Positions 1-64,000 of a stretch of DNA of 64,000 nt are shown in pieces. The stretch is from Parapedobacter koreensis (GTDB lineage Bacteria > Bacteroidota > Bacteroidia > Sphingobacteriales > Sphingobacteriaceae), in contig NZ_FNZR01000006.1 in NCBI RefSeq assembly GCF_900109365.1, positions 1-64,000 on the forward strand, given 5' to 3'. A model generated the notes under the pieces. The model did not search any database. It was not told where the DNA came from and saw only the letters and a list, made by a program, of their open reading frames with translations. The number at the start of each line of letters is the position of its first letter. Position 1 is the stretch's first letter. The translations under genes and the position numbers were made by a program.

Positions 1-348
1 ATTCTTTAGTTCATTATAAAGATAATAAGGAGGGACGATGTGGCCGCCATTTTTATTGAACGCGATTATAATTCCCGATTTTTATGTAAGTTTGAGTTGT
101 TAAAAGAGCTTCACAGCTTGTATTTGGTGCTTGTATTCGGCAGGGCGGCGTTTCAAAACGGCATCCTGCCGTTTCGTTTATCGGATGCATCGAAAAAAAT
201 TTATAAGTATTTTCGTACATTTGAAGTTGGGATTGCCTGACGTCCATGCCAATTTACATCGCCAATCATCATTGACACGGCAATAATGTGCAGGCATCAA
301 CGTGCCATCGTACCAGTAAGACCAACAAATCTAATGAGGATACCGTCC
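1..348. other. Upstream gap before the AraC gene
   Basis: No convincing gene is present in this stretch. It contains a terminator-like hairpin (listed separately) that probably ends a gene lying to the left of the window. A 21-codon ATG reading frame at 38-103 follows a purine-rich AAGGAGGG, but nothing else supports it. The rest probably carries the promoter of the AraC gene; I could not place that promoter. Confidence 0.5.
138..180 (+). terminator. Rho-independent terminator-like hairpin
   Basis: The arms CGGCAGG and CCTGCCG enclose an inner CGTT/AACG stem with a TCAA loop, and a T-rich tail (TTTCGTTTA) follows. It fits the end of a plus-strand transcript entering from the left. Confidence 0.5.
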
Positions 349-1395
349 ATGAAAGCAGTTAATATGGATTATTTGCCCAATCATCAATCCAAGCCCTATA
401 CATATTTCGATAGGGGTAAAATTTATTATTCGGATACCTGTTTGCCATTAAATGAAGCTTGGAAAGACGAAAAGATAAGACTTGAAGCCTGGGCGCGGCC
501 CCCTTATCCCGGTTCGGTAGCGCTTCCGGACGATGTGCTGGCGGGGCTAAGCACGATAGGCTTCTGGGATGCGACCTTGGGCCAGGACTGGGGACTTGAC
601 TGGCACAGAAATGAAGGTATCGAAATTACATTTTTGGAAACGGGGGGCCTATCGTTCGCCGTGGACAATAAAATTCATCAGCTCATAGCGGATGAACTCA
701 CCATCACCCGCCCATGGCAAGTACATAAGCTGGGAAGCCCTAATATCGGTGTGGGAAGGCTTTATTGGATTATCCTTGATGTAAACGTGAGACACCCTCA
801 CCAAGAATGGATATGGCCCCACTGGTTGATGCTCACAAAGCCGGACATGGAGGAGCTTACCCGGATGCTTCGGCAAAATGAACAGCCGGTTTGGAAGGCC
901 AACCTGGAAATCAGGAAATGTTTCCAACGCATCGGGCAACTCGTGATGTCCGGGGATGTGGCCAGCAATGAATCTTGGATGATTATTTCAATCAATGAAC
1001 TGCTCCTGCATTTATTGAAATTCTTTCGGGAGGGTGAGGTGACTTTCGACGAAAACCTCACCAAACAAACGCGCACCGTATCGCTGTTTATTGACCATTT
1101 GGAAAATACATTTGCGGAGCCGTGGACGCTGGAAATGATGGCCGAACAGTGCAGCCTCGGAGTCACCCGCTTTGTCCATTACTTCAAGCAGATCAAAAAC
1201 CAGCCGCCAATGCATTACCTTACCGCTTTACGTTTAAACGCTGCTTCCTACCACCTGAAAAATCATATGGAAATGCCTATTCATCAAATTGGCTACGAGT
1301 GCGGATTCACGAGCGGACAATACTTCTCCACGGTATTCAAGCAGAAGTTCGGTTGCTCGCCCCAGGCCTACCGCAACCAGTTTAAGGAACAATGA
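349..1395 (+). CDS. AraC family transcriptional regulator
   Basis: A 348-residue regulator with an N-terminal cupin-like ligand-sensing half and a C-terminal AraC DNA-binding domain. Two helix-turn-helix units are visible, at about residues 258-285 (PWTLEMMAEQCSLG) and 310-340 (IHQIGYECGFTSGQYFSTVF). The second is the typical GF-x-x-x-YFS-x-x-FK signature. The start at 349 is preferred because the frame from 286 adds a poorly conserved 21-residue tail and AATGAGGA lies just before 349. The gene sits about 100 bp upstream of the sugar locus in the same direction, so it is the likely local activator, responding to the imported sugar or a metabolite. The ligand cannot be read from the sequence. 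Confidence 0.88.
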   Translation: MKAVNMDYLPNHQSKPYTYFDRGKIYYSDTCLPLNEAWKDEKIRLEAWARPPYPGSVALPDDVLAGLSTIGFWDATLGQDWGLDWHRNEGIEITFLETGGLSFAVDNKIHQLIADELTITRPWQVHKLGSPNIGVGRLYWIILDVNVRHPHQEWIWPHWLMLTKPDMEELTRMLRQNEQPVWKANLEIRKCFQRIGQLVMSGDVASNESWMIISINELLLHLLKFFREGEVTFDENLTKQTRTVSLFIDHLENTFAEPWTLEMMAEQCSLGVTRFVHYFKQIKNQPPMHYLTALRLNAASYHLKNHMEMPIHQIGYECGFTSGQYFSTVFKQKFGCSPQAYRNQFKEQ

Positions 1396-1497
1396 CGCTC
1401 GGGTTATAATTTTTTTCACTGAAATAGTTTAAACATTCCCTTTAATATATTCCGCTATAATTGTCGATGAGCAAATATGCTTAGCCAATTATACATC

Positions 1498-2730
1498 ATG
1501 GATAACCAAGGGATAAACAAAAAAAGACTCTTTATCGCATCGTCACTGGGCCTTGTGGTGACGGCGCCGACGTTTGCCATCCGGGCCAACTTGCTGGAAA
1601 CGCTTGGTGCGGCATTCAGCTTGTCGCCCTCGGAAGTGGGCGAGGTGGCCGCTGCTGCATTTTGGGGATTTACGATAGCCATGTTTGTTGGCGGACCACT
1701 ATGTGATAAAATAGGCTTGGCCGCTATATATCGTTGTGCTTTCTGGAGCCACCTGCTGGGCATACTGGCCACCATCATGGCGCAGGGGTACTATTCGCTA
1801 TTCTTTTCGACATTGCTGGTGGGTTTTGCCAATGGATTTATTGAATCGGCAAGCTATACCTTGGTCAGCAGCTTGTATCCAATGGATAAGGCCAGACGGA
1901 TAAACGACTGGCACATCTGGTTCCCGGCGGGCATCGTCATCGGGGGGCTGATGGCCTATTTCCTATCCGCATGGGGATTGGGCTGGCAGGTGCAGATGGC
2001 GGTGATGATCCCGCCCACGCTGGTATATGGCTATCTATTCAATAAACAGCATTTTCCTAAATCAGAGCGCGTGTCACTCGGTATTTCAGATGGAGAAATG
2101 GTGCGCGAATGCTTGCGGCCGCTGTTTGTGATCATGGTGTGTCTGATGCTGCTCACCTCGGCAACCGAATTGGGGACGAACCAATGGATTGCGGCACTGC
2201 TGGCTAATGTAGGGATCCCGGCAATACTCTTACTGGTTTTCATCAACGGGCTGATGACGGTGGGCCGGATGTATGCGAGTACCGTACTTAAGTGGCTCCC
2301 AACCACCGGCCTGCTATTCTTTTCGGCCTTGTTTTCATGTGCCGGCCTGCTGTGGCTGGGGAGTGCCCAAGGCTGGTGGGCATTCGTTGCCGCAGGGGTA
2401 TTTGCTGTGGGTATCTGCTACTTCTGGCCGACGATGATTGGCTTTGTATCAGAAAACATGCCCCGGACAGGCCCCTTGGGACTTTCCATCATGGGAGGAG
2501 CAGGCCTCATGTCTACAGCTATTGTACTGCCTTTATTTGGTAAACTCTACGAATCACGGCTTCAGGAAGCGCAATCACAGGCGCCCCACGCTGCCGAACC
2601 TCGGACATGGCAGCTCATCGCAGGCGCCGATACGTTGCAAACGGTATCGGTATTGCCGGCTATATTGATCGTTGCCTTTGGATTGCTACACATTTACAAC
2701 AAAAAAAATAAGAAGAAAAAGCATGGCTAA
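1498..2730 (+). CDS. MFS sugar transporter, FucP/GlcP-like
   Basis: An inner-membrane major facilitator protein of about 410 residues with twelve predicted membrane segments. The start MDNQGINKKRLFIAS resembles Bacteroidota sugar:proton symporters of the FucP-like group, so the start at 1498 is preferred over the in-frame ATG at 1477. The C-terminus is strongly basic (KKNKKKKHG). It is the first gene of the sugar locus, and its last 8 bases overlap the start of the isomerase gene, which implies translational coupling. It most likely brings the mono- or oligosaccharide admitted by SusC/SusD into the cytoplasm. The substrate is unknown. Confidence 0.85.
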   Translation: MDNQGINKKRLFIASSLGLVVTAPTFAIRANLLETLGAAFSLSPSEVGEVAAAAFWGFTIAMFVGGPLCDKIGLAAIYRCAFWSHLLGILATIMAQGYYSLFFSTLLVGFANGFIESASYTLVSSLYPMDKARRINDWHIWFPAGIVIGGLMAYFLSAWGLGWQVQMAVMIPPTLVYGYLFNKQHFPKSERVSLGISDGEMVRECLRPLFVIMVCLMLLTSATELGTNQWIAALLANVGIPAILLLVFINGLMTVGRMYASTVLKWLPTTGLLFFSALFSCAGLLWLGSAQGWWAFVAAGVFAVGICYFWPTMIGFVSENMPRTGPLGLSIMGGAGLMSTAIVLPLFGKLYESRLQEAQSQAPHAAEPRTWQLIAGADTLQTVSVLPAILIVAFGLLHIYNKKNKKKKHG

Positions 2731-3568
2731 ATTTAGAATTTCACTGAACATGGAGTATTGCCGGAGCGCTGACAAAGCCTTCGAAGATGGGGTAAAAATC
2801 GCATCCGAAATGGGGTATCGCTACATCGAACCGATGGTGCATACGGGCTGGGAACTGCTGAGCGAGGTGGGGTATTTCCACTCGTTTTCCATGGAGGAGG
2901 ACCCGCTGTTGATGAAGGAAATCTGCGATAGGTACCAGGTGCGCGTGAGCAGCCTGAGCGGCCACAGTCCGCTGATGAAACCGGAGGCGGCCGTGAGCAG
3001 GCTTACGCGGGCAATCACTTACGCAGATGTGCTGAAAGCTCCCTTTGTGAATACCGATGAGATGCTTAAGCCCGATTGGATGGACGACCAATTTGCCCAC
3101 GAAGTGATGAAGTATTCGCTGGCTAAAGCGGAAATGGTGGCCCGGAGGCACGGTGTCTACCTTTGCATAGAGCCGCATGGCGTCTATACACAGACGGCTG
3201 AAGGGTTGCTGCGGATCGTCAAGTTGGTCGATTCTCCTTGGATAGGTGTCAACTGGGATACGGGCAACTCATACTTGGCTGGTGCGGAAGATCCTTATGA
3301 AGCCCTTGAACAGGTAAAAGACTACGTATACCATATCCATGCCAAGGACATCAGCATGGAACAGAGCGATGCCGAACGTGGAAAGGTGACCGGTACCCCG
3401 GTGGGCTGCGCTTGCGGCGAGGGAATCGTGGAATGGGACAAGGTCGTTGCGATCTGCGAACCCTTAGACCGGGAGATTTTTCTCAGCGTAGAATGCGGAA
3501 CTATTGAACAGGCGGCATTTAGCCTGGATTTCCTGAAAAAAACCTTGGGCAATTTATTAATTGATTGA
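2723..3568 (+). CDS. Sugar phosphate isomerase/epimerase family TIM-barrel protein
   Basis: A 281-residue AP-endonuclease-2-like TIM barrel (xylose isomerase-like fold). Candidate metal and catalytic positions are in CIEPHG (about residue 148), VNWDTGN (about 175), HIHAKD (about 204) and the late VECG (about 256), the usual Glu-Asp-His-Glu arrangement. No signal peptide is seen, so it is cytoplasmic. The start at 2723 gives the natural MAKFRISLNMEYC; an earlier ATG would add an unrelated tail lying within the transporter gene. The family includes epimerases, dehydratases and, in recent work, enzymes acting on 3-keto-sugars. The neighbouring oxidoreductase makes a keto-sugar substrate plausible, but that is inference. 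Confidence 0.85.
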   Translation: MAKFRISLNMEYCRSADKAFEDGVKIASEMGYRYIEPMVHTGWELLSEVGYFHSFSMEEDPLLMKEICDRYQVRVSSLSGHSPLMKPEAAVSRLTRAITYADVLKAPFVNTDEMLKPDWMDDQFAHEVMKYSLAKAEMVARRHGVYLCIEPHGVYTQTAEGLLRIVKLVDSPWIGVNWDTGNSYLAGAEDPYEALEQVKDYVYHIHAKDISMEQSDAERGKVTGTPVGCACGEGIVEWDKVVAICEPLDREIFLSVECGTIEQAAFSLDFLKKTLGNLLID

Positions 3569-3588
3569 TAAACCAAAAATAACCTAAG

Positions 3589-6500
3589 ATGAGAAGAAAA
3601 CTATTTATGATGATGTTTTGGCTTGCTGCCTTCTTGGCGGGTACGCTGAAAGGTAGCGCCCAGACACAGGTGTCGGGCGTGGTCGCTGATGAATCGGGAT
3701 TCCTGGTGGGCGCTACTGTCTCCATTAAGGGAACAGCCACGCAGACCCAGACGGACGATGCCGGCGAATACCGGATTACTGTACCGGGATCGGATGCAAT
3801 CCTTGTTTTTTCCTATACCGGATATACCTCGCAAGAGGTAACCGTAGCGGGACAAACGCGCATAAACGTGACCCTGCGGCCGGATGAAGAGTCCCTGGAA
3901 GAAGTGGTGGTGGTCGGGTACGGTACACAGCGCAAATCGGATTTGACGGGTTCAGTGGCATCGATTAAAAGCGCGGATTTGAACCAGCGGCCTGCGGTCA
4001 ATGTGGAACAGCAGATGGCCGGGCGTATTGCCGGCGTGAGCGTATCGACCAATTCTGGACGACCGGGCGGGCAGACCAATGTCCGGATACGGGGGTACAA
4101 CTCGGTCAATGCGTCCAATGCGCCGCTATATATCATAGATGGCGTAATTGGTGCAGGCCCGATAGCTTACCTTAATCCGAATGATATTGAATCACTGGAA
4201 GTGCTGAAAGATGCATCGGCCACAGCTATATATGGTGCGCGTGGTGCAAACGGGGTCATCATCGTGACAACCAAAAAGGGAAGTAAGGATGGGGGTAAAA
4301 TCAGCTACGACCCGTATTTCAGCTTCGGTACGATGGCCAAGAAGCTGGACGTGCTCAATGCTGCGGAATTTTTGGCGCTGGAGGAAAGCGCTTATGCCAA
4401 TGTGGAAAAATATGATCCCGAAGGCTATGCGTCCGGCAAATATGTAGACCCGCAGACCAAACGCACCAACAGCAGGCTTTTTGATGCCAGTGGAAATCCG
4501 TTGTATGACACAGACTGGCAGCGCGAAGCGACACGGCAGGCATTTAGCCAAAACCATAACTTGTCATTCGTAGGAGGCAATCAGGAAACCAGTTTCGGCC
4601 TATTCATGAACTATGCAAATGAAGACGGCATCATTAAAGAATCGTTTCTGAAACGCTACTCCGGACGGTTGACCATTGAATCGCAGCTAAAACCATGGAT
4701 GAAACTGGGTGGCACGTTCAATTTCAATCATGTGGAAGAAAACCGTGTGGACGGATCCGTCGGTGCGCTTAACGTCACCCGGATGATGATTGAAGGCATT
4801 CCAATAGCACCAGTGAAATACAGCGATGGTGTCTGGGGCGGCAACGCGGACTATCCGGGCATGGAAAATGGCGAGAACCCCGTAAACATCCTGACTAATC
4901 GTAAAGATTTGTACCTGCAACAGACAGCGATGGGCAACGTCTTTGCAAACATCAACCTTGGGAGCGATCTGCAATTCCGCACCAGCATCGGCTACAACAT
5001 CAATAACCTACGCAATAACTTTTTCTCCGGCAAGTATTTGCGGCTGCTGTCCGCTGATCAGGAAGGGATAGCCGAAATCCGGAATACGCGCGAAAATTAT
5101 TGGCAATTCGAAAATTACCTGACCTATGACAAAACGTTTGGCGAAATACATCGCTTAAACGCCATGGCAGGCCTTGGATGGCAGCAGTTTGACTATTTCT
5201 ACACGTTTGCTGGATCTCAGGGCTATTCGGATGATTTCTACCAATGGAACAACCTGGGCGTGGGGAGCCGGCCAAGTACGCCCGGCTCAGATACCAACAA
5301 ATGGTCGATGAATTCTTACTTCGCCCGGGTAAATTACAGCTTGCTTGATAAATACCTCTTTACCGTAACGGGCCGCCTTGATGGGTCATCGAAATTCGGG
5401 ATTTCCAATAAATATGCTTTTTTTCCTTCGGCGGCTTTGGCATGGCGGGTGTCTGAAGAAGATTTCCTGAAAGATGCCGAAACGGTATCTGACCTGAAAT
5501 TGCGCACGAGCTATGGCATGACCGGCAATTCAGAGATCGGTGTATTCCAGTCGCTGGCCAACCTGGCGGCCGCTACGGCGATATTCGAAGGCAACCGCGC
5601 TTCGGGCGTAGGCATCGGCACGCTGGCTAATCCCAATCTGAAATGGGAGAAGACCGCCCAATATGATGTGGGCATCGAACTGGGACTCTTCAACGACCGG
5701 ATACGTATCGAAACGGATTTGTACTACAAGAAAACTACCGACATGCTGCTGAATGCGCCTGTACCGTCTTCCAGTGGATATACCAATATCTATAAAAACA
5801 TCGGAAATATGGAAAATAAGGGTGTGGAAGTAGCACTTCATACGGACAATTTGAATGGTGCGTTGAAATGGAATACGAGTTTCAATATTTCATTCAACCG
5901 AAACAAGGTGCTGGCACTTGGGGAGGCCAACGACGATATCTTTGCTAATCCCTATTTCCTTGCCAATACCAATGTCATCCGCGTAGGACAGCCCGTTGGG
6001 TCGTTTTATGGCTATGTCCGTGAGGGAACCTGGGCAAGCGATGAAGCTGCCGAAGCTGCCCGGTACAACCTGCTGCCCGGGGATGTGAAGCTGCGGGACG
6101 TCAATGACGATGGGCAAATCAATGAGGCCGACCGGGTGATTATTGGCAGCGGGCTACCCAAGTTTTTCGGCGGCTTCCTGAATACCTTTGTTTATAAAAA
6201 CTTCGATGTAGCGCTGGAACTCCAGTTTAGCTACGGGAATGATATTCTCAATATGTCGAAATCCACCGGTGAAGATCGCATCGGACAGGTCAATAGCTAT
6301 GCCACCGTCTTAAATGGCTGGACGCCCACCAACCAGCAGACAATGGTTGCCGAGCATCGCCCTGCTTCGTCGTATTACACGATGAATATCGATACGCGGT
6401 GGGTAGAAGATGGTTCGTTTCTGCGGGGCAAAAATCTATTGGTGGGCTACACGCTGCCCGCTGGTACATTGCAACGAATCCGTGCGAGCCGGGTGAGGGT

Positions 6501-6654
6501 GTATGCGTCGTTGCAAAACTTTTTTGTATGGACGAACTATTCGGGATATGACCCTGAGGTGACCACCTATACCGATGCCTTTGCTCAAGGTATCGAGTTT
6601 TTTGGCTATCCGAAACCCAGAACGTTCATGCTCGGACTTAATATGACTTTTTAA
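3589..6654 (+). CDS. SusC/RagA family TonB-linked outer membrane protein
   Basis: A 1021-residue TonB-dependent outer-membrane importer. In order: signal peptide ending near residue 25 (GSAQ), carboxypeptidase-D-like regulatory domain (about 26-100), the SusC hallmark EEVVVVGYGTQRK (about 104), plug domain (about 115-225) with LKDASATAIYGARGANGVI, then a long beta-barrel ending in the aromatic LGLNMTF. It pairs with the SusD lipoprotein 19 bp downstream, and together they bind and import a glycan or glycoside across the outer membrane. Length is normal for the family. The substrate cannot be inferred from the sequence. Confidence 0.96.
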   Translation: MRRKLFMMMFWLAAFLAGTLKGSAQTQVSGVVADESGFLVGATVSIKGTATQTQTDDAGEYRITVPGSDAILVFSYTGYTSQEVTVAGQTRINVTLRPDEESLEEVVVVGYGTQRKSDLTGSVASIKSADLNQRPAVNVEQQMAGRIAGVSVSTNSGRPGGQTNVRIRGYNSVNASNAPLYIIDGVIGAGPIAYLNPNDIESLEVLKDASATAIYGARGANGVIIVTTKKGSKDGGKISYDPYFSFGTMAKKLDVLNAAEFLALEESAYANVEKYDPEGYASGKYVDPQTKRTNSRLFDASGNPLYDTDWQREATRQAFSQNHNLSFVGGNQETSFGLFMNYANEDGIIKESFLKRYSGRLTIESQLKPWMKLGGTFNFNHVEENRVDGSVGALNVTRMMIEGIPIAPVKYSDGVWGGNADYPGMENGENPVNILTNRKDLYLQQTAMGNVFANINLGSDLQFRTSIGYNINNLRNNFFSGKYLRLLSADQEGIAEIRNTRENYWQFENYLTYDKTFGEIHRLNAMAGLGWQQFDYFYTFAGSQGYSDDFYQWNNLGVGSRPSTPGSDTNKWSMNSYFARVNYSLLDKYLFTVTGRLDGSSKFGISNKYAFFPSAALAWRVSEEDFLKDAETVSDLKLRTSYGMTGNSEIGVFQSLANLAAATAIFEGNRASGVGIGTLANPNLKWEKTAQYDVGIELGLFNDRIRIETDLYYKKTTDMLLNAPVPSSSGYTNIYKNIGNMENKGVEVALHTDNLNGALKWNTSFNISFNRNKVLALGEANDDIFANPYFLANTNVIRVGQPVGSFYGYVREGTWASDEAAEAARYNLLPGDVKLRDVNDDGQINEADRVIIGSGLPKFFGGFLNTFVYKNFDVALELQFSYGNDILNMSKSTGEDRIGQVNSYATVLNGWTPTNQQTMVAEHRPASSYYTMNIDTRWVEDGSFLRGKNLLVGYTLPAGTLQRIRASRVRVYASLQNFFVWTNYSGYDPEVTTYTDAFAQGIEFFGYPKPRTFMLGLNMTF

Positions 6655-6673
6655 TACTAACGAAGTAGATATC

Positions 6674-8176
6674 ATGAAGAAGATACTTGCAATTTTGGTT
6701 TGGTTCACGGCATTCTTGCTGTTTGCAGCCTGTTCTGACTTTCTTGAGGAAGTCAACGAGACCAACTATACCGAGGAAAACTACTTTACACAACCGGAGC
6801 ATGCCGAAGCGGTGGTCAATACCGTGTATGCTAACCTGCGGTTCATCACAGACGGAGCCGGATTCTATGGGGAAAGCCCCTTCCTCATGCTGGAATTTCC
6901 TACGGGACTCGCAAATACAGAAGTGGCCCAAAGCCAGAACAATACAACCCTGCGGATGCTGACGGCCAATGCCGATAATAATTATACATACGTTTGGTGG
7001 CGTGATTGTTATAAAGGTATCGCCAACGCCAACCTGGCCATCAATCGGATTCCTGGTATCACGATGGATGAGACTCAAAAAAATCGGTTAATTGGCGAAG
7101 CGTTATTCCTGCGTGCTTTCTATTATTTCCATCTTGTACGTATATTTGGTGATGTGCCGCTGATAACCGAACCGTTGGATGCCCAGTCTGAACAGCTTTA
7201 TCCCGAACGGGTCTCCCAAGAGCTGGTATACGACCTGATAGTAGATGACCTCATCAGGGCGGAAACATCGGGACTGCCCGGTACGGATCAGACAGGCCGG
7301 GCTTCGCTTGGGGCCGTCAAAACCCTGTTGTCTGCCGTTTACCTGACGATGGCCGGATTTCCGCTACAAAAAGGTGAAGCATACTACCAGCTTGCTGCTG
7401 ATAAGGCAAAAGAGGTGATAGACAACAACTGGTATAGCCTATTTGGCGACTATGCGGATCTCCGCGATAAGGCCAACAAAAATAAAGGCGAGTTTATCTT
7501 CCAAAACCAATACCAACAAGGTATTGCTACCAGCACGGTCACCGCCCTCTTGTTGCCCCGCTACCGCCGAATATCGCTGTTTTCCGAAGAATTTGGCGCA
7601 CTCTTTCCGACAGCAGCATTTGTCAACTCATACGATCCGGACGATAAACGGGTAGCCGAACAGCAATATTTCTTTAGCCACTATGCGTCTATCAGCGACC
7701 CGAATAATACCGTGAATTTCGGCGGCACCTATATTTTCAAACATTTTGACACCGAGGCTGCCACGGCGACCATCCAAAATGACCTGAACTGGACATTTTT
7801 CAGGTATGCGGAACTGCTACTTATCTATGCCGAGGCTGCTAATGAAGTGAGTGCATCCCCATCGACCGCTGCATATGATGCCGTGAACGAAATCAGGGAT
7901 CGGGCTGATGTACCGCTGTTGTCCGGATTGTCGAAAGCGCAATTCAGGGAAGCCGTGTGGCGGGAACGCTATCACGAACTCTGCTATGAAAATAAAACGT
8001 GGTTCGATATGGTGAGAACCCGCAAAGTGTTTGACCCGGAAACGAATGCGTTCAACGATTTTACCAATCACCAGTTTTCATATGGGCCGACATTGAGCGA
8101 TAAATACTTACTTTTCCCGGTGCCACAGCGTGAAATCAATAATAACACTAAATTGAGGCAAAATGATCAATGGTAA
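6674..8176 (+). CDS. SusD/RagB family nutrient-binding outer membrane lipoprotein
   Basis: A 500-residue surface lipoprotein. The lipobox FAACSDF places the lipidated cysteine at residue 20. The N-terminal TPR-like helical part contains LIGEALFLRAFYYFHLVRIFG, diagnostic of SusD-like proteins. The C-terminal part has FRYAELLLIYAEAAN and WRERYHELCYENKTWFDMVR, also family signatures. It forms the lid of the SusC channel and binds the imported sugar. It follows susC directly, and its stop codon is one base from the next preferred start, so the locus is probably one transcript. Confidence 0.96.
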   Translation: MKKILAILVWFTAFLLFAACSDFLEEVNETNYTEENYFTQPEHAEAVVNTVYANLRFITDGAGFYGESPFLMLEFPTGLANTEVAQSQNNTTLRMLTANADNNYTYVWWRDCYKGIANANLAINRIPGITMDETQKNRLIGEALFLRAFYYFHLVRIFGDVPLITEPLDAQSEQLYPERVSQELVYDLIVDDLIRAETSGLPGTDQTGRASLGAVKTLLSAVYLTMAGFPLQKGEAYYQLAADKAKEVIDNNWYSLFGDYADLRDKANKNKGEFIFQNQYQQGIATSTVTALLLPRYRRISLFSEEFGALFPTAAFVNSYDPDDKRVAEQQYFFSHYASISDPNNTVNFGGTYIFKHFDTEAATATIQNDLNWTFFRYAELLLIYAEAANEVSASPSTAAYDAVNEIRDRADVPLLSGLSKAQFREAVWRERYHELCYENKTWFDMVRTRKVFDPETNAFNDFTNHQFSYGPTLSDKYLLFPVPQREINNNTKLRQNDQW

Positions 8177-8177
8177 T

Positions 8178-9515
8178 ATGATAAAGCAACAAGCGGCCCT
8201 ATTGTTCTTACTGGTGATGTTTCCGTTTATTGCACATCCACAGCCAAGGGAAGGCGTGCTGCTGACCAGCTTGGATAAGCTGGAGGAATTTTCTGGCGCT
8301 GAACATTGGAAATCAGTAGGAACGGTATGGTTTGACCCGACCAATAAGAAAAAAGCGATTCAAGAAGCGGGCGACGGTGTTTTTGTGCGGGATACAAAGG
8401 ATGGTATATTGCCATTGAGCGCCAACTTGGGCACGGGCAAGCTGCTTTACCTCGAGCTGGAGGTGATGCTTGCTGCCGATGCGCGCTTGATGGTGCAGTG
8501 GGATGACGGCAACGGATTAGTATTGGCCGGAGCTGATCCGGCTGCGTTGCAAACAGCATGGAGTGGAGCCCTTGTAGGCTCCGCTCCATTGCCGCCGCGC
8601 GTCGATGCCAGCAGGGCACCCGGGCTATGGCAGCAGGTGCGGATGCTCATCTCGGCAGATGGCTGGGTACAGGGGGTGATGCTTAATGAGGTGTCCCTGC
8701 ATCGGAATATCCGGCTGAAAGGCGGGAAGCAGGGTACGTCCTGGAAAATCGCCTTCAACACCGAAGGGGCTGTGGCATTGCGGAAAATCAACTATGCCCT
8801 CCTGGAGACCCCTGTTGCTTCGTTGGATCAATCCTTTGATTTCAAAACGGCGCGGGCCATCATCGTCCAGCCTACCGGCGATCCCATTGTGCAGCGGTGC
8901 TTTATCGCGGAGGGCGAAAACAAAAGAACCTATTGTGTAGCTGTAGGCGAACGGGACGGCATCCATTATGTGATGGATCAACAACAGGCCAATATTTTGG
9001 GCGTATGGAAGGGCGAATTTTATGACGCCAGTACCATGTGGATCAGCCGCGGGGAGCCACAGTTGGCACAGCCACTGGGCAACCTGATTGGGTTTGATGG
9101 TAAGCCGCTGCTGGCAATACTGGAAACTACGGAAGCGGCGTGGCCGGCCACTGCCCAGCAAGGGCTTGTTGTAAAGGGGTACGAGCTGGATGGCGCACGA
9201 CGCCCTGCGTTTCACTATACCTTTAATGGCCTGTCGCTGACAGATAAGGTAGTGCCCAGCGGGCACACCAACGGACTGACGCGGACATTAGCCATCCAAC
9301 AAGTGGATAAACCGAATGTGTGGTTGCGCTTGGCGGCAGGCAAAACCATCCGGAAAGTGGATAAAGAACGGTATGCCATTGACGATATGCGGTATTATCT
9401 CCAACTGCCAAAAGAAGGGATGGCTGATGTCACTATCCGGGAAATAGATGGGACTGCCGAACTTTTAGTGGCTGTGAAGGAGGACATGGAAGTAAATTAT
9501 ACAATTTATTGGTAA
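8178..9515 (+). CDS. Secreted protein of unknown function, possibly DUF6797-like
   Basis: About 445 residues with a signal peptide (MIKQQAALLFLLVMF, cleavage near IAHPQ). The ATG at 8178 follows the SusD stop with one base between and is preferred over 8163, which would overlap it. The N-terminal half (about 20-200) looks like a beta-sandwich of the concanavalin or DUF1080 kind. The second half has GVWKGEFYDASTMW and ISRGEPQLAQPLGN, which remind me of the DUF6797 regions found beside sorbosone-dehydrogenase-like propellers in other phyla. That resemblance is from memory and unverified. It lies directly before such a propeller gene, so the two probably act together in the periplasm. No catalytic motif is recognised. 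Confidence 0.6.
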   Translation: MIKQQAALLFLLVMFPFIAHPQPREGVLLTSLDKLEEFSGAEHWKSVGTVWFDPTNKKKAIQEAGDGVFVRDTKDGILPLSANLGTGKLLYLELEVMLAADARLMVQWDDGNGLVLAGADPAALQTAWSGALVGSAPLPPRVDASRAPGLWQQVRMLISADGWVQGVMLNEVSLHRNIRLKGGKQGTSWKIAFNTEGAVALRKINYALLETPVASLDQSFDFKTARAIIVQPTGDPIVQRCFIAEGENKRTYCVAVGERDGIHYVMDQQQANILGVWKGEFYDASTMWISRGEPQLAQPLGNLIGFDGKPLLAILETTEAAWPATAQQGLVVKGYELDGARRPAFHYTFNGLSLTDKVVPSGHTNGLTRTLAIQQVDKPNVWLRLAAGKTIRKVDKERYAIDDMRYYLQLPKEGMADVTIREIDGTAELLVAVKEDMEVNYTIYW

Positions 9516-9527
9516 TCGATTGCGTAT

Positions 9528-11642
9528 ATGACTAAGAAAATAATATTTCGGTTGTTTCTTGTGGCAGGATGTTTCTTAGGTGGGCCATGGGGCGGTCTTA
9601 AAGAAGTGCTGGCCCAGCATGAACACCACCAGGCGGAAGCTACAGGAATGAGCCCCCTGACCGAACGGGATTTTTACCGGATTGAGACCGTCAAAATGCC
9701 CGAGACGATTATACCCGAAGTAGGCGGGCTGGCTCAATTGGACGACGGTTCGATGGCCTTCGTAACCCGCAGGGGAGAGCTTTGGCTGGTGCATAACCCC
9801 AACGGGGAAAGCCCCTATTTTTCGTTGTTTGCTTCGGGCCTGCACGAACCGCTGGGCTTGCTGTATAAAGACGGGGCGTTTTTCGTAGCCCAGCGTGCGG
9901 AACTGACCCGCATTACCGATGTAGATGGGGATGGCAGGGCTGATAGGTTTGAGACGCTTAGCAACTGGCCGCTTTCCGGGAATTATTGTGAGTATAACCA
10001 TGGGCCGGTATTGGCCAACGATGGTAATTTCTACGTGAACATGAACCTGGGAGACAACGGGATGGGCGGCAATGCTGAGCCGTTTTATGGCGAAATGGGC
10101 AGCCATGCCAAGTGGCGGGGATGGGTCATGCAAGTGGCGCCTGACGGAACCATGAAGCCGTTTGCGGCAGGCCTGCGATCGCCAGCAGGCCTGGGTACAA
10201 ATGCCCAGGGGGAACTGTTTTATACGGAGAATCAAGGTGGATGGGTAGGTACCGGCTATATCGCCCATGTGGAGGAAGGTGACTTCTTCGGGCATCCTTC
10301 CAGCCTGAAATCAGCAGGTGAACCTGAATCGAATATCCACCTGACCATCGATGATATCCCACGTGACAACCCCCTATTTCATCAAGCGGTGAAACAGATA
10401 AAAGGGATGAAAATGCCTTCGGTGCGTATCCCCCATGGCATTATGGGCATTTCGACAGCTGGCTTTGTGGCTGATAAACAGGGGTTCCTTGGCGATTTTT
10501 TTAAAGATCAGCTGTTCGTGGGGGATGAAGGGCATGCCAATATCGTGCGGGTGTCCCTTGAGCAGGTAAACGGGGCTTATCAAGGCGTCGTATTCCCCTT
10601 CCGCAAAGACTTTGCCTCGGGCATCCTGCGGATGGAATGGGGGACGGACGGGTCGCTGTTTGTGGGCATGTCTGATAGGGGGTGGAGCTCCACAGGTACT
10701 GAACGATATGGACTGCAACGGCTTGTCTGGACGGGGAAAGTGCCCTTTGAGATGCAAAGCGTTTCTGCAAGATCGGATGGTTTTGAAATCCAGTTTACGC
10801 TGCCTGTGGATTCGGCATCCGCAACAGACCCTGCAAACTACCAATTGTCAAGCTTTGATTACTACTACCACCAAACCTATGGCAGTGACGTAGCGGATCT
10901 AAAGGAAAGCCGGATAGCGGGGATCTTGCTCTCGGCTGACCGCAAAACGGTGCGCCTGGTGCTGGACGAAATGCGGGAAGGATACCTCTATGAAATCAAT
11001 TGTGACGGAATACGGCAACAAGGCTCTGGGGCTCCGCTGCTGCATGCCTTTGGTTTTTATAGCCTCAATGCGGTACCAGCAGGGCAGGTGATAGCCAAGG
11101 ATACGCCTCGCTTAATATGGATTCCCGAGCCGAAGGTGGAAGCGGAAACACCTGTGCCCGCGATTTCTGCCAAGCCAGCAACAAAGCAAGCCGTACAAGC
11201 CGATGCCGCGGCCGAACCGCGAAAACTGGCTAAGCGAACTACACAAATGCCGGAATGGTGGTCAAAGGGGCCTGACAAGACCATTACCATTGGCACACTG
11301 CCGGGCCTGCAATTCAGCGTAAAGGAGTTTGATGTAAAGCCGGGATCAAAAGTGAAGTTGGTTTTTAACAATAACGACGATATGCAGCATAACCTGCTGA
11401 TTGTGCAGGGAGGAGCGACCGAGGAAGTTGGTCAGCTGGCCCTCAAATTGGGACTGACCGGATCAAAGCTGCAATATGTGCCTAAGTCGGATAAGGTGTT
11501 GTTTCATACCAATCTCCTGCAGCCCCGATCAAACGAGACTATTTATTTCGAAGCGCCCTCAAAACCCGGAAAATATGAATATGTATGTACGTATCCCGGT
11601 CATTTTCAAATCATGAAGGGCGTGATAAACGTTAAAAATTAA
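9528..11642 (+). CDS. Sorbosone dehydrogenase-like beta-propeller fused to C-terminal azurin-like cupredoxin
   Basis: A 704-residue exported protein with a signal peptide ending near LAQ (residue 29). Residues about 50-430 form a glucose/sorbosone-dehydrogenase-like propeller, with GGLAQLDDGSMAFVTRRGELW, a calcium-loop-like DVDGDGRADRFE (about residue 130) and SPAGLGTNAQGELFYTENQGGW. A linker and an Ala/Pro-rich stretch (about 530-570) lead to a cupredoxin domain (about 583-704). Its copper ligands appear to be His621 (MQHNLL), Cys687, His692 and Met696 (CTYPGHFQIMKG). The C-x4-H-x3-M spacing, and 66 residues from first His to Cys, match azurin. The likely role is periplasmic sugar oxidation or binding with built-in electron transfer. 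The cofactor of the propeller, possibly PQQ or none, cannot be settled from sequence. Confidence 0.82.
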   Translation: MTKKIIFRLFLVAGCFLGGPWGGLKEVLAQHEHHQAEATGMSPLTERDFYRIETVKMPETIIPEVGGLAQLDDGSMAFVTRRGELWLVHNPNGESPYFSLFASGLHEPLGLLYKDGAFFVAQRAELTRITDVDGDGRADRFETLSNWPLSGNYCEYNHGPVLANDGNFYVNMNLGDNGMGGNAEPFYGEMGSHAKWRGWVMQVAPDGTMKPFAAGLRSPAGLGTNAQGELFYTENQGGWVGTGYIAHVEEGDFFGHPSSLKSAGEPESNIHLTIDDIPRDNPLFHQAVKQIKGMKMPSVRIPHGIMGISTAGFVADKQGFLGDFFKDQLFVGDEGHANIVRVSLEQVNGAYQGVVFPFRKDFASGILRMEWGTDGSLFVGMSDRGWSSTGTERYGLQRLVWTGKVPFEMQSVSARSDGFEIQFTLPVDSASATDPANYQLSSFDYYYHQTYGSDVADLKESRIAGILLSADRKTVRLVLDEMREGYLYEINCDGIRQQGSGAPLLHAFGFYSLNAVPAGQVIAKDTPRLIWIPEPKVEAETPVPAISAKPATKQAVQADAAAEPRKLAKRTTQMPEWWSKGPDKTITIGTLPGLQFSVKEFDVKPGSKVKLVFNNNDDMQHNLLIVQGGATEEVGQLALKLGLTGSKLQYVPKSDKVLFHTNLLQPRSNETIYFEAPSKPGKYEYVCTYPGHFQIMKGVINVKN

Positions 11643-11647
11643 ACATC

Positions 11648-12601
11648 ATGGGTAGGTTTTTTGCACTTGTATTGGGAATAGCGGCGCTCACCGTGCCTTG
11701 GCGGGATGCTGAGGCTCAAAAAAGCTGGAATGCCTTTCGTTGGGAAAAAGACAAAAAGCATGTGGCGCTTTTCAACGGTGATCAGGTAATCTGGCAATTC
11801 AATTTCGATCCGAAGGAGGATAAACCGTATTTCCACCCGCTAAGGACTCCCGCAGGGCTGGACATGACGTTGGAGCGGCCCGCCGACCATCCCTGGCATC
11901 GGGGGTTGTGGTTTTCCTGGAAAGACATCAATGGCGTCAATTACTGGGAGGAGGATCCTGCAAAGGGCGTTTCAAGCGGCCGTAGCCTAATCAAGGCAGT
12001 AAAAACAACACTGGACAAGCACACCCAAACGGCTAATATCGCGATGCGGCTGGTCTACGCTGATTCAGCAAACACGGTATTGAACGAAAAACGCGAAGTG
12101 GTCGTAAGCCAACCGGAAAACGGCGGCTATACTGTTTCGTGGTACCACGAATTTGAAGCGGTGACCGACGTCCGTCTATACCTGGAGAAACCTGCTAAAT
12201 ATGGGGGCGTGGAATGGGGGGGCTATGCGGGGCTTTCATTCCGGGGGTCTGACCAATTGAAGCAACCTACTTTCGTGGCCTCCAGCGGCTGGTCTACCCA
12301 AGCCGATCTTACGGGATATGGTGAAAAGGAGCGCTGGATGGGAATAACGGCATTGAATAACGGGAAACCTGTTGCTTTGGTCATCTTCGACCATCCCGAC
12401 AACGAACGGCATCCCTCACCGTGGTATATCTGGCATGCCGCAGGACACAACCTGTTTTTTACGCCTTCTTTGCTTTTCGATGGGCCGCTGGCCTTGAAAA
12501 AGGGAGAAAAATTGCGGTTGAAATACCGGGTGTGGGTCACTGATGGGGAAGTTGATGCCGATGCTATCGAAGCACAATACCGCGTGTTTGCGCAGGAATA
12601 G
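11648..12601 (+). CDS. DUF6807 (PmoA-like) family secreted protein
   Basis: A 317-residue protein with a signal peptide (cleavage near AEAQ, residue 24). The core matches the family formerly named methane oxygenase PmoA and now DUF6807: PYFHPLRTPAGLDMT, then DHPWHRGLWFSWKDINGVNYW at about residue 80, and WHAAGHNLFF near the C-terminus. The family is common in Bacteroidota and Planctomycetota sugar-use loci and has a galactose-mutarotase-like beta-sandwich feel, but its reaction is not known to me. It is the last gene of the sugar locus, 5 bp after the propeller gene, and is followed by a hairpin. Confidence 0.8.
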   Translation: MGRFFALVLGIAALTVPWRDAEAQKSWNAFRWEKDKKHVALFNGDQVIWQFNFDPKEDKPYFHPLRTPAGLDMTLERPADHPWHRGLWFSWKDINGVNYWEEDPAKGVSSGRSLIKAVKTTLDKHTQTANIAMRLVYADSANTVLNEKREVVVSQPENGGYTVSWYHEFEAVTDVRLYLEKPAKYGGVEWGGYAGLSFRGSDQLKQPTFVASSGWSTQADLTGYGEKERWMGITALNNGKPVALVIFDHPDNERHPSPWYIWHAAGHNLFFTPSLLFDGPLALKKGEKLRLKYRVWVTDGEVDADAIEAQYRVFAQE

Positions 12602-12609
12602 TTGAAGAA

Positions 12610-12634
12610 CGGGGCGATGGTCTTATTCGCCCCG
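12610..12634. terminator. Hairpin between convergent genes
   Basis: CGGGGCGA pairs with TCGCCCCG around a 9-base loop. It lies after the DUF6807 stop and overlaps the last codons of the convergent peptidase gene. A strong T-run is absent on the plus side, so it may be a weak terminator or an mRNA 3' stabiliser. Confidence 0.4.
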
Positions 12635-13495
12635 TCGCCGTTGAATAATTTTTCGGTTTTTGAGATCGTACTGCTGGCCATGGCTCAGGAAAAGAAAAGG
12701 TTGGGCAGCAGCACTCGACCCCACAATAGCATCGTAGTCATAAATCGCGACGTATGAATTGCCGATGACTTCGAGCGTATCGCCTTTGACCCATACGGCA
12801 GTGGCTTCATCCAATCCGATGCCGAGCAGCGTGGGTGCACGCCGGATTACTTCCACAAGGTCAAATTGACGATTGCGGCGCAACAAGTGCTGGTCAATAA
12901 TTGAGTTTTTCAGAAAAGCTAATCCCTGCGTGTGGTCGCCAATCAAGATGTCGGCACCGCTGGTGTCGCCGCGCCATAGGAATGATCCCTGTATGCTGGC
13001 ACCGGCAGAGCTGCCTGCGATGACCCCGCCCCTGGACAGGACGTCAAGAAAGGCCTGGTGCGTCAGTGTATTCAGGTAATAGTCTGCAATACGCCACTGC
13101 CTGCCGCCCACGAAATAAACACCCGTTGCCTCTTTCAACGGAGCAATAAACTCCTCGCTGTTTGCCTCCCGGATGGAGGTGGTATGTAATAGCTGGATAT
13201 CCTGGATACCCGTATTCTTCTTGACGGTTTCCACATGTGACGGACTCCATGCTGCGGAATCACCCGCTGCGGCGGTGACCACTACGATTTTTGCGTTGTC
13301 TTTGCCGCCTGCAAGCTCGACAAACTTCTCCCAGATGGAAGGCGTATCGCCCACGTTACCGCCGATGATCAATAGCGAGCCGTTTTCGGGGCCATGGCGC
13401 AGTTCGCTTTTCTTGACCTGGATGGGCGATTGTCCCCAGGCAATGTTGATTGTGATTAAAAGCGTGATGAGCGGAATAAATTGTTTTGTTTTCAT
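12623..13495 (-). CDS. Cyanophycinase-like S51 family serine peptidase, secreted
   Basis: About 290 residues with a signal peptide (MKTKQFIPLITLLITINIAWGQ). The S51 nucleophile elbow GSSAGAS is at about residue 160, preceded by GVYFVGGRQWRIADYY, and LGIGLDEATAVWV is the later family signature. Cyanophycinases and peptidase E relatives cleave aspartyl bonds; with an export signal and no cyanophycin synthetase nearby, a general periplasmic aspartyl dipeptidase or isoaspartyl peptidase role is more likely than storage-polymer breakdown. The start at 13495 gives a typical signal peptide; an in-frame ATG 9 bases upstream is possible. It is convergent with the sugar locus and appears monocistronic. 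Confidence 0.85.
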   Translation of the reverse strand: MKTKQFIPLITLLITINIAWGQSPIQVKKSELRHGPENGSLLIIGGNVGDTPSIWEKFVELAGGKDNAKIVVVTAAAGDSAAWSPSHVETVKKNTGIQDIQLLHTTSIREANSEEFIAPLKEATGVYFVGGRQWRIADYYLNTLTHQAFLDVLSRGGVIAGSSAGASIQGSFLWRGDTSGADILIGDHTQGLAFLKNSIIDQHLLRRNRQFDLVEVIRRAPTLLGIGLDEATAVWVKGDTLEVIGNSYVAIYDYDAIVGSSAAAQPFLFLSHGQQYDLKNRKIIQRRRGE

Positions 13496-13625
13496 TTTAG
13501 CCAAAAAAGATGGCTAAAAGTAAGTAATTCTTATGTTTGGTGCTATTTTGATACCCTTATCCTTCAAAAATATTACATCAATTACTTCGAGTTTAGTAAG
13601 TTTGTGCCTACCCTAAAGCATCAAT

Positions 13626-14052
13626 ATGGAATCAACACCAACATTAAGGCCCTTTAGCGAGGTAGACTTTACTTGGGTGGAAAAATGGGTGGAAAGAAAA
13701 TTCTACATCGGGGCGTTGACGGATGTACCGTTTGCCTTTGGCGAAATCATACCCCAAGAAAGTGGTTGGCCCCGACTAGGCCGGATACTCGTGGGGAAGG
13801 CTTCGATGCGGGGACTGGGCTTAGGAAGCCAATTCGTCGCCGCACTGGTGGATGAATGCCTGCGATTATACCATTGCGACAGGGTAGACTTGAACGTTTG
13901 GGAGGAGAATGCAGCGGCAATACGGTGCTATGAGAAAGTGATTTGTGTCCAACCTGGACGAACGGTTCGTGCTTGACGCTTTGGGAGCTCGCTACCATAT
14001 CCATAAAATGACTTGGCACTATCCTAATCAAACAAGGAAATGGCGGAGGTAA
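13626..14052 (+). pseudogene. GNAT family N-acetyltransferase, frameshifted
   Basis: The frame from 13626 encodes a GNAT-like protein with LGRILVGKASMRGLGLGSQF (acetyl-CoA loop, RGLGLG) and LNVWEENAAAIRCYEKV, the usual final-helix motif. It then breaks at about 13936 and stops at 13976 after a run that does not resemble the family. One frame over, from about 13937, the sequence reads FVSNLDERFVLDALG and continues to HIHKMTWHYPNQTRKW, ending at 14052, which is what the C-terminus of this family should look like. Loss of two bases in a CYEKV-GF codon pair explains it. The repaired frame would end 13 bases inside the next gene, as in an operon. It is either a recent mutation or a sequencing error. 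The N-terminus also looks short and may have lost an internal segment. Confidence 0.7.
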
Positions 14053-14528
14053 TAAATATAATAAACGGCAAGCACGTGGTGGAATTTGGCAAGGGTAAAT
14101 TTGATGAATGGTGTGTGTTTTTAACACGGGAAAAGGGCACCCGGTATGCACCGAAAGATAAGGATTACTTTTCGATATTGCTGGCATGGGCACACCGATA
14201 TGGTGTAGACCGGATATATAACGATTTTGTATCGGTATATAACTGCACGACGAATCAGGTTGACACAACTTGCTTGGCACTGATTAAAAAACTGGCCGCT
14301 GACTATGGGGAGCACGATAGTGAAGAAGTAGAAATATGGTTTTCGGTTTTGTACGGCGGTATGATAGCAGAAGAAAATAAAGCTAACTCCAAGCTTGGAA
14401 AAAGAATCAAGCGGCTCGGTATTTACCAGCTGCTTTATGAAGGATATGAGCCAGCTGCGGCTGCGGATTTTTCCAAGGGTAAACAAGCGGCTGCCCTGGA
14501 TATACTAATGCGGAGACGGGGTTTTTAA
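14040..14528 (+). CDS. Conserved hypothetical protein
   Basis: A 162-residue soluble protein, beginning MAEVINIINGKHVVEFGKGKF with WCVFL shortly after. It has no signal peptide or membrane segment and has mixed alpha/beta character, with a charged C-terminus (ILMRRRGF). Proteins of this type occur widely in Sphingobacteriaceae, but I do not know a function. The start overlaps the repaired GNAT frame, suggesting cotranscription with it. Confidence 0.75.
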   Translation: MAEVINIINGKHVVEFGKGKFDEWCVFLTREKGTRYAPKDKDYFSILLAWAHRYGVDRIYNDFVSVYNCTTNQVDTTCLALIKKLAADYGEHDSEEVEIWFSVLYGGMIAEENKANSKLGKRIKRLGIYQLLYEGYEPAAAADFSKGKQAAALDILMRRRGF

Positions 14529-14540
14529 ACCGATGTCCGT

Positions 14541-14783
14541 CTATTCATCGGTATCCGGAAGATCATCGGGCTCAAGGTTGCCAGAAGCCGTGCCCGCGAG
14601 ATCACTCGCCCCAGTATCGGTTTTTTTTACATCGTTGGTTTCCCGGATGCTCGGGTCATCCTTCTCCTCGTCTTGGTTTTCTTCTTCGGCAAGGAAGCCA
14701 CTGTAGTTGGCCCGTTCATTTTCGGCTATCCCACGGCCGTGTTTATCTTGGTCTACGGGCTTTTTCTGTTCCTGAATATGCAT
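14541..14783 (-). CDS. Small acidic hypothetical protein
   Basis: An 80-residue, highly charged protein rich in Asp, Glu and Asn, probably disordered (for example LAEEENQDEEKDDPS). A good Shine-Dalgarno-like AGGAGGAG lies just before the ATG at 14783, unusually strong for Bacteroidota, and supports translation. No domain is recognised. It is convergent with the preceding gene with a 12-bp gap. A stress- or starvation-related role is common for such proteins, but nothing here proves it. Confidence 0.6.
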   Translation of the reverse strand: MHIQEQKKPVDQDKHGRGIAENERANYSGFLAEEENQDEEKDDPSIRETNDVKKTDTGASDLAGTASGNLEPDDLPDTDE

Positions 14784-15064
14784 AGCTCCTCCTAATCGTT
14801 TTAAGAAACAACGCCGGTCCTGATGAAAAGTTTGTGCTTTTTGTTCGCTTGCGGACAGCCGATTGTTCGCTATCGCACAGTGTTGCTCTGTTGTTTATTC
14901 TTATTGTGCTGAAAAACAATGATTTGTGTTTTTGGTACAGAAATGTAATGTATTGGCACAGACATCGGCGGCAGGCCAAATGCGGGGACGCCCGTTACAT
15001 AGCCAACGCCACCAAGAAAACAGGAGTTTAAAACATAAAGAATAATTAAAAAAATTAAGACATC

Positions 15065-15658
15065 ATGAAAACCTTCGTATTAAGCACGCTTATCGCAGTA
15101 GCAGCTACCGGAAACACATTAGCGGGTACTATCGGAATTCCGCATGTAAAGCGCATTGAAATGACCGAACTGACAGAAAACGCCACACGTATCGATGCGT
15201 TCAAATCTCAGTTGGCCTTTCACCAACGCAATGTAAACGTATTGTGGAATCAATACGAACTTGCCGTGGATCGCATCCACAACAGCAGGGGCAACCACGC
15301 TGAATTGGATCGTGACAAGGCCTTCTTTATCGGCGTGTACCAGCAAGATATCCAAAATGGCATACGGGTGGAAGGCAGCCAGCAGGCCATCGCCGAAATC
15401 GAAGCCAGGTACGAACAGGCCCATCTTGACAGGGACATCCAGGAAGCCAAGCAACTCGTGCGTTTGCAGACCCAGTTGAAAGTGGAATTAACCAAGGAAA
15501 TGAAAGCTTTTGAAAAGGCAAAGCGGAAAAATACAGCGCTGGCAGATGCTGAAACATTGCGCCTGTTGCAGGAGGTGGAACACTACCTTGTTCAATCCGT
15601 CAAACGTGCGGATGACTTGATAGCAAATGGGGGGGCTACTGCCGTTGCCGCCCGCTAA
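15065..15658 (+). CDS. Exported helical/coiled-coil protein of unknown function
   Basis: 197 residues: a signal peptide (cleavage near NTLAG, residue 21) followed by almost continuous amphipathic helix rich in Gln, Glu, Lys and Ala. This fits a periplasmic coiled-coil protein, with the region around QQAIAEIEARYEQAHLDRD and LVRLQTQLKVELTKEMKAF the clearest. No family is recognised. A strong terminator follows 23 bp after the stop. The 281-bp gap before it (14784-15064) contains no gene I can support and should carry its promoter. Confidence 0.75.
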   Translation: MKTFVLSTLIAVAATGNTLAGTIGIPHVKRIEMTELTENATRIDAFKSQLAFHQRNVNVLWNQYELAVDRIHNSRGNHAELDRDKAFFIGVYQQDIQNGIRVEGSQQAIAEIEARYEQAHLDRDIQEAKQLVRLQTQLKVELTKEMKAFEKAKRKNTALADAETLRLLQEVEHYLVQSVKRADDLIANGGATAVAAR

Positions 15659-15681
15659 AAGATAACTTTTTAATAGGAAGA

Positions 15682-15718
15682 GAAGCCGTCCAACACCTGT
15701 CGGGACGGCTTCTTTTTT
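15682..15718 (+). terminator. Rho-independent terminator
   Basis: GAAGCCGTCC pairs with GGACGGCTTC around an 11-base loop, followed by TTTTTT. It ends the plus-strand coiled-coil gene and lies directly before the convergent DUF4097-like gene. Confidence 0.88.
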
Positions 15719-15719
15719 A

Positions 15720-16640
15720 TCATTTCGTACGGAGGTAAACGTTTTGGTGGGTCGACCTAAGGATGAGGTCGATACCGCCGCCATTGAGCGTGCCTTTGAT
15801 ACTTTCCCGCTCGCGGAATGCAAATATGTTTACGGCACCGGCTTCGTAGACCATTGCTGGCAACGATGTGCGGGATGTTGTGCGCGTGGCTGAACGGCTG
15901 CTGGCTACACTGACGCTGCTCGTGCCTGATAGGGATGTCGCTATCTCAGACAGTTGGTCTTCGTTGTCGTTGCTCTGGGGAGTGACGACGATATTAAATT
16001 CGTCCGAGGCATATAGTTTGCCGTATGACGAACCCATGGAAAGGTTGGCTTTGGTAACCGTGGGCAGGGCAACGTCTACATGGCCGTACGCTGATATGAT
16101 GGATATAGGCCCTTTGACGTCTGTACCGAAGGAGGCATCGATGTCACCGTGTATGGACTTGATATTCATCGGCCCACTGTTGTTTTCCAGGGCTATCCGA
16201 TGATAGGTGCTGGATAGCTCGATTTCCCCTTTCATGTTTTTGACGGCAATGGTATCTGCGGAGGTGGTTTTGCCAATGAAGACAACGGCTACTTGTTGAG
16301 GAACACGGATGCGCAGCATTTCGTTGCGGTCACCGTTGCTGCTCACGGGGGTTACCTGCACCTCTTGGTCGTTCTTGACGACGCTGATACCTAATCCGGT
16401 ATTGTCCTTGAGGCCGGAGCTGTTGAGCGCTTGGAGCCCCTTGGCCCGGGGATCTTCTTCTTCAGGCGCTCTGCGGCTGGTAAAGATAATATCGCTCCCG
16501 TCATAGCCCTCGATGGTAACACTTAACAGATCATTGACGATGAGTCTGCCTGCGTTGTGGGTGATTTTGTATTCTTGCTGTGCCCGTGCTGAGTAACACA
16601 GGGAAAGAAAGATTGCCAAGATAATTGTTTGCTTTTTCAT
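15720..16640 (-). CDS. DUF4097-like secreted beta-helical protein
   Basis: 306 residues with a signal peptide (MKKQTIILAIFLSLCYSARAQ). The body has repeated short beta-strands typical of the putative-adhesin DUF4097 family, for example MKGEIELSSTYHRIALEN, MNIKSIHGDIDASFG and GPISIISAYGHVDVALP. A Ser/Thr-rich stretch (TSLSGTSSVSVASSRSATR) separates the last strands. It is the third gene of a minus-strand operon behind an ECF sigma factor and a HEAT-repeat membrane protein. DUF4097 proteins are often linked to such sigma/anti-sigma pairs; whether this one is the sensor or the output is not visible. Confidence 0.72.
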   Translation of the reverse strand: MKKQTIILAIFLSLCYSARAQQEYKITHNAGRLIVNDLLSVTIEGYDGSDIIFTSRRAPEEEDPRAKGLQALNSSGLKDNTGLGISVVKNDQEVQVTPVSSNGDRNEMLRIRVPQQVAVVFIGKTTSADTIAVKNMKGEIELSSTYHRIALENNSGPMNIKSIHGDIDASFGTDVKGPISIISAYGHVDVALPTVTKANLSMGSSYGKLYASDEFNIVVTPQSNDNEDQLSEIATSLSGTSSVSVASSRSATRTTSRTSLPAMVYEAGAVNIFAFRERESIKGTLNGGGIDLILRSTHQNVYLRTK

Positions 16641-16667
16641 GTGATTTTTTATTCGTTTATCATTTTG

Positions 16668-17474
16668 TTACAGTTTGTTTTGATTCAGCAACACGGCATA
16701 AATTTCATCTCTTACTGCCGCAAAGGTGTACGGATCGCGTGCCAAGGCAAAAAGGGCTTCTTCAATGCCTACTTGATCGATTTGGGCTGCCACTTTGACG
16801 ATACCGAGCTGTACCAGTGGATCATCTTGGGTGGCAAGCGACGAAGCGAATACATCCGCTACCTGCGGATCCTGCAGATGGCGGCTGAGCACATCTAACG
16901 CCGCTAAGCGGACATTGGTGTTGCCGTCTTTATTCATTGTCGCGGCAAGCATTTCCCTGATGGTATCGTCCATCTTTCCAGATTGTTCAATTTCTAAGAT
17001 GGCTGCCAGCCGTATGCTCGCCGAGCTGCTGTCGGCTAGCCGTGTAGCCAGTGAGGCGGGTGATGGTTTGGCAGGCCCGGTTTGGGCCGCAGAGAGACTT
17101 TCTCCTGTCTTTGGGCGCGCGTCTTGGCGTGCAAGGCGGTCTTCCGTAGGATGGTCCGCTGATTTTTTTTCTGCCTGACGAACAACAGCCGAATCTGCCG
17201 GCGTAGGCAATATAGGCTGCTGTGTTACGGTGGATGCATGGTCCCGGGTGGGAGCGTCCTGCCGTTCAGTCAATAGATAAATCGCGATCATTCCTACAAG
17301 GAGCGAAGCTGCCGCCAGCCAGTTGGTACGTTGGTAGCGCTTGAAAAAACTTTGCTTGACAACAGGCGTGGGCCTGAGTTGGGCTTTCAAACGCTGCAAC
17401 ACTTCAGGAGAGGGCTCCAAGTGGTCGAAATCCTCCCGGTGTTCTTGGACAAAATTTTTTATGGGGTCCTTCAT
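16668..17474 (-). CDS. HEAT-repeat membrane protein, probable anti-sigma factor
   Basis: 268 residues. A short N-terminal cytoplasmic part (about 1-48) contains FDHLEPSPEVLQRL, the usual start of Bacteroidota anti-sigma proteins. One membrane helix (about 51-67, WLAAASLLVGMIAIYLL) is followed by a low-complexity linker and a periplasmic HEAT-like repeat region (about 145-265) with phrases such as NVRLAALDVLSRHLQDPQV and DPLVQLGIVKVAAQ. Its ATG overlaps the sigma-factor stop by 4 bases, so the two are translationally coupled. A role as membrane anti-sigma factor with a HEAT-repeat sensor domain is inferred from this arrangement. Confidence 0.75.
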   Translation of the reverse strand: MKDPIKNFVQEHREDFDHLEPSPEVLQRLKAQLRPTPVVKQSFFKRYQRTNWLAAASLLVGMIAIYLLTERQDAPTRDHASTVTQQPILPTPADSAVVRQAEKKSADHPTEDRLARQDARPKTGESLSAAQTGPAKPSPASLATRLADSSSASIRLAAILEIEQSGKMDDTIREMLAATMNKDGNTNVRLAALDVLSRHLQDPQVADVFASSLATQDDPLVQLGIVKVAAQIDQVGIEEALFALARDPYTFAAVRDEIYAVLLNQNKL

Positions 17475-18028
17475 GATAATGTCTTGTTTTTTAGTGCCTG
17501 AATTACTTTTTTCTTGGCACGGTGATACTGTGTGCGCACGGTGGTGTGCGAGACACCAAGCATTTTGCCGATTTCCTCCTGCGGAATATCTTCAAAAAGG
17601 TATAAACTTAGTATCGTTTTGTACCCCTGTGGCAATTGCTCGATAGCTTTCCGCACATCTTCTACCTTGCAATCAAACAGCTCGGTTGCATCTTCATCGT
17701 AGCCTTCTTCATCAGCAATCTCGATTTCATCGGCATCAGTAAAAAAGATTTTACGCTTTCGTATATGCGTAATGGAACGGTTGAGTGCAATGCGATTTAC
17801 CCAAGCGCCGAAGCTTGCCGTATTCTGCAATCGGTGGATATCCGCAAAAGCGTGATAAAACGATTCCTGTAAAATATCCTCTGCCTCTGCCGTGTGTGAT
17901 ATGATGCGACAAATGGAATTGTATACAGGCTTGGCGTACTTGTTGTACAACCCCGTGAAGCCGACATCATGACCTGCCCGGCAGAGGGCGATTAATTCGA
18001 TTTCGTCTTTCTTTTCTACTGGCTGCAA
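17471..18028 (-). CDS. RNA polymerase ECF-type sigma-70 factor
   Basis: 185 residues. Sigma region 2 (about 20-90) includes AEDILQESFYHAFADIHRL. Region 4 (about 125-180) includes LPQGYKTILSLYLFEDIPQE and a helix-turn-helix IGKMLGVSHTTVRTQYHRAKK. An acidic linker with two EE/DED clusters joins them. It heads a three-gene minus-strand operon with the HEAT-repeat anti-sigma candidate and the DUF4097 protein. It most likely directs a cell-envelope regulon, possibly including its own operon. Confidence 0.93.
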   Translation of the reverse strand: MQPVEKKDEIELIALCRAGHDVGFTGLYNKYAKPVYNSICRIISHTAEAEDILQESFYHAFADIHRLQNTASFGAWVNRIALNRSITHIRKRKIFFTDADEIEIADEEGYDEDATELFDCKVEDVRKAIEQLPQGYKTILSLYLFEDIPQEEIGKMLGVSHTTVRTQYHRAKKKVIQALKNKTLS

Positions 18029-18210
18029 GTGATCTATCTTATGTGATTCATTAGTTAGTCGTCAATTGCTTAATAATGTTGCACAGAAAATGGCGGGTAA
18101 CCTAAAAAATTAACGGGCTGTACCAAAAATAGGCCGCAGGTGCCGACAGGGGGAATGATTGGCAGGGCGTAAAGGAAGGTGAAGGAATGCTGGCGCGGGG
18201 CGATTATGCG

Positions 18211-18669
18211 CTAATATTCATCATTGATTTCTATCCAATGCCCATCCGGATCTTGCAGATAAAGTTGTTTGACGCCATCCACACGGATAGTTACCTGTTG
18301 TTTCTCGCCTTGCCAGTTGATGTATGGGATGTCATATTCATTGAGCCGTGCAATAAACGTATCGATGGAGGGCACACTAAAACACAGGTGTGTAGCGATG
18401 TCATGTGCTGTGATTTCTTTGGCCCCTTCAATCAAGTGCAGGTAGCTGTTGGGGCCAATCTGTAGCCAAGTGTGCTTGCCGTCATGGAAGGGTTCGGGTA
18501 CGGTATCCAATTGCAATACGTCCCGATAAAACACGGTGCTCTTGTCAAGGCGGTACACCGACAAGGCCATGTGGTTTAATACGGGATTTTTATCCTGTGC
18601 CTGTGCGGGGCGTAATACCCCAACAATGCATATGCTAATGAGTAGGCCTATTAATGTGGTACGATTCAT
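18211..18669 (-). CDS. VOC (glyoxalase/bleomycin resistance) family protein, exported
   Basis: 152 residues with a signal peptide (cleavage near AQAQ, residue 24). It is a single VOC module: LNHMALSVYRLDKSTVFYRDVLQL at the start of the domain and YLQDPDGHWIEIND at the end, with candidate metal ligands His (NHMALS) and Glu (WIEI). VOC enzymes are metal-dependent lyases, isomerases or dioxygenases; the export signal is less common. Its substrate is unknown. It is monocistronic. Confidence 0.85.
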   Translation of the reverse strand: MNRTTLIGLLISICIVGVLRPAQAQDKNPVLNHMALSVYRLDKSTVFYRDVLQLDTVPEPFHDGKHTWLQIGPNSYLHLIEGAKEITAHDIATHLCFSVPSIDTFIARLNEYDIPYINWQGEKQQVTIRVDGVKQLYLQDPDGHWIEINDEY

Positions 18670-18857
18670 AATTGCAAACTTACATAAATTGATCAGATAT
18701 GCAAGTCAAATCGGTATGTCTTGTGACCTGTTGGTATGTGAAAAATACCAATTTTTGGGTATTGATTGAGCGAGTTTTATAGCCGATCTTTATGCTGATT
18801 TTGATGTCAATGCATTTTTAGGTTAAATATGGTTAGTTTGCGAAACCCCGAAAGGGG

Positions 18858-18895
18858 AGAAAACACTGGTCGGTAGGCGTACCGGCCAGTTTTCT
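18858..18895 (+). repeat. Strong inverted repeat in the leader of the patatin-like gene
   Basis: AGAAAACACTGGTCGGTA pairs with TACCGGCCAGTTTTCT over about 16 positions, with a 4-base loop. A shorter CCCC-GAAA-GGGG hairpin lies just before it (18846-18857). Both sit 30-80 bp upstream of the start at 18926, in the same direction, and could form an attenuator or a 5' stabilising structure. They may instead be a terminator of an unseen short transcript. Confidence 0.5.
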
Positions 18896-18925
18896 AAACA
18901 CCTTTACCACGAAGTCGATGGGGCC

Positions 18926-21265
18926 ATGAAAACAAATACACTTTATCGCATCTTATCGAGGCTCTACAATACTATTAAACTTAATCTTTTTTACGTTTTG
19001 CTGTCTTTACTGGTGCCTGTGATTTTATGGAAAGTACAGATAGGGCGGGATATTGTCGTAAGCTTGGCCGAACCTGGAGGGCACAATTATGTAAATATTC
19101 CCTTATTGATAGCCTCATTTTCCTTACTGGCGCTAAGCAATTGGGTGATCCCTGTGTTGGCAATCGATATCTGGAAAGGTGTACTGGGACGGCGCATCAA
19201 AACCCAATTATTGTATCGTGGATTGGTAGCGCTGTACAATGGTCATACAGCAGGCAAAGAACAATTTCCAATCCGGTATTTCGCAAGTTTGCCGTGGGTG
19301 ATATTTTTGTATGTAGCTGCCAGTTCTTTTTTTCCTGACAGGCCTTTTATTGCCATTGCCATCATCTTACTATTGATCGCACTTGTTCTGCTGTTGGATT
19401 GGATGTACCGGGTGAAACGGGTGCCGGCAGTTTTTCAAGGCTTATGGGATAGCATGACGGAAGTAGGGGAGCATGATCGGACTAAGGCACTTCGCTACGT
19501 AACGTCCATGACCGTGCTGTTTGTGCTGTTTCTCGTCGTCGTCGGTCTTTTAGGTGCGTGGGTACAGCATAGTAGGGCAGGACTGATCGCATTGGTGATC
19601 GGTGGTAATTTTATCGGTGTCGTCGCTAATTATGCGTATATGAAGTTTGCCGAAAATGTGGATGTCCGTGCCCTTGGCATATCTTATTTTGTAAGCAAAT
19701 ACATCCACATCCTATCTCTGGTATTCATGATGACGGTAGCCATCTTGTTGCAAACCAGCAGTGCTCGTGGATGGCCGATTTCGATAGGGTTTTTCTCGCC
19801 CATCTTCGTTTTAATCATGGCTATCTCACTTTATCTTTTCCTTGCCGATGTGCTTGTCACCGCACAATTAAATATCACGTGGCTTTATAATGCCGAGCAT
19901 ACCGATGGACCGGTTTGGGTATGGTACCGGCTTGCTATACATACACTTGCCTTCGGGTTTGTGTTTTTATTTTTCTTCAATGCTATCAATTCGCACCGTA
20001 TCCACAAAAAAATGGTACAACCAGCGCGAAGTTTCAGGGCCGATACGAGACCTACGCTAACTACTTACTTCGATCATTGGGTAGACGCGCGATTGGCCGA
20101 GTCAACGGATACGTTGAATGTGTATCTCATCTCCGGCCAAGGTGGCGGATCGCGAGCCGCGGTGTGGTTTTACATGGCCATGAATTACTTGGATAGCCTG
20201 GAGAGCACCCCATCCCGGCGTTTTGCGGACCATGTGTTTTCGATTTCCACGGTGTCGGGCTCTACTTCAGGAGCGGCGATGTACTTGGCAGATCAATATT
20301 TGAATATACCTTTTCGACCCACTGCTGTGGTACCCCGTATGAAAACAATTTATGCAAGGAATTACCTTAGCAGTTCGTTTTGGGGGGTGTTAATTGGCGA
20401 TGGTTTCGAAGGGATTAAACATGAAGTGTTTGGCAGGTTGTTTGGAACACGGAAAGTTTTTCCAAAAGATAGAAATTATTATTTCCAGAAAGAGGAAATT
20501 AAAGGGTATACAGTAGCCACACCCGAACGGGATACCCATGAGATCGATGAATTTTTCAAAGGGGACTACCTCGCGTCTTATGTGATCCAATCTACTGGCA
20601 GACAAGAAATGCAGTCCGATGATTCCATAACATTCGGCACCGATCGGCCGCTTTTTTTCATTAACAGCGCGATTGTGGAAACAGGCGAACGAGGTGTATT
20701 CGCACCGGTAGATTTGGCAAGTTTCAGCCTTGGTACCGATCTCTATGGGCTGTTCAAAGCACACAATGAAGGTTACAGCATTCCGCTGATTGCCTGTGTA
20801 AACCAAAGCCAGGCGTTTCCGGTGATTAACGCATATAACTACCTTGATGGGGCAGGGCGATTGATAGACGGCGGTATCTACGAAAACTCAGGTACCGCGA
20901 CGACGCTGGAGATCTATGAAACATTGCGAAGGCACGTGGAAGCGCGGCAGGATACGTCACCTGTTATTCGGTTTGTCTGCATCAATATCGTCAATACCAA
21001 CATGGACGTTGTCAAAGAGGTTGTCGGCTTTCGCCCAGCCTCGGTACTCAATACGCTTACAGCTGCTTTCCAAAGCCCTTTTGGCGGCCACGAACAATTT
21101 AGCTATCGCAACATGCTACGGAAGGCAATCGCACCGGATATGGCCTACCCGTTTGCATTGGATCGGCCCGTGCCGCTTACGCGGATGTTGCAACCAGCCG
21201 CTATCGATACCATGTATATGGCTTTACATCGGGTAGGTGAAAGCGTAAAACGTAATTATCGTTAA
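18926..21265 (+). CDS. Membrane-anchored patatin-like phospholipase
   Basis: 779 residues. The N-terminal half (about 1-375) has some eight to ten hydrophobic membrane segments. The C-terminal part (about 385-770) is patatin-like: the oxyanion glycine loop GQGGGSRAAVW (about 405), nucleophile region STVSGSTSG with Ser444 the likely nucleophile, and catalytic Asp648 in DGGIYENSG. The VSGS form resembles the cPLA2/lysophospholipase version more than the plain GTSAG of plant patatin. It is probably an inner-membrane lipase or acyl hydrolase with its catalytic domain on one face. It is monocistronic, convergent with the PorP/SprF gene, and overlaps it by 4 bp. No partner gene is evident. Confidence 0.8.
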   Translation: MKTNTLYRILSRLYNTIKLNLFYVLLSLLVPVILWKVQIGRDIVVSLAEPGGHNYVNIPLLIASFSLLALSNWVIPVLAIDIWKGVLGRRIKTQLLYRGLVALYNGHTAGKEQFPIRYFASLPWVIFLYVAASSFFPDRPFIAIAIILLLIALVLLLDWMYRVKRVPAVFQGLWDSMTEVGEHDRTKALRYVTSMTVLFVLFLVVVGLLGAWVQHSRAGLIALVIGGNFIGVVANYAYMKFAENVDVRALGISYFVSKYIHILSLVFMMTVAILLQTSSARGWPISIGFFSPIFVLIMAISLYLFLADVLVTAQLNITWLYNAEHTDGPVWVWYRLAIHTLAFGFVFLFFFNAINSHRIHKKMVQPARSFRADTRPTLTTYFDHWVDARLAESTDTLNVYLISGQGGGSRAAVWFYMAMNYLDSLESTPSRRFADHVFSISTVSGSTSGAAMYLADQYLNIPFRPTAVVPRMKTIYARNYLSSSFWGVLIGDGFEGIKHEVFGRLFGTRKVFPKDRNYYFQKEEIKGYTVATPERDTHEIDEFFKGDYLASYVIQSTGRQEMQSDDSITFGTDRPLFFINSAIVETGERGVFAPVDLASFSLGTDLYGLFKAHNEGYSIPLIACVNQSQAFPVINAYNYLDGAGRLIDGGIYENSGTATTLEIYETLRRHVEARQDTSPVIRFVCINIVNTNMDVVKEVVGFRPASVLNTLTAAFQSPFGGHEQFSYRNMLRKAIAPDMAYPFALDRPVPLTRMLQPAAIDTMYMALHRVGESVKRNYR

Positions 21266-22269
21266 AAATAGCATCGAACCCGATCGAGCGGTCTGCCCAG
21301 CGTAAGGCCCAGCGTGACCTCATGTGAGCCATTTTGCAAACCATTGATGCGGCTGATCATGTAATCATAGGAGTATCCGATACGGAGCCTATCGGTAGCG
21401 AAGACCTGCATCACGAATGACACGGAGTTGAGTCCGCTCAAGCGGTCGCCCGTAAGGCGTTTGTAATCACGCCGAAAAGCCGAAACGCCGGTGCGTATCC
21501 CACCTCCCAACCACAGGCGTTCGTTGAAAATGAACATCGCATTGAGGTCTAAGCTCGGCGGACCGGACAGGTCATCTTTATACAACAAGCTGGGCCGCAA
21601 TGCCGTATATTCATCCAGATCGAACAGCATGCCACCAATGACATACAGATGCGCCCGGCGCCTGATGTGATCTATCGTCGTTTGATCCCACCGGAAAAGG
21701 TTGTCAGACCCCGTTGCAGCAAGCAAATCCATGACGGATATGCCTGCATACCATTTGGCATTGTGGTAGTAGACCCCGAAGCGGATATCCGGCACAAAGC
21801 TACTCACCTTACCGGGCGGGAGTACGGCGTCGCCCTCCTCCAATACGACGATTTTGGTACCATCCAAACTGTATTGGGTTACTCCGGCCCCAAGGCCAAA
21901 ACTCAGGCGCTCGGTATCCTCGCGGTCCAGCTGGATGCGGAATGCATAGTTGAGATATACCGACGTAGCCAGTTGCGGCCCGAGTTCATCGGCCAAAATT
22001 TGTACCCCTCCACCGTGGCGGCGTCTCCCGTACAGGTCAAGGAGGCCGTCAAGTGACAATAGCCCTGTCTGGGGAGCGCCATCCAAATCTACCCATTGGC
22101 TTCGAAGGCCCAGCTGGGCAAACAGTTCCTCCTTGTAACCCGCATAAGCGGGATTTACGCTCATTGAATTAAACACATACTGCGTAAACTGGATGTTTTG
22201 CTGGCCGCGCACACTACATGTTATTCCCAAGGGAACCAACAGCAACCATATCTTCCATCGTGTCTTCAT
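21262..22269 (-). CDS. PorP/SprF family type IX secretion-associated membrane protein
   Basis: 335 residues with a signal peptide ending near RGQQ. The PorP/SprF signature QYVFNSMSVNPAYAG is at the N-terminus, followed by LRSQWVDLDGAPQTGLLS, and the rest looks like an outer-membrane beta-barrel (alternating strands, GLTLGRP near the end). Family members attach or help export type-B-CTD (CHU_C) cargo through the type IX system. Here it is the last gene of an operon whose preceding gene encodes such cargo, which supports a dedicated pairing. Confidence 0.92.
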   Translation of the reverse strand: MKTRWKIWLLLVPLGITCSVRGQQNIQFTQYVFNSMSVNPAYAGYKEELFAQLGLRSQWVDLDGAPQTGLLSLDGLLDLYGRRRHGGGVQILADELGPQLATSVYLNYAFRIQLDREDTERLSFGLGAGVTQYSLDGTKIVVLEEGDAVLPPGKVSSFVPDIRFGVYYHNAKWYAGISVMDLLAATGSDNLFRWDQTTIDHIRRRAHLYVIGGMLFDLDEYTALRPSLLYKDDLSGPPSLDLNAMFIFNERLWLGGGIRTGVSAFRRDYKRLTGDRLSGLNSVSFVMQVFATDRLRIGYSYDYMISRINGLQNGSHEVTLGLTLGRPLDRVRCYF

Positions 22270-22287
22270 CGTCCTGTGTTGTTGCGT

Positions 22288-23868
22288 TTATTGCCGTTTT
22301 ACCAATACCCATCCTTTATGGATGGTTTCTACACCATCTTTCCTCAATACCAGCCGATAATAATACGTGCCATCACTCACGCCCGCGGCCCCCCAATTTT
22401 GCTGATAACTACGGCTACGGTAAACCTCGTTCCCCCAGCGGTTGAAGATGGTCAGATCCGCTGCTTCGTAGTTTTCCAGCCCCTGGATGACAAACAGATC
22501 ATTTTTGCCATCGCCATTGGGCGTCAGCGCATTCGGGATGAGCAGCTCGGCGTATGTAATCGTCATCCGTACAGTGGCAATATCCCGCTGCCCATTTTCG
22601 TCGGTGACTTCATATACAAAATCGTCCTCTCCGACAAAATAAAGATTGGACGTATAGGTGATGCTGCCATCGGTATTGACCAGGACCACACCATTTCGGG
22701 GCTGGACCACTACCCGTACGCTGGCCACTTCCAGTGGACTATCGCCGGGGCGGTCGTTTTCCAATACGACCACGGTGAGCCGTATACCTGAAGGGCCGGC
22801 CATCGCATCATCAACAGCTTCCGGCCCACGGCTATCCGACACTAGTTTGGTGAGCCAGCTGTCGTCTGCTGTTGGATGGGCAGCCGCTACCCAATCGCGC
22901 GCATGTATCCCTTGGGCAAGGCGTTGCGTATTGCCCCCCATCCAGTTGCCACTACCGGCATATTGCATCAGTTGGGCGCGAGCGTCTACATAGGCACTAC
23001 CATTGGTGACGCTGTTGTGCTGGAGGGTATATGCTGTGTATACCGCCTCGTCTGCATAAATATGCCACATGCGATCCATGCCTATTTCAGGTTGCGGGAT
23101 GCGTGAGGGGTCTATCCGGTAGTCCCGTACACTCACATGCAAGGTAGCGGAAGCGTTTGCAGGTGATAAGGTTGCCGGTGTATAGTCACCCTCTGCTATG
23201 CCGATAGGAAAGGTAAAAGGATTGGCCGAAGCATACGTCTTCACGACATGTCCAGCCACGCTATTGTTCGTCACGATCATCCGTTCGCGGGAGTAATCCC
23301 GTAGGGATCCCTCGGCACCGATGAGCAGGTCATGACCATTGAGCAAAACATCGCCGCCATCTATGGCAAAGTCAAAACGGCTATTGATATGCAATGCTGC
23401 AGCCTGCGGGCCGTCGGCGTTGTCCGTATCGTATCCCGGGTCGGCGATATCAGTGAGGATAAGATTATTCGGGTTGCGCAGTTCGATAGGTACAGCGATG
23501 GGCTCGCCATGATTACCGTCTATCCGTGTTGGACCAGTAGTCATGTCTTCATAAAACGGATTGGTGCCGGGGTCGTGTATGATGATTTTACCTGTGCCGC
23601 TGAAGCTGGCCGTAGGTGCAATCCAGATGTTGCGGCTCCAGATTTCGAGTGTGCCGTTGATGATCCAATGAGAGTTGGGCCCGAAGTAGCTGGTTTCGGC
23701 ATAGCGCAATTCTACGGTTTCCGGATCGATGACCACGGTGGAATTATCGGCAGTAGTGCTCCCGGCACCAGTCTGAGCGAGGGATGGAGAGGCAGCCAGC
23801 AATACGGTGAGGAGCCATAGCAAGGAGACGATGACTTTCCTGATCGATATTTGTGCTTGTCGGGTCAT
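22288..23868 (-). CDS. Surface protein with type IX secretion type-B sorting domain (CHU_C)
   Basis: 526 residues: a signal peptide (cleavage near SLAQ, residue 32), a large beta-rich region (about 40-345), a cadherin/Ig-like module (about 350-440, with VVLENDRPGDS and VGEDDFVYEVTDENGQRD), and a C-terminal gliding-motility-associated domain (about 441-526) with IPNALTPNGDGKNDLF and FNRWGNEVYRS. That domain directs export and surface attachment by the type IX system. It is fourth in the operon, 18 bp before porP/sprF, and is the only protein here with a recognisable sorting domain. Confidence 0.92.
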   Translation of the reverse strand: MTRQAQISIRKVIVSLLWLLTVLLAASPSLAQTGAGSTTADNSTVVIDPETVELRYAETSYFGPNSHWIINGTLEIWSRNIWIAPTASFSGTGKIIIHDPGTNPFYEDMTTGPTRIDGNHGEPIAVPIELRNPNNLILTDIADPGYDTDNADGPQAAALHINSRFDFAIDGGDVLLNGHDLLIGAEGSLRDYSRERMIVTNNSVAGHVVKTYASANPFTFPIGIAEGDYTPATLSPANASATLHVSVRDYRIDPSRIPQPEIGMDRMWHIYADEAVYTAYTLQHNSVTNGSAYVDARAQLMQYAGSGNWMGGNTQRLAQGIHARDWVAAAHPTADDSWLTKLVSDSRGPEAVDDAMAGPSGIRLTVVVLENDRPGDSPLEVASVRVVVQPRNGVVLVNTDGSITYTSNLYFVGEDDFVYEVTDENGQRDIATVRMTITYAELLIPNALTPNGDGKNDLFVIQGLENYEAADLTIFNRWGNEVYRSRSYQQNWGAAGVSDGTYYYRLVLRKDGVETIHKGWVLVKRQ

Positions 23869-23874
23869 TGTTGT

Positions 23875-25764
23875 TTATTCATCATACCATTTCACCCGTT
23901 GATAAATCATTGGGTTGGAGATGATGGCACAATTGTGCATTGATGCGTTGCTGACGTTGTTTTCTTCATTTTCGCTTTCTTCATCATCCCATTGGGAAAC
24001 TGCCGCGCTGACTGTGTAATTAGATCGGGTAGGTATGTCCGTTAGTTCCGGTGTTAGCCGGAAACGGATGGCATCTGGATGTGTAAATCCTCTTGGCAAG
24101 ACTGCCTCTGAGGGGTTGGTGAGCAGAAAAGTATGGGTGGTATCGTCATGTGATACTGTCCATCCCGAATAGTCGATGAGGGTAAGCGTAGTGCCTGGGG
24201 GATGGGTAATTGTGACAGTGACCTCCTCCTCCTCAATATCCACATCATCCGTCCCCAGATTGGACACCTGCACCGTAAACGTATTGCCATCCACATAGTC
24301 GATGCACCTTCCGTCGGCGATGATATCGCCCAAGATGAGGTCTACCCCTTCAGCATATACCGGTGTCCGTACAGAGGAAACGTTATTTAGCGTGTCCTGA
24401 TCTGTCCCTTCCGGCACATGCAGTTTCACGGTATTGACGACGTGATTGCCGGGCGGTGTTTGGCGTAACGTTCCTCTTACTTGTATCCGCCCTGTACTAT
24501 TGGCGGCGATGGATACCATTCCATCAATTATATTAGGTGTTGTTGTACTTTCTTGGATTGATGGCGTTCCTATCCAGACACCGGGGTCAAGTATGGTAAA
24601 GCCTGTAATATCAAAAGTCCCTGTCGGCCCTCCAGTCAATATGTTGCCATAAGCGTCCTTTATGGTATCTCTCAATGCGATGTTTGCGATTGGTGCGTCC
24701 GTGTCATTGACTACCTCAATGGTGTATGTAATTTTATTTTCGTTTGTCCCCGCACCTCCAGCATTCGTAGGAATCAGGAAGTCTCTATCCGCCAATTTAA
24801 CGGTTCGCAGGTTGCCCAGTGTGGTTACAAGAATATTGCGGATTTCATGGAAATTGAGACCTCCTGCTGTAGACGCAGCGAAGCCCACTTTCATCGTTGG
24901 AGGTGGAGGATCTGTAGTGCGATAGGTAACTAGTTCGTCAAAAGTGCCGCCAGGTGTTTTACTCCAGCGCACGGTAATATCGTAAAATCCAGTTCCGGTA
25001 GACATGATAGTAATTTGTACCCGCCTGTAAAAGACGTTACTTGAGGGGCGTGTATCAGTGCGTGTGTTGTAATCCACTTCATCCCGTCGACGGATTTGAT
25101 TATCGTCACCAGTTCTAATGCCTATAGGTTCATAATCAAGGAATTCGTTGGTCGTATTGGGGTTATTGGTCGTTGGCCCACGGAGGACAACAGCATTGGG
25201 CCGCATTCCTGGTCCACCAATACGGCCTTCTCCAGGATTTGCAAAGTTGCCATACGCATCGAACCCCACACCTATATACCCTCCCGCTAATCCTTGGGTT
25301 ACTTGTGGATTGCTGCTCGTGTTCGGCGCATAGCCAAGTGACCCACCGTATCCCCCCAGGCGAAAATTTGTCGTGGCATCAAAGAGAAATACGCTTAGGC
25401 CGTCAGCTCCATTATAGGTATTGTCGTTACGACTACGCCACATTTTATATTCAAAATCGACCAACACACCCATTCCTGAAGGAAATGAACGATTGATATA
25501 GGCATAACCTCTTTGATTGTTTAGATCCCGAGTTAGCCTGAGCCATCCACTGCCTACGGGGTCATCAATCCCTGAAGTAAAGTAGGCTTCCCCGCCACCA
25601 CCACCCGGCCCGCCCACCACAATATCAGGGTAGTTGTTTCCTCTTAAATCATCAATGATGGTAAACTGGGCTTTGCTGGTGTGGCAGGCCATCATACCTG
25701 TTATTGCCAGTAGGATCCATCGGTAGAAAGCCTTCGAATTAACAATGCTGATGTGTAGCTTCAT
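23875..25764 (-). CDS. L-type lectin-domain surface protein with CARDB/DUF11-like repeats
   Basis: 629 residues with a signal peptide ending near SKAQ (residue 32). Residues about 35-300 match the bacterial L-type lectin fold: DDPVGSGWLRLTRD, AYINRSFPSGMGVLVDFEY and the metal-site-like GADGLSVFLFDA, followed by GGYIGVGFDAYGNF. Two beta-sandwich repeats of the DUF11/CARDB kind follow (about 310-450 and 470-600). The protein ends ISNPMIYQRVKWYDE with no CHU_C or type-A domain. It probably binds glycans at the cell surface, in an assembly with the next gene's product. It is third in the operon, with a 6-bp gap to the CHU_C gene. Confidence 0.82.
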   Translation of the reverse strand: MKLHISIVNSKAFYRWILLAITGMMACHTSKAQFTIIDDLRGNNYPDIVVGGPGGGGGEAYFTSGIDDPVGSGWLRLTRDLNNQRGYAYINRSFPSGMGVLVDFEYKMWRSRNDNTYNGADGLSVFLFDATTNFRLGGYGGSLGYAPNTSSNPQVTQGLAGGYIGVGFDAYGNFANPGEGRIGGPGMRPNAVVLRGPTTNNPNTTNEFLDYEPIGIRTGDDNQIRRRDEVDYNTRTDTRPSSNVFYRRVQITIMSTGTGFYDITVRWSKTPGGTFDELVTYRTTDPPPPTMKVGFAASTAGGLNFHEIRNILVTTLGNLRTVKLADRDFLIPTNAGGAGTNENKITYTIEVVNDTDAPIANIALRDTIKDAYGNILTGGPTGTFDITGFTILDPGVWIGTPSIQESTTTPNIIDGMVSIAANSTGRIQVRGTLRQTPPGNHVVNTVKLHVPEGTDQDTLNNVSSVRTPVYAEGVDLILGDIIADGRCIDYVDGNTFTVQVSNLGTDDVDIEEEEVTVTITHPPGTTLTLIDYSGWTVSHDDTTHTFLLTNPSEAVLPRGFTHPDAIRFRLTPELTDIPTRSNYTVSAAVSQWDDEESENEENNVSNASMHNCAIISNPMIYQRVKWYDE

Positions 25765-25784
25765 TTGCTCTTTCCAACTTTACA

Positions 25785-26666
25785 TTAGTCTTCTTCGCCT
25801 TTGATGACAAATACAATATTCATGAAAGACATGGGGGTGCCTGGGCCGATTACCCGGTAACTTAGTACCCCGTTGTCATCGATACTTAGGCTGCCAAACA
25901 CATCTTTATCGTAGTAAGTTATATAATAATGGAGATCCGTTGCTTGAGGTAAAAATGGTATTTCATCCGGAGCACTTGGGTTTTTTACCATATCAGGGTC
26001 ACCATCTCCTGTGAATTGGTCTATGTATTCTTGATAGAGATTTCGGGTGCGTGGCGGGCCGGTTGGGTTTGGAGTAGAGGTATCAAATACGACTGATGGC
26101 ATGTAAAAGAACCGCACAAATTTGTTGGACGAGACTGATTTGAGTACACCGTTTGTTGGGTTGACCATCACAATGCGGTCGTCGTCAGGATCACCAGCCT
26201 GTAGGCCAGTGATGGCTAATGTGTTGTCTTCATCGGTGGTGATTTCGGTAGGCTTGGTAAGGTCACCGCCGAGCTTCACATGTCCTTGTGTATCTTCATA
26301 GTCTTCATCTGTTTCGATGTGCAGGCCATTGGAGACCGTGATATCTACTCGTACCCATTTTGTGCCATTATTACTATAAAATCCAGGTGTCACTGCGGTG
26401 GCGCCCGTGCCGTTTATCGCCGTGTTGTAGACGAGCATCCCGGCAACGTGTTCACCCAAAGGATTCGCCAGATTAGTGGCTTGTAGTGCAAGCCGCGGCA
26501 AGAGCAGCCCTTTATCGGTCGCCGTCAGGTCGATGACCGAATTAGGATTGGGGTTTGCTGTACCAAACCCTTGTTGGGCGTGAGCGGCATGAAGCGGTCC
26601 TAAAGAGAACAGAAGTATACCAAAACACTTGATTGCTGTTTTCATTGTATGTCTATTTGCATTCAT
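25785..26666 (-). CDS. Exported tail-fibre-like protein of unknown function
   Basis: 293 residues with a signal peptide (cleavage near AHAQQ). The segment VIDLTATDKGLLLPRLAL and then GMLVYNT and GFYSNNGTKWVRV is a common opening for Bacteroidota surface or tail-fibre-like proteins and is shared with the larger neighbouring protein. The middle contains LKLGGDL-like and DRIVMVNPTNGVLKSV phrases, also paralogous to the neighbour. No sorting domain is seen. It is second in the operon and probably an accessory surface subunit. An internal ATG at 26648 (MKTAIKCFG) may be the real start. Confidence 0.7.
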   Translation of the reverse strand: MNANRHTMKTAIKCFGILLFSLGPLHAAHAQQGFGTANPNPNSVIDLTATDKGLLLPRLALQATNLANPLGEHVAGMLVYNTAINGTGATAVTPGFYSNNGTKWVRVDITVSNGLHIETDEDYEDTQGHVKLGGDLTKPTEITTDEDNTLAITGLQAGDPDDDRIVMVNPTNGVLKSVSSNKFVRFFYMPSVVFDTSTPNPTGPPRTRNLYQEYIDQFTGDGDPDMVKNPSAPDEIPFLPQATDLHYYITYYDKDVFGSLSIDDNGVLSYRVIGPGTPMSFMNIVFVIKGEED

Positions 26667-26680
26667 CTTGTCCGATGACG

Positions 26681-28795
26681 TTAAATCCTACTGATTACCC
26701 ACCACCTCGTTCCGTCAAACTGTACCGTCCAGCCTTGATAAGGGAGTGTGCCGGTAATGGTGTTTTGCCCGTCAATGGTGGTGCCGTTACCATTAATGAT
26801 GACCTCATTGTTGGATGTGTCGATTTTCTTGATGGTGTATTTTTTACCGGTTTCCACATCATCAGGTAAGGTGATGGTGATATCGCCTCCTGTGGCATTT
26901 ACCAATATTGTTTCGTCGGTTGCTATGGCCTCGTAATTGGAGTCTTCCTCTCTGATGGCACTTGGGATAATGGCCGGAATGGTTTTCAGCACGCCGTCAC
27001 CGTCGACCACGACGATTCTGTCTTCAGTTTCATCGCCGGGTTGTAGGCCGGAGATGGCGAGGGTGTTGGTGGCGGTTGTGGTGATTTCTGTTTCTTCAGT
27101 GAGTTCGCCACCGAGTTTTACTTCATGAGTGGTAGCATCGATTTGTAGACCGTTAGTCACCTTTGGGGTCACATCGATTGTTGCGATGATGTTGTCCTCG
27201 TTGTCGAGGAAGTTGTAGACGTTGGCTGCTGCGTCGAATGCGACCTCCACGGTGCGGACGTCGAACTGCACGTCGGAGCCGTCGTTGTTGGTGAAGGTGT
27301 ATAGCCCGTCGCCCTCGTCGGTCAGGTCTGCCTTTGATACGGTGGCCAGCACGTTGCCCTCGGGGTCGGTCAGGGAGAATGAGCCGTCGGTGTTGTCCAC
27401 GAGGTCAAGGTCGCCGAAGGCAGCCTTCAGCTCGTCGATAGCCTCCTGCACGTCGGTTGCCGCCAGTCCGCTGGCGGTGTTGTCGTAGGCGATGTTCGAG
27501 GCATTGAGGTCGATTGTTGCGATGATGTTGTCCTCGTTGTCGAGGAAGTTGTAGACGTTGGCTGCTGCGTCGAATGCGACCTCCACGGTGCGGACGTCGA
27601 ACTGCACGTCGGAGCCGTCGTTGTTGGTGAAGGTGTATAGCCCGTCGCCCTCGTCGGTCAGGTCTGCCTTTGATACGGTGGCCAGCACGTTGCCCTCGGG
27701 GTCGGTCAGGGAGAATGAGCCGTCGGTGTTGTCCACGAGGTCAAGGTCGCCGAAGGCAGCCTTCAGCTCGTCGATAGCCTCCTGCACGTCGGTTGCCGCC
27801 AGTCCGCTGGCGGTGTTGTCGTAGGCGATGTTCGAGGCATTGAGGTCGATCTTTTGCTCGATGCCCAATGAATTTGTATAAGTAAGAATACCAGTGGAAG
27901 CATTGTATGTCAGCCCAGTCTCATTAAGCGGAATCGTCAATACCGTCCCATCTTCAGCGGTATACGTGAGCGTATTCGTCGGTTTATTATATGTCAACCG
28001 CCCTACATCAAGGCTAAATGTATGGGTGACCTTATCTTCGTCTATGTAGGTGAGCACGTGCGCGTTGGCATCGTATGACAGCACGGTCACGGTTTCTAAC
28101 CGGTCGATAATGTCCGAAAAGTCAAATTCCTCAAGTGCGCCCAAGGTATTGACATACGCAAGAACGCCCGAAATCGGATCATAAGAGAGCGATGTATTAT
28201 TTAATGGGATGGCTACCGATATGTTTTCTTCATTGGTATAGGTAAGTGTGTTGTTGGTATTGTTGTAGGTTAGTTCGCCGACATTGAAGTCAAACGTATG
28301 CGCTACCCCGTCCTCGTCGATGTAATCAAGCACATGTGCAGCACTGTCATAATCCAAAGCGGTAACGGTCTCCGTCGCCTTTACCACTTCTTCTAAATTG
28401 ATCACTTGTGCTTCATCATTACCATCTATGAAAGAAAGTTCGTACGTGACCGGATTGTAGTTTATAGGCTTGATATCATCCATCGCCGCAACCAAGACCC
28501 AGCGGGAACCATTATTGTAGTATATGCCAGGTACTACATCATTAGTGGTAGCCGTATTATATACCATCATACCCACACGATGCTGCGACAACGGAGCAGC
28601 ATCATCCGTGCGGCGCAATTGAACCCGGGTGTGCAATAGCCCCTTGTTATTGCTTTCCAATTCCAATAATGCATCTTTATTGGGAAGCACGGAACCGGGA
28701 ATGGTATTATCCCTTACTTTTTGTTGGGCAAATGTGGTGGCAGGAGCAATAAAAATAAATAGCAATAATACGAGCAGGCGTACTTTATTATTCAT
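26681..28795 (-). CDS. Large repetitive surface protein, tail-fibre-like
   Basis: 704 residues, first gene of the five-gene operon. Signal peptide ending near TFAQQ (residue 25), then LLELESNNKGLLHTRVQL (the opening shared with the next gene). Next come two degenerate repeats of about 90 residues (LTYNNTNNTLTYTNEEN versus LTYNKPTNTLTYTAEDG). Two 112-residue copies identical at the DNA level follow, each with ASGLAATDVQEAIDELKAA and GLYTFTNNDGSDVQFDV. The C-terminal part (about 610-704) contains ATGGDITITLPDDVETGKKY, as in bacterial fibre tips. The identical copies use GC-rich codons unlike the flanks. Function is probably a fibrous surface adhesin or stalk; no sorting domain is seen. Confidence 0.78.
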   Translation of the reverse strand: MNNKVRLLVLLLFIFIAPATTFAQQKVRDNTIPGSVLPNKDALLELESNNKGLLHTRVQLRRTDDAAPLSQHRVGMMVYNTATTNDVVPGIYYNNGSRWVLVAAMDDIKPINYNPVTYELSFIDGNDEAQVINLEEVVKATETVTALDYDSAAHVLDYIDEDGVAHTFDFNVGELTYNNTNNTLTYTNEENISVAIPLNNTSLSYDPISGVLAYVNTLGALEEFDFSDIIDRLETVTVLSYDANAHVLTYIDEDKVTHTFSLDVGRLTYNKPTNTLTYTAEDGTVLTIPLNETGLTYNASTGILTYTNSLGIEQKIDLNASNIAYDNTASGLAATDVQEAIDELKAAFGDLDLVDNTDGSFSLTDPEGNVLATVSKADLTDEGDGLYTFTNNDGSDVQFDVRTVEVAFDAAANVYNFLDNEDNIIATIDLNASNIAYDNTASGLAATDVQEAIDELKAAFGDLDLVDNTDGSFSLTDPEGNVLATVSKADLTDEGDGLYTFTNNDGSDVQFDVRTVEVAFDAAANVYNFLDNEDNIIATIDVTPKVTNGLQIDATTHEVKLGGELTEETEITTTATNTLAISGLQPGDETEDRIVVVDGDGVLKTIPAIIPSAIREEDSNYEAIATDETILVNATGGDITITLPDDVETGKKYTIKKIDTSNNEVIINGNGTTIDGQNTITGTLPYQGWTVQFDGTRWWVISRI
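27174..27509 (-). repeat. 336-bp perfect tandem repeat, copy 1 (C-terminal)
   Basis: Read against the copy at 27510-27845 I see no differences over 336 bp (112 codons, in frame). The first base before it (27173) differs from the corresponding base of the other copy (27509), which fixes the left boundary. Confidence 0.95.
27510..27845 (-). repeat. 336-bp perfect tandem repeat, copy 2 (N-terminal)
   Basis: Directly abuts copy 1. After 27845 the match continues for only five bases (to 27850). Being an in-frame perfect duplication, it is probably recent and could expand or contract by slippage or recombination. Confidence 0.95.
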
Positions 28796-28972
28796 AGGTG
28801 TGTTGATTATTGGAGGCCAGTCACTTTAAGTCACAGACATCCTTTTTTCCAGGTTGAACATGTTGCCGGTTGAAATATGCTGATACAACGATTTTTAATG
28901 CGTTGTTATCTGTTTACGCTGATACAAGGGTGTGGTAGTGTATAAAATCATAGTGTAAGATGGTAGATAAGC

Positions 28973-29038
28973 CGATAAAGATGCAAAGTTTTTGGGGACA
29001 AGCCAACAAGAACTATATAATTTTTTCATTTTTTGTTA
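28973..29038 (-). promoter_or_regulatory. Putative promoter of the surface-protein operon, copy A
   Basis: On the minus strand a -7-like AAACTTTG (28984-28991) resembles the Bacteroidota TAnnTTTG element, with an upstream GTTCTTG region as a possible -33. It is roughly 80 percent identical over 66 bp to the region 30701-30768 upstream of the GEVED protein gene. It would give a leader of about 180 nt. The surrounding gap (28796-29082) holds no gene I can support. Confidence 0.5.
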
Positions 29039-29082
29039 ATTAATTGTTTTATAAAAAATTTCATATATTCTTGCTCGTTCCA

Positions 29083-30543
29083 TCAACCCGAGTTTGGTTT
29101 TACCTTTGACGGCAGCATGGGGTTGGTCATTACGGGAAATGTAATATGTATCAAGTGGTCTTCTACTTCTCCGCCTGTGGCAACATTGATGGGAGACGAG
29201 ACTTCGCTCCAATTAGAACCATAGCGAAGCCTTATGTACGTGTTTCTAATCACCCGGTTTTGAGGAACAGTCCATATAAGCGTTGCTATTCCATTGGGAT
29301 TAGCTGGGGCATTTGTCCATACAAATTCGTCGGCGTCAAATGTGCCATTGAGGTTGAAATCTATCCATCCGGTGACATAACCGTTTGCTTCTCCACTATA
29401 GGGGATATCTATGCTTAGGATGTCCCCTGGCATATAATGGTGTTCATAATAAATCTGCTTATAAGTACTGGGCCAGGCATCTTCTTCATTGGATGGTACG
29501 GGAGCGTTATCATCACCAAGAGCATCTTGGCTATGTAGGGGGCCATTATCTGCATCTGGCCCCGTGCTCCCAAGATAGGTAGATGCGGCATATTCCAACG
29601 CTCCTGGGTGATAGCTTGCTGTGTTTAGATTCACCGTCTGGCCCACATCAATTCCGTCATCTGTAAGAACCATCCCTTCAAAAAGATGCAAGGGCGCGCC
29701 ATAGGATTGTGGAGCATCACCACCATCAGCATTGATGGTTAGTAGGCCTAAAGCAAGGGCCGTAAGCCCTTCGCCTTTTAAGGTCACGTCAAAAGAGACT
29801 TCATAACCGTCTCCATAAGCCGATTCATTGAAGGCTAAAAATGAAACAGCAGCTGTATTGGAATTGGTGCCCCTGAGAAAATTGATCCGTTGCCGGCTAG
29901 TCCCCGGTTCATTGGTTTTGCTCACGTCGTAGGTTCTATCAGTGACAGCGAGATTTTTTTGTAGTTCCACAATTGTCCATTTACCATCGGCAATCACGTT
30001 GAAATATTCGTTGGGATGCAACGATTCTGCATCTCCAAGAACCAGGCCTGCAAGTCTCACCGGTGCTCCGTCTAAAGTTGCCCTGCACGTTACGGTAAAA
30101 CTTGCCCTGCCTCCTACCGTTGTGTTTCGGATTCCATTAACGAGATCATTCGCCGAGCCCGTACCGCCGATGTTGTAAAGATCATCCATATAGTCACCCG
30201 TCCAATTGCCGGGCGCATAGCTGTTAATTCCTCCATCACGAAGGTTGCTAATGAATGCTTCTACGCAGAGGTACCTGCCACTACCCAGCGGGATAGAAGC
30301 ATAGGACGCTGAACCATTGCCTAACGGGCGGTCATGCCAGCCATAAGGATGTGCACCAATTTGACTTAGATTGGTAGTACCCCACGTCAGCCACAGTACA
30401 TCGCCGATATAGGGGCTCGAACCTCCAGTGGCATAAGCGGCAGTGGTTGGTTGCCCTGGGAAACATTGCCCTTGGCAGACGAAAGGGATAGCTAAGTATA
30501 AAAAAAGAGCTGTATGTAATAATAGTAATCGTTTACAACTCAT
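29083..30543 (-). CDS. Surface protein with CshA-like and GEVED domains
   Basis: 486 residues with a signal peptide (cleavage near CQGQ, residue 26). The N-terminal half (about 30-270) resembles the non-repetitive adhesin region of CshA-type fibrils, with GLVLGDAESLHPNEYF and YEVSFDVTLKGEGLTALALG. The C-terminal part (about 275-470) is a GEVED domain: GWIDFNLNGTFDADEF and IRLRYG, then GGEVEDHLI. It ends MTNPMLPSKVKPNSG without a CHU_C domain. It has its own promoter region, homologous to that of the downstream operon, so the two are probably co-expressed. Likely a cell-surface adhesin. Confidence 0.8.
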   Translation of the reverse strand: MSCKRLLLLHTALFLYLAIPFVCQGQCFPGQPTTAAYATGGSSPYIGDVLWLTWGTTNLSQIGAHPYGWHDRPLGNGSASYASIPLGSGRYLCVEAFISNLRDGGINSYAPGNWTGDYMDDLYNIGGTGSANDLVNGIRNTTVGGRASFTVTCRATLDGAPVRLAGLVLGDAESLHPNEYFNVIADGKWTIVELQKNLAVTDRTYDVSKTNEPGTSRQRINFLRGTNSNTAAVSFLAFNESAYGDGYEVSFDVTLKGEGLTALALGLLTINADGGDAPQSYGAPLHLFEGMVLTDDGIDVGQTVNLNTASYHPGALEYAASTYLGSTGPDADNGPLHSQDALGDDNAPVPSNEEDAWPSTYKQIYYEHHYMPGDILSIDIPYSGEANGYVTGWIDFNLNGTFDADEFVWTNAPANPNGIATLIWTVPQNRVIRNTYIRLRYGSNWSEVSSPINVATGGEVEDHLIHITFPVMTNPMLPSKVKPNSG

Positions 30544-30914
30544 AGGTAATGTTGTTCATGATTCACGATAAGCGTTATCCACCAAACTGCCAATATTCCT
30601 TTGAAATAGGCATTTTGATGTTTAATTAAGTAATTATGCGACGGTAGTTACTGATATTTTGCTGCATGTTTATGTTGATATAGACATAGCATTCACAGGC
30701 TTGATAAAGATGCGAAGTTTTTGTGGACGTGCAAATGAACAACATATTAATTTTTTCAGTTTTTTGTAAAAATTGCCTTTCTCACAAGAATGTTGCTCGA
30801 AAAAATAAATAATTCGACATATAGACGTACAAATGCTGTGTGTCGTTGTTTGCATGCAAAAGTTTGGCTACCTTCGCTTGGTAAAGCAACGATGATATAG
30901 CTTTTGGTATTCAC
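30544..30914. other. Divergent intergenic region
   Basis: 371 bp between divergent genes and AT-rich. It contains the minus-strand promoter-like block (30701-30768) for the GEVED gene, and on the plus strand a TACCTTCG (30870-30877) with a TTG about 20 bp upstream, a candidate promoter for the PAP2-like gene. I see no gene inside. Confidence 0.6.
30701..30768 (-). promoter_or_regulatory. Putative promoter of the GEVED surface-protein gene, copy B
   Basis: On the minus strand, TTG followed by a 19-base spacer and AAACTTCG (30713-30720) fits the Bacteroidota TTG-N19-TAnnTTTG pattern with two mismatches. The block is homologous to 28973-29038 and gives a leader of about 160 nt. Confidence 0.5.
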
Positions 30915-31487
30915 TTGAAAACAACCGTCGCAAAATTAATCTCCACACTTGGTCATCCGTTTTTGACTGTACCGGTTTTTGCTGTTTTTTTACTTTTCAG
31001 CACGGAATCACCGTCGCAGGCTACCTATCTTTCATTGCTGATTGTGGGTGGCATTTTTGTGCCGATTGGATTGAGGACCCTTTGGGGTGTACGGAGAGGG
31101 ACGTATACCAACCTGGATGTATCTGATCGGGTACAGCGGCAAAAATGGTTTATCGCCACTACGCTATTGCTGCTGGCAGTTACTGTCATTATTTGGGTCA
31201 CCGATCAAGATCGTATGCTGCGGCTTGCTGTAGCTTGTTCGTTGGTTTTATTGGTGCTGGCGCAGGTGGTCAATAGGCGAATAAAAGCGTCAATGCACTT
31301 GGCTTTCCATGCCTTTATTGGTTTTTTAATCCTTCATATCAACGTTGTAGCAGGGATAATTTTTTTGCTGTTTGCTCCACTGTTGGCTTGGTCAAGAATA
31401 CACCTGAAACGCCACGTGTGGAAAGAAGTAGTGGTAGGCATGGTATTAGGTACTATCCTCGGTGCGGTATTTTGGTTGCTGAACTAA
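30915..31487 (+). CDS. PAP2-like membrane protein
   Basis: 190 residues with five or six membrane segments. The motifs KASMHLAFHAFIG and AWSRIHLKRHVWKEVVVG resemble the PSGH and SR-x5-H-x3-D phosphatase motifs of PAP2, though the first is degenerate (SMHLAFH). It uses a TTG start; no in-frame ATG lies upstream, and the first internal Met is too late. It could be an inner-membrane lipid or isoprenoid phosphatase, or a PAP2 relative that has lost activity. Confidence 0.7.
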   Translation: MKTTVAKLISTLGHPFLTVPVFAVFLLFSTESPSQATYLSLLIVGGIFVPIGLRTLWGVRRGTYTNLDVSDRVQRQKWFIATTLLLLAVTVIIWVTDQDRMLRLAVACSLVLLVLAQVVNRRIKASMHLAFHAFIGFLILHINVVAGIIFLLFAPLLAWSRIHLKRHVWKEVVVGMVLGTILGAVFWLLN

Positions 31488-31490
31488 TGC

Positions 31491-31898
31491 CTACAAGCTT
31501 CCTCTGGCCAATTTGGTGACAATGGGAAGGTCTGCGGCGGCCCAGTCAAGGCGGGGAAGTGCAACCGGTAGCAACCACCGATAATCGATGTGTTCGGTAA
31601 GCCGCAAAGTAGCTATGCTTATTGCAGAGCAAAGATAGCTTGATAAAGTGATATGGAAATGGGGATAGGCATGAAAGACCGTATGATACAGCTTGCCCAC
31701 GTGGATATCCAAAGACAATTCCTCCCATAGCTCACGCCGCAGCGCAGTTTGATGTGATTCATCGGCTTCTACCTTGCCCCCGGGAAATTCGTACTTGTAG
31801 CTGACATAGCTATATTTCGCTATGCCCTTTTGCACACAAAGGATATGTTCCTCATGTAGAATGATGGCGGCGACGACGTGGTAGTGCGGTATGGACAT
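31491..31898 (-). CDS. Nudix hydrolase (MutT/8-oxo-dGTPase type)
   Basis: 135 residues. The Nudix box is complete, GGKVEADESHQTALRRELWEEL, matching G-x5-E-x7-RE-x2-EE. The preceding YKYEFPGGK and small size match MutT-like sanitising enzymes that hydrolyse oxidised dGTP, although the substrate cannot be fixed. The ATG at 31898 is preferred to a TTG six bases upstream. It lies 11 bp after the amidohydrolase gene, same strand, and probably shares its transcript. Confidence 0.88.
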   Translation of the reverse strand: MSIPHYHVVAAIILHEEHILCVQKGIAKYSYVSYKYEFPGGKVEADESHQTALRRELWEELSLDIHVGKLYHTVFHAYPHFHITLSSYLCSAISIATLRLTEHIDYRWLLPVALPRLDWAAADLPIVTKLARGSL

Positions 31899-31909
31899 CG
31901 TCAAATATA

Positions 31910-33085
31910 CTAAATCAATCGTATGACCTCGGTTTCGGGCGTGATGGCTAAGCCGTTTGTGTGTTTCAGTAGGTTGAGCCCTGGGGTCTTGCCGCTTTCC
32001 AAAGAACCATAGTTATCAGCGATGCCTAGGAATTCTGCACCATTGATGGTTGCCCATTTGATGGTTTCTGTGAAAGGAAGGTTTGGAAAATGTTGGTGTA
32101 TCGTTTTGAGTTCGGATAGGATACATAGTCGATCATTGGAGGCGAGGCTATCTGTACCTAACGTGATCTTGTGCCGGTAATGGATAAAATTTCCAATTTT
32201 TGGCAAGGCATTCTCTATGTATAGGTTGGCGTTAGGGCAAAAACACCACGTGACGTTTCTACCCTGGCGTTCTATGAAAAAGATGTCTTTGGAAGAGGTA
32301 TAGGTATTGTGAACCAACAGTGTGGGGGTTTCGCGGGATAGATAGGGCATGAAGGTCTGCAACGAGTTTCTTGCTTGGGCTTTGAAGCCGGTGATGTCTT
32401 TGCCTAAAGCCTCGTAGAAATCCAGAAACTTGCCATTTTTGTATCGGAATAACCGATTTTCTTCTTCACTTTCCTGATTGTGTATGCTTAAGGGCATTTG
32501 TTGTTTCGTAGCCTCGTCATCCAGTAGTTTGAATAATTCTTTCGATACTGAATAGGGTGCATGTGCGGTAATGGATGTGGTCTTTTTATCAAACTGATTG
32601 GCAATGATGAACGCATCGGCCAATTTTTGGTTGGCCAGCTCGGGTTCAAACCCCAGTACTTCTACAAAGGTGTGGTAGTGAATCCTGCTTTCTGCTTTTA
32701 TAGAAGCGGAGATGGCTGTATTGGCATGGTCGCCTACGGCTACAATGCCATGCTCGTGAAGTTGCTTATCTGCAGCTTTCATTGCTTTTTGAACTAGACG
32801 CTCCTCTGCAGCGCGCATGGAGATGACTTGCTGCAAAAAGGGCACTAATCCAGTGTGCTTAGGGATGACACCCGCCATGTGCGACAGTTCCAGGTGACAA
32901 TGGGTATTTATAAATCCGGGAACGATAATACCATCATATTTGTCTATTGTTTTGCCAGATAGTGCAGGATTGCCTGGTGTATGAATACCACAAATGACCC
33001 CATTGTCTGTCACCTCGACGATGCCGTTCTTGACGGCTTCCCCAATGGCTGGTAATACATAATCCGCAGAGAAAAAAAAATTCAT
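31910..33085 (-). CDS. Amidohydrolase, possible aminodeoxyfutalosine deaminase
   Basis: 391 residues, cytosolic metal-dependent deaminase of the TRZ/ATZ group. Motifs: metal-binding HCHLELSH after FINTH, HAPYSVS (about residue 200), HNQESEEEN, HNTYT and GTDSLASND (about 315). In Bacteroidota using the futalosine menaquinone route this family supplies aminodeoxyfutalosine or adenosine-derivative deaminase activity. A futalosine hydrolase gene lies in the same window (46552-47175), which supports that assignment, but 5'-deoxyadenosine or SAH deaminase is equally possible. Confidence 0.8.
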   Translation of the reverse strand: MNFFFSADYVLPAIGEAVKNGIVEVTDNGVICGIHTPGNPALSGKTIDKYDGIIVPGFINTHCHLELSHMAGVIPKHTGLVPFLQQVISMRAAEERLVQKAMKAADKQLHEHGIVAVGDHANTAISASIKAESRIHYHTFVEVLGFEPELANQKLADAFIIANQFDKKTTSITAHAPYSVSKELFKLLDDEATKQQMPLSIHNQESEEENRLFRYKNGKFLDFYEALGKDITGFKAQARNSLQTFMPYLSRETPTLLVHNTYTSSKDIFFIERQGRNVTWCFCPNANLYIENALPKIGNFIHYRHKITLGTDSLASNDRLCILSELKTIHQHFPNLPFTETIKWATINGAEFLGIADNYGSLESGKTPGLNLLKHTNGLAITPETEVIRLI

Positions 33086-33295
33086 AGTAGTGTTTGGTTT
33101 TCATGTTTAACGGTCATCAATTAAACCAAAGCATTTTGCCTTTGTAGTGCCATGACCCACGAACATCAGGTTGATACAGCCAATTAGATATAGCGTCATT
33201 CAGGCTAGGTTTAATTTGAAGAACACACAACCGCAAAGATGTGTTTTTTTTAGGGCCTAACCAAATACTCGAAGAAAAATAGCCATAAAAAAGCT

Positions 33296-33303
33296 GTATC
33301 TTT
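33296..33303 (+). promoter_or_regulatory. -7 promoter element TATCTTTG before rlmN
   Basis: TATCTTTG fits TAnnTTTG exactly and ends five bases before the rlmN ATG. Transcription from it would start at or very near the ATG, giving a leaderless or nearly leaderless mRNA. No clear -33 TTG is seen at the expected distance. Confidence 0.45.
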
Positions 33304-33308
33304 GTGGC

Positions 33309-34373
33309 ATGGTTGGTGTTAAGGCAAAAATCGATATCCGCAAACTGACGCTTGAGCAACTCCGTGAACATGTGGGGGCTATGGGAGAGCAAGCCTTTCG
33401 GGCCAAGCAGATCTATGAATGGCTCTGGCAAAAGTCGTGCACGGATTTTGACGAGATGAGCAATCTGGGCAAGCCGCTACGGGATAAACTTAAAGCTGTA
33501 TTTACCATTAATGCAGTAAATGTGCGACGGGCCCAACGTAGTGCAGATAGCACCATAAAGAGCAGTTTTGTGCTATACGATGGCAATATTATCGAGGGTG
33601 TGCTGATTCCAGCGCCAGATCGAATGACAGCGTGTGTGAGTTCGCAGGTGGGATGTAGCCTGACGTGCAAGTTTTGCGCCACGGGTTATATGGATCGCAA
33701 GCGCAACCTTAACGCGGATGAGATATACGATCAGGTGGTGCTCATCAGCAAGCAAGCGCACGAACACTATGGGCAACCACTCACCAATATCGTTTATATG
33801 GGGATGGGCGAGCCTTTGCTTAATTATGCCAATGTACTTGCTTCTGTAGCCCGTATTACGGCTCCCGATGGGCTGAATATGGCAGCAAAACGTATTACGG
33901 TATCTACGGCCGGTATCGCAAAGATGATAAAAAAGTTGGGTGACGACCAAGTACGTTTCAACTTGGCTTTGTCATTGCACGCAGCTAACGATCGCAAACG
34001 CAATGAAATCATGCCCATCAACGAACAAAATTCGTTACGTGCGTTGGCCGAAGCATTGAAGTACTATTATGCTAAAACGAAGAATCCGGTTACCTACGAG
34101 TACATTGTGTTTAATGGCTTCAACGACGACTTGGCTGATGCACAGGAACTGGCGGCATTTTGCAAGCATTTGCCGTGTAAGGTCAACATTATTGAATATA
34201 ACCCGATAGCCTTCGCCGATTTTGAGAATGCCTCTGAAGATAAAATAGATAAGTTTGCCGATTTCCTCCGGCAAAAGGGCATCATCACCAATATCCGCAG
34301 AAGTAGGGGCAAAGATATCGATGCTGCTTGCGGACAATTGGCTATCAAGGAGGTGGCAAGCCCGGCAGTTTGA
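33309..34373 (+). CDS. rlmN: 23S rRNA (adenine-2503-C2)-methyltransferase RlmN
   Basis: 354 residues. The radical-SAM cluster motif is in GCSLTCKFCATGYMDRKRNL (C-x3-C-x2-C). The methyl-carrying cysteine region is ACGQL near the C-terminus (RGKDIDAACGQL), and the partner is in TACVSSQVGC. It methylates A2503 in 23S rRNA and A37 of some tRNAs. Length is normal. The comF gene follows 10 bp downstream and may be cotranscribed. Confidence 0.97.
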   Translation: MVGVKAKIDIRKLTLEQLREHVGAMGEQAFRAKQIYEWLWQKSCTDFDEMSNLGKPLRDKLKAVFTINAVNVRRAQRSADSTIKSSFVLYDGNIIEGVLIPAPDRMTACVSSQVGCSLTCKFCATGYMDRKRNLNADEIYDQVVLISKQAHEHYGQPLTNIVYMGMGEPLLNYANVLASVARITAPDGLNMAAKRITVSTAGIAKMIKKLGDDQVRFNLALSLHAANDRKRNEIMPINEQNSLRALAEALKYYYAKTKNPVTYEYIVFNGFNDDLADAQELAAFCKHLPCKVNIIEYNPIAFADFENASEDKIDKFADFLRQKGIITNIRRSRGKDIDAACGQLAIKEVASPAV

Positions 34374-34383
34374 TTGCTTGCCT

Positions 34384-35079
34384 ATGATCATCAAGCAATA
34401 TTTTAAAGATTTTATAGCACTCTTTTTCCCACAGACATGCGTGGGATGTGATGCGCCGCTTGTCCGTGGTGAAGATCTCATCTGCACAACTTGCTGGTAC
34501 CATATGCCTTATACGCATGGACACAAAGACGCACGCAATGTGAGTGCGCGGCAGCTTTGGGGAAGGGCTCAATTGGAGGCCGTGGCTTCTTATATGTATT
34601 TTCTTGATGCTTCGCGCGTCCAACAGCTATTGCATCAGCTCAAATATCGCAACCGCCCTGAAATAGGTGTGCTCATGGGTACAAAATATGGTGAAATACT
34701 TAGCGCAACGGCACCGTTTAATCAAATTGACATCATCGTGCCGATACCCCTGCATCCGGTGAAGCTTCGCAAAAGAGGATATAACCAAAGTGTTTTTTTT
34801 GCCCAAGGGCTTTCATCATCCATGCAACGACCTGTTGTAGCACATTGTGTGGCGCGCCATCGGGCTACAGAAAGCCAAACGCAAAAAAACCGCTACGAAC
34901 GGTATGAAAATATGTTGGGGACATTTATGGTGAGCGATCCGGGCATCGTGACCGGAAAACACATCTTATTGGCGGATGACGTCTTGACTACCGGAGCCAC
35001 GATTGAGGCCTGTGCTACCGTGCTGTTGGATGCTGGAGCGGCCAAGGTGAGCGCCGTCACTATCGCCAAGGCCGTATAA
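34384..35079 (+). CDS. ComF family phosphoribosyltransferase-like protein
   Basis: 231 residues. An N-terminal four-cysteine zinc site (CVGC and CTTC) precedes a type-I phosphoribosyltransferase fold. It contains IVPIPLHPVKLRKRGYNQS and the PRPP loop LLADDVLTTGATI. ComF proteins are needed for uptake of single-stranded DNA in competent bacteria, and are also widespread in non-competent ones. The start at 34384 gives the family-typical N-terminus; longer frames run back into rlmN. Confidence 0.9.
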   Translation: MIIKQYFKDFIALFFPQTCVGCDAPLVRGEDLICTTCWYHMPYTHGHKDARNVSARQLWGRAQLEAVASYMYFLDASRVQQLLHQLKYRNRPEIGVLMGTKYGEILSATAPFNQIDIIVPIPLHPVKLRKRGYNQSVFFAQGLSSSMQRPVVAHCVARHRATESQTQKNRYERYENMLGTFMVSDPGIVTGKHILLADDVLTTGATIEACATVLLDAGAAKVSAVTIAKAV

Positions 35080-35226
35080 TACCACTTGGTCATATGCTGT
35101 GAACGACGTCTGGCGAAGAACAGGGGGGCATTTGCATCCTTTGCGGAAAATACCGCATGAGGATACTAAAGAAAGGATCATCATTCCTAGCAAAAGACGA
35201 AAAGGTGGGTACTTGATGTGTTTCAT
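34966..35226 (-). CDS. Possible small lipoprotein, antisense to the end of comF
   Basis: 86 residues. A convincing lipoprotein signal (LLGMMILSLVSSCGIFRKGC, lipidated Cys near residue 24) is followed by CKCPPV, a Cys/Pro pattern seen in other tiny Sphingobacteriaceae lipoproteins. The frame then runs 114 bp into the 3' end of comF on the other strand, which is odd, and the C-terminal half has low-information sequence. The real product may be shorter through a missed frameshift. It starts 21 bp after the VanZ stop, same strand. Confidence 0.4.
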   Translation of the reverse strand: MKHIKYPPFRLLLGMMILSLVSSCGIFRKGCKCPPVLRQTSFTAYDQVVLYGLGDSDGAHLGRSSIQQHGSTGLNRGSGSQDVIRQ

Positions 35227-35246
35227 TTTTCGATACGGTTTCTGTA

Positions 35247-35630
35247 TTATTTTGAAACTTGAGTCCGGTAGGTGTTGTGTAGCAGGAGGTAAGCAAATAC
35301 ACCCATGCCTGTACCCACCGTATCCGCAAACAAATCCCAAGCTTCAGCCGAACGGTAGGTAAATATTTTCCATTGCAGGTATTCGGTTAGCAACGCAAAT
35401 AAAGAAGACACCATGACGACCCTTATGGAGATGTTCCATGAAGGTTTTGATGTGCCTGTTTTCCGGATTGCTCCATAATACAGTAGCACGGTGAAAACGA
35501 AGAAAAAACCGGTATGCACCAGTTTATCGATCCCCGGAAATTTTGGGATGCTATCTGTGTTTTCTGATGGTATGCTGCACAGTACCAAGATGATTACAGC
35601 CCATAGTATTGCCCAAAGATAATGTCTCAT
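35247..35630 (-). CDS. VanZ family membrane protein
   Basis: 127 residues, four membrane segments. VanZ features: CSIPSENT near the N-terminus, FPGIDKLVHTGFFFVFTVLL, then LTEYLQWKIFTYRSAEAWDLFADTVGTG with the conserved E-x-x-Q and D-x-x-A-D-x-x-G. The biochemical role is unknown; the name comes from a low-level teicoplanin resistance gene. It lies 69 bp downstream of gcvH, with a hairpin between them. Confidence 0.85.
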   Translation of the reverse strand: MRHYLWAILWAVIILVLCSIPSENTDSIPKFPGIDKLVHTGFFFVFTVLLYYGAIRKTGTSKPSWNISIRVVMVSSLFALLTEYLQWKIFTYRSAEAWDLFADTVGTGMGVFAYLLLHNTYRTQVSK

Positions 35631-35643
35631 GTTGTAAAGCTGG

Positions 35644-35678
35644 AGAAATACGGCACCCAGCGTCCAATGCCGTATTTC
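35644..35678 (-). terminator. Hairpin between gcvH and the VanZ gene
   Basis: GAAATACGGCA pairs perfectly with TGCCGTATTTC around a 13-base loop. It lies 22 bp after the gcvH stop. The minus-side tail is short in T, so partial termination is possible. Confidence 0.55.
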
Positions 35679-35699
35679 TTTATCCTTGCCTAGTGTACT

Positions 35700-36080
35700 T
35701 TAGCCAGCTACTTGAGCCTCGTAATCTGTCGCAGAAAGCAGCCCTTCTACATCTGCGGGGTCATTCAGTTTTATCCGCACTAACCAGCCCGCTCCGTAAG
35801 GATCTTGATTGACCAACTCCGGTGAATTGTCGATTTGTTCGTTTACCGACAGGACTGTGCCGGTGACTGGCATAAACAGATCGGATACGGTTTTTACTGC
35901 TTCTACCGTGCCAAAAACATCGTTTTGGGCCACCTCATCGCCAATCGTATTGATATCAATAAATACGATATCACCCAACTCCCGTTGAGCAAAATCGGTG
36001 ATGCCAACAACGGCTTCTTCACCTTCCACACGAATCCACTCGTGGTCTTTCGTGTACTTCAAATCTGTAGGAAAAGTCAT
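35700..36080 (-). CDS. gcvH: Glycine cleavage system H protein
   Basis: 126 residues, normal family length. The lipoyl-lysine motif is in FGTVEAVKTVSDLF (about residue 63), with DHEWIRVEGEEAVVGITDFAQRELGDIVFI before it. It carries the aminomethyl group between GcvP, GcvT and the lipoamide dehydrogenase in glycine breakdown. gcvP lies 17 kb away (52910-55789); gcvT is not in this window. Confidence 0.97.
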   Translation of the reverse strand: MTFPTDLKYTKDHEWIRVEGEEAVVGITDFAQRELGDIVFIDINTIGDEVAQNDVFGTVEAVKTVSDLFMPVTGTVLSVNEQIDNSPELVNQDPYGAGWLVRIKLNDPADVEGLLSATDYEAQVAG

Positions 36081-36223
36081 TAAATTATATTTTGCTATTT
36101 ATTCATTGTACAAACATGCTCGCCTATTGATGGATGAATGCTGGCATGTGGGCATGGATTAAAATTTCCTCAAAAATAGAATTATATGATGAAACCACAA
36201 AATACCATTACCTTTATCCTATC

Positions 36224-37420
36224 GTGAATAAATACATCAAGAAGCTGTATGCCATCGGTAATAAAGAAGAACGGTGGATCGTCGGCCTGATGTCGGGTAC
36301 ATCAATGGATGGCTTGGATATCGCGCTTTGCCACATCATCGGCAGTGGTAATACTACTGCATTGGAGGTCGTTCGGTTTGTCACGAAGCGCTATCCGGAT
36401 GAGTTCCGCAGTCGGGTACGGGAAGTTTTCGCCAAACGAAGCATAGACCAGCAGGTACTCTGTGGATTACACGCGTGGGTTGGCCAAATCCACGGTGCCC
36501 TGGTCAATGAAGCATTGCGTGAATGGGGAGTTGCTCATGCGGACGTTGATCTGGTCGCTAGCCATGGCCAGACCGTTTTTCATGCGCCCCGGTCGCTTAC
36601 CGACAATACCAGCTATCCTAATAGTACCTTGCAAATCGGTGATGGCGACCATGTGGCCGTGACGACGGGCATTATCACGGTGTCTGATTTCAGGCAGAAG
36701 CATGTCGCGGCTGGGGGCGAAGGTGCCCCTTTAGCCGCGTATGGTGATTACCTGTTGTTTGCAGATAAGCAGCAGACGCGCATCTTGCTTAATATTGGAG
36801 GCATTGCTAATTTTACGTTACTGCCTGCTACAGGGAGTGGGGGTGGTAGTTTCGCCACGGATGTGGGGCCTGGAAACACGTTGATGGATCAATACATGCA
36901 GGCAAAGCTGGGCATGGAGTTGGATAGCGATGCTGGCGTTGCGGCTACGGGGGCGGTCAATGACCAGTTGCTTGCAGCCCTGCTGGACCATCCGTTTTTT
37001 GGTATGCCTTTTCCTAAAACCACAGGCCCCGAATTGTTTAATCTCCAGTACCTCGCCGATGCGCAGCGTGCATCGGCTACCGAAGGGCTATCGGTGAATG
37101 ACGTGATGGCCACCTTATGTGCTTTTTCGGCATCAGCAGTCGTGTCTGCTATTCAGCAAGTAGCATACCTGCATGGGCATCCGGCGGTATACGTAAGCGG
37201 TGGCGGGTTGCATAATCCGCTGCTGATGCAGGGGATACGCAAAGGGCTGGACGATATCGTGGCACTGCCGTTTGATGCACTAGGGCTGCTGCCTGATGCG
37301 AAAGAAGCCGCGCTTTTTGCCGTGTTGGCCAATGAAACCGTCGCGGGCGATGCCGCAAACGCGTCGGCCATCCAGGATTCACCAGCTGTATGCATGGGCA
37401 AAATTAGTTTTCCGGAATAG
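36224..37420 (+). CDS. anmK: Anhydro-N-acetylmuramic acid kinase
   Basis: 398 residues. ATP- and sugar-site signatures: GLMSGTSMDGLDIAL at residue 22, SHGQTVFH, GDFR-like VSDFRQKHVAAGGEGAPL and LNIGGIANFTLL. It recycles peptidoglycan by phosphorylating and opening 1,6-anhydro-MurNAc. The GTG at 36224 is preferred: it gives the NKYIKKLYAIGNKEER start seen in relatives, and the ATG at 36134 would add 30 unrelated residues. It is convergent with the DUF2461 gene, 7 bp apart. Confidence 0.93.
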   Translation: MNKYIKKLYAIGNKEERWIVGLMSGTSMDGLDIALCHIIGSGNTTALEVVRFVTKRYPDEFRSRVREVFAKRSIDQQVLCGLHAWVGQIHGALVNEALREWGVAHADVDLVASHGQTVFHAPRSLTDNTSYPNSTLQIGDGDHVAVTTGIITVSDFRQKHVAAGGEGAPLAAYGDYLLFADKQQTRILLNIGGIANFTLLPATGSGGGSFATDVGPGNTLMDQYMQAKLGMELDSDAGVAATGAVNDQLLAALLDHPFFGMPFPKTTGPELFNLQYLADAQRASATEGLSVNDVMATLCAFSASAVVSAIQQVAYLHGHPAVYVSGGGLHNPLLMQGIRKGLDDIVALPFDALGLLPDAKEAALFAVLANETVAGDAANASAIQDSPAVCMGKISFPE

Positions 37421-37427
37421 CACCTCG

Positions 37428-38096
37428 CTATTCTTCCCCGAGCGCTTCATGCAGGAACAGCTTGAAACCATACATCCGGTTGAATGCTTGGAGCACCTTG
37501 TTCAGTCCGTCGGCATTCAACAGCTCCTCATCTGGCAATGATTCGAACGCCGTGAAACTCTTCAGTTTGATAAACTCAATGTAGGGATTGTCTTCATCAA
37601 AGCCCGCTGGGGGTCTTTTGAGCTTGTCTTGAATGTCCAGCTGGCAATGGTTTTTAAATGCAGGTTCGGCCAATAATTGCAACAGGCGATCTCCACTGTA
37701 ATCGATTTCCTGCCTGATGGCTGCCAGGTGTTCTTTTTCGGGCCGCCAATATCCTCCTGCTGCAAAACTATTGCCGGGCTGGATGTGCAGGTAGTATTCG
37801 GGGCCATTCAGTTTGCGCCCTGCGGTAGATATTCCCGCACCAAGCCACGTCTTATAGGGTGTCTTGTCTTTGCTGAATCGGGTATCACGATATATTCTAA
37901 ATAGGCATTTGGATACCGGAATGTCTTCCGAAATGTACCGGTCGGTCTGGGCAAGCCCCTTGATAACCGCTTCGGTAAAATCCTTCATGTTTTGCCAAGC
38001 GTGCTCGTACGCTTCGCGGTGAGTTTGGAACCATTCCTTGTTGTTGTTTCCCTTTATCCCTTCGAGAAAACCAAACGTTTCCGGATGTATATTCAT
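37428..38096 (-). CDS. DUF2461 family protein
   Basis: 222 residues. Family signature features: FGFLEGIKGNNNKEWFQTHR at the N-terminus, then ISEDIPVSKCLFRIYRDTRF followed by SKDKTPYKTW. No signal peptide. Function unknown; the family is common in Bacteroidota. The start at 38096 is chosen since the longer frame runs antisense or out of phase into cdsA. It is the last gene of the minus-strand run CPBP-DUF2007-cdsA-DUF2461. Confidence 0.88.
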   Translation of the reverse strand: MNIHPETFGFLEGIKGNNNKEWFQTHREAYEHAWQNMKDFTEAVIKGLAQTDRYISEDIPVSKCLFRIYRDTRFSKDKTPYKTWLGAGISTAGRKLNGPEYYLHIQPGNSFAAGGYWRPEKEHLAAIRQEIDYSGDRLLQLLAEPAFKNHCQLDIQDKLKRPPAGFDEDNPYIEFIKLKSFTAFESLPDEELLNADGLNKVLQAFNRMYGFKLFLHEALGEE

Positions 38097-38130
38097 GTTC
38101 GTAATGTATCTTTGATGGCTATCATCAATG

Positions 38131-38934
38131 TCATAAAACAATTTTGAGGAAGGCGACCACGGCTGGTGCAGCAAGGAGCAGCCCGTCAAAGCGATCGAGT
38201 AGACCCCCGTGCCCAGGCAGTACCGAGCCTGAATCTTTAACGTGCTGGCTACGTTTGAGCATTGACTCCACCAAATCCCCAAATGTACCAAATATGGAAA
38301 TAATAAGGGCTATTCCTATCCATTGCCAAGTAGCTAATAGCGGGAAATAATGTGCCAATACCAAAGATGCGACCAAGGCCAGTATAACTCCCCCGGCCAG
38401 GCCCTCCCATGTTTTTTTAGGTGAGATGCGTTCGAAGAGGCGATGTCTACCAAAATACCTTCCCACAAGATAGGCACCGGTATCATTGCCCCAAAGGATG
38501 AGCATGAAACCCAACGGCAGCCGATAGTCATAGGCGGTGGTTGTTGCAAAGCCTAACGTAAAAAACGATACGAAAGGTAGGATGACATAAACGACGCCCA
38601 ATAACGTGTAAGCAATGTCTGCAAACGGTTTCGCTTGTTTTTGGTACAGGGAGGTGATAAATACGGCGGCGGTCAAGGGGACGATCAGCAGCAGGTAGGT
38701 TACTGGCAAGCTTCCTAAGCAATAGGCGGCGTATAGTCCAAACGAAAGTGCCCCAAGTACCAATCCACCGAGCCGGTTTGGCCTGCCTGTTTCATCGGCG
38801 ATAATCCGGTAAAATTCATTGAGGCAATAGCTGCTTAGCACGACAAAAAAGATGGTGAATACATATCCGTTCAACACGATGGAGGCAAGCACAACGATGA
38901 CAAAAAAGAGGGCGGTAATGGCTCGTACTTTCAT
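38131..38934 (-). CDS. cdsA: Phosphatidate cytidylyltransferase
   Basis: 267 residues, seven to eight membrane segments. The CdsA signature is intact near the C-terminus: GDLVESMLKRSQHVKDSGS and LPGHGGLLDRFDG. The WGNDTGAYLVGRYFGRHRL segment is also typical. It makes CDP-diacylglycerol from phosphatidate and CTP, the precursor of phosphatidylethanolamine and phosphatidylglycerol. It follows the DUF2007 gene by 5 bp, so it is cotranscribed. Confidence 0.97.
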   Translation of the reverse strand: MKVRAITALFFVIVVLASIVLNGYVFTIFFVVLSSYCLNEFYRIIADETGRPNRLGGLVLGALSFGLYAAYCLGSLPVTYLLLIVPLTAAVFITSLYQKQAKPFADIAYTLLGVVYVILPFVSFFTLGFATTTAYDYRLPLGFMLILWGNDTGAYLVGRYFGRHRLFERISPKKTWEGLAGGVILALVASLVLAHYFPLLATWQWIGIALIISIFGTFGDLVESMLKRSQHVKDSGSVLPGHGGLLDRFDGLLLAAPAVVAFLKIVL

Positions 38935-38939
38935 GGTTC

Positions 38940-39158
38940 TTAAGCTTCGTTGTCTCCTTGTCCGATTTTGGACATCAAATCCCGTGCAAATGCCTCTTTT
39001 GACTCATGCACATACAATTCGACTTGCCCAAAACGGTAGGACGAGTCTTGTTTGTTGATGACCACTGCGGGCACACCGTGTTCCTCAAGCATTTGCTTGG
39101 TGATTTCGGCTTGGAAGGTATTTGTAGTGACCAAAAGTTTAGTCCAATGTTTTTCCAT
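38940..39158 (-). CDS. DUF2007 small signal-transducing-like protein
   Basis: 72 residues. KLLVTTNTFQAEITKQMLEEHGVPAVV and then YRFGQVELYVHESKEAFARDL fit DUF2007, a small ferredoxin-like alpha/beta fold of unknown function. The ATG at 39158 lies 20 bp inside the end of the CPBP protease gene, implying translational coupling. The partnership with CPBP protease and cdsA is often seen in Sphingobacteriaceae. Confidence 0.85.
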   Translation of the reverse strand: MEKHWTKLLVTTNTFQAEITKQMLEEHGVPAVVINKQDSSYRFGQVELYVHESKEAFARDLMSKIGQGDNEA

Positions 39159-40095
39159 AATGTTGTGTGTTTCCTGTTGTAGCCGTTTTATGGTATTGGT
39201 ATAATAAAACAACGGTAAGCACAAAGCTAAGGAAATAAAAATATGTAGGAATTTGTGTGCTTAAGTCCATTTCATCAAGCGATTTGCCCTGCCGCCGCAG
39301 ATAGAAGGCCGATAGGGTGGCTGAAGCATTGTTGAGAAAATGGGCTAATATGGGCAGCCAGATATTCTTGCCCCAAAACAATAAATATCCAAACAGGGCA
39401 CCAAGTAGCATCCTGGGTAGAAAACCATAGAATTGTAAGTGTATGGCGCTGAATATAATAGCTGATAGCCAAATGCTTGCATGCGGGTTCCTGAGCCAGC
39501 GGGTTAGTATCCCTTGCACGCAACCCCGGAATATAAATTCTTCGCCGATTGCGGGGATGACCGCCACGACAATGAGGTTGATACATAATCCCCAATACGT
39601 GGTATCAGCAAGCAATTGGTTAGTGAGCCTTTCCAATTCGGCTTCTTTGGCTTTCATCCAGTTTTCTATTCCTGCGAAGACCTCGGGGAGCTCCATTTGC
39701 TCATTTAGCTTAATAGCTTGTTCAAATATAGGGGCGGAGAAAAACATAATGCCGATGATGATAAACCACAGCATTGGGTTTACCGGTGCTCTGAAATCGA
39801 GGTAATGGTATCGCCGTTTCTCAACGGTACGCATCAGCAAGGCAGGGACGACGAACATACCAAAGCTGGATACGGCTTGGACAATCTTGAGAAAATCGGT
39901 ATTGGTAGTACTGCCGGATAAGAGGCTTCCGATACCTGCGGAAGAATCTGTAGCAGCCAAGCCGATGAATATAGCGAGCACCCCGAAAATGATGGCTCCG
40001 GCAAACACCAGGGTCAATAATAGGATCAAGGATACCATCGGGTGATTTTCTCCATGCTGTTGGACGCCTTTAGAAAATGTATTGTATTCGGTCAT
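39139..40095 (-). CDS. CPBP family intramembrane metalloprotease-like protein
   Basis: 318 residues, seven to eight membrane segments. The diagnostic motifs are GEEFIFRGCVQ (EE-x3-R), a following FSAIHLQF (H) and LAHFLNNASA (H-x3-N). These proteins are CAAX-protease and bacteriocin-processing relatives; in Bacteroidota the substrate is usually unknown. The start at 40095 gives a sensible MTEYNTFSKGV; a longer frame would read into the divergent upstream region. Confidence 0.9.
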   Translation of the reverse strand: MTEYNTFSKGVQQHGENHPMVSLILLLTLVFAGAIIFGVLAIFIGLAATDSSAGIGSLLSGSTTNTDFLKIVQAVSSFGMFVVPALLMRTVEKRRYHYLDFRAPVNPMLWFIIIGIMFFSAPIFEQAIKLNEQMELPEVFAGIENWMKAKEAELERLTNQLLADTTYWGLCINLIVVAVIPAIGEEFIFRGCVQGILTRWLRNPHASIWLSAIIFSAIHLQFYGFLPRMLLGALFGYLLFWGKNIWLPILAHFLNNASATLSAFYLRRQGKSLDEMDLSTQIPTYFYFLSFVLTVVLLYQYHKTATTGNTQHYGKTLD

Positions 40096-40219
40096 TGGTA
40101 TGCTTGTATTTTGGGGATGAAGATACGGATTGCTGCTGACACTCGGAAACAAGCCGCTCATCTTGTGTATGTACATTAGATTCATTAAGTTTGAAAATAA
40201 CTAACAAATAGGCGACACC

Positions 40220-41410
40220 ATGAAAGCCTTACCAATTATAATCCTGTTTATCGGGGGCAGCTCGTTTTCGGCAATAGCACAGGAGGAATACATTCCCCCT
40301 CCTTCAGAGACGCTCACCGTTGTGCCATTTTCGATGGCCGCAGAAAGTGTAATACTCCTAAAAGCTATTTTGGTGGGTTATCCGGATACGCTTACCTTCA
40401 TCCTGGATACCGGGAGTAGTGGCATCTCGTTGGATTCGACCACAGCCAGTCGGTTGGAGTTGGTCCCTGAAGCATCGGATATCAATATCCGGGGCATAGC
40501 CGGTGTTCGGAAAGCTCAGTTTTTATACAATAAAAGACTGAAACTAAACGAACTCATCGTCGATAGCCTCGATTTCCATATCAACGATTACGAATTTCTT
40601 TCTTATGTCTACGGAACCCGGATAGATGGGGTGATTGGCTATTCATTGTTTAGCCGGTATATCTTAAAGATCGATTACGATGTCCGCGAGCTAGCAATCT
40701 GCTCCCAGGGGCCTATTAAATATCCGCGCGGTGGTTATTTGCTAAGGCCATTTATTCGCACATTGCCGGTACAATCGGCACGCGTGCGCGATCACCGTAA
40801 AGTGACGTCGCGTTTTCTTTTTGATATCGGGGCGGGCTTATCGCTGGTATTATCGCAAGAATTCGAGCAGGATAGCGCCGTCGTTCGCAAAAAGCGCAAG
40901 CGTTTTCCGGTGGAAGCGCATGGCGTGGGTGGGAAATTGGCCATGGAAATGACCATGGTACGGGATTTTCGACTAGGTCCTTATCGTTTTCGGAAAGTGC
41001 CTACCATGGTGTTTGAGGACGCATTCAACGTCACCTCTTATCCTTATTTAGGCGGACTCATCGGCAATCAGATTCTCAAGCGTTTTAATGTGATCTTCAA
41101 TTATCGGCAGCGGGAAATTTACCTGAAACCGAATACGTTGTATAGGGAACCGTTTGAATATTCATATTCCGGCATGGAGTTGTATTACATCGATGGAACG
41201 ATTGTCATCGGCTCTATTGTCAAGGACTCCCCCGCAGCTATTGCCGGTCTCAAGGTAGGAGACATTGTATTAGCAATGGATAATGATACCAGTCAGGATT
41301 TCACACAATATAAAAAAGCATTGATGACAGCGCGGAAGTGGTTGCGATTAATTGTCCGGCGTGAAAATGAATTGATGGAGGTGCGTATCCGGATGCAGAG
41401 TTTGCTATAG
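40220..41410 (+). CDS. Exported retropepsin-like aspartyl protease with PDZ domain
   Basis: 396 residues with a signal peptide (cleavage near AIAQ). Two aspartyl-protease-like halves: FILDTGSSGISLD (about residue 58; active D-T-G) and FLFDIGAGLSLVLSQ (about 200; the second Asp, D-I-G). A PDZ-like region (about 310-395) follows, with KDSPAAIAGLKVGDIVLAMD. The arrangement matches Bacteroidota single-chain aspartyl proteases. The substrate is unknown. It is divergent from the CPBP gene by 124 bp. Confidence 0.88.
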   Translation: MKALPIIILFIGGSSFSAIAQEEYIPPPSETLTVVPFSMAAESVILLKAILVGYPDTLTFILDTGSSGISLDSTTASRLELVPEASDINIRGIAGVRKAQFLYNKRLKLNELIVDSLDFHINDYEFLSYVYGTRIDGVIGYSLFSRYILKIDYDVRELAICSQGPIKYPRGGYLLRPFIRTLPVQSARVRDHRKVTSRFLFDIGAGLSLVLSQEFEQDSAVVRKKRKRFPVEAHGVGGKLAMEMTMVRDFRLGPYRFRKVPTMVFEDAFNVTSYPYLGGLIGNQILKRFNVIFNYRQREIYLKPNTLYREPFEYSYSGMELYYIDGTIVIGSIVKDSPAAIAGLKVGDIVLAMDNDTSQDFTQYKKALMTARKWLRLIVRRENELMEVRIRMQSLL

Positions 41411-41461
41411 TTTGGCCCGATGTATGCTATCCTGCTATATTAGCTTACCAAATGCATTGCT

Positions 41462-42517
41462 GTGCGAAAATTGGATATTAGCAAACAAGAAAAGGAAACC
41501 TTGGATGAAGCCATCCGCTATTGGCAAGAACAGGATTTGATCGATGAAAGACTGGCCGAGCAATTAGGCAAATCTTATGAAGTAAAAGGCTTTGATTGGA
41601 AACGGCTTGCCCAGTATGCGTTTTGGATAGCGCTTTCCTGTGTGGTGCTGGCGTTTCTATCGCTATTTGCCGATGAAATGGTTCTTAGGTGGATTGAGCG
41701 GCTCTACGAGACGCCGGACACCATCATCTGTGTTTTTTGCCTCGTACTGGCCATTGTGTTCTATTTCTGGGGATTTATTAATAAACGGAAATATCCCAAC
41801 AAAACGTTCAGCAATGAAGCGTTGATGGCGCTTGGCGTATTAGCGACTGCCACATTCATAGGCTATCTCGGCAAAATCATCGATAAGGGATCGGGGCATT
41901 TCTCTTTGCTTTTTCTGGCTTCCGTAGTCATCTATGGTATATTGTCCGTTAAGCTATCGTCTAAGTTGATTTGGGTGTTCACGCTGGTTAGCTTTGGTAT
42001 CTGGTTTGCTACCGAGACCGCCTATCACAGCAATTGGGGGTTTCGTTTTTGGGGAATGAATTACCCGCTACGGTTTACCCTGTTCGGTGCATTGCTCACG
42101 GGATTTGCTGTATTTTGGCAACCCCGCATTAAGCCAATCGAGCCTTTTCGGCAGATTAGTTATGTCATCGGGCTTACGTATTTGATGGTTGCCTTATGGT
42201 TGTTATCCATCTTTGGCAACTATAGCGATATGGACAAATGGTCGCAAGTGCGACAGTGGCATATCTTCTATTGGGGGCTATTGTCCTCGGCCGTGTCGTT
42301 GGGGCTGGCTTGGTACGGGTTGAAGCGCCATGACCATATAGCCCGTGAATTTGGTATTGTTTTCCTTATTATCAATATGTATACGCGGTTTTTTGAGTAC
42401 TTATGGGATAGCATCAATCGGGCTGTCTTTTTTCTTTTACTGGCTGCTTCTTTCTGGTATATCGGCCGCTGGGCAGAGCGGATATGGAATGGCGAAGGAA
42501 ATAAGAAAGCCCGATAA
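41462..42517 (+). CDS. DUF2157 family membrane protein
   Basis: 351 residues, GTG start at 41462. The N-terminal helix (about 1-45, EAIRYWQEQDLIDERLAEQL) is the DUF2157 hallmark, followed by about ten membrane segments. No function is known. It ends inside the terminator hairpin: the TAA at 42515-42517 is in the left arm. Confidence 0.85.
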   Translation: MRKLDISKQEKETLDEAIRYWQEQDLIDERLAEQLGKSYEVKGFDWKRLAQYAFWIALSCVVLAFLSLFADEMVLRWIERLYETPDTIICVFCLVLAIVFYFWGFINKRKYPNKTFSNEALMALGVLATATFIGYLGKIIDKGSGHFSLLFLASVVIYGILSVKLSSKLIWVFTLVSFGIWFATETAYHSNWGFRFWGMNYPLRFTLFGALLTGFAVFWQPRIKPIEPFRQISYVIGLTYLMVALWLLSIFGNYSDMDKWSQVRQWHIFYWGLLSSAVSLGLAWYGLKRHDHIAREFGIVFLIINMYTRFFEYLWDSINRAVFFLLLAASFWYIGRWAERIWNGEGNKKAR

Positions 42518-42549
42518 GCATTGCTTATACACAATGCTTATCGGGCTTT
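42506..42549. terminator. Bidirectional terminator between DUF2157 and yceI
   Basis: AAAGCCCGATAAGCATTG pairs perfectly with CAATGCTTATCGGGCTTT over 18 bp with an 8-base loop. A/T flanks on both sides fit termination of the convergent transcripts. The left arm contains the last codons and stop of the DUF2157 gene. Confidence 0.85.
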
Positions 42550-42569
42550 CTGTTTAGAAACTATGTTAT

Positions 42570-43100
42570 TTATTGCTTTACGAATTGCAGGCTTGCTTGC
42601 AGCTTTACCTCATCGCTGACAACCACTGCACCGGCTTCCGTAACAGCGCTCCAGGTAAGGCCAAATTCCTTGCGGCTGATTTTTCCTGATACCTCAAACC
42701 CGGCCTTGAAATTGCCATATGGATCGGTCACCGTACCGCCAAATTCCACGTTAAACGCTATGGGTTTGGTGGTATCACCCACGGTCAGGTTGCCCTGAAG
42801 CACAAACTCGTTGTCGCTTTTTGCTTCAATAGCAGTTGATGAGAACGTGATCTGAGGATATTGGGCAGCATTGAAGAAATCAGCTGATTTCAAGTGCTCA
42901 TCACGTTGTGCCTGATTGGTGTCGATACTGAAGGTATCGATGGTGAAGTCCACTTTTCCGGTAGTGAAATCCGATTCGTCTTCGGTTACAATTGTTCCGT
43001 CAAATGAACGGAAATAACCGGTTACGGTGGTAATAACCAAATGTTTTACCTTGAATGCTACCTCGGAGTGGGTAGGATCTAATTTCCATGTCGTTGCCAT
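42570..43100 (-). CDS. YceI family lipid/polyisoprenoid-binding protein
   Basis: 176 residues. LDPTHSEVAFKVKHLVITTV, then GYFRSFDGTIVTEDESDF and FFNAAQYPQITFSS are classic YceI features, a lipocalin-like barrel. No signal peptide is seen with the start at 43100 (MATTWKLDP), so it is probably cytoplasmic, unlike E. coli YceI. The ligand is unknown. It is followed downstream by the bidirectional terminator. Confidence 0.93.
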   Translation of the reverse strand: MATTWKLDPTHSEVAFKVKHLVITTVTGYFRSFDGTIVTEDESDFTTGKVDFTIDTFSIDTNQAQRDEHLKSADFFNAAQYPQITFSSTAIEAKSDNEFVLQGNLTVGDTTKPIAFNVEFGGTVTDPYGNFKAGFEVSGKISRKEFGLTWSAVTEAGAVVVSDEVKLQASLQFVKQ

Positions 43101-43198
43101 AATTTTGTCTTGCTTATTAATGTTTTTATAATGCAAAAATACACATCAATGTTTGAACATATATTGAAATAGATTAACTTTTTTGTAAAGCTATGGTC

Positions 43199-43615
43199 TT
43201 ATTGAATCGCGATGCTATAGGTGATGGCTACACCACCTGCGGCAAGCATATCGTGTACCGAGCAATATTTCTTGACGGCCAATTCAGCGGCCTTTTCGGC
43301 TTTAGCAAGGTCGATATCGCCTTTGAGGTAAAATGAAATGTGAATCGACGTAAAGATATTGGGAATTTCCGTTCTTCGCTGGCCTTCTACATCGATATTC
43401 AGTTCGTCGATTTGTTGGCGTTGCTTTTTGAGAATATTGACCAGGTCCAGCGCGCTGCAAGACCCAAGGGCCATAAGCACCAATTCCATGGGACGTGCGC
43501 CTAAGCCTTCGCCACCGATATCCGGGGAGCCATCGATGTGTATTTTTGCATCGGTGGTGTCGCTGGTGCCTTCAAAATGCACGGCGTCATTGACTCTATT
43601 TAAGGATATTTTCAT
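43199..43615 (-). CDS. OsmC family peroxiredoxin-like protein
   Basis: 138 residues. GEGLGARPMELVLMALGSCSALDLV holds the first catalytic-type Cys, and the second is in KKYCSVHDMLA. It matches the OsmC/Ohr/YhfA group, thiol-dependent peroxide reduction. It lies 7 bp after the sulfhydrylase gene on the same strand, so the two are probably an operon. This pairing hints at sulfur or redox metabolism. Confidence 0.92.
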   Translation of the reverse strand: MKISLNRVNDAVHFEGTSDTTDAKIHIDGSPDIGGEGLGARPMELVLMALGSCSALDLVNILKKQRQQIDELNIDVEGQRRTEIPNIFTSIHISFYLKGDIDLAKAEKAAELAVKKYCSVHDMLAAGGVAITYSIAIQ

Positions 43616-43622
43616 GTTTTAG

Positions 43623-44789
43623 CTAACTATTGTCCAATGCTTGTGTGAGATCCGCTATGATGTCGGCAATATCTTCCAAACCCACAGATATCCGTATACT
43701 GCCGGGCTGTATACCCAATTGTTGCCGTTCATCTTCCGTCAATTTGGAATGGGTGGTAGATGCCGGATGTGTGGCTATACTACGCGAATCGCCCAAATTG
43801 GACGTGATGCGTATCATATTGAGTGTATCAAGGAACCGCTTAGCGCGTTCAAAACCACCTTTGATGACAAAAGTGACAATGCCCCCGCCACCTTTCATCT
43901 GTTTCTTGGCCAATGCATATTGCGGATGGGATGGGAGATACGGATAGCGTACGGCGGCTACCTCGGGATGAGCTTCCAGTGCTTCGGCTACCTGCAAGGC
44001 ATTGCTGCAATGGCGGTCCATCCGGAGGCCCAATGTTTCTAAACTCTTAGACAGCACCCAAGCATTGAATGGCGACAGGGATGGTCCGGTATTCCGGATG
44101 AAGAACATCAGTTCGTCAATTAACACCTTCTTGCCTACCACCACACCGCCCAACACGCGGCCCTGGCCATCCATGTATTTAGTGGCGGAATGGCTGACAA
44201 GGTCAAATCCATACTGAAGGGGCTTCTGAAGGTAGGGGGTAGCAAAACAATTGTCTACATTGAGGATAATATGGGGATATTTTTCTTTGAATTTGCCCAG
44301 CCATTCCAAATCGACAAGTTCCAAACCGGGGTTGGATGGGGTTTCCAGGAAAATCATCCGTGTATTGGGTTGGATGGCTTTTTCCCAATCTTCCGGCTTA
44401 GCAGCATCGACATAGGTTGTGGTAATGCCCCAGCGGGGGAAAAGCTTAGTGAAAAGCTGATGGGTAGACCCGAATATTGCACGGCAGGAAACAATATGAT
44501 CGCCGCTTTTGAGTAGTGCGGCAAACGAGGCAAAGACCGCAGCCATTCCTGAAGAAAAAGCCAGCCCTGCCTCTGCACCTTCCATGGCGCACACTTTATT
44601 GATAAACTCCGTGGTATTGGGGTTGGAATAGCGTGAATAGACATTGCCTTCTTCTTCTTCGGCAAATATTGCGCGGCCTTGTTCGGCGCTGTCGAAGATA
44701 AAGCTGGAAGTAAGATAAAGCGGTACGGCATGTTCGCGATAAGAAGAGCGATTGGCTTGCTCCCGAATGGCTTTTGTTTGTTCGTTCAT
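43623..44789 (-). CDS. metZ: O-succinylhomoserine sulfhydrylase / trans-sulfuration PLP enzyme
   Basis: 388 residues of the Cys/Met metabolism PLP family. Schiff-base lysine in SHSATKYMDGQGRVLGG; other motifs SRYSNPNTTEF, FSSGMAAVFASFAALLKSGD and IRITSNLGDSRSIATHPASTTH. The tail, RISVGLEDIADIIADL, is complete. The overall pattern fits MetZ-type O-succinylhomoserine sulfhydrylase more than cystathionine lyase, but the substrate is not provable. The start at 44789 (MNEQTKAIREQ) matches relatives; the longer frame is spurious. Confidence 0.9.
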   Translation of the reverse strand: MNEQTKAIREQANRSSYREHAVPLYLTSSFIFDSAEQGRAIFAEEEEGNVYSRYSNPNTTEFINKVCAMEGAEAGLAFSSGMAAVFASFAALLKSGDHIVSCRAIFGSTHQLFTKLFPRWGITTTYVDAAKPEDWEKAIQPNTRMIFLETPSNPGLELVDLEWLGKFKEKYPHIILNVDNCFATPYLQKPLQYGFDLVSHSATKYMDGQGRVLGGVVVGKKVLIDELMFFIRNTGPSLSPFNAWVLSKSLETLGLRMDRHCSNALQVAEALEAHPEVAAVRYPYLPSHPQYALAKKQMKGGGGIVTFVIKGGFERAKRFLDTLNMIRITSNLGDSRSIATHPASTTHSKLTEDERQQLGIQPGSIRISVGLEDIADIIADLTQALDNS

Positions 44790-44919
44790 GTTCAATTTTA
44801 GTCGCACAAACTTAGCCAAAGTTACGGGGATATGCAAGTCGGCATCGTTTGGGATCGGCTTCGGAGGTTGATGGCGATTCGAAGCCGACTCCAGCGTTAT
44901 GCACATCGTTACTTGGGTG

Positions 44920-45357
44920 TTAATAGCCCTTCCGTTCCCGCATTTGGTGGTCCAATGAATAAGGGCCTGATCCCACAACAAAGAAAACGAGCAGCAGCGC
45001 CAATACCACGATGGAGATCCATAGCTCGGAATTGAGGAAAGAAAGTCCTTGGGTGACATTGACGAAAAATACGGCACCAAATAGAATAGGTAGCTGGAAA
45101 CCAATTGCTACACGGGTAAGCAGCCCGATTGCAATGAGTATACCGCCCACCAAATGCGAAAAAGCCACGTAATGCACAGCTCCCCACGTGTAAATCTGGA
45201 TATGTGTCTCCTCGATCAGCCGTCTTAAGGATTCGGTATTGGCGAGGAATGTCACGCCTTTGAGAAAAATAATAATGCCCAGGGCAATGCGAAGTACATC
45301 CAGCCATCGAGGGTGATGGGCGTCACCCCAATGTTCAATTCTTTCGATAACGTTCAT
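44920..45357 (-). CDS. DoxX family membrane protein
   Basis: 145 residues, four membrane segments. LDVLRIALGIIIFLKGVTFL near the N-terminus, HLVGGILIAIGLLTR in the middle, and FLNSELWISIVVLALLLVFF. DoxX-like proteins are linked to redox or oxidative-stress tasks. The tail is cytosolic and charged (LDHQMRERKGY). It has a 130-bp gap to the sulfhydrylase gene and its own leader. Confidence 0.88.
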   Translation of the reverse strand: MNVIERIEHWGDAHHPRWLDVLRIALGIIIFLKGVTFLANTESLRRLIEETHIQIYTWGAVHYVAFSHLVGGILIAIGLLTRVAIGFQLPILFGAVFFVNVTQGLSFLNSELWISIVVLALLLVFFVVGSGPYSLDHQMRERKGY

Positions 45358-45399
45358 AAAATGACCTCCTTTCTAAGGTAAAACTGGTCTGAGAACAAC

Positions 45400-45431
45400 A
45401 AAAAAGCCCGTCCTTTGTTTGAAGGGCGGGC
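45400..45431 (-). terminator. Rho-independent terminator of pdhB
   Basis: GCCCGTCCTT pairs with AAGGGCGGGC (one G-T pair), followed on the minus strand by a six-T run. It lies about 40 bp past the pdhB stop. Confidence 0.88.
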
Positions 45432-45472
45432 CACTAAATCATAAGAAAAAACGTCTGTCTTTTGGAAACGTT

Positions 45473-46459
45473 TTATTTTTGGATATACATCACTTCTTTT
45501 ACTGCTTTGACTACACGGGCAACGCTGGGTAGGGCAGCCTGCAGCAGCGTGGGAGCATAAGGCAACGGTACATCAGCCGATGTGATACGTACTACCGGGG
45601 CATCCAAATAGTCAAAGGCCTCGCGTTGTACTTTGTATGCAATTTCAGAAGATATGGACGCCAACGGCCATGCCTCTTCCACGATGACCAAGCGGTTGGT
45701 CTTTTTTACGGAATTGATAATCGCGCCATAGTCGATAGGACGCACTGTACGTAGGTTAATGAGATCGACATCAATATTTTCCTTAGCCAGCTCTTCTACT
45801 GCCGGCTCCACTATGCGGGGCAGCATTTTTCCAAACGTCACGATGGTGACATCATTCCCTTCTTTGACGGTGTGGGCCTTGCCCAACTCCAGGTAATACT
45901 CTTCTTCCGGCACTTCTCCTTTATCGCCGTACATCACCTCAGATTCCATGAATATGACTGGATCGGGGTCTAGAATAGCTTGTTTCAACAACCCTTTTGC
46001 ATCATAAGGGTTGGCAGGTACCACAACCTTCAATCCCGGGGTATTGGCATACCAATTTTCGAAATTTTGGGAGTGTTGGGCAGCCAGTTGGCCGGCATTT
46101 CCTGTAGGTCCACGGAATACCATGGGAATGGGAAACTGGCCGCCGCTCATGGAATACATTTTAGCAGCTGAATTGATGACCTGATCAATGGCAACTAATG
46201 AAAAGTTAAACGTCATGAACTCAATGATGGGCTTAAGGCCATTCATGGCGGCGCCGATACCAATGCCCGCAAAACCAAGCTCTGCAATAGGGGTATCGAT
46301 GATTCGTTTCGGGCCGAACTCCTCCAACATCCCTTGGCTTACTTTATATGCTCCGTTGTATTCAGCCACTTCCTCACCCATCAAAAAGATCGTTGAGTCT
46401 TTGCGCATTTCTTCGCTCATTGCCTCGCGAAGCGCTTCTCTGAATTGTATTTCTCTCAT
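45473..46459 (-). CDS. pdhB: Pyruvate dehydrogenase E1 component, beta subunit
   Basis: 328 residues. MREIQFREALREAMSEEMRKD, then GEEVAEYNGAYKVSQGML and AELGFAGIGIGAAMNGLKPI are typical of E1-beta. The subunit binds thiamine diphosphate together with E1-alpha (57656-58651). In Bacteroidota these E1 subunits can also serve branched-chain keto acids, but the pairing with the E2 here favours pyruvate. It lies 11 kb from pdhA/pdhC and is monocistronic with its own terminator. Confidence 0.95.
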   Translation of the reverse strand: MREIQFREALREAMSEEMRKDSTIFLMGEEVAEYNGAYKVSQGMLEEFGPKRIIDTPIAELGFAGIGIGAAMNGLKPIIEFMTFNFSLVAIDQVINSAAKMYSMSGGQFPIPMVFRGPTGNAGQLAAQHSQNFENWYANTPGLKVVVPANPYDAKGLLKQAILDPDPVIFMESEVMYGDKGEVPEEEYYLELGKAHTVKEGNDVTIVTFGKMLPRIVEPAVEELAKENIDVDLINLRTVRPIDYGAIINSVKKTNRLVIVEEAWPLASISSEIAYKVQREAFDYLDAPVVRITSADVPLPYAPTLLQAALPSVARVVKAVKEVMYIQK

Positions 46460-46551
46460 CAGTTGTATATCGTGTCAAAAAATTTTCTAGCACGCAAACC
46501 TACTACAAATAATTGATATTTTTTGCCCTTGGCTTGTCAAAATTTTGTGCA

Positions 46552-47175
46552 TTAGCGATTGATGGAATGGACAAATGCCGTCAGCCACCGGTTCAGGTTT
46601 TCAATGGCCAGCGGGATTTGCCAACTTGCTTTGTTGCGGCGCTCCACGTAGTTTGAAATGGCCCTTATTTGCATGGCCGGTAGCCCAGCTTGATGGGCGG
46701 CATAAAAAACAGCGGCGCCTTCCATGCTTTCGACGGTTGGATTTAGCCGTTGGATGATGCCGTCAATGGTGCGTTCATGGCCATGCACCGTGTTGACGGT
46801 GATGCCGCAGCATTGGCGCAATCCTTGGAACACTGGATAACTCGGGATCAAGGCCCCTTGGAAGGTATGTTTGGCCAAGCCCAGGGCAACGCTGTCCATA
46901 AATTGCTCGCCATCTTCGGCTCCCAGTTCGGCCAAGGTATCCTGGTATACGTATACCACTTCACCCAGTGCGATGGCACGGTCGAAACTTCCTGCGATAC
47001 CTACATTGAGTAATAAGTCATAGTTGGCCGTAACCAGTTTTTGCCCCAACGCAAAAGCTGTGGCCACCATGCCCACGCCCGTGACCAATACATCGATCCC
47101 GCTCCGCTGCTCGTCGGGCGATTGGATGAAGGGCAGGATCTCTCCTTCGGTGGCAGCTATGATCAATACCTTCAT
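46552..47175 (-). CDS. mqnB: Futalosine hydrolase
   Basis: 207 residues of the nucleoside phosphorylase fold. KVLIIAATEGEILPF at the start, GVGMVATAFALGQKL, LLLNVGIAGSFDRAIALGEVVYV and ESMEGAAVFYAAHQAGLPAMQIRAISN near the end are typical of MqnB. It cleaves futalosine to dehypoxanthine futalosine in the menaquinone futalosine route. The start at 47175 (MKVLII) is preferred over a 19-residue extension. It is divergent from lpxK by 55 bp. Confidence 0.9.
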   Translation of the reverse strand: MKVLIIAATEGEILPFIQSPDEQRSGIDVLVTGVGMVATAFALGQKLVTANYDLLLNVGIAGSFDRAIALGEVVYVYQDTLAELGAEDGEQFMDSVALGLAKHTFQGALIPSYPVFQGLRQCCGITVNTVHGHERTIDGIIQRLNPTVESMEGAAVFYAAHQAGLPAMQIRAISNYVERRNKASWQIPLAIENLNRWLTAFVHSINR

Positions 47176-47230
47176 TTGCTTTTGCAGACGAATGTACGCA
47201 AAAGCAATGGAATTACTACTTTTGTTGACC

Positions 47231-48301
47231 ATGGCTTATCTGAGGTTGCTTTTATTGCCGTTTTCGGTGTTGTATGGTCTGGTTATCTGGCTTCGCAATC
47301 GATGCTACGATTGGGGATGGGTTAAAAGTGTTGGGTTTGACAAACCGGTCATCGTGGTTGGCAACCTCGCTGTGGGCGGCACGGGCAAAAGTCCCATGAC
47401 GGAGTACTTGGTAAGACTGCTAAGCAGGCATTATCAGGTAGCCATCCTAAGCCGAGGCTATGGGCGGAAGACGAATGGATTTTTGGAAGTAGCCCTTGAT
47501 GGTACGGCTGAGCAATATGGCGACGAACCGCTTCAATTTAAACGCAAGTTTCCCCATGTTACCGTGGCGGTAGACGAAAACCGCGTCCATGGTGCTCGGC
47601 TGTTGTTTCGGGGCAGCCATGAGGCGATCGTGCTGGATGACGCCTATCAACATCGGGCATTGCGGCCGGGATTCGCTATCCTGCTTTTTGACTACCGGTC
47701 TATGAGCCAGTCCAAATGGTTGCTTCCCGTGGGCAATTACCGCGATAGTTTTCGGGAACGCCGACGTGCCGACATCATGGTCGTCACTAAGATGCCTTCT
47801 ACGGCGACGGAAGCAGAAAAGTGTCGGATCCGCCGTTCCCTTACCACGACCCGGCAAATACCCGTGCTATTTTCGAGTATTGGCTACGGGCCGCTGGTTC
47901 CGTTGTTGCCGGATAAGCATTCAGGGGAAGCGACGCTTAGCAGTGAACACACCATCCTACTTGTGACGGGCATTGCCAATCCTGCACCACTGTACGATTA
48001 TCTCAACGCGCAAGTACGGGATGTCGTACAGCTCCGTTATCCAGATCATTATCCTTATACACTAGCAACTATGCAAACAATAATGACTCGGTTCGGTAAA
48101 ATCGGCAACCCATCCAAATTAATCGTCACAACCGAAAAAGATGCCCAGAGGCTGTTGATGCCCACGTTTTCTACAAGGTTAGCCGATTTGCCGATATATG
48201 TGGTGCCGATCCATGCGCAATTTGACGAGCCGGATGAAAGTATCCTCCAACAGTTGGTATTGCGTTATTGTGCCAATACTTCGGGAGGCAATTCGGTTTA
48301 A
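47231..48301 (+). CDS. lpxK: Tetraacyldisaccharide 4'-kinase
   Basis: 356 residues. One N-terminal membrane helix (about 1-22), then Walker A VGNLAVGGTGKSPMTEYL (about residue 44), LSRGYGRKTNGFL and YGDEPLQFKRKFP with VDENRVHGARLL. It phosphorylates lipid A disaccharide precursor at the inner membrane. The start at 47231 is chosen since it gives the family N-terminus; longer frames run through the promoter and antisense to mqnB. Essential for lipid A, consistent with a Gram-negative envelope. Confidence 0.95.
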   Translation: MAYLRLLLLPFSVLYGLVIWLRNRCYDWGWVKSVGFDKPVIVVGNLAVGGTGKSPMTEYLVRLLSRHYQVAILSRGYGRKTNGFLEVALDGTAEQYGDEPLQFKRKFPHVTVAVDENRVHGARLLFRGSHEAIVLDDAYQHRALRPGFAILLFDYRSMSQSKWLLPVGNYRDSFRERRRADIMVVTKMPSTATEAEKCRIRRSLTTTRQIPVLFSSIGYGPLVPLLPDKHSGEATLSSEHTILLVTGIANPAPLYDYLNAQVRDVVQLRYPDHYPYTLATMQTIMTRFGKIGNPSKLIVTTEKDAQRLLMPTFSTRLADLPIYVVPIHAQFDEPDESILQQLVLRYCANTSGGNSV

Positions 48302-48317
48302 ATCGTTAGTTTTGGAA

Positions 48318-48932
48318 ATGGTTAAGAAAAATCCTGAAGCACCCGTACAGGTGTTGCTCCGAGCTATTCAAATGCACCATGTGTTGGCAGCGCAGGAGGC
48401 GCAAGTGATTGCTTCCTATTTTAAGCAGGCATCTTTCAGCCGGAAATCTTCTTTATTGCAGGCCGGAGAGACAGCCCATCGTCTGTATTTCGTGGTAAGC
48501 GGCATCCTGCATATGTATTATGCAGACGAACGGGGACAACAACATTCCTGCAATTTTTTTATGCCAGGCGAGTTAGCTACCGATTTGGAAAGTTTTTCCA
48601 AGCAAATACCTGCGAGCAATACCATCGAAGCATTGGCCAATGCCGAGTGCCTCAGCATTTCTTGCAAAGAAACCGTATCACTCATGCAAGAGTCTCCGGC
48701 ATTCAATAAGTATGTGATGGATGTAGTAGAGGCTATTGCGATGCAAAATATCAATCGGACGAAAGATTTGCTTAGCCTTCAGCCAGAATCCCGTTATCAA
48801 AAATTGATGGCTACACGTCCCGACATTGTCCGCACAGTGCCGCAAAAATATATTGCCCGGTTTTTGGGCATTAGTCCGGAGAGCCTTAGCCGCATTCGCA
48901 GCCGGATGGCTACATCGCAAACATCCTATTGA
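48318..48932 (+). CDS. Crp/Fnr family transcriptional regulator
   Basis: 204 residues. Cyclic-nucleotide-like barrel (about 20-125): LLQAGETAHRLYFVVSGIL and FFMPGELATDLESF. C-terminal winged helix (about 145-200) with SRYQKLMATRPDIV and ARFLGISPESLSRIRSRM. No iron-sulfur cysteine cluster of FNR type is seen. It likely regulates a small local set; the effector is unknown. It begins 16 bp after lpxK, same strand. Confidence 0.9.
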   Translation: MVKKNPEAPVQVLLRAIQMHHVLAAQEAQVIASYFKQASFSRKSSLLQAGETAHRLYFVVSGILHMYYADERGQQHSCNFFMPGELATDLESFSKQIPASNTIEALANAECLSISCKETVSLMQESPAFNKYVMDVVEAIAMQNINRTKDLLSLQPESRYQKLMATRPDIVRTVPQKYIARFLGISPESLSRIRSRMATSQTSY

Positions 48933-49003
48933 ATTTCTTGACGTTCGTCAATCTTTTTGCGAGTTATTCTTGTCAGTTTTGTCCTAGCAAAAACAGGACG
49001 ACT

Positions 49004-49933
49004 ATGCATACAATATTAGGGGCTGGGGGAGCCATAGGTGCTCCATTGGCCAAGAGCTTGAAAGAAAACCATGGTAAGCGGGTACGCATCGTAGGGCGCA
49101 AGCCCGAAAAAGTAAATCCCGATGATGAATTGTTTGTCGCTGATCTATTGGATGCAGGGGCAGTACACCGTGCTGTAGCGGGATCGGCTGTAGCCTATTT
49201 GTGTGTAGGCCTACCTTATAAGGCCAAATTATGGAAGCGGGAATGGCCGCGCTTGATGCGGCATGTGATTGATGCCTGCAAGGCACATGGTACCAGATTA
49301 GTTTTTGTAGATAATGTATACCTATATGCGCCGGAGGCGCTGTCCCACATGACTGAGCGGTCGGCCATCGGCCCGGTAAGCAAAAAAGGCAAAATACGCA
49401 AACAAGTGGTAGATATGTTGCTGACGGCGGTAACCCAAGGTGAACTAAAGGCCCTTATCGCACGGTCGGCTGATTTTTACGGGCCGGGTATCCGCAACAG
49501 TATCTTGCTTGAGCTAGTCTACAATAATCTCAAAAAAGGAAAACCTGCGCTATGGCAATGCGATGCCGGGAAAGTGCACAGCTTTACCTATACACCGGAT
49601 GCGGCGGAAGCGGTCGCTGTGTTGGGAAACCGTGACGAAGCTTACAACCGGGTGTGGCACCTACCCACGGCCAAAGATAGACTTACCGGAGCAGACTGGG
49701 TAACGCTGTTTAGCGCGCAGCTTCAGGCCAAGCCAACGTTTTTTGTCCTTAGGCGGTGGTTGCTGAAGCTGGCCGGCCTCGTTGTCCCGCTTATGCGTGA
49801 GCTGGAGGATATGAGCTACCAATATCAATACGATTATTTTTTTGACAGCAGTGATATTGAGCAAACCTTTGGACTAAAGGCAACCCCCATAACGCAGGCG
49901 ATATCAGAAATTGTTGCGTTCGGACGCCGCTGA
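49004..49933 (+). CDS. NAD(P)-dependent epimerase/dehydratase-like protein
   Basis: 309 residues, extended SDR fold. Nucleotide motif ILGAGGAIGAPLAKSL (about residue 4) and a VDNVYLYAP segment; the canonical YxxxK is replaced by something less clear (SKKGKIRKQVVD). FYGPGIRNSILLEL and HSFTYTPDAAEAVAVL fit. It is probably an atypical SDR acting on an unknown substrate. The adjacent Crp/Fnr gene ends 71 bp upstream and may control it. A short GTCCT/AGGAC palindrome lies in that gap. Confidence 0.85.
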   Translation: MHTILGAGGAIGAPLAKSLKENHGKRVRIVGRKPEKVNPDDELFVADLLDAGAVHRAVAGSAVAYLCVGLPYKAKLWKREWPRLMRHVIDACKAHGTRLVFVDNVYLYAPEALSHMTERSAIGPVSKKGKIRKQVVDMLLTAVTQGELKALIARSADFYGPGIRNSILLELVYNNLKKGKPALWQCDAGKVHSFTYTPDAAEAVAVLGNRDEAYNRVWHLPTAKDRLTGADWVTLFSAQLQAKPTFFVLRRWLLKLAGLVVPLMRELEDMSYQYQYDYFFDSSDIEQTFGLKATPITQAISEIVAFGRR

Positions 49934-49948
49934 TTTCCGAATAAAGGT

Positions 49949-49956
49949 TATTTTTG
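49949..49956 (+). promoter_or_regulatory. -7-like element before the nucleotidase gene
   Basis: TATTTTTG matches TAnnTTTG and stands five bases before the preferred ATG at 49962, the same distance as the element before rlmN. The two suggest nearly leaderless mRNAs. No TTG is seen at the -33 spacing. Confidence 0.35.
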
Positions 49957-49961
49957 CTTGT

Positions 49962-50498
49962 ATGAACAAAGATGACAGACCCCGCTTGGCTATTGACATG
50001 GATGAGGTGTTGGCCGATACGCACCACAAGTTTTTGACACTTTACCACCGCGATTATGGCGTAGCGATGGATATCCATCAAGAGCCGGGCAAGGAGCTGC
50101 ATGAAAACCTGCCTGAAAATCTCAATGGGCAGTGGAAAATCTACATCAATGAGAAAGGCTTTTTCCGAGATATTCCGCCGATGCCGGATGCCATCGAAAC
50201 GGTGAGGGCACTGCAAGAGCGGTATAACGTGTACGTGGTTTCCGCAGCCATGGAATTTAGAAACTCATTGGAGGACAAACTCGATTGGTTGGGTGATCAT
50301 TTCCCTTTTATTCCTTGGACGCATATCTTATTCACCGGAGAAAAAATTGTTGCCACGGATGTCATGATTGATGATCGCATAAAAAACCTGGCCCATTTTG
50401 AGGGTCGCAAATTGCTCTTCACCTCGCCGCATAACCTGCTGATTACGGGCTATGAGCGGGTGAACAACTGGCGGGAAGTGGCTGAATTGCTGCTTTAA
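49962..50498 (+). CDS. 5'(3')-deoxyribonucleotidase
   Basis: 178 residues of the HAD fold. Motif I is DMDEVLADTHHKFLTLY (Asp nucleophile near residue 12), later VYVVSAAMEFRNSLEDKLDWL and MIDDRIKNLAHFEG (motif IV, DD). The family (NT5C-like) dephosphorylates deoxynucleotides, notably dUMP and dTMP, and is common in Bacteroidota. The start at 49962 is chosen over 49911 because the promoter-like element precedes it. Convergent with dnaA, 15 bp apart. Confidence 0.9.
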   Translation: MNKDDRPRLAIDMDEVLADTHHKFLTLYHRDYGVAMDIHQEPGKELHENLPENLNGQWKIYINEKGFFRDIPPMPDAIETVRALQERYNVYVVSAAMEFRNSLEDKLDWLGDHFPFIPWTHILFTGEKIVATDVMIDDRIKNLAHFEGRKLLFTSPHNLLITGYERVNNWREVAELLL

Positions 50499-50513
50499 GG
50501 ATTTGCTTTTCCT

Positions 50514-51941
50514 TTAGCTGATCTTTAGTTTTTTCTGAATGTCCTGCACGTATGCTTTGAACTTCTTGTCTGTTTCAATAAGATCTTCCACCGTTTGGCA
50601 GGCGTAGATGACCGTGGAATGATCCCGGCCACCGAAAAACGCACCGATGGACTTCAACGAAGTTTTTGTATGGTTCTTGGCTAAATACATCGAGATTTGG
50701 CGGGCTTGTACAATCTCACGCTTCCTGACCTTGGACTTGACCATTTCCACGGGCACCTCGAAATAATCGCACACGAGTTTCTGGATATAATCCATGGAAA
50801 TCTCCTTGTGCGTATTCTTGATGAAATTCTTCAACATGGATTTGGCGAGGTTGAGGTCGATTTCCTTTTTATTCAATGTCGCTTGCGCAAGCAATGATAC
50901 CATGGCTCCTTCGAGTTCGCGTACACTGTTGTCAATCTGATTGGCCACGTATTCAATCACATTATCAGGCAGCTCAATGCCATCGGTATACATTTTCTTT
51001 TTGAGAATGGCCATGCGGGTTTCCAGATCGGGTACCTGCATATCGGCCGAAAGTCCCCATTTGAAACGGCTCAATAAGCGTTCCTCCAGTCCGGCCAGAT
51101 CCTTGGGCGGTTTGTCGGATGTCAGGATGATCTGTTTGCTGGATTGGTGCAGGTGATTAAATATATGGAAGAAGATATCCTGCGTGCGTTCTTTTCCGGC
51201 AAAATTGTGTACGTCATCCATAATGATGACGTCCATTGCCTGGTAAAAATTGACAAAGTCGTTGATGGTGTTGTTTTTCAAGGAATCTACGAACTGCTGG
51301 CAAAATTTTTCACAGGACACATAGATGACCAGTTTGTCAGGCAGGTTACGCTTAATTTCATTACCGATAGCCTGCGCTAAATGGGTTTTGCCGAGCCCCA
51401 CGCCGCCATATATCATCAATGGATTGAAGGACGTGCCGCCCGGCTTGCTCGCCACGGCAAAGCCTGCTGACCGCGCCAAGCGGTTGCATTCGCCTTCAAT
51501 GAAATTATCGAAAGAATAATGCTGGTTTAATTGGGGGTCTACCTGTAGCTTTTTAAGGCCGGGGATGACAAATGGATTTTTGATATCCTTATTAAGCGCT
51601 ACAGGGATAGGGATCGATTGCTTCTTGGCTTCCGCTCCATTGCCACTGGAAGGGATATTGGTGGTATAAGGGTTACTGGTAGAAGATTTTTCTACGACGA
51701 TGTTATATTCCAGTCTCCCATTTTCACCGAGGTGCTTCTTTATCGTCTTGCGCAGCAAACCCACATAATGTTCTTCAAGCCATTCATAGAAAAACAAGCT
51801 TGGCACTTGAATAGTCAAAACGTTACCTTCTAAGCGTACGGCCTTAACGGGTTCAAACCAGGTCTTATAACTTTGTGCAGGAATATTGTCTTTGATGATT
51901 TGTAGACAACTATTCCATACGCTCGTGCTCGTTTTTTCCAT
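50514..51941 (-). CDS. dnaA: Chromosomal replication initiator protein DnaA
   Basis: 475 residues. Domain I (about 1-80), short linker, AAA+ domain with Walker A YGGVGLGKTHLAQAIGNE (about residue 175) and Walker B VIIMDDVHNF, and a C-terminal DNA-binding domain with the signature MYLAKNHTKTSLKSIGAFFG and GGRDHSTVIYA. Length and motifs are normal. It binds DnaA boxes and opens oriC. The upstream 300 bp are AT-rich with one near-match box (listed separately). No dnaN or gyrB neighbour is seen, typical of Bacteroidota. Confidence 0.99.
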   Translation of the reverse strand: MEKTSTSVWNSCLQIIKDNIPAQSYKTWFEPVKAVRLEGNVLTIQVPSLFFYEWLEEHYVGLLRKTIKKHLGENGRLEYNIVVEKSSTSNPYTTNIPSSGNGAEAKKQSIPIPVALNKDIKNPFVIPGLKKLQVDPQLNQHYSFDNFIEGECNRLARSAGFAVASKPGGTSFNPLMIYGGVGLGKTHLAQAIGNEIKRNLPDKLVIYVSCEKFCQQFVDSLKNNTINDFVNFYQAMDVIIMDDVHNFAGKERTQDIFFHIFNHLHQSSKQIILTSDKPPKDLAGLEERLLSRFKWGLSADMQVPDLETRMAILKKKMYTDGIELPDNVIEYVANQIDNSVRELEGAMVSLLAQATLNKKEIDLNLAKSMLKNFIKNTHKEISMDYIQKLVCDYFEVPVEMVKSKVRKREIVQARQISMYLAKNHTKTSLKSIGAFFGGRDHSTVIYACQTVEDLIETDKKFKAYVQDIQKKLKIS

Positions 51942-52241
51942 TCGTTAATTCTTAATAAGTTGATTTACAATAAATGACCGAAAAAATGTTGATAACTTCT
52001 CCGTGAAACGAAGATGGCAAAAAAAAAGCAGCTAAAAAATTAAAAATTAAAATATCAAGTAATGTGTTAAAAATCAATAAAATAGGTATGTTTTTTTGTA
52101 AAATTTTTCAACTGAAATATCGAGGTGAAAAATTCTTAACATTGCGGTTTGTCTACGCTCGCATGCGTTAAAGTTAAGTAAAATTAAGGCAAAGAAATAG
52201 TAAAAAATAAATAAAATTTGAACGGCCGTTTAGCACTTTTT
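51942..52241. other. AT-rich region upstream of dnaA, possible origin
   Basis: 300 bp without a gene, much of it A/T runs (52020-52225). One near-match DnaA box, TGTTGATAA (51987-51995; reverse TTATCAACA, one mismatch to TTATCCACA), stands next to dnaA. No cluster of boxes is seen, so an oriC call is weak. It also holds the dnaA promoter. Confidence 0.25.
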
Positions 52242-52622
52242 CTAGGGAGCCACTTGCCTTTTTTTGGCGCTTAGCCAGTTGATGCTTAATACAATGATAA
52301 GTATTAACAGGCCGCCCACCTCACGGGTTTCTTCAATCCATGGTTTGTCCGCTTTCATGCTTTGTACGAGCGCCGAGGTGTGTTCGTGTTGAAACCAATA
52401 AAGCACTTCGTGCCTGAAGAACAGGAGATAGATAGCGTAGATAGCGTAAACGCCTATACCCAATAGATAGGCTTTAGTTGGGTAGCGCTTGCCAATGGCC
52501 AAGTAACATAGCCAAGCCGCGTATACATAAATTGGAATCCAAAGATAAGGATCCTCATCATTGTATTGCAGCGCCGCGCTGACCAAAAACAGGATGCAAA
52601 ACAGGATATTAAAAATCTTCAT
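52242..52622 (-). CDS. TMEM220 family membrane protein
   Basis: 126 residues, four membrane segments. The family signature is ALQYNDEDPYLWIPIYVYAA near the N-terminus, and EETREVGGLLI near the end. No function is known. It is oriented away from the TPP riboswitch region, with the start at 52622. Confidence 0.85.
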   Translation of the reverse strand: MKIFNILFCILFLVSAALQYNDEDPYLWIPIYVYAAWLCYLAIGKRYPTKAYLLGIGVYAIYAIYLLFFRHEVLYWFQHEHTSALVQSMKADKPWIEETREVGGLLILIIVLSINWLSAKKRQVAP

Positions 52623-52755
52623 AAGTCATAGGGCTATATGCCAAATGTACAAAAAATTTAGGGATTGGCGACGAATGCAAGGTGAAGGTACATGAAGGGA
52701 AATTTTTTAAAGATTTCGAAACCTTTTCTTCGCCTTGTTGTTTACTATATACAAA

Positions 52756-52837
52756 TGTGCCGGGAGTGCTTAAGCTAATTAGGCTGAGATAATATCCCCG
52801 AACCTGATCTGGATAATGCCAGCGCAGGAAAAGCACA
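52756..52837 (+). promoter_or_regulatory. TPP (THI-box) riboswitch, orphan
   Basis: The conserved thiamine-pyrophosphate aptamer core is clear: GGCTGAGATAA (P2-P3), CCCGAACCTGATCTGGAT and ATGCCAGCGCAGGAA. The outer P1 stem can form from TGTGC (52756-52760) and GCACA (52833-52837). It is on the plus strand, followed 22 bp later by a strong terminator (52860-52897). No plus-strand gene follows; the next gene, gcvP, is on the other strand. Family knowledge: these elements normally control thiamine biosynthesis or transport genes. None is in this window, so this is a decayed leader or a regulated small RNA. Confidence 0.93.
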
Positions 52838-52859
52838 GGTGTACGACGAGAAGTTGTAC

Positions 52860-52897
52860 AAAACCCTATTTTGGCTATGGCCAGAATAGGGTTTTTT
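52860..52897 (+). terminator. Terminator directly after the TPP riboswitch
   Basis: AAAACCCTATTTTGGC pairs with GCCAGAATAGGGTTTT (one G-T pair) with a 4-base loop, followed by a T-run. It ends the riboswitch transcript 12 bp before the gcvP stop. Read from the minus strand it also has a T-rich side (AAAACC before it) and may end gcvP as well. Confidence 0.88.
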
Positions 52898-52909
52898 GCA
52901 TTCAGCTTG

Positions 52910-55789
52910 TCAGGCCTCTACTTCCTCATAGGTGCTCAAAGGTGGGCAAGCGCATATAAGCATTCTATCGCCTTGCGAATCATTGACGCGCCCTACGGCA
53001 GGCCAAAACTTATGCTCGCGGACAAATGGGAGCGGGAAGGCTGCCTGCGACCGCGTATAGGGCCTGTCCCATTGATCTGCACTCACCATCGCTACGGTAT
53101 GAGGGGCACCCTTCAAGAGGTTGTTCGTTTTGTCTGATTGACCATTTTCAATGGCATCAATCTCATTGCGTATTGCGATAAGTGCATCGCAGAAGCGGTC
53201 CAATTCGGCTTTAGACTCCGATTCGGTAGGCTCTACCATTAGCGTACCTGCTACCGGGAACGACACCGTAGGAGCATGGAAGCCATAGTCCATGAGCCGT
53301 TTGGCGATATCACCTACTTCCACCCCTGCGGCTTTGAAGGAGCGGCAATCCAATATCAGTTCGTGTGCACAGCGGCCATTGGCTCCCGCGTATAATACGG
53401 GATAATGGTCTTCCAAACGAGCTTTGATGTAATTGGCATTGAGGATGGCATATTTCGTGGCGTTGGTAAGTCCATCACCTCCCATCATCGCGATGTAAGC
53501 ATGTGATATCAACAAGATAGAAGCCGATCCCCAGGGAGCGGCGGATATGGCATGGATGCCTTGTTCACCGCTTATGGCTACTACTGCGTGGTTGGGCAGG
53601 AAGGGTGCCAAGTGCTCGGCTACACCAATAGGGCCCATCCCGGGGCCTCCCCCGCCATGCGGGATGCAGAAAGTCTTATGCAAGTTGAGGTGGCATACGT
53701 CTGCGCCAATGAGGCCGGGGCTGGTCAATCCTACCTGTGCATTCATGTTGGCCCCGTCCATGTATACCTGTCCACCGTATTGGTGGATAATTGCGCATAT
53801 TTCAATGATGGGCTCTTCGAAAACACCGTGTGTAGACGGGTAGGTTACCATCAGTGCCGAAAGGTTGGCGGCATATTGCTCCGCCTTGGCACGAAGGTCG
53901 GCTACATCGATGTTGCCTCGTTCATCACACCGTACGACGACTACCTTCAAGCCAGCCATGCTAGCTGACGCCGGGTTGGTGCCGTGTGCGGATGATGGGA
54001 TGAGTACCACGTCACGGTGGGTATCCCCACGGCTCTCATGGTAAGCACGAATGACCATAAGCCCGGCGTATTCACCCTGTGCTCCCGAATTGGGCTGGAA
54101 ACTTACCTTGGCAAAGCCCGTAATCTCACAGAGCCACTGGTTGAGTTCGTTGATGACCTGCATGTAACCGCCGGTTTGGTCGGCGGGGGCAAAGGGGTGT
54201 AGGCCACCGAATGCAGACCAGGTAACGGGTACCATTTCCGTGGTGGCATTGAGCTTCATGGTGCATGAGCCCAGTGGAATCATGGAGTGGCAAAGTGAAA
54301 GGTCTTTGGCTTCCAATGATTTGATATAGCGAAGCATTTCATGCTCGGAGTGGTAGCTATTGAATACCGGATGGGTGAGGTATGCAGAGGTGCGGCGCAA
54401 GGCCACCGGTATGGCTGGAGCGATCGTGGAAGCTGGTCCCGCTAAATCTACGTCGTTGAGGGTTTTACCCTTCAGCTTGGCAAAGCTACGAACCAGCGTT
54501 TCGATGTCCTCGTAGGTGGTCGTTTCGTCGATGGAGATGCTGGCGATGGTATCTTGGTAAAGGAGGTTTACCTCGTTATTGAGCGCTTCGGCGTGCAGCG
54601 GGCCGGCGAGTTCGCCCAGTTCTATGCGCAAGGTGTCAAAATACGTTTCGTTCAATTGTACGTACCCCAGCTGTTGGAGCGCGCTATTCAATAGCCCGGC
54701 CAGGCCATGGATGCGCTCCGCGATTTGCTGTAGCCCTTTAGGGCCATGGTATGCGGCATAAAACCCGGCCATGATGGCTAAGAGTGCTTGCGCGGTACAG
54801 ATATTGGAAGACGCTTTGTCGCGACGGATATGCTGTTCGCGCGTTTGTAGCGCCATGCGAAGTGCATAGTCTCCGTTGGAGTCTACCGTTACGCCGATGA
54901 TCCGACCTGGGATGTTGCGTTTGTAGGCGTCCTTGGTGGCAAAATAAGCGGCATGTGGGCCACCAAACCCCATCGGGATGCCAAAGCGCTGTGTATTGCC
55001 TACAACGACATCGGCACCCCATTCACCTGGAGGAGTAAGGAGCACCAGGCTCATTAAGTCGGCCACGGCACAAATGGAAATATCCCGTGCGTGCAGGTGT
55101 TCGGCCAAGGCCGTGTAATCGGCTATCGTGCCATCGCCAGCAGGGTATTGTACGAGCACGCCGAAAATCGTATCGGCATCCGGAATGTCTTGGAGATTGC
55201 CCACGGAGAGTTCGATGCCGTAGGACAGCGCCCTTGTACGTAAGACATCGAGGGTTTGTGGAAAAATGTTTTCAGCGACGAAATAAGTCTGGGCAGCCTT
55301 GTTCTTCCGGAGCCCATATTGCATAAACATGGCCTCGGCTGCGGCAGTTGCCTCATCGAGCAGTGAGGCGTTTGCAATTTCCATCCCCGTAAGGTCAATG
55401 ACCATGGTCTGAAAATTCAATAAGGCCTGTAAGCGGCCTTGTGCAATTTCTGCCTGGTAAGGCGTGTACTGCGTGTACCAACCGGGGTTTTCAAACACAT
55501 TGCGTTGGATGACGCCGGGGAGGGTGACATCGTAGTATCCCTGTCCAATGTACGATTTAAAGACCTTATTCTTGTCGGCTATCGTCTTCATCCGACGCAG
55601 GTAGGCCGTTTCCGTCACTGCCGGAGGAAGCGCCAGCGGCTTCTTTGTCCGTATTTGTGCCGGTACGGTTTCATCAATCAATTGGTCAAGGCTTTGGACG
55701 CCAAGGGCGTCTAGCATGGCGGAAGTTTCATCAGCACTGGGGCCAATGTGCCGCTCTTCAAATTTTTCCTGAAAATATATCTTACTCAT
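52910..55789 (-). CDS. gcvP: Glycine dehydrogenase (decarboxylating), P protein
   Basis: 959 residues, a single-chain GcvP (both halves fused). [12 protein letters not shown] at the N-terminus, and the PLP-lysine motif [18 protein letters not shown] in the second half (about residue 700). It decarboxylates glycine and passes the aminomethyl group to GcvH (35700-36080). The start at 55789 ([14 protein letters not shown]) is preferred over 55858. No gcvT is in the window. Confidence 0.98.
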
Positions 55790-55884
55790 GGGTTGTTTCA
55801 CTACCTGGGTGCAGCCATGGTGCTTGCCAGCAAGCAGACGGTAGTTTTTCGGGGGCAAAGATACGGATTTTCAATGAGTAAAAA

Positions 55885-55916
55885 CAAAAAACCCATCGAT
55901 GTTGAAGTCGATGGGT
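55885..55916 (-). terminator. Rho-independent terminator of pdhC
   Basis: ACCCATCGA pairs with TCGATGGGT around an 8-base loop, followed on the minus strand by a T-run. It stands 25 bp after the pdhC stop and before the gcvP leader, so pdhA-pdhC and gcvP are separate transcripts. Confidence 0.85.
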
Positions 55917-55940
55917 CTACATTCATTTGTTGGCCTTAGT

Positions 55941-57602
55941 TTATGCCAATAGTCGGACGGGCTCTTCCAGCAAGGCCTTGAGTGTCTGCAGGAAGGCGGC
56001 ACCTGTAGCACCGTCTACTACACGGTGGTCACAGGTCAATGTCACTTTCATGATATTACCCGGTACGATTTGCCCATTTTTCACAACGGGCACTTGGTCA
56101 ATGCCACCGATAGCCAGGATGCAGGAATCCGGAGCGTTGATAATGGCCGTAAACTCATCGATACCGAACATGCCCAAGTTGGATACGGTAAAAGTGGATC
56201 CTTCCCAATCAGCAGGCTGCAATTTCTTTGCTTTTGCACGCTGGGCAAACTCTTTCACTTCAGCAGAAATATGTGAGAGCGATTTGCCGTCTGCAAACCG
56301 TACGACTGGCACCAGCAACCCTTCCTCTACGGCTACAGCCACGCCGACATTGACGTGCTCGTTATACCGTATTTTATCACCTTGCCAAGAAGCATTCACG
56401 TCAGGATGTTTTTTCAACGCAACGGCAGCAGCCTTGATAACGATATCATTAAATGATACCTTCACCGGAGCCACCTCGTTGACTTTTGCCCTTGCCTCGA
56501 TGGCACTATCCATGTTTATTTTGATGGTGAGGTAGAAGTGCGGAATGACAAACGTTTCGGAAAGTCGTCGGGAGATGGTTTTTCGCATCTGTGTGACGGG
56601 CTTTTCGGTATAACGCTCTTCGCCCACATATTGTGGAATGCTGATGGTAGCTGCTGGGGCTTGGGCAGCCGCTGCTTGGGTCGGTGCTGCTGCCTGCTTG
56701 GCCGATGGTGTAAACGATTCGACGTCTTTTTTGATGATCCGGCCTCCATCACCCGTACCTTTGACCTCGCCAAGGCTGATGCCCTTTTCTTTAGCGATCT
56801 GGCGGGCCAGAGGAGAGGCTTTCACACGCGAATCTGCTGATGCGTTTGCCGATCCTTCCGTGGTCACCGGTTGTTGAGCAGGTTTTGCCGCTGCTGCTTC
56901 AGGTGTTGTGGCTGCGGACTTCTCCGCTTTTGGAGATTTCCCGGATTGTTGCTTGAGCAGTGGCGTTACATCGGTGCCTTCTTTGCCTACGATGGCAATA
57001 ATGTCATTCACCTTGGCAGCTTTGCCTTTTTCTACACCGACGTATAATAGGGTTCCTTCGGCATAGGCTGTTACTTCCATTGTCGCTTTGTCTGTCTCTA
57101 CATCAGCGATGACGTCATCGCTTTTAATGGTGTCGCCCACTTTGAAATGCCATTCGGCGATCACGCCTTCTGTCATCGTGTCGCTTAGCAGCGGCATGGT
57201 AATGACCGTGGCACCTAAGGATTCAGCAGTTACTTCCTCGCCTTCCTCGCTCGCCTCTACGGGTGTCTCATCTGCCTTTTCTTCTTCAACGGCGGCATCG
57301 GTTTCTTTTTCTGCTTTTTCACCTTGAGTACCTTCGCCATTCAATAGCGCCTGATAGTCTTCCCCCTCTTCGCCCAACACAGCAATGACCGCATCTACGG
57401 GTACAGCTTCCCCTTCTTTCGGACCAATATATAATAATGTCCCTTCTTGGTACGATTCGAAGTCCATGGTCGCTTTATCGGTTTCCACTTCCGCTATCAA
57501 ATCGCCGGAACTGACTTTGTCGCCTACTTTTTTGTGCCATTTTGCGATGACCCCTTCCGTCATGGTATCGCTCATTTTTGGCATTTTTACTACTTCAGCC
57601 AT
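55941..57602 (-). CDS. pdhC: Dihydrolipoamide acetyltransferase (pyruvate dehydrogenase E2)
   Basis: 553 residues. Two lipoyl domains (about 1-78 and 130-208), each with its VETDKATM lysine (about residues 43 and 173), joined by Ala/Glu-rich linkers. The peripheral-subunit binding domain is at about 258-295 (VKASPLARQIAKEKG and GEVKGTGDGGRIIKKDV). The catalytic core (about 335-553) has the TCDHRVVDGATGA active-site motif. It makes acetyl-CoA from the acetyl group delivered by PdhAB. It follows pdhA by about 50 bp. Confidence 0.98.
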   Translation of the reverse strand: MAEVVKMPKMSDTMTEGVIAKWHKKVGDKVSSGDLIAEVETDKATMDFESYQEGTLLYIGPKEGEAVPVDAVIAVLGEEGEDYQALLNGEGTQGEKAEKETDAAVEEEKADETPVEASEEGEEVTAESLGATVITMPLLSDTMTEGVIAEWHFKVGDTIKSDDVIADVETDKATMEVTAYAEGTLLYVGVEKGKAAKVNDIIAIVGKEGTDVTPLLKQQSGKSPKAEKSAATTPEAAAAKPAQQPVTTEGSANASADSRVKASPLARQIAKEKGISLGEVKGTGDGGRIIKKDVESFTPSAKQAAAPTQAAAAQAPAATISIPQYVGEERYTEKPVTQMRKTISRRLSETFVIPHFYLTIKINMDSAIEARAKVNEVAPVKVSFNDIVIKAAAVALKKHPDVNASWQGDKIRYNEHVNVGVAVAVEEGLLVPVVRFADGKSLSHISAEVKEFAQRAKAKKLQPADWEGSTFTVSNLGMFGIDEFTAIINAPDSCILAIGGIDQVPVVKNGQIVPGNIMKVTLTCDHRVVDGATGAAFLQTLKALLEEPVRLLA

Positions 57603-57655
57603 GTTATATTGCGGTTAATCCTTTACTTAAACGTTACTTAGCTACTTCTGAAATC

Positions 57656-58651
57656 TCAATCTAAAATAAAAGGGTAATCGTTCTGTACGTACACATCTTT
57701 GTACAGTTCCTCAACCTCAGGATAGGGGGATTCTTCAGCGAATTTGACACATTCATCAATGGTCTTTTTCACGCCGGCTTCCACCTCTGCAAACCAGTCC
57801 TCATCGGCATATTTCTTTTCAACGATGGCGGCCTTTGTGGTGATGAGCGGGTCGCGCCCTTTGTATTCTTCCAATTCTTCTTTGGTACGATACTTGGCCG
57901 GATCAGACATGGAATGGCCTTTATAGCGGTAGGTGCGCATTTCCAAAAAGGTAGGGCCTTCACCGCTGCGTGCACGTTGGACAGCTTCATCCATGGCATT
58001 ATGTACAGCGATGACATCCATGCCGTCTACCGGTGCACTGGGCATGTCGAAGCCGAGGCCCATTTTATAGATATCGATCATGTTGGTGGTCCGCGCTACG
58101 GATGTGCCCATTGCATAGCCGTTGTTTTCGCAGACGAATATCACGGGCAGTTTCCACAACATAGCCATATTTAGGGCTTCATTGAACGCTCCTTGTCGCA
58201 CAGCACCATCGCCCATGTAACAGATGCAGACATTATCTGTGCCGTTATATTTCTCGGCAAACGCAATGCCAGCACCAAGGGGGATTTGGCCGCCGACGAT
58301 GCCGTGTCCACCCATAAATTTATGCTCCTTGCTAAAAAAGTGCATAGATCCCCCCTTACCTTTGGAGCACCCCGTCGCCTTACCGTAAAGCTCGGCCATC
58401 GCTTCGTTGGCTGATACGCCCTTGGCAATGGCATGCGCATGGTCGCGATAAGCAGTGATCATCGAATCTTCCGGACGCAGTACCGACATGGCTCCCGCTA
58501 CAACAGCTTCTTGGCCGATATAAAGATGACAGAATCCCCTAATCTTTTGCTGCCCGTACAATTGTCCGGCCTTCTCTTCAAATTTACGCATGAGCAGCAT
58601 AGACTTATACCACTCCAAGTAAGTCTCTTTCGTTATAGGTGTCGAACTCAT
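57656..58651 (-). CDS. pdhA: Pyruvate dehydrogenase E1 component, alpha subunit
   Basis: 331 residues. Thiamine-diphosphate motif MGDGAVRQGAFNEALNMA (ending in NN in ENNGYAMGTS), preceded by GGSMHFFSKEHKFMGGHGIVGG. The phosphorylation-loop-like GHSMSDPAKYRT is also present. It forms the E1 heterotetramer with PdhB, encoded 11 kb away. It heads the pdhA-pdhC operon. Confidence 0.98.
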   Translation of the reverse strand: MSSTPITKETYLEWYKSMLLMRKFEEKAGQLYGQQKIRGFCHLYIGQEAVVAGAMSVLRPEDSMITAYRDHAHAIAKGVSANEAMAELYGKATGCSKGKGGSMHFFSKEHKFMGGHGIVGGQIPLGAGIAFAEKYNGTDNVCICYMGDGAVRQGAFNEALNMAMLWKLPVIFVCENNGYAMGTSVARTTNMIDIYKMGLGFDMPSAPVDGMDVIAVHNAMDEAVQRARSGEGPTFLEMRTYRYKGHSMSDPAKYRTKEELEEYKGRDPLITTKAAIVEKKYADEDWFAEVEAGVKKTIDECVKFAEESPYPEVEELYKDVYVQNDYPFILD

Positions 58652-58845
58652 TTCAAAGTTTTAAATAGCAAATTTTTGGAAGGCAAACTTAGATAAAATT
58701 GTTGTTATATGCAATTTACAGAAACCGCATATCTCATAAATATGTAAGTATTTAGATGAGATTGACCTTTTTCCGAAGGTTGGTTCTTGATATTCGTTAC
58801 AATTTATTTTAACTTTATTTGTTTTTTGATTTTGACAGACCACAA

Positions 58846-60579
58846 ATGAATTATCACAAACACTTGTTAAGCGCGAAGCGCTTTACTGCCTTAGCTGTGA
58901 CTTTACTGTTTTTTTCTGCATTCGCTGCGGTCAACGATGATTTGTTTCTCATCAGTAAGAACCTGGATATTTTTTCTGCAGTATATCGGCAAATCAGCCT
59001 CAACTATGTGGACGAAACCGATCCCAATACGTTGATAAAGACAGCGGTAGATGCCATGCTGGGCGATCTTGATCCGTATACGGAATATGTGCAGGAAACC
59101 GATATTGAAGATTATCGGCTGAAATATGTGGATACACGATACGGGGGTATAGGAGCTGCCATTTTAGTGCGGGGCGGACATATTTATATCTCAGAGCTAT
59201 ACGCCGGGCAGCCAGCCGACCAAGCGGGTATACAGACCGGTGACGAATTGGTAAGCATTAATGGTGTACTGCTTAAAGGTAAAACCACAGCTGAAGTGAG
59301 CCATTTGTTGAGGGGGGCAGAGCATAGCAACATCCGGCTTCAGATACGGAAACCCGGGCAAGACAAACCCGAGGAACTCGCCATTACCCGTAGCGTCATA
59401 CGGCAACCGAATGTAAGTCATATCGCCTTGTTGGATGGAGGGATTGGTTATATCAAACTGGATAAATTCCTCGAACAATCGGCTAATGAAGTGGAAAAGG
59501 CATTGCACGGATTGCAGCAAAAGGGAAAAATGAATGGGCTGATTATCGATTTACGCAACAACGGCGGCGGCATCTTACAGGAGGCTGTTAAGATAGTCAA
59601 TCTGTTTGTGCCTGAAGGGGAGCTTGTGGTGAGCCAAAAAGGAAAGAACGCTTCTAAAACGTACAGCTATCGGACCATGGCCAAACCTGTAGCATCAGAA
59701 ATTCCGTTGACGGTGCTTGTCAACGGCTATTCTGCTTCTGCAGCAGAGATTGTCGCCGGTGCATTGCAAGACTTGGACAGGGCGGTGATCGTGGGCGAAC
59801 GGAGCTTTGGAAAGGGGCTAGTGCAGCAAACCTTCAATCTTCCTTATAACAATTTGGTGAAAGTCACTGTCGCGAAATACTATACCCCATCGGGAAGATG
59901 TATACAGGCGGTAGACTTTATCCATCGCGATAGTAATGGCGATTATACCCGGGTATCCGATTCGTTGATTAATGCTTTTTATACGAAAAAAGGAAGGGTG
60001 GTATACGACGGGAGTGGTATTTATCCCGATATTACGGTGGAGAAAATACCTTATAATGCTATTACGCAAACGTTGCTGAGCCGTTATTTAATTTTTGATT
60101 ATGCAACGGCATTTAAGCAACAGCATCCACAAATACCCAATGCAAGCACGTATACAGTGAATGACGCCCAGTATAAAGATTTCATTCAATTTCTGGAAGG
60201 TAAAGACTATGATTATTTTACCGAAATCGAGGCACTGCTACAACAGCTGAAGATAAAGGCAGAAGTGGAAAAGAAGCCCGAAGAAATCCTTAATGAGTTA
60301 GCTTCACTGGCGCGTAAGGTGTATGTTGGCAAACAGCATGATCTGACCAACTATCAGGAAGAAATTAAGGAAGCATTGGGCAGCGAAATCGTTTCTCGGT
60401 ATTACTATAAAGATGGGCGGACGACATTTTCATTGAAGTACGATGCCCAATTGCAGCGTGCCCGTTCCTTATTGATAGCGCCCACCAATGAGTATTACAG
60501 TATTCTCGCCGGTGAAGGGGAATACAAGACAATAGGAGGCCCTGAAACGCTTTTAGCCGTAGCGGAAATTAACCAATAA
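58846..60579 (+). CDS. S41 family C-terminal processing peptidase
   Basis: 577 residues. A membrane-anchor or signal segment (about 14-38, ALAVTLLFFSAFAAV) precedes an N-terminal helical region. A PDZ domain (about 95-180: RYGGIGAAILVRGGHIYIS, QPADQAGIQTGDELVSING) is followed by the protease fold. The catalytic Ser is in NGYSASAAEIVAGAL and the Lys in RSFGKGLVQQTF. The C-terminal tail is longer than in E. coli Prc. It is a Tsp/CtpA-type periplasmic protease. The ATG at 58846 gives a better signal than 58819. Confidence 0.95.
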   Translation: MNYHKHLLSAKRFTALAVTLLFFSAFAAVNDDLFLISKNLDIFSAVYRQISLNYVDETDPNTLIKTAVDAMLGDLDPYTEYVQETDIEDYRLKYVDTRYGGIGAAILVRGGHIYISELYAGQPADQAGIQTGDELVSINGVLLKGKTTAEVSHLLRGAEHSNIRLQIRKPGQDKPEELAITRSVIRQPNVSHIALLDGGIGYIKLDKFLEQSANEVEKALHGLQQKGKMNGLIIDLRNNGGGILQEAVKIVNLFVPEGELVVSQKGKNASKTYSYRTMAKPVASEIPLTVLVNGYSASAAEIVAGALQDLDRAVIVGERSFGKGLVQQTFNLPYNNLVKVTVAKYYTPSGRCIQAVDFIHRDSNGDYTRVSDSLINAFYTKKGRVVYDGSGIYPDITVEKIPYNAITQTLLSRYLIFDYATAFKQQHPQIPNASTYTVNDAQYKDFIQFLEGKDYDYFTEIEALLQQLKIKAEVEKKPEEILNELASLARKVYVGKQHDLTNYQEEIKEALGSEIVSRYYYKDGRTTFSLKYDAQLQRARSLLIAPTNEYYSILAGEGEYKTIGGPETLLAVAEINQ

Positions 60580-60595
60580 AAAGATCTCTCCGCAT

Positions 60596-61975
60596 TTACT
60601 CGCCGATAGCATAATACTGGAACCCTAAATCCGGGAGCCTGTTTGCGGCGAGCAGTTTCCTTCCGTCGAAGAGGAAAGCGGGCTTCATCATGCCTTCCTT
60701 GATGCGTGGCCAGTCATAGGCTTTGAACTCGTCCCATTCGGTGAGCACGGCGACGGCGTGTGCGCTTCCGGTGGCTTCGTAGGGGTCGTTTACCACGGCC
60801 ACCAGCCTGCGGTTTTCTTCCGGGCTTCGGGTGCCGAGGTAGTCCAGGTCGGCATAGACCTGCCCGGCGGACACCTTGGGGTCATAGACCACGATGCGGG
60901 CTTCCTCGCTGAGCAGGGCATCGGCCACGTAGATGGCGGCCGACTCGCGGGTATCGTTGGTGTCCTTCTTGAAGGCCCATCCCAGGAAGGCGATTTTCTT
61001 TCCGGAGACGGTGTTGTACATGGTCTGCACGATGTTGTCGGCGAATCGGCGCTTCTGGTGGTCGTTCATGGCGATGACCTGTTCCCAGTAGTGTGCCACC
61101 TCGTGCAGGCCATAGCTGCGCGCGATGTAGACCAGGTTGAGGATGTCCTTCTGGAAGCAGGAGCCGCCGAATCCGACGGAGGCCCTGAGGAACTTGCCGC
61201 CGATGCGGCTGTCGGTTCCGATGGCGCGTGCCACCTCGTCCACGTTTGCACCGGTGCGTTCGCAGAGCTCGGAGATGGCGTTGATGGACGACACGCGCTG
61301 GGCGAGGAAGGCGTTCGCGGTGAGCTTGGAAAGCTCGGAGGACCAGAGGTTGGTGGTGAGGATGCGCTCGCGGGGCACCCAGGAGGCATAGACGTCCACC
61401 AGCGCCTGCACGGCTTCGGGGTTTTCCCCGCCGATGAGCACGCGGTCGGGGTCATGGAGGTCCTGGATTGCGGTTCCCTCGGCGAGGAATTCGGGGTTGG
61501 AGAGGATATGGAAGCTGACGCCGTTTCCGGTGTTGTGCAGGATGCTCTTGAGGGCCTCGGCGGTGCGGACGGGGAGCGTTGATTTCTCCACGATAATCTT
61601 GTCGGAGTTGGCGGCGGCGGCAATCTGGCGTGCGCAGAGCTCGATGTACTTGAGGTCGGCGGCCATGCCCTTTCCCTTGCCGTAGGTCTTGGTGGGGGTG
61701 TTCACGGAGATGAAGACCATGTCGGCCTCGGCGATGGCGCCGTCCACGTCGGTGGAGAAGAAGAGGTTCCTTCCGCGTGCCTCGGTGACGACCTCGGCCA
61801 GCCCGGGTTCGTATACGGGCAGCCTGGCGGGGTCGGGGTCGTTCCAGGCGGCGATGCGTTTTTCGTTGATGTCTACGATGGTGACGGTGATGTGCGGGCA
61901 TTTCTGGGCGATGACGGACATGGTGGGGCCACCGACGTATCCCGCACCGATACAGCAGATTTTAGAAATCTTCAT
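60596..61975 (-). CDS. ugd: UDP-glucose 6-dehydrogenase, eukaryote-like type
   Basis: 459 residues. NAD-binding motif [17 protein letters not shown], then [49 protein letters not shown] and the catalytic Cys in [18 protein letters not shown]. The long insert and wording are like animal and plant UGDH rather than the short bacterial Ugd. It oxidises UDP-glucose to UDP-glucuronate for polysaccharides. Codon use is clearly richer in G/C-ending codons than in all neighbours, and a long antisense frame results, suggesting transfer or strong codon selection. A minus-strand promoter lies at 62017-62049. Confidence 0.95.
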
Positions 61976-62016
61976 TCGTAATTAAAAAATAAGATGATGA
62001 ACGCAAATTTGTGGAG

Positions 62017-62049
62017 CAAATGTAATGAAACCATCATGATTTTGCAAAA
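62017..62049 (-). promoter_or_regulatory. Putative promoter of ugd
   Basis: On the minus strand TTTTG is followed after a 20-base spacer by TACATTTG (62017-62024), close to the Bacteroidota TTTG-N19-TAnnTTTG pattern. It gives a leader of about 35 nt before the ATG. Confidence 0.5.
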
Positions 62050-62223
62050 GCTCACAGCAATGGATAAATCATGATAGCTTCATTGCCTTTAAAAAACAAC
62101 TTATGCTAATGAAAATAATCATTTTTGAGGCAAAGTTTTGTAAGCGTTCATTTGGAAAATCGCAATATCTTCTTGTTACTTCTCCCTTATTCCTTAATTT
62201 TACCTTGCCAAAACAGATAGTGT

Positions 62224-64000
62224 GTGATTAAGCAAGAGGTTATCGATAAAATAATAGATGCTGCCCGGATTGAAGAGGTAGTGGGCGATTTCGTGGATTT
62301 GAAGAAGCGCGGTACGTCACTTATTGGTTTGTGCCCATTCCATAACGAGAAAACCCCGTCCTTCAATGTATCGGTGAGCAAAGGTATTTACAAATGTTTC
62401 GGCTGTGGAGCTGGGGGAGACTCCGTAAGGTTCGTCATGGAACACGAGAAGTACTCTTATCCGGAAGCCCTCAAGTACCTCGCGCAGAAATACCACATTG
62501 AAGTAGAAGAGTCCGAGCGGACGCCCGAGCAGCTTATCGCACAAAATAAGCGCGAAAGCCTGTTTATTGTGACCAATTGGGCGGGCAAGTTTTTTAAAGA
62601 GACCCTGTGGGATACGGAAGAAGGCCGGGCGATAGGCCTCAATTACTTCAAAGAGCGCGGCTATCGGGAAGATATTATCCAGAAGTTTGAACTCGGCTAT
62701 TCGCCGGAAGCGTGGACGGCGCTCTATACCAAGGCCAGGGCGGAAGGATATAATGACGAATTTCTGGAGGCCACGGGATTGGTTATCCGCAAAGATGACG
62801 GCAGTGTATACGACCGTTTCCGTGGGCGGGTGATGTTTCCTATCCACAACCTCACAGGAAGGATTCTGGGTTTCGGTGGCCGTACCTTGAAGACCGATAA
62901 GAAAACCCCCAAATACGTCAACTCTCCCGAAAGTGAGGTCTATCACAAATCGGATGTGTTGTATGGCCTCTATTTCGCAAAAAAGCCGATTCTGGATGCC
63001 GATAATTGTTATTTGGTAGAAGGCTACGCCGATGTGCTATCCATGCACCAAGCCGGTGTGGAGAATGTCGTGGCATCGTCAGGCACCTCGCTCACCAGTG
63101 GCCAAATTCGGCTCATTGCCCGCTATACAAAAAATGTGACCATCCTTTACGATGGCGATGAAGCCGGCATTAAGGCGTCGCTGCGGGGTACCGATATGCT
63201 GCTGGAAGAAGGGCTCAATGTGAAGGTGCTGCTCTTTCCGGATGGCAATGATCCGGATTCCTATGTGCAGCGGTTTGGATCTGCTGCATTCAAAAATTAT
63301 ATCGCTGAGCACCAGCGGGATTTTATCTTTTACAAAACCCAAGTGCTCCTTCGTGACGCCGGCAACGACCCTGTAAAACGCGCGGCAGTCATCCATGACG
63401 TAGTTGATAGCATTGCATTGATTCCTGATGCCATCAAGGCATCGGTATTTGTGCGCGAGTGCAGTACACTGCTTGATATCGAGGAACGTATCCTGATAGC
63501 CGAGCTCAACAAAATCCGCATTAGTCAGGCACGGAAAGCCGACCGTAAACCCGAACCGCTGGCTACACCAGCGGATACTTCGGGGCCTTCTCCCAAGATG
63601 GCACCAATAGGCGAACCAGAAATGGGCGCTTCATCGGATGTATTGCAAGAACGAGAAATCATACGCATCCTACTCCACTATGGAGATAAACTGGCAGCCT
63701 GGGAAGTCGATAGCGACATCCCCATCGCTCCGCTGCTGCTTAGCGGGTTGAGCGATCTTTCTTTTGATGACCCCGTATGCCTGGCCGTCATCAACATCTA
63801 TAAGGATTACATTGCACATAACGAACTTCCTGAAGAACGGGTGTTTGTGGGACATGCCGATCGGCGCATTGCAGACCTGGCTGTAGACCTGCTTGCTACC
63901 AAATATAGCCTTAGCCCCAATTGGAACGATGAAAAGCGCAAGATATATGTTTCGCATGAATCAGAGCGCTTGGAAGACTTGGTATACGGCGCGATTTACC
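62224..64000 (+). CDS. dnaG: DNA primase, N-terminal part (runs off the window)
   Basis: 592 codons are in the window and the gene continues past 64000. The GTG start at 62224 gives IKQEVIDKIIDAARIEEVVG. The CHC2 zinc finger is in LCPFHNEKTPSF with the later CFGCGAGGDSVRFV (about residues 37-66). The Toprim motif is at about residue 260 (YLVEGYADVLSMHQAG) and DGDEAG follows. It makes RNA primers for replication. An ATG start is not available nearby, which supports the GTG. Confidence 0.97.
   Translation, partial: MIKQEVIDKIIDAARIEEVVGDFVDLKKRGTSLIGLCPFHNEKTPSFNVSVSKGIYKCFGCGAGGDSVRFVMEHEKYSYPEALKYLAQKYHIEVEESERTPEQLIAQNKRESLFIVTNWAGKFFKETLWDTEEGRAIGLNYFKERGYREDIIQKFELGYSPEAWTALYTKARAEGYNDEFLEATGLVIRKDDGSVYDRFRGRVMFPIHNLTGRILGFGGRTLKTDKKTPKYVNSPESEVYHKSDVLYGLYFAKKPILDADNCYLVEGYADVLSMHQAGVENVVASSGTSLTSGQIRLIARYTKNVTILYDGDEAGIKASLRGTDMLLEEGLNVKVLLFPDGNDPDSYVQRFGSAAFKNYIAEHQRDFIFYKTQVLLRDAGNDPVKRAAVIHDVVDSIALIPDAIKASVFVRECSTLLDIEERILIAELNKIRISQARKADRKPEPLATPADTSGPSPKMAPIGEPEMGASSDVLQEREIIRILLHYGDKLAAWEVDSDIPIAPLLLSGLSDLSFDDPVCLAVINIYKDYIAHNELPEERVFVGHADRRIADLAVDLLATKYSLSPNWNDEKRKIYVSHESERLEDLVYGAIY

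Follow-up and report, generated by a model that had tools for sequence, protein, structure and literature searches.

Riboswitches are nearly always leaders of the genes that they control. In Salmonella and E. coli, the short THI-box RNA SroA, which is the thiB leader, builds up as a small RNA. Further riboswitch-derived RNAs such as SreA/SreB and Rli55/EutX bind metabolites and act free on other targets, and they are leader products or lie at the regulated operon. Among antisense-acting riboswitches are one for SAM at ubiG in C. acetobutylicum and one for cobalamin at pocR in Listeria (PMC9943018). In B. thetaiotaomicron, the near-palindromic promoter motif PM2, which has -10 and -30 elements and a link to oxidative stress, drives the trans-acting small RNA GibS (PMC7366714), and a later paper gives a TGTT -10 element (PMC12596196). 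A search of open-licence papers returned nothing relevant on stand-alone or orphan TPP riboswitches or on riboswitches of Parapedobacter. The RNA described here is built on a known aptamer, while its genetic setting is new: it is dispersed, occurs in other genera as well, and lies behind a putative promoter of a non-standard type.

The window, meaning the whole 64,000-nt stretch of DNA analysed, contains a single Rfam match, a TPP riboswitch aptamer (THI element, RF00059) on the plus strand at 52752-52848. The covariance-model search proposed in the earlier note matched the Rfam TPP model over its full length (1-105) at 63.6 bits (E 3.7e-10), the gathering score being 54.3. This confirms the note's reading of 52756-52897 as a TPP aptamer with its own terminator on a strand that carries no gene. 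All consensus core blocks are present, namely CTGAGA, ACCTGAT, GGATAATGCC and GCG.AGG. The aptamer is followed on the same strand by a middle hairpin of 7 bp (GTACGAC-GAGAA-GTTGTAC, 52841-52859) and by a strong intrinsic terminator (52860-52897), for which folding gives a 15-bp stem, an invariant TATG loop (52876-52879) and a T6 tail. As a whole, the 146 nt from 52752 to 52897, comprising aptamer, hairpin and terminator, fold at -58.5 kcal/mol with a z-score of -7.2 relative to dinucleotide shuffles. The coordinates given earlier are correct for the RNA, to which a putative promoter at about 52720-52745 needs to be added. A conserved short peptide within the RNA was considered and rejected, as an ATG in P1 is present in some copies only.

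The RNA gene is directed at the 3' end of gcvP, which encodes glycine dehydrogenase on the minus strand (52910-55858, ATG start at 55789; TIGR00461, 1463 bits). The next plus-strand sequence is antisense to gcvP, and the sole plus-strand open reading frame 3' of the RNA is an 88-aa shadow frame overlapping this gene. On the other side lie, both on the minus strand, a gene for a TMEM220-type small membrane protein (52242-52622, PF15071) and dnaA (50514-51941, TIGR00362), a fixed neighbour of the locus across the genus; the gene order is identical in all relatives. The arrangement typical of a cis-acting riboswitch, with a downstream gene on the same strand, was found in none of the seven Parapedobacter copies, in all of which the terminator is followed by antisense gcvP. 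Profile searches of 19 proteins, including all neighbours between 41.7 and 62.0 kb, and inspection by eye of the remaining translations revealed no gene for thiamine synthesis or transport in the window, in agreement with the earlier note. Genes identified by profile as those for pyruvate dehydrogenase E1 beta (45476-46459), E2 (55944-57602) and E1 alpha (57659-58651) flank the RNA gene on both sides. E1 is a user of TPP, and this proximity is probably a coincidence. Elsewhere in the neighbourhood, the predicted ATG start of the lpxK open reading frame (47069-48298) overlaps the futalosine hydrolase gene on the opposite strand (46555-47232), so the true lpxK start probably lies further in.

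Relatives of the element were searched for with two covariance models, R1 built from the seven Parapedobacter sequences and the broader R2 built from all 15 stand-alone sequences. The overlapping search sets comprised about 400 genomes of the family (twice), 94 of one genus, 395 of the class and 400 of the order. Outside Parapedobacter, the models found eight more stand-alone copies, spread over five genomes from three genera: one each in G269, G134 and G024, two in G080 and three in G371. Seven of these eight, unseen by R1, scored between 55 and 76 bits with it, and the second G080 copy (G080b) scored 48.6; the R2 scores of the 15 copies are not independent evidence, since R2 was built from them. 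Every other strong match that we examined turned out to be an ordinary thiamine-gene leader. This group includes full-length matches with scores close to or under about 85 bits (L135, L138-L143, L097, L100-L105, L150-L153), which were considered as relatives and rejected, because thiamine genes or a TonB receptor follow them directly. Stand-alone copies and ordinary leaders are thus not separated by score alone but by context.

The neighbours of the stand-alone copies vary from copy to copy. Most face a convergent gene, and the neighbours include a convergent NUDIX, Crp-type or thioredoxin-like gene, a tRNA-Ser region, or a co-directional gene. Co-directional genes lie 55-100 nt 3' of the copies in G134 (ECF sigma, FecR), G269 (nnrD) and G371c (glycosyltransferase). 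In G134 (L085:8009-8763), the RNA stands about 90 nt before the ECF sigma/FecR-like pair; 3' of the terminator, this pair seems to have a TATATTTG box of its own. In G371, the near-identity of copies b and c begins at the promoter block and stops where the terminator ends; their flanks are unrelated. Because copies occur in unrelated contexts and this duplication spans promoter to terminator only, the unit is a gene of its own. G080b (L084:11354-11500), 3.5 kb from the first G080 copy, has lost the CTGAGA core and kept the promoter motif, hairpin and terminator; judging from its sequence, it may be either a decaying duplicate or a copy freed from TPP. For the AT-rich copies outside Parapedobacter, the hairpin alone is not improbable as a chance feature (P 0.03-0.3).

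In Parapedobacter, the position of the RNA opposite and 3' of gcvP, pointing at the 3' end of this gene in all seven genomes, suggests that it could act as an antisense riboswitch, in which TPP would control termination and read-through antisense to the gcvP 3' end would lower gcvP expression. There is precedent for this, with two established cases and 83 TPP candidates in a survey (PMC9943018). Folding speaks against such a mechanism. The terminator is predicted to form in nearly all copies whether P1 is allowed or blocked, and P1 and the terminator do not overlap. No conserved antiterminator was found, which bears out the earlier remark that none is visible; in both P1 states, most copies show almost no predicted pairing of the aptamer with the tail, and slight pairing occurs in G080a, G371b, G371c and G003. 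TPP therefore probably does not control termination, and the folding predictions showed no ligand-dependent choice between terminator and read-through. In addition, GcvP is not a user of TPP, and the facing gene elsewhere is a NUDIX, Crp-type regulator or thioredoxin-like gene, a tRNA-Ser region, or absent. Since the copies in other genera face or follow such unrelated genes, the antisense effect on gcvP that had been raised earlier is not supported as the general function, and we consider this explanation unlikely.

A cis attenuator, acting on a read-through RNA or a downstream gene, would have been lost from view in Parapedobacter and would be real in G134, G269 and G371c. The co-directional genes downstream make read-through control possible at these three copies at most. 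However, the three genes are unrelated to one another and to thiamine, the sigma gene of G134 apparently brings its own box, most copies face a convergent gene, and no conserved antiterminator was found. As an account of the RNA, cis attenuation is thus quite unlikely.

The assembly holds four TPP aptamers including the orphan. According to gene names from translated sequences, the other three precede thiM-thiE-thiD-tenA, thiS-thiC...thiG-thiH, and a TonB-dependent receptor, and each has a TAnnTTTG box immediately 5' of the aptamer, which the orphan lacks. TAnnTTTG is the standard promoter box of Bacteroidota. The putative promoter of the orphan (52720-52745, plus strand) consists instead of AAC (52720-52722), a T-rich stretch within an N17 spacer, and GT (52740-52741). 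An AAC-N16-18-GT pattern was found just upstream of all 15 stand-alone copies, with N17 at a fixed distance in 13 of them and N16 or N18 in two. AAC-N17-GT with the T-rich stretch was present in none of 75 ordinary TPP leaders as compared with 13/15 stand-alone copies, while TAnnTTTG-like boxes occurred in 29/75 ordinary leaders and 0/15 stand-alone copies. The contrast between the promoters reaches P = 6e-14, a value that overstates independence because the 15 copies are related.

In ordinary thi leaders of the related genus g16 (L095, L096, L098, L099, L101), we also observed that the stretch separating aptamer from terminator (e.g., ATACGATATATT) shows complementarity of 9-13 nt to the start-codon region after the terminator; in several of them the terminator loop (TCCATACGA) is complementary to it too. 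By this complementarity, these leaders could possibly be combined switches of transcription and translation. Pattern matches were also seen in Lachnospiraceae (L045, L049, L050).

Across the orphan's own genome, the promoter motif is not enriched over the reversed pattern (24 vs 55 matches). However, 15 of the 23 other motif matches lie 20-110 nt before a start codon, compared with 4/30 for the reversed pattern (P = 1.4e-4). In the form AAACYTTTT-N12-GTYTT, the motif stands about 40-70 nt before five genes of this genome (L155, L157, L160, L173, L174), which encode a Dps/ferritin-like protein, a PNPOx-like protein, a YgaP-type membrane protein, a YtxH-like protein (weak match) and an ECF sigma factor. 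These genes suggest that the motif marks a stress regulon in Parapedobacter. The apparent likeness to PM2, drawn from the description of that motif, lies in the AAAC...GTTT arms and the stress-type genes, and we infer that the RNA may belong to a stress regulon comparable to that of PM2.

Of nine Parapedobacter genomes, seven carry the element at the identical locus, between gcvP and the TMEM220 gene beside dnaA. Scanning named genomes for an exact pattern gave P. defluvii, P. indicus, P. pyrenivorans, P. composti and P. luteus as relatives. Averaged over pairs of the seven genomes, identity reaches 81% in the element, 92% in its aptamer and 89% in its terminator, as against 34% at fourfold-degenerate sites of the adjacent gcvP, which are thus saturated. 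All seven pairs of the middle hairpin are kept in all seven sequences (49 cells), with two-sided changes at three of the seven pairs. The terminator stem shows two-sided changes at three pairs as well, and the T-run stands on the plus side in every genome. At this level of synonymous divergence, the sequences indicate that the whole RNA unit is under strong purifying selection across the genus.

Two of the nine Parapedobacter species manage without the RNA gene. In G007 and G008, the gap between gcvP and the TMEM220 gene measures 58-64 nt and holds no trace of the element, so that presence or absence concerns the whole unit. The two genomes do not group in a GcvP tree, which, at weak support, suggests two losses or two gains. 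As in an independent small-RNA gene, the block from the predicted promoter to the terminator is conserved, missing cleanly at empty sites, and duplicated as a unit. These features, together with the copies elsewhere, support the small RNA in the earlier suggestion of a thiamine-regulated small RNA of about 140 nt.

Conservation also bears on two further explanations. As the aptamer is the best-conserved part, the RNA might merely bind and buffer TPP as a reservoir or decoy, but the terminator arms, which buffering does not need, are nearly as conserved. Cellular TPP is normally far above plausible copy numbers of a small RNA, and this stoichiometry makes a reservoir very unlikely. That the RNA is a functionless relic leader of a deleted thiamine operon, as the earlier note had offered and as the resemblance of aptamer and terminator to parts of an ordinary leader and the CTCCATT...AATGGAG terminators that also end the ordinary thi leaders of g16 might suggest, is hardly credible: identity far above the gcvP fourfold sites and stems kept through two-sided changes rule out a decaying leader, every part is under strong purifying selection, the locus is one and the same throughout the genus with clean empty sites, the promoter is unlike those of all ordinary leaders, a decayed copy without CTGAGA is known for contrast in G080b, and the proposed synteny check found no thiamine gene after the element in any relative, at the Parapedobacter loci or at the stand-alone copies elsewhere.

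The reading that we prefer, and regard as fairly probable from the sequence features, is a self-contained small-RNA gene with an ECF/PM2-like stress-type promoter and a predicted TPP-binding RNA that would act in trans. The aptamer, hairpin, terminator, conservation, empty sites and duplication as one unit come from the sequence itself. For the promoter class, judged from the motif, as well as transcription, TPP binding, action in trans and targets, we infer the following course. The stress-type promoter would start a transcript of about 145-150 nt, which would fold into the TPP aptamer, the short hairpin and the intrinsic terminator. With termination independent of TPP, a short TPP-binding RNA would be made whenever the promoter is active, and TPP would act on the finished RNA. 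Bound TPP would lock P1 and the aptamer core, while at scarce TPP the 5' strand of P1/P2 and the core would be free to pair with mRNAs in trans; alternatively, the stability of the RNA may change at low TPP. A trans-acting regulator with a TPP-dependent pairing surface or stability would be the most economical use of such an RNA. No long single-stranded seed is obvious in it, and conservation beyond the aptamer is limited to structure and the terminator arms.

More broadly, and with about even confidence at best, the copies may form a dispersed family of stand-alone small-RNA genes in Sphingobacteriaceae, in which a TPP aptamer and a stress-sigma promoter integrate stress and coenzyme status and regulate mRNAs in trans without a cis gene. 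Taken together, our results suggest a free-standing RNA regulator, and not a leftover, in the soil bacteria Parapedobacter and a few relatives. If true, a TPP aptamer that has long been kept as a separate gene, and that duplicates and appears at new sites, would be a clear example of a trans-acting RNA that senses a metabolite. It would offer a small and simple genetic system for how a ligand alters a small RNA instead of an mRNA, and would connect a stress promoter with vitamin B1 status in the Bacteroidota, a phylum with few understood small RNAs.

Compared with known systems, the aptamer is identical in kind to the RF00059 TPP (THI-box) riboswitch and exceeds its curated score. The ordinary switches of this family in the same genome, however, lead thiamine genes, whereas the RNA in the window has no same-strand gene, another promoter class, and its own hairpin and terminator. 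SroA leads thiBPQ, in contrast to the present RNA, which has no cognate operon. Like the switches at ubiG and pocR, the Parapedobacter RNA lies opposite a gene and toward its 3' end, but the gene that it faces changes from genus to genus, and a ligand-dependent terminator is not seen. With SreA/SreB and Rli55/EutX it would share the action of a metabolite-binding RNA in trans, as proposed here for the stand-alone RNA, and to our knowledge none of these has TPP as its ligand or is a dispersed gene with a stress-type promoter. Finally, GibS is alike in setting and probably in promoter type, being a trans-acting intergenic small RNA of Bacteroidota with the non-standard PM2 promoter (PMC7366714); GibS has no aptamer and carries a single-stranded 5' seed, whereas the present RNA has an aptamer and no evident seed.
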